A stretch of 28,231 nt of DNA from a virus, in IMG/VR virus record IMGVR_UViG_3300046517_000445, positions 1 to 28,231 of that record; one strand, 5' to 3'. The position numbers and the translations under genes are program-made. This document shows positions 1-28,231 of this stretch, piece by piece (the first letter of the stretch is position 1; the number at the start of each line of letters is the position of its first letter). Below the pieces are notes generated by a model. The model saw nothing but the letters and a program-made list of their open reading frames with translations. It ran no database searches and had not been told where the DNA came from.

Positions 1-185
1 TCTTGCGGATATGATCAAGCAAGAATCTTTGGAAACATCTTCGACCTCAACGGACGAGACTTCTCCGATGTCACCCTCATCACAGGCGGATTTCCTTGCC
101 AACCTTTCAGCGTTGCCGGGAAGCGAGGAGGCGCGGCAGATGACCGTGCGATCTGGCCTCAGATGTTCCGCGTTATTAGCGAAGC
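1..185. repeat. Terminal direct repeat, left copy (assembly overlap)
   Basis: These 185 bases are repeated at 28047..28231 with one difference: G at 128 here, T at 28174 there. Both copies lie inside the methyltransferase gene, whose frame runs straight through the junction. This is what a circular or circularly permuted genome looks like after linear assembly, giving about 28,046 unique bases. A true terminal repeat is less likely because the repeat sits in mid-gene. Confidence 0.9.
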
Positions 186-1098
186 GCGACCTGCTTGGGT
201 GCTTGGCGAGAACGTTCCTGGAATCATCCCGATGGAACTCGACAACGTGCTATCTGACTTGGAAGGAATCGGCTACACCACGAGGGCGTTTGTTATTCCG
301 GCTTGTGCCGTCGATGCCAGACATAGACGAGACCGAGTGTGGATTATCAGAAGAAACATGGCCAACGCCCAGAGTGAGCGAAGTGGCTGCGTCGATGGAC
401 ATGAGAAATATTCAGAACAGGATCAATTCAACGGGTTATCACAGCAATCTAGAGGAAAAGGTTGCGATGTTTCCAACCATGAGGGCGAGCGATCACAAGG
501 GGTCGGGAAAACGTGGCGGGAAGGGACAGATCAATATGGAAGCGAAGTCCTATCTGTGCGCGACGGTGGCGACAGAGCAGAGTGGCTCCCTGAACCCGGC
601 ATGGGTCGAGTGGTTGATGGGCTACCCCAAAAATTGGACGGAGGTATAAATGACAAAGTGGATGGTGAGAAAACGATCTCAACGAAGTATTTCCCTGAAT
701 GGGAAATGTTGCGAGCGATGTGGCACGACCGAGAACTTGCAAAGGCATCACCCGAATTACGAGTCAGAAAAATGCTCTATTTTCTGTCAGCCATGTCATG
801 TGATTATGGATCAGCTTCATGGAACACGGAGGCAGAGAAAGACCCAGGAGTGTTCAGTTTGTGGAAAGAGATTTCTACCTCTGGATTCTCACAATCACCA
901 AACCTGTTCCTCCGCTTGTTTGAGCAGATTGGGGCGAATAAATGCGCTCAAGAGGTGGCGCAGTGGATTACGGAACCTGCAATCCCAAGAGTCGCAATCG
1001 GAGTTAAAGATCGAGTCAAAAGACTTAAAGGACTCGGCAACGCCATCGTCAGCCAAGTCGCCTACGAGATCCTGCGAGAAATCAGAAAGTTAATATGA
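1..1098 (+). CDS. C5 DNA cytosine methyltransferase, C-terminal part (continued from 27726)
   Basis: Same gene as 27726..28231, in frame from base 1. Visible motifs are FPCQPF with the catalytic Cys (97..99), LGENVPG motif VI (Glu at 208..210), RHRRDRVWII motif VIII (about 322..351), and RLKGLGNAIVSQVA motif X (1021..1062). Two segments resemble the domain IX/X linker: EPGMGRVVDG (about 598..627) and EPAIPRVAIG (about 973..1002). The roughly 200 residues between motifs VIII and X should hold the target-recognition domain; I cannot deduce the recognised sequence. Much of this DNA is also open and protein-like in the +1 frame (2..649 and 650..1093). The stop TGA (1096..1098) overlaps the ATG of the next gene (ATGA), so the two are probably coupled. 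Confidence 0.93.
   Translation, partial: SCGYDQARIFGNIFDLNGRDFSDVTLITGGFPCQPFSVAGKRGGAADDRAIWPQMFRVISEARPAWVLGENVPGIIPMELDNVLSDLEGIGYTTRAFVIPACAVDARHRRDRVWIIRRNMANAQSERSGCVDGHEKYSEQDQFNGLSQQSRGKGCDVSNHEGERSQGVGKTWREGTDQYGSEVLSVRDGGDRAEWLPEPGMGRVVDGLPQKLDGGINDKVDGEKTISTKYFPEWEMLRAMWHDRELAKASPELRVRKMLYFLSAMSCDYGSASWNTEAEKDPGVFSLWKEISTSGFSQSPNLFLRLFEQIGANKCAQEVAQWITEPAIPRVAIGVKDRVKRLKGLGNAIVSQVAYEILREIRKLI
2..649 (+). CDS. Overlapping +1-frame WPTP-repeat protein, C-terminal part
   Basis: Continuation of the frame that starts at 27709, open from base 2 to TAA at 647..649. Two more repeat units are visible: TWPTPRVSE (from 356) ending in NLEEKV, and MFPTMRASD (from 467). The C-terminus LNPAWVEWLMGYPKNW (590..637) is a recognisable signature of this protein type. 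The segment at about 83..350 is the +1 reading of methyltransferase motifs IV-VIII. The frame therefore alternates between repeat units, where the methyltransferase is unconserved, and shadows of methyltransferase motifs. It ends exactly one base before the next same-frame ATG (650). I infer real dual coding but cannot prove translation. Confidence 0.55.
   Translation, partial: LADMIKQESLETSSTSTDETSPMSPSSQADFLANLSALPGSEEARQMTVRSGLRCSALLAKRDLLGCLARTFLESSRWNSTTCYLTWKESATPRGRLLFRLVPSMPDIDETECGLSEETWPTPRVSEVAASMDMRNIQNRINSTGYHSNLEEKVAMFPTMRASDHKGSGKRGGKGQINMEAKSYLCATVATEQSGSLNPAWVEWLMGYPKNWTEV
650..1093 (+). CDS. Zinc-finger / HNH-like protein nested in the methyltransferase gene (+1 frame)
   Basis: A 147-aa ORF entirely inside the methyltransferase gene in its +1 frame, immediately after the WPTP ORF stop. 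GGAGG at 640..644, five bases before the ATG, is one of the best ribosome binding sites in the window. The N-terminal half has CCERCGTTENLQRHHPNY then FCQPCHVIMDQLHG, the CxxC...HH...CxxCH layout of phage HNH-type proteins. A second zinc-binding segment follows, ECSVCGKRF...HNHQTCSSAC, then a basic helix (LGRINALKRW). The last 40 residues are Ser/Lys-rich and are the shadow of methyltransferase motif X. DNA binding is likely; whether it cuts DNA is unclear because no full HNH catalytic set can be assigned. Confidence 0.6.
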   Translation: MTKWMVRKRSQRSISLNGKCCERCGTTENLQRHHPNYESEKCSIFCQPCHVIMDQLHGTRRQRKTQECSVCGKRFLPLDSHNHQTCSSACLSRLGRINALKRWRSGLRNLQSQESQSELKIESKDLKDSATPSSAKSPTRSCEKSES

Positions 1099-1313
1099 GA
1101 ATCGCCGCCGACTACACGACGCGCGCCAATTACCAGGAGAACTACCGCAAGTCCAACCGCGATGCGATCAACGCTAAGAAACGGGCGTGGCGTAAGTCAA
1201 AGAAAACCAATCTGGCGGCCGGATGCGATTATCCTGCGGAAAGGAGGAACGTTATGTCTGACCAAAAGCCAACAAATCCGAATCCAAACCCGCAACCACC
1301 TCCCGGTAAGTAA
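1095..1313 (+). CDS. Small basic protein with Pro/Asn-rich tail
   Basis: A 72-aa ORF whose ATG overlaps the methyltransferase stop by 4 bp. The first 50 residues are strongly basic (NRDAINAKKRAWRKSKK), like short phage proteins that precede HNH domains, but no zinc motif follows. The tail is Pro/Asn-rich (PTNPNPNPQPPPGK). An in-frame internal ATG at 1254 has a near-perfect GGAGG upstream, so a separate 19-aa peptide may be made instead or as well. It is the last gene before the plus-strand terminator. Function not recognised. Confidence 0.55.
   Translation: MRIAADYTTRANYQENYRKSNRDAINAKKRAWRKSKKTNLAAGCDYPAERRNVMSDQKPTNPNPNPQPPPGK
1241..1256 (+). promoter_or_regulatory. Strong internal ribosome binding site and ATG
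   Basis: AAGGAGGAACGTTATG places GGAGG (1243..1247) six bases before an ATG (1254..1256) that is in frame with the 1095 ORF. It would start a 19-aa peptide beginning MSDQKPTNPN and ending at 1313. It is far stronger than the coupled start at 1095, so this may be the principal start. Confidence 0.5.
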
Positions 1314-1337
1314 TTTTAACGGGGAGAAACTAAGGGC

Positions 1338-1364
1338 AGGGCAGAGATGTTCTGCCCTTTCTTT
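1338..1364 (+). terminator. Rho-independent terminator of the plus-strand unit
   Basis: An 8-bp perfect stem (1338..1345 with 1351..1358, AGGGCAGA/TCTGCCCT) with a 5-base loop GATGT, followed by TTCTTT. It lies between the convergent ends of the plus-strand unit (1313) and the minus-strand unit (stop at 1363..1365). On the minus strand the hairpin lacks a clean T-run, so it mainly serves the plus strand. Confidence 0.8.
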
Positions 1365-1854
1365 ATGCCCACTTCCACCGCGCCGGTTCCTTGACCGGAG
1401 GCGCTAGGCCAAGCAACACACAGGCGTCTGGATTCAAGTCGATCACGTCCCTGGTTCCGCTTGTGTCCTTGAGTTCGACGGTCGCAGTCTTTCCGTTTAC
1501 CTCTACGACCACCTGTTTCTTTTCTGCTGCGCTGCCAAATGGCTTCCATGCTTTACTCGGCAACGCGCATGACGGTCCGGTTCCCTGCGCCGTTGAGTGA
1601 CCGCCGAGGTCGCTCGTTCCGATGGCATTATCGCCGTAGTTGAAGCAATACTCGTCGCTGTGACCTTGCGCCTTGCATTCCTTGAACTTTCGCACGTCTT
1701 CAGGATCAGCGAACGACGTTGCGGTCGTAGAATGCCATGCAGTGTCTCCAGAATAGCCCTGAATGAGCGAATCGAGAGCGGCCTGCGTCTTCAGTCCCCA
1801 AATTCCGTCCGGCGTGACTCCGAGGATTTCTTGAATCTTGACGATTGCGCTCAC
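1363..1854 (-). CDS. Peptidoglycan-binding / DPBB-like protein, probable lysis or cell-wall enzyme
   Basis: A 163-aa protein, the last gene of the minus-strand unit. Residues 5-30 (VKIQEILGVTPDGIWG...TQAAL) look like a short peptidoglycan-binding repeat (PG_binding_1 type). The middle has CFNYGDNAIG and a Cys pair. The C-terminus DLNPDACVLLGLAPP resembles the end of RlpA-like double-psi beta-barrel domains found in many phage proteins. No zinc or amidase motif is visible, so the catalytic activity is open: it could be an endolysin, a lytic transglycosylase-like protein or a structural wall-binding protein. Its place after the small membrane-protein cluster supports a lysis role. Confidence 0.75.
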   Translation of the reverse strand: MSAIVKIQEILGVTPDGIWGLKTQAALDSLIQGYSGDTAWHSTTATSFADPEDVRKFKECKAQGHSDEYCFNYGDNAIGTSDLGGHSTAQGTGPSCALPSKAWKPFGSAAEKKQVVVEVNGKTATVELKDTSGTRDVIDLNPDACVLLGLAPPVKEPARWKWA

Positions 1855-1858
1855 GGTT

Positions 1859-2116
1859 TCAGTATAGATCCTCGCTGAACAACTGCGTTCGGCTGAACTT
1901 CAGCCATTTAATCTGATCACATTTAAGAGCATGCTCCGCGGCTTCCTCTCGCGTAAGAAACTCTCCGGCATCCGAAACGAATCCCTGCTCTCCGCTTGCG
2001 ATTGTCGAAACTATAATTCCGGATTCGTTACGAACCGCATTCGCATGAAGAATATCTGCGTGCCTGTGGCCCGTGAAAATTCTACCATCTTTCCGAATTG
2101 CGGCTTCCTTCACCAT
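1859..2116 (-). CDS. Conserved-looking phage protein of unknown function
   Basis: An 85-aa soluble protein starting MVKEAAIRKDGRIFTG and ending LFSEDLY. The pattern EQGFVSDAGEFLTREEAAEHA (a question-like query domain followed by an REEA helix) is common, from memory, among small proteins of environmental phages, but no function is known to me. A 103-bp gap (2117..2219) separates it from the upstream gene. That gap holds only a weak 5-bp hairpin and no convincing promoter. Confidence 0.75.
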   Translation of the reverse strand: MVKEAAIRKDGRIFTGHRHADILHANAVRNESGIIVSTIASGEQGFVSDAGEFLTREEAAEHALKCDQIKWLKFSRTQLFSEDLY

Positions 2117-2219
2117 AATATCGCCGTGCCCAGAATCATGACGGACAAAATTTCCTTAAATCCGAGTTCGCCCTCACGAACAAACTATTCTGAACACGGC
2201 ATTTCCCCGGTATGAGAAA

Positions 2220-2423
2220 TTAAGCTGCTTTTGGAGTCGGGATGCGCCCCTTAGCATCATTTACGGCCTGAAGCGCGGCGTTGACCGTTGCGTCTTCCGC
2301 GGCCAAGTCGAGGACCTGCTGAAGCCCGATGAAGGCGTCAACTGCCGTGATGTAATCCGTCGTTCCTTGCGTGAATGCCGAAAGATCGGTGTCGAATTGT
2401 TCTCTTGATACTGGATCAGACAT
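2220..2423 (-). CDS. Small helical protein, unknown function
   Basis: A 67-aa acidic, mostly helical protein (MSDPVSREQFDTDLSAF... to GRIPTPKAA). It lacks a signal peptide, membrane segment and cysteines. It follows a one-TM protein (2425..2607) with a one-base gap, so it is probably coupled to it. Position in the lysis/membrane cluster suggests an accessory role, but I do not recognise the family. Confidence 0.7.
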   Translation of the reverse strand: MSDPVSREQFDTDLSAFTQGTTDYITAVDAFIGLQQVLDLAAEDATVNAALQAVNDAKGRIPTPKAA

Positions 2424-2424
2424 T

Positions 2425-2607
2425 TTATTTTATCTCCTGTTTTGGCAATCTGCGGGCAGCTTCGGCTACCTGCTCAGTCATTGCCCGGACTTGAGCATCT
2501 TCGGTTGTGAAATCCTGTTTCTTTGAAATCCTGACCAATTCGTGAAGCTGAATATTGATTGCGACTAACGCTACCAGAATCAGAAGTAAAACAATCGAAA
2601 CTATCAC
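2425..2607 (-). CDS. Single-TM small membrane protein
   Basis: A 60-aa protein. Residues 1-20 (MIVSIVLLLILVALVAINIQ) form one strongly hydrophobic segment and the rest is a charged helix with likely coiled-coil character (VRAMTEQVAEAARRL). The N-anchored, C-helical layout resembles phage inner-membrane spanin (i-spanin)-like or holin-accessory proteins, but it is shorter than typical i-spanins. It follows a lipoprotein gene (2611..2955), the order often seen around spanin pairs. Confidence 0.7.
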   Translation of the reverse strand: MIVSIVLLLILVALVAINIQLHELVRISKKQDFTTEDAQVRAMTEQVAEAARRLPKQEIK

Positions 2608-2610
2608 GGG

Positions 2611-2955
2611 TCATTTCTTCGCGGCGATTGCTGCGGCTTGAAATAGCGTATTCACGTCAGCCTGAGTTACCGGCGCGGTTGTGATCAATGGCGCGACCGC
2701 ATTGGCGACCGATTGAATACCTGGAGAAGCCTTCACGATTGCCGACGGAATGGGTCGGTCGATATATCCCTGCGCGACGGCAGCGAGTGCGTCCAATCCT
2801 GCGCCGGCTAATGGGCCGCCGGCAGCGGTAGCGGCGACATGCGCGATGGTCTCAGCAGTGGCCAGCACGGCTTTGCCTTGAGGTGATTGGAGATAGGTCC
2901 GTGTATCGGCGCAACCGAACATTAAAACAGTGAGTGCTGCGAGAATCGGTTTCAC
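2611..2955 (-). CDS. Lipoprotein with lipobox
   Basis: 114 aa from a GTG that overlaps the previous stop (GTGA). The N-terminus VKPILAALTVLMFGC is a clear lipoprotein signal (basic start, hydrophobic core, lipobox MFGC), with Cys at residue 15. The mature part is Ala-rich and helical (KAVLATAETIAHVAATAAGG...). An open frame extends upstream to 3009, but that part is basic and would bury the signal, so I prefer the GTG at 2955. It may act at the outer membrane in lysis or superinfection exclusion; this is inference. Confidence 0.75.
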   Translation of the reverse strand: MKPILAALTVLMFGCADTRTYLQSPQGKAVLATAETIAHVAATAAGGPLAGAGLDALAAVAQGYIDRPIPSAIVKASPGIQSVANAVAPLITTAPVTQADVNTLFQAAAIAAKK

Positions 2956-3077
2956 GGAACGAAGTTTGCAGCGGCGAGAATGATCACCGCGGCGCCGAGT
3001 GTCGGCCAACCGGCATAAGAGACGGCTGCAAGAACGATTGCGATTGCTGTTAGAATTTGTTTGGGACTCATGTGCAT
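2952..3077 (-). CDS. Tiny two-hydrophobic-segment membrane protein
   Basis: A 41-aa protein from ATG 3077, overlapping the previous TAA (TAATG), or 39 aa from a second ATG at 3071. Two hydrophobic stretches (ILTAIAIVLAAVSYAG and LGAAVIILAAANFV) are separated by WPT, a hairpin membrane topology seen in very small holins. Its TGA overlaps the GTG of the lipoprotein gene. Function inferred from composition and position only. Confidence 0.65.
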   Translation of the reverse strand: MHMSPKQILTAIAIVLAAVSYAGWPTLGAAVIILAAANFVP

Positions 3078-3382
3078 TAGCTTTCTGTTGTGGTTGGAAC
3101 CGGATCGCCCGGCTTATTGGTTACGTGAACCTGAGAAGGAATTGCAACTGCCGATCCGGTTGCTTGCGTCGGTGAGGTCTTGGTTAGCATCCCGCCGATC
3201 ACGCCAAGCAATCCGGTGATGATCGAAATGAAAGCCGTGAGCAATACCTGATCCGGCGCGACTTTGAAAACGAGGCAATAAGCGAGCGCAATAAGTCCGA
3301 TGGTCGCGTTGAATGCAAGAGTTGTTACGACGACGAAAATCACTCCCTTGTTGGTGTCCGGTTGCGGAGCGTCATCGGGCAT
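3077..3382 (-). CDS. Holin-like two-TM membrane protein
   Basis: 101 aa from ATG 3382, overlapping the upstream gene by 11 bp. A short polar N-terminus is followed by TM1 (VIFVVVTTLAFNATIGLIAL) and TM2 (LLTAFISIITGLLGVIGGML), then a soluble Pro/Thr-rich tail. Two TMs with a polar tail in a small-membrane-gene cluster fit a class II-like holin. No family-specific motif is visible, so this is a topology-based assignment. Confidence 0.7.
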   Translation of the reverse strand: MPDDAPQPDTNKGVIFVVVTTLAFNATIGLIALAYCLVFKVAPDQVLLTAFISIITGLLGVIGGMLTKTSPTQATGSAVAIPSQVHVTNKPGDPVPTTTES

Positions 3383-3500
3383 CTGTGCGCTCCGTATCAA
3401 ACTGCGGCCTCAATAGCAAGCTTTTATTTTGCTCAGGCCAAGTCAACCATAAAATCTCGGCAATCAGGATTGCGCCAAGTGCGACCAGAACCCATTTCAT
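3372..3500 (-). CDS. Small single-TM protein
   Basis: A 42-aa protein starting at ATG 3500, which overlaps the previous stop as ATGA. Residues 1-20 (MKWVLVALGAILIAEILWLT) are a single hydrophobic helix; the tail (PEQNKSLLLRPQFDTERTDAR) is charged. The start is chosen from the 4-bp overlap, since the longer upstream frame is a shadow. Probably part of the lysis/membrane cluster; function unknown. Confidence 0.6.
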   Translation of the reverse strand: MKWVLVALGAILIAEILWLTWPEQNKSLLLRPQFDTERTDAR

Positions 3501-3634
3501 CGCTTCACCCTTTCTTCTAACCGGATGATCGTGTCGCGCATCCACGCGCACGCTCGGAAACCCGCTAAAATCAGACCAGAGAACACGATTATCACCACTC
3601 CGGTCGCGATCTTTACAGTTGTCGTCTTGCTCAT
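3497..3634 (-). CDS. Small single-TM protein
   Basis: A 45-aa protein flanked by ATGA overlaps at both ends (3634 with the lipoprotein stop, 3497 with the next start). One TM segment (IATGVVIIVFSGLILAGF) is preceded by a Lys/Thr N-terminus and followed by a basic amphipathic helix (MRDTIIRLEERVKR). It reads like an i-spanin or holin-accessory stub next to the lipoprotein at 3631..3789, but is too short to span the periplasm. Confidence 0.6.
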   Translation of the reverse strand: MSKTTTVKIATGVVIIVFSGLILAGFRACAWMRDTIIRLEERVKR

Positions 3635-3789
3635 TCACGCAGGGATTTGATTAGTGCTTTGGTCGCGGCTTCGTCGGAAACGGATACTGGATGCTTCGCC
3701 ACTCGATGTCGATGATGCTTCACGGACTTGCGAGGTGTCGCGCATCCGATTAATAAAACTGAGAGAACGAGCACCGTTATCCATTTCAC
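3631..3789 (-). CDS. Very small lipoprotein, o-spanin candidate
   Basis: A 52-aa protein from a GTG overlapping the previous stop (GTGA). VKWITVLVLSVLLIGCATP has a textbook lipobox (LIGC) with Cys at residue 16. The mature protein of about 37 residues is basic (KSVKHHRHRVAKH). Size and lipobox fit Rz1-like outer-membrane spanin subunits, though the usual proline richness is missing. The coiled-coil TM protein immediately upstream (3786..4259) would be its natural partner. Inferred from layout. Confidence 0.6.
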   Translation of the reverse strand: MKWITVLVLSVLLIGCATPRKSVKHHRHRVAKHPVSVSDEAATKALIKSLRE

Positions 3790-4259
3790 TTTTTAGCCTT
3801 ATACGACTCTTCTATGTAGTCGCCGAAGCGTTTCACTTTGCCTTTCAGTTCCTCAATGTCGCGTTCGTCATCGTGAAGTTTGCTGTCGTGAGTATTCAGT
3901 TTACCAATGTTCGATTGCTGGACTGCTTGCAACGCTCCGATTTGCTGATCCTGCGATGAGTTGCGTGATGCGATGCCTTCCTTCTGCTGTGCGTAAAGAG
4001 AGAACTCCTTATCAAAATCCTGCATGTCTTTCTGCGTCACGCCCTTGCTCTGCACTGCGTTAAAATACGCTAGCAGGACTCCGGCCGCCACGCCCCAACC
4101 TCCGCTCGCCAACATTTTCCATAGTGCAATATGGTTGCCGTTCATCGGAGCGATATAGTCCTGATACTCCGCAACTCTCACGCCGCCCGATGGCGTGCGC
4201 GGCGAACCGCCCTTCACGTCGTAGCGGGGTTCTAAGTCTCTGGGAGGTTGCAGAGCCAT
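3786..4259 (-). CDS. TM protein with C-terminal coiled coil, possible i-spanin
   Basis: 157 aa. A soluble N-terminus (about 40 residues) leads to one TM segment near residues 50-68 (LASGGWGVAAGVLLAYFNAV), then about 85 residues of heptad-like helix (QDQQIGALQAVQQSNIGKL, DDERDIEELKGKVK). One TM plus a periplasmic coiled coil directly before a tiny lipoprotein gene matches an i-spanin/o-spanin arrangement, except that the TM is not at the extreme N-terminus. Alternatively it is a virion-associated membrane protein. An internal ATG at residue 39 (MNGNHIALWKM) could give a more spanin-like form. Confidence 0.65.
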   Translation of the reverse strand: MALQPPRDLEPRYDVKGGSPRTPSGGVRVAEYQDYIAPMNGNHIALWKMLASGGWGVAAGVLLAYFNAVQSKGVTQKDMQDFDKEFSLYAQQKEGIASRNSSQDQQIGALQAVQQSNIGKLNTHDSKLHDDERDIEELKGKVKRFGDYIEESYKAKK

Positions 4260-4262
4260 TTA

Positions 4263-4364
4263 TCAGTGAGGTAATGCCAAGAATGATATGATGAGGCAAG
4301 CCGAAAACAGAAACGCTAAAAGCACGATTCTGATTATGTGGCCCGCGATGTTGGTTTTAGTCAT
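4263..4364 (-). CDS. Tiny membrane peptide
   Basis: A 33-aa ORF from ATG 4364, overlapping the previous stop as ATGA. A short Lys/His-containing N-terminus is followed by one hydrophobic segment (VLLAFLFSACLIISFLALPH). It would be skipped by length-limited gene finders. The 4-bp coupling and the cluster context support it; function unknown. Confidence 0.5.
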   Translation of the reverse strand: MTKTNIAGHIIRIVLLAFLFSACLIISFLALPH

Positions 4365-4735
4365 AAAGGATATTGCTTGTTCCATCTTTCACGCCTGCCG
4401 GTGCATCCACAAGATCGCCCGAATGTGGCGAGATACCACGCTTTAAATTTCATGCTGTTCTCGTCGCCGATCATTCGCGCTACAACGTCGCCAATGCCTT
4501 TATCATCCGAAGCCGAGAATTGCTTCAATGCTTTTGCCCAGATCGGCCATTCCGTGACCTTGGACAGATTAGATTTACGGACAGCCCCGTATTTCTGCCG
4601 GAGTTGTGCGTAGGCCGAGTCCTGCAGCGTCAACACTCCGTCGGTCACGCTTCCTAGTGAAAGAACATCCTCGACGTATCCTTCCGGTTTATGCGCGCGA
4701 ACCGACTCCAAATCCGAGATGCGAATTTTCCTCAT
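4361..4735 (-). CDS. Tail-region protein with C-terminal CGC motif, unknown function
   Basis: 124 aa from ATG 4735, overlapping the Cys-rich gene's stop (ATGA). The body is helical and basic. The C-terminus IGDENSMKFKAWYLATFGRS then CGCTGRRERWNKQYPL has a CxC pair close to an Arg/Trp-rich end. That ending is recurrent, to my memory, among small proteins encoded near phage tail genes. An upstream in-frame extension to 4765 is less likely than the coupled ATG. Function unknown. Confidence 0.7.
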   Translation of the reverse strand: MRKIRISDLESVRAHKPEGYVEDVLSLGSVTDGVLTLQDSAYAQLRQKYGAVRKSNLSKVTEWPIWAKALKQFSASDDKGIGDVVARMIGDENSMKFKAWYLATFGRSCGCTGRRERWNKQYPL

Positions 4736-5691
4736 GGTGGGGCCGCGAATCCGCTCGGCGAGCATTCGTTAGAATAAACTTCGGTTGTAGTTCCACATTC
4801 AGTAGGACAGGTGCCACATGGTCCGGGCGGGCAACACACATCGTAAGTAGTTGTTCTAGTTGTTCCACTAACTGACACCATTTGTCTATAATCGCATCCC
4901 GCATAGGATCCTGTTCCGTCACAACTGCAGGGTTCGCTTCCGCCGCATTCCTCATTGCAATCGCAAAAATGCACACCATTTATGTTTCGGCTTCCGGTAG
5001 CTGTTAAAACGCAAGTGTCTGGATCATATTCACCGTGACACATTGCGTCCCCAGTGGTTCCACTTATCAGCATGATAGATTGCGACCAATCTAATGTTAA
5101 AAATCTGCGATGATCATCAGGCCCATCCAAATTCGGCTCGAATCCGCAATCGCATGGAGGCAAGCACGGATTTGGATCGCAAGTTGATCCATCTCCTAAA
5201 TATCCGCCACCAGACTCAGAGCAATCTAATTGAGTCTCGATCACGCATGAGGTATCGAAACAACAACCGCCCTGCGTGCAATCAACGCCATCACAAGTTG
5301 AATCGTCTCCTAAATAATTTCCACCCCCATCCGTGCAATCACTCTCGCTGAGTATTGAACACTCGCCGTCTGTGCAACATGCACCGGTTGCACCTTCTCC
5401 GCATGGGTTCGGGTCGCAAACCGTTCCGACTCCCTGAAACGTTCCGTCGCAATCTTCCTCTGTGCTGATTGTGCAGTTGTTTTCCTCGTCGCAACACGCA
5501 CCCTGATTCGGGCCAAGTCGCCCACGATTTCCATTTGGGACGCTTATGATGGTTCCAGCGCCTTGATGCTCAGCTACGGTAACATTGTCACTAGCGAACT
5601 TCTGCGAAGCGATAACAGCCGCTGTGACCTGATCCCAAAACCTGCGGCGACTTGGCGTTGAGCCGGGGCCGGTGAACGAATCGAGGTTCAC
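4732..5691 (-). CDS. Cysteine-rich repeat protein in the tail region
   Basis: 319 aa from a GTG overlapping the previous stop (CCGTGAAC). Residues 1-60 (FTGPGSTPSRRRFWDQVTAA and after) resemble the N-terminus of many environmental phage virion-associated proteins. Three repeats of about 35 residues follow at roughly 64-97, 103-138 and 142-176: GACC/GGCC - acidic spacer - DC - GGxYLGD - C(D)xxxC, six Cys each. After a linker with DWSQSIMLISG, a second Cys-rich region has C-D-C clusters (CDCNEECGGSEPCSCDG, CCPPGPCGTCPTEC). The disulphide-rich composition implies folding outside the cytoplasm or after release. A likely role is an adhesin or tail-tip decoration; no signal peptide is seen. Confidence 0.7.
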   Translation of the reverse strand: MNLDSFTGPGSTPSRRRFWDQVTAAVIASQKFASDNVTVAEHQGAGTIISVPNGNRGRLGPNQGACCDEENNCTISTEEDCDGTFQGVGTVCDPNPCGEGATGACCTDGECSILSESDCTDGGGNYLGDDSTCDGVDCTQGGCCFDTSCVIETQLDCSESGGGYLGDGSTCDPNPCLPPCDCGFEPNLDGPDDHRRFLTLDWSQSIMLISGTTGDAMCHGEYDPDTCVLTATGSRNINGVHFCDCNEECGGSEPCSCDGTGSYAGCDYRQMVSVSGTTRTTTYDVCCPPGPCGTCPTECGTTTEVYSNECSPSGFAAPP

Positions 5692-5870
5692 GGGCAAGGA
5701 TCGCAATCACTTGCCGCGATTGTCTGTCCATTGTCCGAATCGGTTATTGAAATGTTTCGGCCTTGGACGCCATGCACGGTTTTAAGCGCGGGCTTCAATT
5801 TCGTTTTGAGCCACTCGCGCTCCTTCTTTGTGAAGCCTTGGAGATTGTCGAAAATGGAGTCTATGTCCAT
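5688..5870 (-). CDS. Small protein upstream of the Cys-rich gene
   Basis: A 60-aa protein with a charged helical N-terminal half (KKEREWLKTKLKPALKTVHG) and a short C-terminal segment ending CDPCP. The ending echoes the CDPNPC units of the downstream Cys-rich protein, and the two genes are coupled by GTGA. It may be a partner or chaperone of that protein. Family not recognised. Confidence 0.7.
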   Translation of the reverse strand: MDIDSIFDNLQGFTKKEREWLKTKLKPALKTVHGVQGRNISITDSDNGQTIAASDCDPCP

Positions 5871-5873
5871 CGG

Positions 5874-6509
5874 TTAACATGCTGGCGTATACGGAAACAA
5901 GGTGCGCGTTTTTCGTTTCGTGATCTGGTAGAATTGTCCAGCCACGATCGGCTCGATTTCTGGCGGTGGTTCGATTATTCCTTGCGTAAATGCCTCGGTT
6001 AAAAGGAATGTTACTAAATCGCCAAAGCAAAGATCGGGTGAAACTCCGAAGCCCAAATCCCACGTTATCAGTGAATCAATCGTTGGTGGGTCGGACGGCT
6101 CCGATGCGTCTGCGGGATCATCGCTAACCCATGTCAGCGTGCTTGTGATTGCATAGAACTGAACGGTCGCCGGATTGGTCGCAACGGCTGGGAATATCGC
6201 GGAGCTTGTGTTGGTCGTCGCTGATGCTACCGCCCCACTACTTGACGGTTTCTGCGCTGGCAGACTTCCCGAAAGCGTTCCCATGTAAACCAAGTCAAGC
6301 GCCGACGCGCTCTCGCTACTTTCGGAGCAATATCGAGAAGTGATAAACATTGTCGCATAATCGGGATGCGCTGTTCCTATCTGCGGCACGCTGACATCAG
6401 TCAGCACAACATCCGCCGTAGCATCGCACTTGTAATGCTCGGTGAACGTGTCGAGTCCCCACTGAACTTGCCCGGGCGTCTTGCCTACGAGTGTTAGAGT
6501 GACGGCCAT
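5874..6509 (-). CDS. Putative tail protein, unknown function
   Basis: 211 aa, located directly after the tape-measure gene, where distal tail or baseplate proteins usually sit. It is beta-rich with Ser/Thr/Ala stretches (SSSGAVASATTNTSSAIFPA) and a Pro-rich segment (EPPPEIEPI) near the C-terminus. Start ATG 6509 abuts the tape-measure stop. No catalytic motif, repeat or membrane segment is visible. Distal tail protein is inferred from synteny only. Confidence 0.7.
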   Translation of the reverse strand: MAVTLTLVGKTPGQVQWGLDTFTEHYKCDATADVVLTDVSVPQIGTAHPDYATMFITSRYCSESSESASALDLVYMGTLSGSLPAQKPSSSGAVASATTNTSSAIFPAVATNPATVQFYAITSTLTWVSDDPADASEPSDPPTIDSLITWDLGFGVSPDLCFGDLVTFLLTEAFTQGIIEPPPEIEPIVAGQFYQITKRKTRTLFPYTPAC

Positions 6510-7754
6510 TTAATTTCCCCTCCAAACGCCAAGCATTTCTCTCCAGATAGTCATTGATTCATCGTGTCTCTTGGCTGATGCCGCTTCTCCTGTCATGCTT
6601 GGGCCGCCCGTCCCCTGTTCCCCGCTAGATTGCGCTGTAGGTTTCTGGGCGTTCTCTGCCGCAATGCGTTGACGTTCGATCTGGTCAACGAGGTCTTGCG
6701 ATTCCCCGACTCCTGCTGCACGTCCCGGTCGCGCGGCCTTTCCATAGGAATCAGCCACGGCTTGAACCTGCGCCAAATCCGCAGGAGTCGCCGACGCCCT
6801 TAATTGGTCTGCCGTTTTCTGGAATGCCTGATCGCCTGTCTCGCGCGCTCGTTTCTCATTTTCGAGGATCGCTTTGGCTTGCGGTGATGCCGCGCCGTAA
6901 GCCGCGTCCTGAACCTGAGCTTGTTTCTGTCGTTCCTGTTCTTCGAGTGCGGCTAACTTCTCGCGTTCCTGCCGCAGTTTGGCTAGATTGTTCGCTGCCT
7001 TAACATATCCGCCAGGATCGTTGTTAACTGCTGCTGCTGCTTTGCGTTTTTCTTCTGCATCAATTTCACGGTTTATCGTTGCGAGATGCTGCTCCGTAGT
7101 CTGATTCAGTGCTTTCTCAGCGGCTAAAACTTCCTGCATTCCGCGTTGGCGTGCGGCTAATGCCTGATCTTGCGCAGTCTGTAATTCTGCTTGTCTTGCG
7201 GCTTCGTAATCTCCTAGTCCTGCTGCGCGCTGTCGGGCTAGTAACTGTTTTTGTAAATAGTCGCTGAATTGTGCGGCCCAATTCACCTGTTTGGCTGAAA
7301 GATCGTTGAATGTTTTCTGCGTGCTTTCTATGTCTTTAAGGGTTTCGCTGCTAACTTTAAGAACATCACTCTGGTCTTTTGCGTGGCGTGCCTCCTCGCC
7401 GTATAGCTGTGCGTGCTTAACGAGTTCTTCGCCCTGTTTATCTAGTAATTCGGAAACCTTTTGGATTTCCTCCGATGCTTTTTTTAGTCCTCCGACAAGC
7501 TCAAGGATGAATCCAATACCTGCTGCGTGTGTTGCTGTGCGAAGTAGGCTCGTTTCAATGTGCCCCGCGATTCGATCTGCTTCACTTCGTCCGACTGGCG
7601 CGGCCGCGGTCTGTGCCGCTTGCGCTGCTTTTGCGGAATCAATCTGTGATTGCTTAGCCTGCGCGTTTAGTATTGCAATCGCGTCCGACGCTTTTCGGAC
7701 GCCGGTAATATCGGCAACCGTGCGAATGTTAATTCCAAAATCCTGGTCAGCCAT
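6510..7754 (-). CDS. Short tape-measure-like protein
   Basis: 414 aa, Ala/Gln/Glu/Lys-rich and almost entirely helical, with long coiled-coil stretches (about 100-330, e.g. NLAKLRQEREKLAALEEQER). A single hydrophobic stretch lies near residues 72-90 (THAAGIGFILELVGGL). It sits downstream of the major tail protein as tape measures do. At about 1.5 Angstrom per residue it would set a tail of roughly 60 nm, short for a siphovirus. No lytic or peptidase domain is evident. The alternative is a helical baseplate protein, but no other tape-measure candidate exists here. Confidence 0.7.
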   Translation of the reverse strand: MADQDFGINIRTVADITGVRKASDAIAILNAQAKQSQIDSAKAAQAAQTAAAPVGRSEADRIAGHIETSLLRTATHAAGIGFILELVGGLKKASEEIQKVSELLDKQGEELVKHAQLYGEEARHAKDQSDVLKVSSETLKDIESTQKTFNDLSAKQVNWAAQFSDYLQKQLLARQRAAGLGDYEAARQAELQTAQDQALAARQRGMQEVLAAEKALNQTTEQHLATINREIDAEEKRKAAAAVNNDPGGYVKAANNLAKLRQEREKLAALEEQERQKQAQVQDAAYGAASPQAKAILENEKRARETGDQAFQKTADQLRASATPADLAQVQAVADSYGKAARPGRAAGVGESQDLVDQIERQRIAAENAQKPTAQSSGEQGTGGPSMTGEAASAKRHDESMTIWREMLGVWRGN

Positions 7755-9311
7755 TTAATTCAATAGTGTGACCGTCATTCGTGAACCAATATAGCAAGTA
7801 GCTGTTGAAGATGTGATCCGTTGCATTTTTACAGTGATGTTTCCAGTCCCTGACGTGGTTACTACGGATTTCATCACGACCGTGAAATCAACATTTGCCT
7901 CCGTGCATTTAGCATTGGTGATTTGCGTGCCGATCACATTAGTGTCGTAAGTTTGCGCGGTCGAGGCTTGAGCGGCAGATGCCGTGCATATAAATTGTCC
8001 GGTAGCTGATCCCGAATAACCGACGGCAAATTTGATTCCTCCGGTGGTTGTTTGTTGACATCTTAGTAAGACATCTACCTCATAGGTTTTACCAGAAGCT
8101 GCTGCAAAGGTTAAGCCCGTAATGTCATCAAGGGTTCCGGTCGCAGTTGTGAAATTAGAACCTGTAACCTTAGAAGTTGTTCCTCCTCCTCCTGCGGCTG
8201 CAGCACTTGTCCAATTCGTTCCGTCACTCGTTAGGACGTTTCCGCTTGTTCCCGGCGCGGCGTAAGTCTCAGTTGAAGCTACCCAATTTGTCCCGTCTGA
8301 TTTGATGATCTTTCCGCTACTAGCCGACGCGCTATAAGGAAACGTGGGAGTCGATTCGATATAGTTAGTTCCATCTGATGACAAAATCTTCCCGGCGCTG
8401 CCGGCCGACGTTGGCAGGGTTGGTGTCGAGGCTATCCAGTTAGTTCCGTCGCTCCGGATGAATTTTCCAGAGGTAGCTGACGCATTCGGAAAAGTCGGAG
8501 TGCTGGCGACATAATTAGTTCCGTTCCCTACCAGTATTTTTCCAGAGGTTGCCGCGCCAGAGATCCGGAATCCGGTGCCAGCATCCAGGATAGTCCCGTT
8601 ATCAGAGGTGTTAAATACATGGATGGCATCATAGACTGCATTTTTGCTGGGCGCTATTGTCGTAACCCCGTCCCAGCTTGAACCGAATGCGGTGTCAGAT
8701 ACGACTCCCGATGCGCTTACGGAGAGAGTATGTGTCGAATGCGTGTAAACCAATCCCGTGCCTAACGTGAAGAACTTGATCGCGTTGTCAGTATCATCCC
8801 AACCCATTATCGTATCAGCCGCTGGATCGGTTAGGCTCGTTCCTGTTCCTCCTCTCGACATCGCTAGTTGCCCCGACCACCCAAGAGTAAGGGATGTCGC
8901 CTGAAGTAATGCTGTCGCGGGAGTTCCGCCAAGGGTAAGCGTTACGTTCGTGTCATCGGTTTTAGTGAGCGCTGAAGGAGATCCAGTGATCGGAGTCGTC
9001 CATGTCGGATTTGCGCTGGTTCCGTGAGTCGTTAGTACTTTTCCATCAGTGCTTGGTGATAATGCAGACCAACCAGAGGCTCCACGGTAAAGCACAACGC
9101 CTTGCGTGCTGCTGATAGAGTTTAGAATTGTCGAAGCTGTCCACGTTCGATCCGCGCTCAGACTTAGAGTTGAACCTCCGATTGTGAGCGTGCGTGAAGG
9201 AGGAACCCATAGCGTAGAGACATCGGTAGTCGCCGGAATGTCTCCGAACTCCGTCGCATAAAGCTGAGATGCGATAAGACACAATGTCAGGATGATCGTT
9301 TTTATAGCCAT
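7755..9311 (-). CDS. Secreted tail-locus repeat protein (fibre-like)
   Basis: 518 aa from ATG 9311. The first 19 residues MAIKTIILTLCLIASQLYA are a classical signal peptide with an A-x-A-like cut before TEFG. A Ser/Thr/Gly-rich stalk follows. Residues 256-374 hold five tandem repeats of about 25 aa with core SGKxxxSDGTNWxAST; a degenerate copy lies near 88-104. The C-terminal domain (375-518) starts GGTTSKVTGSNF and includes YEVDVLLRCQQTTTGG, a beta-rich module seen, from memory, in environmental phage tail proteins. SDGTNW repeats are typical of phage fibres, but a Sec signal is unusual. The longer upstream frame to 9458 is an antisense-frame shadow of the previous gene, so 9311 is preferred; it overlaps that gene by 10 bp. 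Confidence 0.8.
   Translation of the reverse strand: MAIKTIILTLCLIASQLYATEFGDIPATTDVSTLWVPPSRTLTIGGSTLSLSADRTWTASTILNSISSTQGVVLYRGASGWSALSPSTDGKVLTTHGTSANPTWTTPITGSPSALTKTDDTNVTLTLGGTPATALLQATSLTLGWSGQLAMSRGGTGTSLTDPAADTIMGWDDTDNAIKFFTLGTGLVYTHSTHTLSVSASGVVSDTAFGSSWDGVTTIAPSKNAVYDAIHVFNTSDNGTILDAGTGFRISGAATSGKILVGNGTNYVASTPTFPNASATSGKFIRSDGTNWIASTPTLPTSAGSAGKILSSDGTNYIESTPTFPYSASASSGKIIKSDGTNWVASTETYAAPGTSGNVLTSDGTNWTSAAAAGGGGTTSKVTGSNFTTATGTLDDITGLTFAAASGKTYEVDVLLRCQQTTTGGIKFAVGYSGSATGQFICTASAAQASTAQTYDTNVIGTQITNAKCTEANVDFTVVMKSVVTTSGTGNITVKMQRITSSTATCYIGSRMTVTLLN
8190..8546 (-). repeat. Five SDGTNW-type coding repeats
   Basis: About 75 bp per unit inside the secreted tail protein. The units begin SGKIL, SGKFI, AGKIL, SGKII and SGNVL, and each carries (S/N)DGTN(Y/W). 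Codon use differs between units, so the repeats are old or selected at protein level rather than a fresh DNA duplication. Confidence 0.8.
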
Positions 9312-9904
9312 AGTCCTAATGCGACTCCCGCCGCGATTACTTCGTTTAGTGTTGTCGGAGTGACCGGAACCGGACCACTCGGCCACAATCCCAAAGTCGT
9401 GCCGGCGTCGATGACTTCGGTCAGCGTCGTCGGCGTTGGAACCGTCATCGTTGGCCACAATCCCAAACTGACTCCGGTTGAGATGACTTGATTTAATGTT
9501 TGCGGCCTCCCTGGGTGAGTGTCGAACACGCCGCCGACAATCTGATAACTGTGCTTGGTCGTTGAACCGATTTCCTGAACGAGTTGAATGTCGACAACGA
9601 ACGCATTGGCGATAAATGCAATCGTTCCTCCTGCTGTCGTGAGTTTAACGGGACCACTCTGCGGAACCAGCACTTCATGATTTCCGATGAATAACTCGGA
9701 TGCCTTAATCGATGCGTGCGTGCGCTGAACGCTGAACGATAGATTACTTGTGCGCGTGAGTCTGTCGTATGTGACCGGCGCGATTGATCCCAGAGCCTGA
9801 ACGACCTCAATGCCGCGCGTGAAACGAAGTCGTAAATCGCTCGCGGCAAATCCTCCGGCCAGTGTTCCATCGCAGAAATCATAATCGCCAATCGAAATAA
9901 GCAT
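9302..9904 (-). CDS. Tail protein paralogue B with LGLW repeats
   Basis: 200 aa from ATG 9904. Residues 1-130 are clearly paralogous to the upstream gene 9906..10307: both have CDGTLAGG(F/V)A(A/V)SDLR near residue 11, TYDR/VYDR, FSVQRTHA/FTVKRTHA, and a similar end (SYQIVGG/QYSIIGG). Unlike the paralogue it has a C-terminal extension of three tandem units (135-158, 159-183, 184-200) with core TTLNEVIxAGVxLGLWP. Located between the major tail protein and the secreted repeat protein, it is probably a tail component. The ATG is two bases from the previous stop. Confidence 0.75.
   Translation of the reverse strand: MLISIGDYDFCDGTLAGGFAASDLRLRFTRGIEVVQALGSIAPVTYDRLTRTSNLSFSVQRTHASIKASELFIGNHEVLVPQSGPVKLTTAGGTIAFIANAFVVDIQLVQEIGSTTKHSYQIVGGVFDTHPGRPQTLNQVISTGVSLGLWPTMTVPTPTTLTEVIDAGTTLGLWPSGPVPVTPTTLNEVIAAGVALGLWL
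9305..9502 (-). repeat. Three tandem LGLW coding repeats
   Basis: Units of about 24 residues at the C-terminus of paralogue B: TLNQVISTGVSLGLWP, TLTEVIDAGTTLGLWP, TLNEVIAAGVALGLW, linked by Pro/Thr/Val spacers. The DNA also keeps visible similarity, suggesting internal tandem duplication. Confidence 0.8.
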
Positions 9905-9905
9905 G

Positions 9906-10307
9906 TCATGTCTCTGTCGGTGGCGGGCCTCCGATTATTGAATACTGATGGAATGTCGTCGCTCCGTATTGCTGCTGAAGATCGTGGCTTTGGACTTTCG
10001 CGTTCGGGATTACGAATGTCGCTGGTGTCGGGCCGGTGGTGGTGATGTCAACGTCTCCCGACGCCGGCAACGCATCTTCGAGTCCTATAATAAACTGCTC
10101 TGCTGCGTCGAGGTCTGCGTGTGTGCGCTTGACCGTGAAGCTATAGACGCACGGTCGCCCTACGCGGTCGTAAACGTTAGGACTGACTCCTGCGAGAATT
10201 GAAACAACGTCAGCAATGCGCCGCTGTGCAACGCGCAGATCGCTAACGGCCACACCTCCGGCAAGCGTGCCATCGCACAAGCTGTATGCTCCGACTGTGA
10301 CCGTCAT
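9906..10307 (-). CDS. Tail protein paralogue A
   Basis: 133 aa, start ATG 10307. Homologous over nearly its whole length to the first 130 residues of the next gene (CDGTLAGGVAVSDLR, VYDRVGRPCVYSF, VKRTHADLDAAEQFIIG), so the pair arose by tandem duplication. It follows the major tail protein at the place where tail assembly chaperones or minor tail subunits usually lie. I recognise no named family. Length and single-domain form suggest it is the ancestral state, with the LGLW extension added to the second copy. Confidence 0.75.
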   Translation of the reverse strand: MTVTVGAYSLCDGTLAGGVAVSDLRVAQRRIADVVSILAGVSPNVYDRVGRPCVYSFTVKRTHADLDAAEQFIIGLEDALPASGDVDITTTGPTPATFVIPNAKVQSHDLQQQYGATTFHQYSIIGGPPPTET

Positions 10308-10316
10308 GGTTCATCC

Positions 10317-11291
10317 TCACGGAACGGCGAAGGTAATCGCGGGATCAATCGTTGCCCCGCTGCCACTGCCGGTGCGGTGCGCGGCGTTGAGGAACATCAC
10401 CTCACCGCGTTGCAGGACTCCGGTTTGATACAAATCCTCGCTTCCGAGCGCGCCGCAATTCTTTAGCGTCACGATGAACGGATCGGATGTCAGGACCAAA
10501 TCCTCGTTTGTTCCTCCAATTACATCGCCGGGTAGAAGTGCGGTCGTGTCCTGTAGTTGGATCAGTGCGTCAACTTCGGCCTTGAGTAGATTCGCGGGCT
10601 TGAACTTACACGTCGCCGTATAGCTGCTCGCGTCGTAGGTGCGGTCAATGATTCCGAAGTTGTCTACATCAATGTCCTTGGTTCCGAACGTTGCCTCTAG
10701 AGTGAAACCATCGATTGACAGCATTGAGTCGTATGGCGTTCCACGCGAACCGAGAGCGGCGGTATATCGAGCATAACGAATGTCGTCCACGTCCAGCACG
10801 TCGCCCGTGTAAGGCGCATTGATCGCGGTATACCACGCGTCAGCGGCCGTAAGATCGAAGTCCGACGCCATGAGCGCCGTGAAAGTGATCTCGCCTCCGA
10901 TGATCTGCCCGCGCGTTGCGCTGCAAAGTATCGTCGGGCTTTTGCTGATCGCTCCGCGCGCCCATGTGACCTTGTTTAAGTCGGAACCGTTGAACGGATG
11001 CTGCGCCCATACGATCAGCGGTAAATCAGTGGAACCGAACACGGACGAGCCATGCTTATTGCGCGCGTCGGGAAACATCGATCCGATGTAAGATGCATTG
11101 AGAACTCCGGCGGGTTTTCCCGTGAGTTCGACAACGAAGTCCTTGGCGATCTTGGCGATCTCTCCAAAGTTATCGACGACGATACTGGCCGTGTTGCGCT
11201 TGAGCGCACCCTTTAATCCGTCTTGGAAATAATAGGTGACTCCGTTGAAGATTACGACCGCTGGGCCTGTGATTCTTAATGGAACTGACAT
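10317..11291 (-). CDS. Major tail protein
   Basis: 324 aa from ATG 11291 (MSVPLRITGPAVVIFNGVTY); an AGAAAG stretch lies just upstream. The protein is beta-rich and has the alternating pattern of a tail tube subunit (e.g. GEITFTALMASDFDL, DGFTLEATFGTKDI, YTATCKFKPANLL). It stands directly downstream of the head-tail joining and tail terminator-like genes and upstream of the tape measure. The upstream in-frame extension to 11357 is a shadow. Assignment is from fold-like composition, length and synteny. Confidence 0.75.
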   Translation of the reverse strand: MSVPLRITGPAVVIFNGVTYYFQDGLKGALKRNTASIVVDNFGEIAKIAKDFVVELTGKPAGVLNASYIGSMFPDARNKHGSSVFGSTDLPLIVWAQHPFNGSDLNKVTWARGAISKSPTILCSATRGQIIGGEITFTALMASDFDLTAADAWYTAINAPYTGDVLDVDDIRYARYTAALGSRGTPYDSMLSIDGFTLEATFGTKDIDVDNFGIIDRTYDASSYTATCKFKPANLLKAEVDALIQLQDTTALLPGDVIGGTNEDLVLTSDPFIVTLKNCGALGSEDLYQTGVLQRGEVMFLNAAHRTGSGSGATIDPAITFAVP

Positions 11292-11311
11292 GATGTTTTC
11301 TTTCTGGTTGG

Positions 11312-11827
11312 TTAACTGCTTACCTCTGCCGCAACTTGCGGAGCGATAAAATGACAAATTCTTGAGACGATTAGCGTCCCTGGTTGATCTTTCTCGATGT
11401 AGGTGCGCTCGCGCTCAAGCCGAACCTCGTCGGCATAAACGGGGGACTTGATACTGGATGGCTGAAATCCGTGGAGCGTGCCGAGGACGATCGTCGTGGC
11501 CTTCCAAAGTCGTAATTGCGTCCCGGCAGGGCTTCGGTTGAACGTTGGCGCTTCGCTTACCCAAACATCGAAACCGAGTTTCGTGATCAATGGCCCCGGC
11601 AAATCAGGTTGCTCAATGCGGCCAGCGGGAGAATGAACGACAATCGAGAGTCCAAGCTGCTGAATCATCTGGTCGTATTCGTATTGAATGTCACCCTCGT
11701 CCTCGGTGAGCACCGTGAACGGTCGTCCATCTGGATTGGCGAGCGTGTTGAACGGACTCGTCGCCATGAGTTGCGCGGCAATGTCATTCTGCAGTTGCTC
11801 GAAAACGTTTTGCGGGTCGGGAATCAT
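11312..11827 (-). CDS. Tail terminator / head-tail joining-like protein
   Basis: 171 aa, starting MIPDPQNVFEQLQNDIAAQL and coupled by ATGA to the DUF5672-like gene. The layout (helical N-terminus, then strands with FDVWVSEAPTFNR and a conserved-looking middle) fits the small tail-terminator class that precedes the major tail protein in siphoviral gene order. No diagnostic motif; synteny carries the call. Confidence 0.6.
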   Translation of the reverse strand: MIPDPQNVFEQLQNDIAAQLMATSPFNTLANPDGRPFTVLTEDEGDIQYEYDQMIQQLGLSIVVHSPAGRIEQPDLPGPLITKLGFDVWVSEAPTFNRSPAGTQLRLWKATTIVLGTLHGFQPSSIKSPVYADEVRLERERTYIEKDQPGTLIVSRICHFIAPQVAAEVSS

Positions 11828-12513
11828 GCGCGCGGAATCATCTCCTTGTTTTCAAGAGCGAAATTGTGAAACCCGAAAGCGTTCGGTCTGTCGCCGGGGA
11901 TCTCTTCAATGTTGCTTTCCCATGCGAACGCGGCCGCGACTTCAACGGGAGCGAATGTGATGCCGCGCTGCTCTAATGCCGGACGCTGATGCTGACAACA
12001 AAAGGCATCGCCAGAGTATTGCTGTCCGTATTGGTCTGGCCGTTTCGAGGACTGTATAAACAAATCCCGCAACTCAGCCGTGGCTCGCATGAACGCTTTG
12101 GATTTCAGGCAACATCCGGTGTTGCCGACTCTGCCATGAGGAAATTCAGATTTGCCCGGATGACACGGATGATCCGACGCCGGCCAAGGCGCGCCGATGA
12201 AATCATACTGAAGCCAACGGTCCCGCCATGCGTTCGGGTTTATCACATATCCATCGTGATGAATACAAAGCGCGAAGTCCGTTTCGATGTAGTGCTGAAG
12301 CCCTGCGATCTCCCATATCATCGCTGCGGCATATCCTTTCTCTCCGACTCGCTGAATCGTCGTTCCGTTTGAATGTTCGGGCGTCTTGCGGCAGACAAGA
12401 ACGACGTCGGCAAACTTGATTTCGCGCGAACTGAACTCCAATGCGCGCAACGTGCGCGACGGATCGTCGGTATTATCGTAGGAAATCAGAGTGACGTTCG
12501 GGAGCGATTTCAT
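11824..12513 (-). CDS. DUF5672-like putative glycosyltransferase
   Basis: 229 aa from ATG 12513, overlapping the previous stop (ATGA). Central motifs ALCIHHDGYVINPNAW, YDFIGAPWPASDHPC and GNTGCCLKSKAFM match what I remember of the DUF5672 family, thought to be glycosyltransferase-like: HxDGY could coordinate a nucleotide sugar, and the GN(G/T)G..L(R/K)S segment is typical. It lies between two head-tail connector genes, an odd place for an enzyme. With the GT9 and methyltransferase genes 2-4 kb away it may modify the virion or host surface glycans. Confidence 0.75.
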   Translation of the reverse strand: MKSLPNVTLISYDNTDDPSRTLRALEFSSREIKFADVVLVCRKTPEHSNGTTIQRVGEKGYAAAMIWEIAGLQHYIETDFALCIHHDGYVINPNAWRDRWLQYDFIGAPWPASDHPCHPGKSEFPHGRVGNTGCCLKSKAFMRATAELRDLFIQSSKRPDQYGQQYSGDAFCCQHQRPALEQRGITFAPVEVAAAFAWESNIEEIPGDRPNAFGFHNFALENKEMIPRA

Positions 12514-12941
12514 AATGCTTCCCACTTCGCTATTTCCTTTTCAATCTCGCCTGAGATGTAGGTGATGTTTTCGTTGATGCCGGTGCGGAACGGTGCGCGC
12601 TCAGGCGTCTTTTTCGTTCCGAACTCCTGAAAAGCTGCGTAGAACACGCTTGAACCGATTGCGCCCGTGATCACCGATTCGTTGCCTTCACTCGTCACGG
12701 TCGCCGGCGTCGATTGAGTCCTGAGTTTCAACTGTCCGGTGCGCTCGCCAAGTCGATGCTCGGTCACGGGAAACGGGCCGTGTCCCGTCAATCGTTTCTC
12801 CTGAATCCTGCCGGAAACGATTTGCAATGCCCGTGTCATGCCGCGCGCGATGGCTCGCGGGAACTCCTGCGGTGCGCGCTTGAACTTTTCGGAAAGCGCT
12901 ATTGCCGAGGGACTGAGAACGATTTGAATTGTCGCGCTCAT
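12510..12941 (-). CDS. HK97 gp10-like head-tail connector / tail completion protein
   Basis: 143 aa. The motif VFYAAFQEFGTKKTPERAPF is diagnostic of the HK97 gp10 / Mu virion-morphogenesis type; the N-terminal half is an amphipathic helix (ALSEKFKRAPQEFPRAIARG). It should act at the head-tail interface. Its 5' end lies only 18 bp from the divergent plus-strand HTH gene, so the usual coupling to the upstream minus-strand gene is broken here. Confidence 0.85.
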   Translation of the reverse strand: MSATIQIVLSPSAIALSEKFKRAPQEFPRAIARGMTRALQIVSGRIQEKRLTGHGPFPVTEHRLGERTGQLKLRTQSTPATVTSEGNESVITGAIGSSVFYAAFQEFGTKKTPERAPFRTGINENITYISGEIEKEIAKWEAL

Positions 12942-12959
12942 TATGTAATACTTGAGATT

Positions 12960-13184
12960 ATGGCAAAACTATTAGACATATTCCAACTTAGTGAAACGAT
13001 TGGTAGACCAGTCCGACAAATTAGATCGTTAATGCACGAAGGCGTCCTTCCATACATGAAACTCGGACACAGAACGATATTGTTCGATCTCGAACACGTT
13101 GAGAAAGCTATACGGTCTCGTGAAATCATGGTCCCATCTCCTTATCAGCTAAAGCGTAGGGAATTGCGACGCAATGGCAGTTGA
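12960..13184 (+). CDS. Plus-strand HTH (excisionase/MerR-like) protein, moron-like
   Basis: 74 aa from ATG 12960 (MAKLLDIFQLSETIGRPVRQ). The segment FQLSETIGRPVRQIRSLMHE - GVLPYMKLGHRTILFDLEHV is the classic HTH_17/excisionase winged-helix layout (helix, turn, recognition helix, wing with R-x-hydrophobic). It is the only plus-strand gene within the minus-strand structural block, noticeably more AT-rich than its neighbours. Its last 59 bp overlap the 3' end of the head protein gene 13126..14088 in antisense. No strong Shine-Dalgarno; a weak promoter (TTGAAT, TGTAATAC) lies inside the neighbouring gene's 5' end, possibly giving a near-leaderless mRNA. Likely a regulator. Confidence 0.75.
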   Translation: MAKLLDIFQLSETIGRPVRQIRSLMHEGVLPYMKLGHRTILFDLEHVEKAIRSREIMVPSPYQLKRRELRRNGS

Positions 13185-14088
13185 TAATGTCCTCCGGCCC
13201 CGCGCCGAGTGAATCATCTGCCGGTCGCATGAATTGAACGCCACCAACGTCGAACGGTTCGTCAATAGCCTGAATCTGTCCATCGGCTTCGACATGCGTC
13301 GGTCGAGGTTCCTTGATGAGCGGTGATTGACTGTGTAACCATTTCTTATGCGTCACGCCAGCTTGCCTCATCGCCAAGTCGCGGGAGTAGTTGAACGCCG
13401 CCGCTGTCTCTGTGTTCGCAATCGTTTCGGCGCGACCACGGGAAATCTCGTCGAACGCTGCGCTGATTCTCGCCATCAGTTCCTTGCGAGATTCTCCGTT
13501 CTGAAACCCCTGCTCAATTGACTGCATAATCTCCGCATGAACCTCGTCGGGAACGTTTGCGAGCAGATTGGCGCGATCCTGAACGAACTGTATGGCATCC
13601 TTGGAGGGAGTCGTCCACACCGAATCCTTGCCGATCTCGTCGTAAAGTTGCTGGCCGGCGGTATTCAACGCCGATTCCTGATCTTCGCGTAATGCGGCGA
13701 GTAATTCGGGAGCTAAAACGTCCTTGTCGAAAGTAAGGCGCGCGGAAAGCGATGAGGATTGCGCGTCCGGTGCATCGCCTTCCGCGGCTGAAATCTCTGG
13801 ATTGTCCCTGAAATGCTTCTCGATATTGCGGAGCGTTTCGTGCTTGGCGTAATTCAGCACGCGATCCGTCGAGGATTTCATGCGCTTGATGAACTTCTCG
13901 CGCTTTGCGTAGTGCTTCTCGCCCTCGGTTGGTTCGAACTTCCTAATTGGCTTCGTGGGTTCACTAGGGACTGACATCGTCATTCCCGATTCGCAGATCA
14001 GCATTACGATCCTGCGGGCCGCTTTCGTGTCCTGTAGTCCTGATGCGACACGCAACGCGCGAGAGATAGGTGAAAGTTTCTCGGTCAT
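13126..14088 (-). CDS. Mu F / SPP1 gp7-like minor head protein
   Basis: 320 aa, coupled to the previous gene by ATGA. The C-terminal half has the family signature: RAETIANTETAAAFNYSRD, then HVEADGQIQAIDEPFDVGG, and the terminal INCHCVAIPY (the NC-x-C motif). The N-terminal half is a charged helical region. Such proteins sit inside the head near the portal. In Mu the gene follows the portal; here it is displaced by the capsid, GT9 and methyltransferase genes. The 3' end overlaps a plus-strand HTH gene. Confidence 0.9.
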   Translation of the reverse strand: MTEKLSPISRALRVASGLQDTKAARRIVMLICESGMTMSVPSEPTKPIRKFEPTEGEKHYAKREKFIKRMKSSTDRVLNYAKHETLRNIEKHFRDNPEISAAEGDAPDAQSSSLSARLTFDKDVLAPELLAALREDQESALNTAGQQLYDEIGKDSVWTTPSKDAIQFVQDRANLLANVPDEVHAEIMQSIEQGFQNGESRKELMARISAAFDEISRGRAETIANTETAAAFNYSRDLAMRQAGVTHKKWLHSQSPLIKEPRPTHVEADGQIQAIDEPFDVGGVQFMRPADDSLGAGPEDIINCHCVAIPYALADKEMGP

Positions 14089-14777
14089 GTTTGAAGCTGT
14101 GAACCGTTAGTCCAAGTCGTCGGAGTGGTTCCTGTGGCAGTGAACACGACTCCCGTTGCGTTCGTCCCGCCAACATTAGCAAAGTCGTCGCCAGTCACAT
14201 ACAGGAGAATCGTGTAAGACGTTCCGATTACGAGCGTGCCGGTGGTTTGAGTGTTCGTTGTGTCTGCCGGCCCGGTAGGATTCGCGTAAGTGTTGGTCTG
14301 AGGCGTGAATTGCGTTGCTGGCCGTGGGATCGGATGCGCCCGCATGATCAGTTTGTTTTCGCTGTTCCAATTCCCTCCGCGAGGCACGGTGAGTCCGCCT
14401 GGAATCGGTTCAGGAGTGAATTTCCGGTTGGAAATTAGCAGGAGTTTCTCGATTGCCTTATCAAATGCCTGTCGCCGCTCCTCGGTCTGGAGCTGCTTCA
14501 GCATCGGGACCGCGATCAGGATGCGCCAGCGCGCAATCGCTATTGCATCAACGAAAAGACCTGACGGAATCGTGTCGTCCTCAATCGGATCGACGTCGTA
14601 GCCTCCCGCCATGATGTATCCGCGCACTTCGTCGATCACATTGATCACGATGATGTCTATGTTAGCGAACGGAGCGCCACTGCCGCTGCCGGAACCTTGC
14701 AGGTTGCGAAGCGAAGAGGCCTCCTGAAGCGTGAACTCGCTCAGAACGTCTTCGGTGGTTAAAGAGATCCAACTCAT
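14085..14777 (-). CDS. Mu gp36-like head-tail protein with extra C-terminal domain
   Basis: 230 aa. Residues 1-145 fit the Mu gp36/DUF1320 connector family (WISLTTEDVLSEFT, DEVRGYIMAGGYDVD, FVDAIAIARWRILIAVP). A Gly/Ser stretch (GSGSGSG) interrupts the N-terminal part. Residues about 165-230 form an additional module (TTNTQTTGTLVIGTSYTILL, YVTGDDFANVGG, TGVVFTATGTTPTTW) that recurs as a decoration on phage structural proteins. The fusion suggests a surface-exposed connector. Coupled by ATGA on both sides. Confidence 0.8.
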   Translation of the reverse strand: MSWISLTTEDVLSEFTLQEASSLRNLQGSGSGSGAPFANIDIIVINVIDEVRGYIMAGGYDVDPIEDDTIPSGLFVDAIAIARWRILIAVPMLKQLQTEERRQAFDKAIEKLLLISNRKFTPEPIPGGLTVPRGGNWNSENKLIMRAHPIPRPATQFTPQTNTYANPTGPADTTNTQTTGTLVIGTSYTILLYVTGDDFANVGGTNATGVVFTATGTTPTTWTNGSQLQT

Positions 14778-15352
14778 TGTCGTCGTAACTCCGCAAGCCC
14801 ATCAGCAACGTCATGCAGTCTCATTGTGAGGTTGTTCCTCATGGCGAAATCCGCTACGACCGGCAAAAGATAGGTGAACGGATGACTGCCGACGTCGTGA
14901 ATAAACATCACTCCGTCATCCCGCAGGCGCGGGAGCATATTTGTCATGTCAGTCCGGCAGCTTTCCTCTTCGTGGTCGCCGTCAACGAAACCAATGTCAA
15001 AGGTCTCTTTGAGATTTCGCACAATCGATCGGCAATCACCTTCCATCACTTCAAACTTTCCGGCGTATTGCGCCAATCGCTCTTCGACCTTCTTCTTGGA
15101 TTGCTTCACGCCGAGATAAATCAGCGAGAAATTGTCCACGAGAACGGCGCGGTTAATCTTGCCAGTTGCGAGAACGGCCGACGCGCTGTTTCCCGTCAAT
15201 ACGCCGATCTCTACGTAATCAATGTCTCGACCAAGCAACGTCGCTTCGCTGATCACCGATTTCGCAATTAGCTGGTGGTAGTCGTCGCACGAGTAACCCT
15301 TACTGGTGTCGCGGAGGTGAGGTAAGTCCTCGAATGTTTTCATCGTTGTCAT
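14774..15352 (-). CDS. Class I SAM-dependent methyltransferase (small-molecule or glycan type)
   Basis: 192 aa. The SAM motif I is IDYVEIGVLTGNSASAV (about residues 44-60), followed by an acidic end of strand 2 (AVLVDNFS), and motif IV FDIGFVDGDHEEESC then VMFIHDVG. This is the Methyltransf_24-like group often found beside glycosyltransferases. It is coupled by ATGA to the GT9 gene, so it probably methylates a sugar on that enzyme's product. It lacks the DPPY/NPPY of DNA amino-methyltransferases and the PCQ of C5 enzymes. Confidence 0.85.
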   Translation of the reverse strand: MTTMKTFEDLPHLRDTSKGYSCDDYHQLIAKSVISEATLLGRDIDYVEIGVLTGNSASAVLATGKINRAVLVDNFSLIYLGVKQSKKKVEERLAQYAGKFEVMEGDCRSIVRNLKETFDIGFVDGDHEEESCRTDMTNMLPRLRDDGVMFIHDVGSHPFTYLLPVVADFAMRNNLTMRLHDVADGLAELRRQ

Positions 15353-16242
15353 GCTGCTATCATTTCCTGTTGGAATTTGCGATCAATCTGCTGCTGTCCT
15401 TCACGCGTCGGCTTAATGACTTTTGGGAGCATCTTGCGCGCGATCTCGAACACCTCTTCGGGAAACGTCCGGTAAAGCTCATGGCATCCGGTCTCGCAAC
15501 TCACTCGCCACGCACCGCCATCGGCTTCGGGTAAGCAGTGGCAACCACCGCAACCGATTGATTTCTTTTCGATAGGATGGACTTCAGGAAGATGTCCGTA
15601 GATGCGCCAACCTTCAGTCGGCCCGTGAATGGAAATCGTTTGCGTGCCGATTGTGCCGGCAAGATGCGCGGGACCACTGTCGTTTCCGATTACGAGGTGT
15701 GACGCTTGAATAGCCGACGCGATGAACGGCCAAGGTTTCCCGACGATGCAGTGAAACGGCATAAAGAATCCGTAATCGCGTTCCTTCATTACGATCCGCA
15801 CCTTGTAACCCTCGCGCGAGAGTAGCCATGCGAGTTCAATGAAATAGTTCTTTGGCCACACGCGCGGCCCCCAGACGCCATGCGGAAAAATGAGAACGTC
15901 GCCCGAGGCTTTGCGTCCCAGTTCACGGTTCATTGGGTCAGCTTCGATCTTTGGACGCTTCGGTTCATGCGTAACTCCGAGGTGATGCGCGATCCATTGC
16001 AGGTAATTCATTGGAGAATTGATCTTGCGCGCTGTCTCGTAGCCTTCGTTCGTGAACACGGCGCCAGTTTCGTCTTTCGTGATCGCCTGCCGGAACAGTC
16101 TGAGCACTTCGGCGTGCCAACCTTTAGCGACAAACGAAACGTCGCTGCCAGCTTGCTTGATGCCTTCGCCCAACCACGCGAAGCAAACGACATCCCCGAG
16201 TCCGTGAAACCATCCCTTGTCTGGATCTGCGTAGATCGTCAT
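15349..16242 (-). CDS. GT9 family glycosyltransferase (heptosyltransferase-like)
   Basis: 297 aa from ATG 16242 (MTIYADPDKGWFHGLGDVVC), overlapping the previous stop. The GxGDxV loop near the N-terminus and VIGNDSGPAHLAGTIGTQTI then HGPTEGWRIYG near residues 195-225 are the donor-site signatures of GT9 ADP-heptose transferases. A CGGCHCLPEADG...CETGC Cys cluster follows, as in many GT9 proteins. LIFPHGVWGPRVWPKNYF is the central linker. It could modify host lipopolysaccharide or a virion protein. It is coupled to a SAM methyltransferase and lies between head genes. Confidence 0.9.
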   Translation of the reverse strand: MTIYADPDKGWFHGLGDVVCFAWLGEGIKQAGSDVSFVAKGWHAEVLRLFRQAITKDETGAVFTNEGYETARKINSPMNYLQWIAHHLGVTHEPKRPKIEADPMNRELGRKASGDVLIFPHGVWGPRVWPKNYFIELAWLLSREGYKVRIVMKERDYGFFMPFHCIVGKPWPFIASAIQASHLVIGNDSGPAHLAGTIGTQTISIHGPTEGWRIYGHLPEVHPIEKKSIGCGGCHCLPEADGGAWRVSCETGCHELYRTFPEEVFEIARKMLPKVIKPTREGQQQIDRKFQQEMIAA

Positions 16243-16439
16243 TCCATGAAAGGGTGACAGGCGATTCCTCCGAACGCTCTCTTCCATGCCAACTTACGAG
16301 CGTTGCGTTCTCGCTTGGTTAATTCCCTGCCGATTGAAAAGGTTGCCGTTTCCGGAACTGGATCTGGATCGACATGAGGTTGATCGATGAGTTTCCGGTT
16401 CCGGAATCGTTTCATCGCCCAGTCGAGAATCGTTGTCAT
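16239..16439 (-). CDS. Small basic protein before GT9
   Basis: 66 aa, coupled by ATGA on both sides. Basic with a Pro/Asp linker (VDPDPVPETATF) and a C-terminal helix ELTKRERNARKLAWKRAFGG. No cysteine pairs or membrane segment. It lies between the ParB-like and GT9 genes. Function unknown. Confidence 0.7.
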   Translation of the reverse strand: MTTILDWAMKRFRNRKLIDQPHVDPDPVPETATFSIGRELTKRERNARKLAWKRAFGGIACHPFME

Positions 16440-16633
16440 GCCGGGATTGTAGGAATATCCATTCCAAGAAGTTTGTAAGCAGCAGCGCGATGGTTGCCGT
16501 CGATCACGCGCTCGCCGCGGATCATAACCGGATTGATGCTGTCGCCGGCCGAGATGCGCGCCATGTAATCACGGATGATGTGGTTATCCACAACCGAAAT
16601 TCTCAAATCCTGCGCTCGCTTGATAGTAATCAC
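16436..16633 (-). CDS. Small ParB/sulfiredoxin-like domain protein
   Basis: 65 aa from GTG 16633. The core ISAGDSINPVMIRGERVIDG then NHRAAAYKLLGMDIPTI is the ParB-like nuclease fold signature (x-P-V-x-hydrophobic... IDGNHR): the DGNHR motif binds nucleotide phosphates in ParB/Srx proteins. It lacks the HTH and C-terminal parts of partition proteins, so plasmid-like partitioning is unlikely. Free-standing ParB-like domains in phages are linked to DNA modification or nucleotide binding. Downstream of the capsid gene and a hairpin. Confidence 0.8.
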   Translation of the reverse strand: MITIKRAQDLRISVVDNHIIRDYMARISAGDSINPVMIRGERVIDGNHRAAAYKLLGMDIPTIPA

Positions 16634-16639
16634 TCACTA

Positions 16640-16678
16640 CCGCCCGCAGGAAAATCCCCAAGAAAAACCTGCGAGCGG
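16640..16678 (-). other. Stem-loop after the capsid gene
   Basis: In the minus-strand RNA, CCGCTCGCAGG pairs with CCTGCGGGCGG (11 bp, one G-U pair) around a 17-base loop in the 79-bp gap after the capsid fusion gene. There is no T-run on the 3' side, so it is more likely an attenuator, RNase stop or mRNA stabiliser for the capsid message than a rho-independent terminator. Confidence 0.6.
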
Positions 16679-16712
16679 CGTGTGAACAATCCCTAATTCA
16701 CAACTCCAAAAC

Positions 16713-18830
16713 TTAGCTCGTGCGGCTCGAACCCGAACCGGTAGCTGCCTTGATCAACTGGCCCGCTGCGCCTTGACCGGCGTTCGTGCCATACATCAGC
16801 GTCAGACGCTGATTGCCAGTGGCAAGCGTGTGATCGACGTATTGCGTCAACATCACGCTGAGGCCGAGGTCTGGATCGGTGACCGTCTGCACGTTCCCGT
16901 AACTCACTCCCGGCGCGAACTTCGTGTAATCATTCGGCAACCGCGAAGCGATGCACAATGCGCTCTTACTGCCCGCGAAACCCGTAACGTTTCCGTCATT
17001 GGTCGGCAGGTTCGGAGCGTTGACGACTTGGAAGTTGCTCACGGGCAACACAAGTGAAACGCCTCCGCTGGTTGGATCGGTTATCAGCGTCGGCTTCTGG
17101 AACGCTGCCAACTGCATCAAAACCGTGTCGTCCATCAGTTTCTGGAACACGGTCGGGTAAAGCAACATCGTCCGGTTGCCCAACATAAGCGGAACTCCGC
17201 GCAACGTCAGAGCAGTCGAAACTGCATTTACAATCGCGCGCGTGAATGACGCCGTAGCGATTACGGTGTTGTTCGTGAAATTGGCGTCTGTGATATTGGA
17301 ATACAGATCGTCAACCATTGCCTTTGCGAGCGCGTAGGCTTGCGCCGGCGCTTGCTCGTCGAACAATCGGCGAACCGTCGAGGCCATGATTTGTTCGTTG
17401 AACGCAATCGGCACACCCTGGTGCTTGTCGATTGTGATCGGAACGTCGGTTGTCACCGGCGCATCAATGCCCGTCGCCCAACCTGTCGAGGTGTTGTAGT
17501 CCACGACCGGCGGAATGCCGACCGTGCGCGTCATAATCGTCTGATTGAATGATGCCTGTTCCGATGTGAAATCGGTGGTGAACATTCCGAGCGAGGGAAA
17601 CTCGAACCTGAGAAGCTCAAGCGTTCGCTGCACGACGAGCGTGCCGGACAATGTTCCGAGGTCGCTGTCGGTTACGTCTGACGCGATGAGCGCATCTTCA
17701 AGCCTGTCCATCGGGAACGCCAGAATCCTGTCCCTGTTGGACGCCTTAACGCTGCATTCGCTGGCATACAACGCTGCGAACTCACGCGCGCAGGCCAATT
17801 TCTCGTCGGGTTTGCGCGATTTCTTGGAGTTTGCGGTGATGCGCGCCATTGCGCCGAAGATCATGCCGGGATCTTCGTCCTGAACGATGATCGTGCGGCC
17901 GGCGATGCGGGTTGCGAGCTGGTCGCCTTTGCCCTGCATCGCGGCGATAACGCTCACGAAACTCGGATCGGACGTTGCGCGTGCGATGAGTTCGGTTTGC
18001 GTCTTAACATCCTTCGGCAGGATCGCTCCACGCTGAATTGCGGCTTTGATCGCGGCCTCCGCCGATCGTTTATTGGTCGCAGTCACTTCTTTCTGAAGCG
18101 ATTCACTGCGTGCCTTGATCTCGGCAACTTCGATTTCGAGGTTGATATTCCGAAGTTCAATCTGGGACTGTGAAAGCCTCTGATTGTCTTCACCCGATGC
18201 TTTTAGTGCATCGATTTCTTTCTGTTGCTCCTCTTGTTTCGCCCGGAGCGCGGCGATGTCTTGTTCGGTTTCCATTTGTTTCCCTTTGTTTTCTGCGTTG
18301 TCGCCGTTAACTCCGGCGGTGGGGTGTTCCCCGTTTTTTGCCCACAAGGGCAAATTTCTGAACGCGGGATCATTGACCAATCCGCCCATGTTCGGGCTTG
18401 CGTTGTCTCTGCAAATTACTGTTGCGCCATTGTCGGCGCGTTTGTTGTCCACATGGAACACTGGTGAGAATGCGCGGTAATCCTTGCCCTCGACTGCACT
18501 CTTGCCACGACGTGACCATTCTCCTTTTGCAATCACGCCTTCTCCTTGTCTCCACGCGAACGATTCAGGCCAGAACGATGCAGGTCCGTCTTCGTGGTTG
18601 AAGTCGAAATAAGGCCGCTTGCCCGACGCCATGAGTTTCGTTCGCTGCGCTTCGATTGATTGTGCTGATTCGGGTCCGACTTTGACCTTGATCGGGCGAC
18701 CAATGCCACCGGCCACCGGCGTTATCGCGTGGAGTCCAATCGGAAGGAATAGAATTTCGTTCGTTGCCGTTGGGCTAATCTCAACTGCCGCGCGGCATTC
18801 AATCGGTTGTGGTTCAGGGTCTTCGTTCAT
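16713..18830 (-). CDS. Prohead protease - scaffold - major capsid fusion
   Basis: 705 aa, three parts in one frame. Residues 1-165 resemble the Mu I-type prohead protease (YFDFNHEDGPASFWPE, GVIAKGEWSRRGK, YRAFSPVF), with His79 and Ser122 as plausible active-site residues. Residues about 185-245 are a charged coiled coil (ALRAKQEEQQKEIDALKASG), the scaffold-like part. Residues about 330-705 are the major capsid protein (PMDRLEDALIASDV, LNRFEFPSLGM-like region, HQGVPIAFNEQIM, a long beta-rich C-terminus). Protease would cut the chain during maturation. Coupled to the portal by ATGA. Mu and relatives encode protease/scaffold and capsid as separate genes. Confidence 0.85.
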   Translation of the reverse strand: MNEDPEPQPIECRAAVEISPTATNEILFLPIGLHAITPVAGGIGRPIKVKVGPESAQSIEAQRTKLMASGKRPYFDFNHEDGPASFWPESFAWRQGEGVIAKGEWSRRGKSAVEGKDYRAFSPVFHVDNKRADNGATVICRDNASPNMGGLVNDPAFRNLPLWAKNGEHPTAGVNGDNAENKGKQMETEQDIAALRAKQEEQQKEIDALKASGEDNQRLSQSQIELRNINLEIEVAEIKARSESLQKEVTATNKRSAEAAIKAAIQRGAILPKDVKTQTELIARATSDPSFVSVIAAMQGKGDQLATRIAGRTIIVQDEDPGMIFGAMARITANSKKSRKPDEKLACAREFAALYASECSVKASNRDRILAFPMDRLEDALIASDVTDSDLGTLSGTLVVQRTLELLRFEFPSLGMFTTDFTSEQASFNQTIMTRTVGIPPVVDYNTSTGWATGIDAPVTTDVPITIDKHQGVPIAFNEQIMASTVRRLFDEQAPAQAYALAKAMVDDLYSNITDANFTNNTVIATASFTRAIVNAVSTALTLRGVPLMLGNRTMLLYPTVFQKLMDDTVLMQLAAFQKPTLITDPTSGGVSLVLPVSNFQVVNAPNLPTNDGNVTGFAGSKSALCIASRLPNDYTKFAPGVSYGNVQTVTDPDLGLSVMLTQYVDHTLATGNQRLTLMYGTNAGQGAAGQLIKAATGSGSSRTS

Positions 18831-20488
18831 TTCATTCCTTTGGTTAGTTGCAAAAGTTCACGCGAGAACACCGCGTCATCTTCGATTGCGTTCAGGCGAG
18901 CGAGTTTTGACTTTACGTCTTCTTGTTTCGGGTCTGTCGGTGGCGCATTCGGGTCATCCGGCAACGGTTGATTAAGCGGATCGTCAACGTTTTGCTCGCG
19001 GCCTAAGTCCAGCGAGACGCCTCCGACGATTTCTTCGCCTTCGGCCGGTTCGGGAATGTCGTATTTCTTGCGGAGATAATCGACGCCAATCGGGAGGCCC
19101 GCATTGATCAACACCTGATCGCGTTGCGCTTCGACAAGATCGGCAACCTCGTCCTCTAGGAATTTCATCGACGGCATTTCATCCGTGTTGCCGTAGTTGA
19201 GCATCAGGATCGAGGAAACAAGCTGCTGATTGAGGACTGTCGTTGCGAACTTGCCCGCGGCGTCGATCCGGTCGTCTTTTACTTCGTGTTCAATCTTGCC
19301 GAATGCTTGGCCGCCGCCCTTGCCTGTCGTGCCGTGGCTTCCGGTCATCGTTTGGCCGAGGATCAATGTGCGCGCGTAACGGTCGGCACGGTCCATGAGT
19401 TCACCTTGCGGTGAATGATCGCTGCCGCGTTCCGGTGGGCTGATAAATTGAATCTCTGTTCCTGTCGGTCCTCGGCCCCAGGCATTGCTTCCCATATTCT
19501 GAAGCATGTTGTCGAGCATCGCAATCGTTTCAGGCGTTGCATTCGGGTCGTATGTCGCCCACCGAAACGGGATGCCGAAGATTTGCGCGAGGTTCAGCAA
19601 CCAATCGCTTGAGAAGTTCGCCGCGCACCACCACCATGCGAGCGGGCGAAGCAATGCGCCTCCTAACGGAGATCCGCCGCTTGCCTTATGCACTGCGACA
19701 AGGAACTTGTTGTCAGGGAATGCCTGAACCTCGTCTGGCCTCGGACTTAGTGAGGTTGTGGCAAACGGCCACATGGACATTGCTGATTGCTTATTTGATC
19801 TCAGGCCAAGCGAGCCGTCCGAAGACCATGCGTAGTTTGTCGGATCAACAGAGAATGTTGATTGCGGCGCCATGATCGTGCCGATATTCGCATCGTCGAT
19901 CGACTGCCAAAGAATCTCCGACACGGCAACGCCGCGGAACCATGCGTCGAGAACATCCTTGATCGTGCCTTCTATCGCGCTGTCGTCGCGCGCTGGGTCC
20001 GGCGTCATGCTACGAATCGCGCACGCGACGAGTTTCTGCTTCTCGATTGCCGAAGGCGTCGGCTTCTCGTCCTCTTCGTGATATGGCTCATAGACGAGCT
20101 TCTTTCGGAGCACGCCGTAGATCAGTTCCGTGTAGCAGGCGAGTAACTCAGGCCAGGTCTTGAGCATCAGATCAAAGATTGACCATGCTTGCAGCGTGCT
20201 GCCCTGCATCGCTCCGATCATCGTTTGCTCGATATATGCCGGCGTGATTGCTGCGAGTTGCGGGCCCAGCCATCGGAATAAAGCTTGCGGCCTGACTATG
20301 CGCTGAAGATTTGCAATCGGCGTGCTGATCGTCGATGCCGAGTCAACACGGTTCTTACCGTTCGTGCGTTGCTTTACGAAACGCCCGCCTTCGCGCGGTT
20401 GCGTCAAGGAATGATGCGCGGCGGAAAGTGCTCGTCTCTCCTTGCGAGTTGCACCGCTGATTGCATTGGCTTTTTCTTCGAAGCTCAT
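18827..20488 (-). CDS. Portal protein, Mu gp29-like (DUF935)
   Basis: 553 aa from ATG 20488 (MSFEEKANAISGATRKERRA), which overlaps the terminase stop as ATGA; the longer frame to 20626 is a shadow of terL. Family features include FDLMLKTWPELLACYTELIY, DVLDAWFRGVAVSEILWQ, LRPLAWWWCAANFSSDWLL, and TLILGQTMTGSHGTTGKGGG near residue 400. The portal forms the dodecameric ring through which DNA is packed. The C-terminal tail is acidic and Pro-rich (PLNQPLPDDPNAPPTDP). Confidence 0.92.
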   Translation of the reverse strand: MSFEEKANAISGATRKERRALSAAHHSLTQPREGGRFVKQRTNGKNRVDSASTISTPIANLQRIVRPQALFRWLGPQLAAITPAYIEQTMIGAMQGSTLQAWSIFDLMLKTWPELLACYTELIYGVLRKKLVYEPYHEEDEKPTPSAIEKQKLVACAIRSMTPDPARDDSAIEGTIKDVLDAWFRGVAVSEILWQSIDDANIGTIMAPQSTFSVDPTNYAWSSDGSLGLRSNKQSAMSMWPFATTSLSPRPDEVQAFPDNKFLVAVHKASGGSPLGGALLRPLAWWWCAANFSSDWLLNLAQIFGIPFRWATYDPNATPETIAMLDNMLQNMGSNAWGRGPTGTEIQFISPPERGSDHSPQGELMDRADRYARTLILGQTMTGSHGTTGKGGGQAFGKIEHEVKDDRIDAAGKFATTVLNQQLVSSILMLNYGNTDEMPSMKFLEDEVADLVEAQRDQVLINAGLPIGVDYLRKKYDIPEPAEGEEIVGGVSLDLGREQNVDDPLNQPLPDDPNAPPTDPKQEDVKSKLARLNAIEDDAVFSRELLQLTKGMK

Positions 20489-21789
20489 GCCAGTTGCAAT
20501 CTCCGAGGAGTGAACACTGGTCGAAACCGATTCACCTGCGCGTTCGCGCCGACTTTGATCTGCGCCATAGTGCGGTCGTCGATCGCGCCGGTTGGAAGCG
20601 TTAGAAGCGTCATTCCTCCCGAACACGCATCAACCATGTCGTCATGTGCTGACTCGGGAAACGCGCATAGTTCGTCGAGGAACTTCTGATTCCAATTCCC
20701 GCGCACAATCGCAAGCTTGCCCTGCTCAGAACGCGCCACGAGCGGCAGTGCGCGCGTGAGCTTGTCCCTGTGGACTTCGATTGGCGTGAAAGTATGCGAC
20801 AGGAGCAAAGGATCGCGGAGCAGCGTTTGTAAGACGCCAACTTGAGCACTGACGACCTCAATCCCCTGTCTGACAGCCGTGCCGTCCATGCGGGCAGTGT
20901 TTGCGATACACCGCACGGCGTCCGGCCATTCCATGCGCCCCGAAATGACATCGGAAATAACAATCGTGCCGTCAGGGAGGACTGCCATCTTTACGCCGGC
21001 GGTATAATCGCTCGTTGTTTTCTCAGTGAACGCCAGGTCCCAACTCCTCACCCAATTTACGCCGATGGGTTCAGCCTCGATTACAGCGATATTCTGACGT
21101 TTGAACAATGCGCCGGCCAACTGCACAAATTCGGCGTCGATCTCCTGCCGGGCGACCAATGCCGGCAGCGTGGATCTTAATTCATCAATCTCCGCGGCGT
21201 CGATGTGTGGGTTTGAGGATGTGGGATACTGAAAAGATTCCCAATCCTTGTTTTCTCGGCCGCGGAGATAAAGCGCGTTAAAATAGTTGAAGCCGTTCGG
21301 CGTCGAGATAAACCACGCATCGCCGCGGCGATCCATGAGCGAGGGCCGCACGCACTGCTCCCACATCGTTTCAAGGTTATCGACGTGCGCCGCTTCGTCG
21401 AAGACTACGAAATCAATTCCTTCACCGCGGAGCGAATCAGGTTCTTCAGCCGTTCTAAACTGTAGCCACCCACCACCGACTGCCGAGAAATCGAATTGAC
21501 GTTTCTGGAGGTGAATAGTAACGCCTGGTATTTGATTTGCCAGCACGGTCGCCATTCGCCAACCCGCCTGATACGAATCACTCGCATAACTTGGGGCGAT
21601 CCACCGGCACTTTGCCCCTCTTGATGCGTATCTAAACGCGGCCGAGATTCCAAGTATGCCTTTTCCAAAGCGCCTCCCGGCAGATACTACGCGGTAACGC
21701 GCATCGCTGGATGCAATTTTAATTTGTGCCGGATGGAACGGAGGTAGATCGGCTTCGATCACCCGTTCGTCCTTCTGATTCGTGGGCAT
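20485..21789 (-). CDS. terL: Terminase large subunit (Mu gp28-like)
   Basis: 434 aa. ATPase: Walker A SAGRRFGKG at residues 36-44, Walker B FVVFDEAAH at about 127-135, coupling motif STPNG at 162-166. Nuclease: Asp251 in RSWDLAFTEKTTSDY, and the C-terminal AHDDMVDACSGG (Asp383/384). It packs DNA into the prohead with the portal. The start ATG 21789 lies 71 bp inside the 3' end of the small-terminase-like gene, so the two overlap in different frames. The portal follows with a 4-bp overlap. Confidence 0.96.
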   Translation of the reverse strand: MPTNQKDERVIEADLPPFHPAQIKIASSDARYRVVSAGRRFGKGILGISAAFRYASRGAKCRWIAPSYASDSYQAGWRMATVLANQIPGVTIHLQKRQFDFSAVGGGWLQFRTAEEPDSLRGEGIDFVVFDEAAHVDNLETMWEQCVRPSLMDRRGDAWFISTPNGFNYFNALYLRGRENKDWESFQYPTSSNPHIDAAEIDELRSTLPALVARQEIDAEFVQLAGALFKRQNIAVIEAEPIGVNWVRSWDLAFTEKTTSDYTAGVKMAVLPDGTIVISDVISGRMEWPDAVRCIANTARMDGTAVRQGIEVVSAQVGVLQTLLRDPLLLSHTFTPIEVHRDKLTRALPLVARSEQGKLAIVRGNWNQKFLDELCAFPESAHDDMVDACSGGMTLLTLPTGAIDDRTMAQIKVGANAQVNRFRPVFTPRRLQLA

Positions 21790-22129
21790 AGTTGAGGAAC
21801 AGCTTTGTCTTGTGCTCGGTCGTCATGTCGAGTTTGTCTGGGACTTTACCGAATGCATATTCGATGAACGCTTTTTGCAGTGCTGGCTCAGGGCTGTCCA
21901 TCCACCGTCGCAACACCCGCTCGACAGCAAGTTTTCCGTTCTGCTCTTCGTGTGAGATTTCCTGAGCTAATGCGCGAACCTCATCAAATGACTTCGGTCT
22001 GCCCTTCAGATTCCGCCTGGGATCGTGACCTTTCCTGAAAGGCCTGAGTCCGCGAGTTCGGCTCAGTTTTGACGCAGTATTGCTGTTTTTGCTACCGTTT
22101 GGCGTCGAATCGATGCCACGCGTATGGAC
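21719..22129 (-). CDS. Small-terminase-like protein, no canonical start visible
   Basis: The frame is open from the TAA at 22130..22132 to TAA 21719..21721. The recognisable part is RPFRKGHDPRRNLKGRPKSF then FDEVRALAQEIS, later VLRRWMDSPEPALQKAFIEY - AFGKVPD, matching the small protein usually found right before phage large terminases (DUF5681-like, presumed small subunit). In this frame there is no ATG, GTG or TTG before GTG 21916, which would cut off the conserved N-terminus. A CTG (22064..22066) or ATC (22112..22114) start, or a sequencing frameshift, is needed. A nearby ATG (22142..22144) is out of frame and stops after four codons. Coordinates give the open frame, not a firm start. Confidence 0.65.
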   Translation of the reverse strand, partial: VHTRGIDSTPNGSKNSNTASKLSRTRGLRPFRKGHDPRRNLKGRPKSFDEVRALAQEISHEEQNGKLAVERVLRRWMDSPEPALQKAFIEYAFGKVPDKLDMTTEHKTKLFLNYAHESEGRTGDRSRSTSVPSGTN

Positions 22130-22149
22130 TTAATACGAAACCATGTCAA
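22121..22149 (-). promoter_or_regulatory. Candidate late promoter
   Basis: On the minus strand a perfect TTGACA (-35, 22149..22144) is preceded by an A-rich run (AAGAAAAAAGTG) and followed after 17 bp by CATACG (3 of 6 to TATAAT). It stands in the gap before the terminase genes, where a late promoter is expected. The -10 is weak, so a phage activator may be needed. Confidence 0.35.
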
Positions 22150-22164
22150 CACTTTTTTCTTGAC

Positions 22165-22184
22165 GCCTAACGATTTGGGTCTTT
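22165..22184. repeat. 20-bp direct repeat, copy 1
   Basis: Core TAACGATTTGGGT (22168..22180) recurs exactly at 22385..22397; over 20 bases 17 match. This copy overlaps the stop of the gene 22167..22385 and the other overlaps its start region, so the repeats flank that gene. Confidence 0.6.
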
Positions 22185-22385
22185 AGACTCGGCAAGCAAT
22201 TTATTGAGATATTTGACCTGCTCTCGCAGAGAACTTGGACTTTTCCAATTATGATTCGTGCAGTGCTGTCGGTTTCCTGATGGTTGGCCACAGGTAAGGC
22301 ATTTACCGTCACGCCTTAAGCGTAATCTGTAACGCTGTTGTCGAGATTCGACTCCTTTAAACTCATCTTTAATCCGTGCGGGCAT
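22167..22385 (-). CDS. Small basic protein with a CxxC motif
   Basis: 72 aa from ATG 22385. Strongly basic N-terminal half (GVESRQQRYRLRLRRDGKC), then CLTCGQPSGNRQHCTNHNWK, a compact Cys/His zinc-binding pattern, and a helical tail (REQVKYLNKLLAESK). It reads like small phage DNA-binding zinc proteins. A TTG-initiated extension to 22412 is possible. Flanked by a 20-bp direct repeat. Confidence 0.7.
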   Translation of the reverse strand: MPARIKDEFKGVESRQQRYRLRLRRDGKCLTCGQPSGNRQHCTNHNWKSPSSLREQVKYLNKLLAESKDPNR

Positions 22386-22401
22386 AACGATTTGGGTTCT
22401 T
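22382..22401. repeat. 20-bp direct repeat, copy 2
   Basis: Partner of 22165..22184 (17 of 20 identical, 13-bp perfect core at 22385..22397), overlapping the ATG of the zinc-motif gene and the stop of the 30-aa membrane peptide. Confidence 0.6.
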
Positions 22402-22492
22402 ACAATCGCCAAGAAATTATCTGGATCGCCAACAGGATGACGAGGCAGATCAACCAGAAAATACCTTCTCGCTCTCTTTTGGTGAGATTCAT
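22400..22492 (-). CDS. 30-aa single-TM peptide
   Basis: ATG 22492 overlaps the previous stop (ATGA). The sequence is MNLTKREREG followed by a hydrophobic helix (IFWLICLVILLAIQIISW) and RL. Charged N-terminus plus one TM is a classic small phage membrane peptide. Supported by coupling and clean hydrophobicity, but very short. Located in the DNA module, far from the lysis cluster. Confidence 0.5.
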   Translation of the reverse strand: MNLTKREREGIFWLICLVILLAIQIISWRL

Positions 22493-22698
22493 ATCGCCAT
22501 CGCCTCTAATTGATTCTGCGCCGCCCGAAGTCTCGCCCTCAGTGACAGGACGTATTCGTGATCGTAGGTGTCCGAATTCGCTTCGTGCGTGTCGAGCAGA
22601 TCCTTCAGTCCCTGGATGCGCTGCAACTTGGCAATCCGTCGAACCTTATGCTCTTTGTCCTGCTCGTAATCGTACCAACATGCGCCCTGTCTGCTCAT
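22489..22698 (-). CDS. Small helical protein, unknown function
   Basis: 69 aa, ATGA-coupled to the replication-initiator-like gene upstream and to the 30-aa membrane peptide downstream. Charged and helical throughout (VRRIAKLQRIQGLKDLLDTH, LSLRARLRAAQNQLEAMA). No cysteine pair or membrane segment. Not recognised. Confidence 0.75.
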   Translation of the reverse strand: MSRQGACWYDYEQDKEHKVRRIAKLQRIQGLKDLLDTHEANSDTYDHEYVLSLRARLRAAQNQLEAMAI

Positions 22699-23453
22699 TT
22701 GAATTGCTCCTTGAATCGTGCGGTTTCTTCGTGCGCGATGCGGCGCGCGTTGGCGAGCTCAGCTTCTGTCGGTTCTCGCTTCTCTGTCATTTTGGGATAA
22801 CTCGGCGCGCGTTCTTTCGGTCGAGTCTTTTGTTGTCCATTCCTATTCGGCGGGAAAAGTCCCTGCCAATTGCCTCGAATCGAGGCGGACAAGACTTCGA
22901 TCTGATCCGTTTCGGTGAATTGCTTCAGCCATTTGACCTGCTCGGAAAACATATTGTTCCAAGACTTCGGTTTCTTGCCCATTCCACGGCGAACCGTCAT
23001 CCATTCCGAGAACTTGTCTTTGACGCCTTTTGACAGAGTTGAACAAACATTGACCCCTTCTTCTACTTCTACTTCTACTTCTTTCTTCTTTTTAGCGCGG
23101 GCTTTTCGTTGAGCATCGCGGAAGTAAGACCGACGAGCCTCTTCATCCTTGAGCCGCCGGTAGTGCTGATAATTTACGATCTGCCAGCCCCAATCGCGGT
23201 TCTTGTCCAGAGGAACGAGGCGTTTTCCATCTTCCATCTTTGACCGGCTCTTCGCGTCCGGTTGGCAAAGTTGACCGATGTATTTCCTCACCTCTGATTC
23301 GGGAACGTTAGTTCGACGGCTGATAGCCTCGTGCGTCATGTCCACGGCGCCGGTAGGATCTGCCAGGACGAGAAGATCCATAAACATGCGCCTGCAATTG
23401 TAGTCCTCAGCAATCGAGGAATCGAAGATTTGACCGAAAACCTTAGCGAACAT
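22695..23453 (-). CDS. Replication-initiator-like protein with N-terminal winged helix
   Basis: 252 aa, starting MFAKVFGQIFDSSIAEDYNC. Residues 1-110 form a winged-helix-like domain (MFMDLLVLADPTGAVDMTHE, AISRRTNVPESEVRKYIGQL, GWQIVNYQHYRRLKD) typical of phage replisome-organiser/DnaD-like proteins. Residues about 120-135 are a Lys run followed by alternating Glu-Val (EVEVEVEEG), encoded by a CTTCTA hexamer repeat (forward strand about 23060..23085). The remainder is basic with a helical C-terminus. It probably loads a host helicase, since no helicase or polymerase is encoded here. Start overlaps the HNH gene by 11 bp. Confidence 0.75.
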   Translation of the reverse strand: MFAKVFGQIFDSSIAEDYNCRRMFMDLLVLADPTGAVDMTHEAISRRTNVPESEVRKYIGQLCQPDAKSRSKMEDGKRLVPLDKNRDWGWQIVNYQHYRRLKDEEARRSYFRDAQRKARAKKKKEVEVEVEEGVNVCSTLSKGVKDKFSEWMTVRRGMGKKPKSWNNMFSEQVKWLKQFTETDQIEVLSASIRGNWQGLFPPNRNGQQKTRPKERAPSYPKMTEKREPTEAELANARRIAHEETARFKEQFK

Positions 23454-23787
23454 AAGCGATGTGCCCTTCGAGCATTTTGTTTCTTTTCCGGCATCGTTCT
23501 ACCGCAGAACCGATAACGCACGCGGCACCCACTTCCCATTCTGCCCATTTTAAAGATTCCGGTCGCCCATCTCCGGTAAATTCATGTTCGTGCTGGTGAC
23601 ATTGGTCGCACAATACTATTGTGGAATGGGGTATGTAATCCCACGGCATTCGATTCGCCACGTAGAAGCTGTGGTGGATATTCAGCTTCGATTCTGAATC
23701 TCCGCATCCATCGCACTTCCAGTCTGACATCTGCAATCTTTCAAGCCTGAACTTCTGCCATCTCGGATCGTGATATTTGTTATCCAT
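23443..23787 (-). CDS. HNH-type endonuclease-like protein
   Basis: 114 aa. CDGCGDSESKLNIHHSFYV then IVLCDQCHQHEHEF gives the CxxC...HH...CxxCH pattern of HNH nucleases with a structural zinc. The N-terminus DPRWQKFRLERLQMSDWKC is the usual lead-in (DPRW..R...L..D...C). The C-terminal third is helical with another Cys. It could be a homing-type or packaging-associated HNH; the position within the replication module favours a free-standing nuclease. Confidence 0.85.
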   Translation of the reverse strand: MDNKYHDPRWQKFRLERLQMSDWKCDGCGDSESKLNIHHSFYVANRMPWDYIPHSTIVLCDQCHQHEHEFTGDGRPESLKWAEWEVGAACVIGSAVERCRKRNKMLEGHIAYVR

Positions 23788-23809
23788 TGACTCAATTCAA
23801 ATACCGTCT

Positions 23810-23823
23810 TTGACAGCAGTCAA
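23810..23823. promoter_or_regulatory. TTGAC dyad in the gap before the HNH gene
   Basis: TTGAC-AGCA-GTCAA, a perfect 5-bp dyad with 4-bp spacer, overlapping the winged-helix gene stop (23820..23822) in the 32-bp gap upstream of the HNH start. A similar dyad occurs at 27409..27420. It may be an operator; on the minus strand it also offers a -35-like TTGACT. Confidence 0.35.
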
Positions 23824-24152
23824 GCGAATGCTTTAAGAATCGCCGCGGAACACCCGCTGCGCGTTTTGCGTGTCCCTGATTTGTAGATTTTGCCCATAGC
23901 TTTCAACTCCGAAACGCGACCGCTGATCGCATTGGGAGTTGTCTTTAGCGCGACTGCCAATTCGTCAACCGTTATGCCGTCATTAGAAAACCTGATCGCG
24001 TGATAAACGACCAATTGTCTCTCGCTGATCCTGTTCTCGATGACATGAAACGCCGCGGTGCTTTGCTCATTGCCCTTGTGCCGGTGCGCGGTGATGTCGA
24101 AAAGTTCGCCGAAGTTTCGCAACTGTTCCTGTCGCTGATCTCTGATTTTCAT
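23820..24152 (-). CDS. Winged-helix (MarR-like) DNA-binding protein
   Basis: 110 aa from ATG 24152. The C-terminal half is a winged helix: ISERQLVVYHAIRFSNDGIT, VDELAVALKTTPNAISGRVS then ELKAMGKIYKSGTRKTRSG, where the second helix is the recognition helix and KTRSG the wing. Early residues DITAHRHKGNEQSTAAF are polar. Upstream alternatives (TTG 24185, GTG within) exist but lie in the structured RNA region, so the ATG is preferred. Likely a transcriptional regulator or replication accessory. Confidence 0.8.
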   Translation of the reverse strand: MKIRDQRQEQLRNFGELFDITAHRHKGNEQSTAAFHVIENRISERQLVVYHAIRFSNDGITVDELAVALKTTPNAISGRVSELKAMGKIYKSGTRKTRSGCSAAILKAFA

Positions 24153-24161
24153 AAAAGGAAT

Positions 24162-24249
24162 TGAGCGCCGGGTCACCGCGACCAAGGCAAGCGCCCGGAA
24201 AAGCTTACCGCCTCGCTCCGGAACCTTGGGTATTCGCTACCGGCGCTCA
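24162..24249 (-). ncRNA. Structured intergenic element (candidate ncRNA or leader)
   Basis: A 10-bp perfect GC-rich stem joins TGAGCGCCGG and CCGGCGCTCA at 24162..24171 and 24240..24249. Nested inside are CCAAGG/CCTTGG (6 bp) and a short AGCG/CGCT helix, giving a three-tier 88-base structure on the minus-strand RNA. It fills the gap between the stop of 24253..24594 and the ATG of the winged-helix gene. It has no T-run, so it is not a simple terminator. It could be a cis-regulatory leader of the regulator gene or an independent small RNA. Confidence 0.5.
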
Positions 24250-24252
24250 GAA

Positions 24253-24594
24253 TCATTTCCCCTCCTTCGCCTTTGCGAGCGCGGCGTCCGTCATTGCCAT
24301 AGCCTCGTTCCATCCTTTTTCGTAAGACGGAAGCGGGCAACCATTCTGGTAGTCCCGAAGCATCTGTATCGCATCCACAAGCGGCTTCACCTTCTCCCGC
24401 TCGACGGTGAGTTGCTTATTTGCGTCTTGAACACGCTCCCACCATTCGTCGTGCAGTTCCGTTGCTTTAGCGGCTAGTGCGGCGTTGATTGCTTCGGCAA
24501 TGACCCGTTTGCGCTCATTCTGTGTCGTTTCAGAGCAGGCGTAAGCAGCTTTCTCTACTATCTCGCCTGACGTGGGTTTGGGTTGGTCGCTCAT
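24253..24594 (-). CDS. Helical protein, unknown function
   Basis: 113 aa, ATGA-coupled to the exonuclease gene. Charged, Ala/Glu/Lys-rich and entirely helical (ERKRVIAEAINAALAAKATE, LTVEREKVKPLVDAIQML); ends DAALAKAKEGK. It lacks Cys pairs and membrane segments. Such proteins frequently accompany phage recombination genes, possibly as inhibitors or partners, but I recognise no family. Confidence 0.75.
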   Translation of the reverse strand: MSDQPKPTSGEIVEKAAYACSETTQNERKRVIAEAINAALAAKATELHDEWWERVQDANKQLTVEREKVKPLVDAIQMLRDYQNGCPLPSYEKGWNEAMAMTDAALAKAKEGK

Positions 24595-25235
24595 GCTGCT
24601 TCCATTTCTCGCAGTTTCGTGATGTTACCGATTCTCGCAATCGCTCGATCAAAGTCGGCGTGAAACTGATTGATTGCCGCCCGGATCATCGACATGGCTT
24701 TTTCATCCCGGTGGATTTCAAGAACGAGTGCTGGAAATCCGCGACGGTAGGAAACGAAGATCCATTTCTTGAAGCCGGTTGCGAACATCGATCCCATGAC
24801 CTGGCATGCGTATTCCTTTGGAAGGGCGCCATTGACCAGATATTTGATGTGCGTGTGAGCGGCAGGTGATTTGATTTCGAGACCGCAATCCTCTCCTTCG
24901 ATCAGACCATCCGGCGAACAACCGAAACGTCCATCGTCGGTCGCAATGAAGCCAACTTGCTTGACGCGCTTGTCGTATTCGAGCGCATACCAAGGACGAG
25001 CCTCCTCTTCCACGATCATCCCCTGCTCCAGCATGAAACTCGACGCGCTCAAGTCAATCAGCGGGCGGCCTTGCAATGACTCGGCAACCTTCTTGTAAAC
25101 GTAGGTCTTCGGAAGTTCTCCCTTTCGAAGTTCAAACTCCGGCGTGAGAAGGTTATCCAATCCGCTCGCTGTCGGGATTCCGAAATGAAGCTTCGCCCAT
25201 GCCAATTCTCCCTGTTTGCAATCGTGGATTACCAT
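24591..25235 (-). CDS. YqaJ-type (lambda-exonuclease-like) recombinase nuclease
   Basis: 214 aa from ATG 25235 (MVIHDCKQGELAWAKLHFGI), overlapping the Erf stop by 7 bp. The PD-(D/E)XK core is visible: FGCSPDGLIEGEDCGLEIKS, with the Asp of SPDG and the ExK of EIK as metal ligands; earlier motif GIPTASGLDNLLTPE is the usual lead. It should degrade one strand of linear dsDNA and hand the other to the Erf protein, forming a two-component recombination system. The frame extension to 25316 is a shadow of erf. Confidence 0.92.
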   Translation of the reverse strand: MVIHDCKQGELAWAKLHFGIPTASGLDNLLTPEFELRKGELPKTYVYKKVAESLQGRPLIDLSASSFMLEQGMIVEEEARPWYALEYDKRVKQVGFIATDDGRFGCSPDGLIEGEDCGLEIKSPAAHTHIKYLVNGALPKEYACQVMGSMFATGFKKWIFVSYRRGFPALVLEIHRDEKAMSMIRAAINQFHADFDRAIARIGNITKLREMEAA

Positions 25236-25993
25236 TGCTTTTCGTCCTGTGAAAGTTTCTCGCGCGCCGCCTTCGCGTTCTCTTTTCGGATTAACAACTC
25301 GTCCAGTGCCATCCACCGCTCATCGGAGATTTGCGAAAAGTCGATTGCTCCGGCGAATCGCAGGAATGCCTCACGATCAGCACCGCAAGCCTTGACGCGA
25401 GCCTCTAAAGCTTCTCCGCGATGATCTCCTATTGGCTTCCCGATCATGCGCGCGTCGTCGTCGTGGCTGATCGAGATGTTAAGGCAATCACAGAATGCTC
25501 CACGCTTTGCGTAGTTCTTGGTGGACATATCGCCTTGAGGATCGCTTGATCCTGGAGGTTTACTGTATCTCACCGCGAACTGATTAGAGCGCGAGTGGCC
25601 GCTTTTATGGGTGAGAGTGCAGATCGAGTTTAGGCGATCTCCTTCGATCTTCGTGTCGAACGTGACCGAGAATCCATGCCGCGTCAGCATCGGCTGAACG
25701 ACAGACATGATTTCCTCGTAGGGTGCGAACTTGTAACGGGGAACTCCGTCTCGCACATCAACAGATTTGGTTGCCTGGACGCTGATTGTCTCTCCTTGTA
25801 GCTCTACTAGGGCAGCGGAAAACTCACGCTCCGCGTTCTTGGCTTGCATCCGGTCGTAAAGACCGACAAGTGATTCGAGCGCCGTCACGTTGTCTTTCGT
25901 GATGCCCTTGTCGATCACCTTCTGTAGCATCAGAGCCACGGAAGGCTCTGGCTTCGCTTCAACCAACTGCATTTGGGGAATTTGGTCTGTCAT
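25229..25993 (-). CDS. erf: Erf-family single-strand annealing protein
   Basis: 254 aa. Family features: MQAKNAEREFSAALVELQGE (30-70), VPRYKFAPYEEIMSVVQPML - TRHGFSVTF, LTHKSGHSRSNQF, and the KNYAKRGAFCDCLNISISHD - DDARMIG segment (about 165-190) with the conserved YakR...LnI..dDD pattern. It anneals complementary ssDNA during phage recombination or circularisation. Partner exonuclease is directly downstream. The start overlaps the previous gene by 35 bp and has no clear Shine-Dalgarno. Confidence 0.93.
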   Translation of the reverse strand: MTDQIPQMQLVEAKPEPSVALMLQKVIDKGITKDNVTALESLVGLYDRMQAKNAEREFSAALVELQGETISVQATKSVDVRDGVPRYKFAPYEEIMSVVQPMLTRHGFSVTFDTKIEGDRLNSICTLTHKSGHSRSNQFAVRYSKPPGSSDPQGDMSTKNYAKRGAFCDCLNISISHDDDARMIGKPIGDHRGEALEARVKACGADREAFLRFAGAIDFSQISDERWMALDELLIRKENAKAAREKLSQDEKQW

Positions 25994-26183
25994 TTTGGAA
26001 CTGTCTTTCTTGTTGCTGTCGTTTCTCTAATCCCGCTCGTAGCGGGTGATGGGATTGAAAATGTGCATCACATACGGCCTTGTTGTGACCTTGAACGTCG
26101 ATGATGCGCGTCGAGGGATAAGGCCCGCTGCAAAACTCGCAGTATGGCCGGTGCTTCAATAGCCAGCGGTGAAACGCGCTCAT
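25959..26183 (-). CDS. Small zinc-motif protein
   Basis: 74 aa. HRPYCEFCSGPYPSTRIIDV then HNKAVCDAHFQSHHPLRAG provides CxxC and C-x-x-H/HH, a likely zinc-binding unit resembling a minimal HNH/treble-clef. The C-terminus is polar and Gln/Arg-rich. Its 3' end overlaps erf by 35 bp. Could be a small DNA-binding or accessory nuclease protein; activity not deducible. Confidence 0.7.
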   Translation of the reverse strand: MSAFHRWLLKHRPYCEFCSGPYPSTRIIDVQGHNKAVCDAHFQSHHPLRAGLEKRQQQERQFQNDRPNSPNAVG

Positions 26184-26459
26184 TTATTCGACTCCTTTTA
26201 ACACCCATTTCTTGGTTTCCTTGATTGGCATGTTTTGAACTCCACGGAGATTCACCTCTAACGCCTGAAACATAACGTCCCGGGCTCGTTTAGGTTTATT
26301 GGTTACGAAAACCATTTGGGTTATCACCTGCGTAGCAAACAAAGCCAGAGAGTTCGGCTCAATTCCATCATTCAGCCCTTCCGAGATAGCCCACTGAATT
26401 TTCGATCTGAATTCCAGAACGGATTTAATATATTTTCGGCCTTTTTTATATTTGCTCAT
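26184..26459 (-). CDS. Unknown early protein
   Basis: 91 aa, basic N-terminus (MSKYKKGRKYIKSVLEFRSK) then helical body (LALFATQVITQMVFVTNKPK, ALEVNLRGVQNMPI). No membrane segment long enough for a TM, no Cys. ATGA-coupled upstream; stop directly abuts the next ATG. Not recognised. Confidence 0.75.
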   Translation of the reverse strand: MSKYKKGRKYIKSVLEFRSKIQWAISEGLNDGIEPNSLALFATQVITQMVFVTNKPKRARDVMFQALEVNLRGVQNMPIKETKKWVLKGVE

Positions 26460-26647
26460 GGCATTAAAGCGTCCTGCATCTCGTCTTCGAGATTGCCCTT
26501 TAGTTTCAGGAGCAATCCCTGGATCGGTTCCTGATCCTTGTGCGGAATGTCGTCGTGAATGTAATCAAGTAGCCGATCGCAAGCGTCGATCCGGCTGCGC
26601 TGAATATCCAAACGCTTCTGGTTGATCGGATGATAATCGGCTTGCAT
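26456..26647 (-). CDS. Unknown small acidic protein
   Basis: 63 aa from ATG 26647 (MQADYHPINQKRLDIQRSRI), which overlaps the previous TAA (TAATG) and has GGAGG seven bases upstream within the previous gene, so I prefer it to the ATG at 26659. Helical with alternating charge (DACDRLLDYIHDDIPHKDQE). Not recognised. Confidence 0.7.
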   Translation of the reverse strand: MQADYHPINQKRLDIQRSRIDACDRLLDYIHDDIPHKDQEPIQGLLLKLKGNLEDEMQDALMP

Positions 26648-26817
26648 TATTGCCTCCATCCTTCGCCAAGTTCCTTCTCGCCTTGTTCGTCGCTGAGATA
26701 ATCCAGCGAACCGTTATCGCTGAGACTCATCTCGCGGTCGTAATACGCTCCGATTGCTTTCTGCTCGTCGGTGCGATTGTCTTTGCGGTCTTCGATCTGT
26801 TTTATTTCCGTTTTCAT
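26647..26817 (-). CDS. Unknown small acidic protein
   Basis: 56 aa from ATG 26817 (MKTEIKQIEDRKDNRTDEQK), below the usual length cut-off. It fills the gap exactly: ATGA overlap with the basic protein upstream and TAATG overlap with the next gene. Acidic C-terminal half (DREMSLSDNGSLDYLSDEQG). The tight coupling on both sides is the main support. Not recognised. Confidence 0.65.
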   Translation of the reverse strand: MKTEIKQIEDRKDNRTDEQKAIGAYYDREMSLSDNGSLDYLSDEQGEKELGEGWRQ

Positions 26818-26981
26818 GCTGCAACCTTACGAAAGCGTTTCCGTTGTGTCAACATCTTTTTCTTTAATCTTTTTTCGACGCTGATTCTCGCAGCGGTTCT
26901 CCTCTGATGCAGAGCATCTGGTGACATCGTTTTTGGTTTACCCCTGCCTTTTCGGCCTAATGCTTGAGCGTGTTTATTCAT
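26814..26981 (-). CDS. Small highly basic protein
   Basis: 55 aa from ATG 26981, overlapping the endonuclease VII stop (ATGA). Extremely Lys/Arg-rich (MNKHAQALGRKGRGKPKTMS, ISVEKRLKKKMLTQRKRFRK), so probably nucleic-acid binding. The frame extends upstream to 27035, but that part is antisense-like and uncoupled. A TTGACA with 17-bp spacing to TAAGGT sits within its 3' part and could drive downstream genes. Confidence 0.65.
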   Translation of the reverse strand: MNKHAQALGRKGRGKPKTMSPDALHQRRTAARISVEKRLKKKMLTQRKRFRKVAA

Positions 26982-27415
26982 TGTGAAAGATAATCGTGAA
27001 ATTTCGTTTCGCGTGCTGGCGGGTTGTCGCGCCACTTACCAAGTTTTATATTGCAAGACGTGCAGAGCAATCCGCGCACCTTACCTGTCGCGTGATCGTG
27101 ATCTATGTTGAGCGGTCTTTTGCGATTATGCTTGCCGCAAACGAAGCAACCTCTCTGCTCGAAGGCTCTGAGGTATTTGTATTCCTCTCGCGATAGTTGG
27201 TAAATGCCTAATTGCTGAATCACGCGAGCACGCGGAAACCATTCTTGTAATTCCTCCGCGCCCTCGAACGTTTCCTGATTATGGCAGACCAAACACCACG
27301 CGCCTCGCTTACCGTCGCTTGCCCGAATGTAAAAGTGATCCATCGGTTTTCGAGTATGGCATACAAGACATTCACGATGTTTCACGAAAGCAACGTAACC
27401 GCTTCCGTTTGACAC
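26978..27415 (-). CDS. Recombination endonuclease VII-like (HNH) protein
   Basis: 145 aa from GTG 27415, or 135 aa from GTG 27385 (VKHRECLVCHTRKPMDHFYI), which is the more typical N-terminus. An N-terminal zinc pair (CLVCHTRKP...CLVCHNQ) is followed by the endonuclease VII core: CFVCGKHNRKRPLNIDHDHA, TGKVRGLLCTSCNIKLGKWR. DHDH...G..RGLLC..CN is the hallmark. It resolves branched DNA before packaging or, as a free HNH, nicks DNA. First gene of the long minus-strand unit. The longer start overlaps a TTGAC dyad. Confidence 0.92.
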   Translation of the reverse strand: MSNGSGYVAFVKHRECLVCHTRKPMDHFYIRASDGKRGAWCLVCHNQETFEGAEELQEWFPRARVIQQLGIYQLSREEYKYLRAFEQRGCFVCGKHNRKRPLNIDHDHATGKVRGLLCTSCNIKLGKWRDNPPARETKFHDYLSQ

Positions 27416-27420
27416 GTCAA
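27409..27420. promoter_or_regulatory. TTGAC dyad in the divergent control region
   Basis: TTGAC-AC-GTCAA is a perfect palindrome in the only divergent intergenic zone of the genome, between the minus-strand endonuclease VII gene and the plus-strand 27445 gene. It also supplies outward-facing TTGACA/TTGACG -35-like hexamers. A shared operator or paired promoters are likely; convincing -10 boxes are not visible. Confidence 0.4.
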
Positions 27421-27444
27421 TCTTTTAATGCAATCACTATCAAT

Positions 27445-27567
27445 ATGAAACTATTGATTATCTCACTGATGGCGGCAGGATTCGGCTGGTTGCTTTGCTA
27501 CGGAGCGATGAAAACCGCGGAGCAAATCGTGAAGCCACACAATGACCGAATCGAGGCGATGCAGTGA
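27445..27567 (+). CDS. 40-aa membrane protein
   Basis: First gene of the plus-strand unit: MKLLIISLMAAGFGWLLCYG is one TM or signal-anchor segment, followed by a short polar tail (MKTAEQIVKPHNDRIEAMQ). The TGA (27565..27567) overlaps a GTG start by 4 bp. No Shine-Dalgarno. A longer in-frame extension to 27319 is antisense to endonuclease VII and rejected. Function unknown. Confidence 0.6.
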   Translation: MKLLIISLMAAGFGWLLCYGAMKTAEQIVKPHNDRIEAMQ

Positions 27568-27722
27568 CCGATTGGACTCGGATTCTACCGAGAAAACAGG
27601 GAACGACAGATCAGGAACGAGTTGCTTATCTCGTCGATTTCCTAACGCACCGGAGAGGATCGAAAGTATCGGTCAATAAGGCCGTGAAAGAACTATCTAA
27701 ACTCAATCATGGAATCAAATGA
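27564..27722 (+). CDS. 52-aa protein before the methyltransferase
   Basis: GTG at 27564 overlaps the previous stop (GTGA). The protein runs VTDWTRILPRKQGTTDQERV and ends KAVKELSKLNHGIK, a basic two-helix protein. Its stop TGA (27720..27722) is three bases before the methyltransferase ATG, and its 3' end overlaps the WPTP-frame start at 27709. Family not recognised. Confidence 0.6.
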   Translation: MTDWTRILPRKQGTTDQERVAYLVDFLTHRRGSKVSVNKAVKELSKLNHGIK

Positions 27723-28176
27723 GCTATGGCCTACACCGAGAGCGAACAAGATAGGCGGATACAGCAGTCCGAACTTTCGGCCAACATTGGAGCAGGAAGT
27801 CAACCGGCGCACCTCGACCTCTTCAGCGGCATCGGAGGATTCGCCCTCGCCGCGCGATGGGCAGGATTCAGGACAATCGGGTTCTGCGAAATCGACAAAT
27901 ACTGCCAGAAAGTGCTCGCCAAAAACTTCGGGGCTGTTCCCAACTCCGAGAACAACGGACACAAGCAGTTCTCGGATAATCCGTCGCAAAGAAAACGGAA
28001 AGTGGGAGAGGGTAAATGCGAAGGGAACGATAACTTACGGAGTGAATCTTGCGGATATGATCAAGCAAGAATCTTTGGAAACATCTTCGACCTCAACGGA
28101 CGAGACTTCTCCGATGTCACCCTCATCACAGGCGGATTTCCTTGCCAACCTTTCAGCGTTGCCGGGAAGCGAGTAG
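27709..28176 (+). CDS. Overlapping +1-frame WPTP-repeat protein, N-terminal part (stopped by TAG in this copy)
   Basis: An ORF in the +1 frame of the methyltransferase gene, starting at ATG 27709, 17 bp before the methyltransferase start. It carries LWPTPRANK at residues 6-14 (27724 on) and LFPTPRTTD at residues 76-84 (27934 on). Each is followed by a polar spacer and a short acidic or aliphatic tail (LEQEV, NLADMI). In between, the sequence is Ser/Thr-rich and is simply the shadow of motif I in the other frame. The ORF ends at TAG 28174..28176 only because of the T at 28174. With the G of the left copy it continues to 649, giving 328 aa. WPTP-type proteins of this style occur, from memory, next to or overlapping phage cytosine methyltransferases. 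Function unknown. No clear Shine-Dalgarno site. Confidence 0.5.
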   Translation: MESNELWPTPRANKIGGYSSPNFRPTLEQEVNRRTSTSSAASEDSPSPRDGQDSGQSGSAKSTNTARKCSPKTSGLFPTPRTTDTSSSRIIRRKENGKWERVNAKGTITYGVNLADMIKQESLETSSTSTDETSPMSPSSQADFLANLSALPGSE

Positions 28177-28231
28177 GCGCGGCAGATGACCGTGCGATCT
28201 GGCCTCAGATGTTCCGCGTTATTAGCGAAGC
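27726..28231 (+). CDS. C5 DNA cytosine methyltransferase, N-terminal part (continues at position 1)
   Basis: The gene methylates cytosine C5 in phage DNA, probably protecting against host restriction. Motif I DLFSGIGGF is at residues 31-39 (27816..27842), followed by GFCEID for SAM binding, and motif IV GGFPCQPFSVAGKR with the catalytic Cys at residue 140 (28143..28145). The ATG at 27726 is fixed by an in-frame TGA at 27720..27722, which is also the stop of the upstream small gene. Joined across the circular junction (28046 to 1) the protein is about 472 aa, normal for the family. Between NFGAVPN and IFDLNG there is an unusually long insert of about 45 residues. In the +1 frame that same DNA encodes a WPTP-type repeat. 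Codon 28173..28175 reads Val here but Gly in the left copy. Confidence 0.93.
   Translation, partial: MAYTESEQDRRIQQSELSANIGAGSQPAHLDLFSGIGGFALAARWAGFRTIGFCEIDKYCQKVLAKNFGAVPNSENNGHKQFSDNPSQRKRKVGEGKCEGNDNLRSESCGYDQARIFGNIFDLNGRDFSDVTLITGGFPCQPFSVAGKRVGAADDRAIWPQMFRVISE
28047..28231. repeat. Terminal direct repeat, right copy
   Basis: Second copy of 1..185, differing only at 28174 (T instead of G at 128). In the methyltransferase frame the change is GGA to GTA (Gly to Val). In the overlapping +1 frame it changes GAG to a TAG stop. It may be a sequencing error at a contig end or a real population variant. Confidence 0.9.

Follow-up and report, generated by a model that had tools for sequence, protein, structure and literature searches.

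A second gene in the +1 frame of a phage cytosine-5 methyltransferase gene: a probable split enzyme encoded by one piece of DNA

The locus lies across the ends of the 28,231-nucleotide stretch of viral DNA analysed here (the window), whose two termini repeat each other over 185 bases, positions 28047-28231 being the same as 1-185 except for a single mismatch, G at 128 in the left copy and T at 28174 in the right. When the ends are joined via the left copy, a C5 methyltransferase of 472 amino acids, called M, runs from 27726 through the junction to 1098. The +1 frame of the same DNA is open from an ATG at 27709 to a stop at 647-649 and gives a protein of 328 amino acids, called P; a first-pass annotation made from the sequence had read this frame as open from 27709 to 649 with the left-copy base (328 codons), and its coordinates were reproduced. 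With the T of the right copy, the +1 frame meets a TAG at 28174-28176, which leaves P only 155 amino acids long, and KRGG in M becomes KRVG. Because relatives have the +1 frame open, this T is most simply explained as a probable end-of-contig error or variant. The features of the locus are as follows.

27726..28231, plus strand: 5' part of M, the putative alpha subunit, a C5 methyltransferase (PF00145, E=1.3e-35; phrog_363, E=8.7e-67)
1..1098, plus strand: 3' part of M, with motifs IV, VI, VIII and X; motif IX is absent in the M frame
27816-27842: motif I of M
85-111: motif IV of M
202-216: motif VI of M
316-348: motif VIII of M
1030..1050, plus strand: motif X, GLGNAIV, in the M frame
27709..28231, plus strand: 5' part of P, the putative beta subunit, +1 relative to M (phrog_1008, E=1.1e-33)
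2..649, plus strand: 3' part of P, with the stop TAA at 647-649, homologous overlaps in relatives and synonymous-site constraint
27724..27741, plus strand: P unit 1, LWPTPR
27934..27951, plus strand: P unit 2, LFPTPR
356..373, plus strand: P unit 3, TWPTPR, where the M frame reads MANAQSER
467..484, plus strand: P unit 4, MFPTMR
590..637, plus strand: motif IX in the P frame, LNPAWVEWLMGYPKNW, with profile links via actinophage motif IX

P thus contains four WPTP-like units, hereafter the LPTP units, followed by a C-terminal tail that reads LNPAWVEWLMGYP in the window, all at the positions that the first-pass annotation had implied. None of the units falls within motifs I, IV, VI, VIII or X of M, which agrees with the suggestion that they keep clear of the conserved parts of the methyltransferase, and the four units compare with 0.2 in synonymous shuffles of the M codons, a number well beyond chance as had been supposed. 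The further idea that P is only shadow sequence where it lies over the conserved motifs of M is not supported, as the P core over motifs IV-VIII is conserved among 102 P sequences and the synonymous sites of M are constrained there.

The openness of the +1 frame was followed in relatives, which were also gathered with M as the query so as not to select for P. At loci selected in this way the +1 frame is open over 200-405 codons in most cases, as against 24-84 in the +2 frame, and the offset of P is M+1 in all 225 non-redundant M/P overlaps. Among 32 conventional bacterial C5 methyltransferases, the longest +1 run has a median of 76 codons, with 18 stops. When the codons of the window's M are shuffled synonymously, the +1 frame acquires 5.65 stops on average and is free of stops in only 1 of 20,000 shuffles. 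Across the overlaps, synonymous shuffles of M give 449 P stops and the real sequences 0, a comparison that is descriptive only, the overlap being defined as open. Held-out P sequences score 239 bits as they stand and 85 bits after synonymous shuffling of M, and the real P exceeds all 10 of its shuffles in 112/113 held-out sequences.

Selection on the synonymous sites of M is associated closely with the limits of P. For pairs that are 60-75% identical in M, the difference at four-fold sites is 0.25 within the overlap, 0.605 before it and 0.656 after it; these and the following rates are descriptive, with no formal tests, since the pairs are phylogenetically non-independent. A profile built from 1,561 pairs starts at ~0.6 upstream of P, falls to 0.19 across the first 8 codons of P, rises to 0.62 where the constraint weakens, 16-23 codons into P, and reaches its lowest values, 0.014-0.016, at -24 to -9 codons from the P stop, in the motif IX tail. 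Just past the stop the difference is back to 0.67. The boundaries of the constraint at the start and stop of P are sharp, and purifying selection acts on both frames, as is characteristic of an overlapping gene pair.

Many relatives also have what appears to be a start signal for P. A Shine-Dalgarno match of at least 5 nt is found upstream of the P start, usually within M, in 63/129 cases, compared with 7.6% of random internal sites, and a recurrent layout consists of AAGGAG, a TAG in the P frame and then the ATG, the stop often lying 3 nt before the ATG. No clear Shine-Dalgarno sequence lies upstream of the window's own P ATG. On these comparisons dual coding at the M/P locus can be regarded as established, and the evidence indicates that the P frame is a gene rather than a chance shadow and that the overlap is under selection in hundreds of phages. 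The first-pass annotation had proposed that both frames code, and had named a +1 frame broken in homologues, or synonymous sites of the methyltransferase free of excess conservation, as observations that would speak against it. Relatives were examined on both points; their +1 frame is open and the excess conservation at M synonymous sites within P is strong.

The identity of P becomes apparent from what is missing in M. M carries motifs I-VIII, including the catalytic motifs, with PCQPFS and GENV present, and is a C5 methyltransferase (PF00145). In hhalign comparisons with conventional C5 methyltransferases, motifs I-VIII align with E=5.5e-42, and the C-terminus aligns separately, through motif X only; by the same alignment no motif IX is found in M. 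A monomeric C5 methyltransferase has motifs IX and X in one polypeptide, whereas M has X without IX and the P of the window has IX without X. The P tail, LNPxWVEWLMGYP, corresponds to C5-methyltransferase motif IX by an assignment that is transitive through actinophage enzymes: the tail matches the actinophage motif IX with E=5e-13 (hhalign), and the actinophage motif IX matches the conventional IX-X region with E=3e-6. Compared directly with conventional motif IX, the P tail, which at 24 columns is too short, reaches a probability of 10% and is not significant. The pattern L.P.....LMG[FY]P..[FW] is common to the P tail and to enzymes such as that of L273 (RRLTPRECARLMGFPDTF), and within P the four-fold site profile shows the least change over motif IX. 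P falls within phrog_1008 (102/102 members). An AF2 model of the C-terminal part of P is of low confidence (pLDDT 64.5, pTM 0.28).

Relatives in which the same parts are arranged differently are instructive. In gp66 of the mycobacteriophage DillTech15, motifs I-VIII, LPTP units of the P type (E 3e-6, 1e-6 and 2e-10), motif IX and motif X all lie within one ORF, and in Darolandstone gp38 and in 1191A motifs I-VIII, IX and X are likewise found in a single ORF. L151, from a Rickettsiales MAG, reads LNPDWVEWLMGYP between motifs VIII and X without leaving the frame of these motifs and of the rest of I-VIII; the L151 model matches M.HhaI end to end (1-341 on 11-325, Z 21.5), with the IX region of low confidence. 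L119 also gave a same-ORF match. In Kampy, Firecracker, Vash and Jumbo, one ORF carries I-VIII and a second carries IX and X. At L165 (2884-3993) motifs IX and X are both in the P frame, as in these actinophage pairs, and motif X therefore seems to move between frames. Sequence comparison shows that P ends in motif IX, that M is without it and that both parts are fused in one ORF elsewhere.

P-like ORFs are also found apart from M. L134 has a complete M followed downstream by a free-standing P-type ORF (3429-4223) with LPTP units and a LNPVWVEWLMGYP tail; the M frame there is full of stops and the embedded P is truncated, and the two genes appear to have lost their overlap. An overlapping pair on a Paenibacillus bovis plasmid (L158) is followed by a small P-like tail ORF, 2486-2884, reading WPTPMASG...NPAWIECMMGFPEGWTSLD, and this standalone ORF, used as a query against viral contigs, found no relatives. 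A search of plasmids for a restriction-linked pair gave matches mostly annotated as DNA cytosine methyltransferase. Two loci with shifted frames, probably due to indels (L090 and L127), were left out of the evidence.

Natural division of a C5 methyltransferase has precedents. Lee, Kam and Shaw reportedly described in 1995 that the gene for the small subunit of M.EcoHK31I overlaps the gene for the large one in an alternative frame, and M.EaeI is split like M.EcoHK31I. The large subunit of M.EcoHK31I contains motifs I-VIII and X and the small subunit motif IX only, whilst M.AquI also consists of two subunits, with motif IX in the small one (PMC3404938). The partition in the window, with I-VIII and X in M and IX in P, is that of M.EcoHK31I, as matched by description. 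In M.AquI motif X is also in the small subunit, an arrangement that fits the Kampy, Firecracker, Vash and Jumbo pairs but not the window. M.EcoHK31I and M.EaeI are cellular restriction-modification enzymes of which very few examples are known, whereas M/P occurs in hundreds of phages, and, unlike their small subunits as described, P is ~170-400 amino acids long and has an LPTP-unit array and a conserved N-terminal region.

The M/P locus is probably a naturally split cytosine-5 DNA methyltransferase, encoded by one piece of DNA in two frames. The first-pass annotation had taken P for a separate WPTP-repeat protein of unrelated role; the tail with motif IX, the lack of that motif in M and the union of all the parts in one ORF in DillTech15 gp66 make it most likely instead that P is the beta subunit, the variable-region and motif IX half of the same methyltransferase. 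The M frame would give an alpha subunit responsible for SAM binding and catalysis through motifs I-VIII plus X, and the +1 frame, which would be translated in the window phage, a beta subunit made up of the N-terminal region, the variable LPTP-unit array in place of a target-recognition region, and motif IX. The two are predicted to assemble as a heterodimer into a single enzyme that would methylate the phage DNA, most likely as a defence against host restriction. Phage methyltransferases usually serve to protect against host restriction, and M/P is assumed to do likewise. That the LPTP units are target-recognition modules is a guess, prompted by the position of the DillTech15 units between motifs VIII and IX; two of the window's four units lie N-terminal to such a place, and the large subunit of M.EcoHK31I is said to hold the predicted target-recognition domain, which makes this role for the array less secure.

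Other explanations of the +1 frame have to be set against a split enzyme. If it were an untranslated shadow, open through the composition or codon bias of M, one would expect the conserved motifs of M to dictate part of the P sequence, as they do, and the 85 bits retained by synonymously shuffled P frames might be accounted for; yet the synonymous-site constraint is bounded by the start and stop of P, internal ribosome-binding sites are present and conventional methyltransferases are without long open +1 frames. On the shuffle tests and the synonymous-site tests this reading is rejected, and its probability is considered negligible. A ribosomal frameshift could carry translation from motifs I-VIII of M into the P frame for the LPTP array and motif IX, and then back for motif X, thereby generating a full-length enzyme. 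Its motifs would then stand in the canonical order, and DillTech15 gp66 and L151 are examples of single-ORF versions. However, two shifts would be needed, the constrained stretch of P that precedes the LPTP array would be needless, and P in many relatives has a Shine-Dalgarno sequence and ATG of its own within M, all of which make frameshifting very improbable.

Somewhat less remote, though still unlikely, is the idea that P, although a genuine overprinted gene, has a function apart from that of M, perhaps as a regulator or a counter-defence protein, and that its likeness to motif IX either arose by coincidence or survives from an old fusion. A conserved region of P over motifs IV-VIII of M has no methyltransferase counterpart, which favours a separate function. 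The conserved N-terminal region of P is without a counterpart in monomeric methyltransferases, and this counts against a split enzyme, as do two loci (L117 and L118) where M is present and the P frame is broken by 9 stops. P has no convincing match among the models of Pfam and NCBIfam, PDB searches that took the P profile or Kampy gp77 as query gave no match, and P-type genes free of M occur. Against a separate function, DillTech15 gp66 joins LPTP units and motif IX to motifs I-VIII and X in one ORF, motif IX is the part of P that tolerates least change, and M is without it.

The pair is widespread. Relatives of P are present in at least 582 viral-contig stretches and in phage records, where 103 were found at first and several hundred with divergent queries. 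Homologues of P were matched in phages of Escherichia (N15, Bas74, K1ind1), Klebsiella, Salmonella, Pseudomonas, Paenibacillus, Lacticaseibacillus, Bacteroides, Mycobacterium and others, a host list that consists of search matches, both frames having been read directly in a subset of records. In a sample of genomes from one bacterial phylum, phrog_1008 was matched in 17/299. The label of PHROG 1008 is 'DNA methyltransferase', and some GenBank records annotate both frames, such as Shelly gp56, the 'g55 internal gene', and K1ind1 gp32/gp33, so the overlap has already been noticed by annotators. In K1ind1 (L244), Escherichia phage P AB-2017 (L243) and PMG1 (L245) the P ORF is named DNA methyltransferase or 'putative Mte8-like protein'. 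The PHROG and internal-gene annotations neither analyse the overlap nor assign motifs or a role as subunit, and no description of P or of the M/P overlap was found in the open-access literature searched. The split C5 methyltransferase is a known but rare kind of enzyme, whilst its breadth, the dual selection and the LPTP array appear to be undescribed.

The broader proposal, that M/P represents a widespread phage enzyme with interdependent subunits in two frames, long-lived across very different hosts and with the LPTP array as its variable target-recognition region, is regarded as evenly balanced. If true, the same DNA would evolve as a catalytic protein in one of its frames and as the partner that sets specificity in the other, and M.EcoHK31I, a lone known oddity, would turn out to be the exposed edge of a large class of phage methyltransferases with their second half in another frame. 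Databases either name the locus as a methyltransferase only or omit one of the two genes. Since gene callers are apt to retain just one of two such ORFs, many phage 'DNA methyltransferases' are probably half-enzyme annotations, and M cloned alone could be an inactive protein. The long same-strand overlap, the very strong synonymous constraint and the tractable phages that carry the pair (N15, Bas74) make dual-coding evolution within one enzyme directly testable.

A second +1 ORF, absent from the first-pass annotation, is nested in M.

650..1093, plus strand: ORF of HNH and zinc-finger type, 147 amino acids, starting directly after the P stop

It lies within an insertion between motif IX of P and motif X of M, through which M reads, and contains an HNH motif, CERCG..LQRHH..CQPCH, followed by a zinc motif, CSVCGKRF..TCSSAC. 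Among the PHROGs it matches HNH families weakly (E 2.4e-3 to 0.02), and it matches phrog_12986 with E=2.8e-4. L007 has an insertion at the same site whose P frame carries HNH and zinc motifs in a different order, with M open, whilst in relatives such as L005 and L085 M is shorter and could not accommodate the HNH insertion. The ShiLan domain of actinophage methylases is an HNH insertion that lies out of frame (PMC11855218), and 650-1093 has the same layout, in which the methylase frame stays open and a different frame conceals an HNH/zinc ORF. The ShiLan study concerns the HNH element and not P, and the likeness is to the layout described there; on that basis the ORF looks like a ShiLan-like 'hidden HNH' insertion.

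A recombination endonuclease VII gene adjoins the methyltransferase on the opposite strand (26981-27415, minus strand; PF02945, E=3e-19). The other genes of the window phage include a Mu-like portal, a Mu F-like gene and a terminase.
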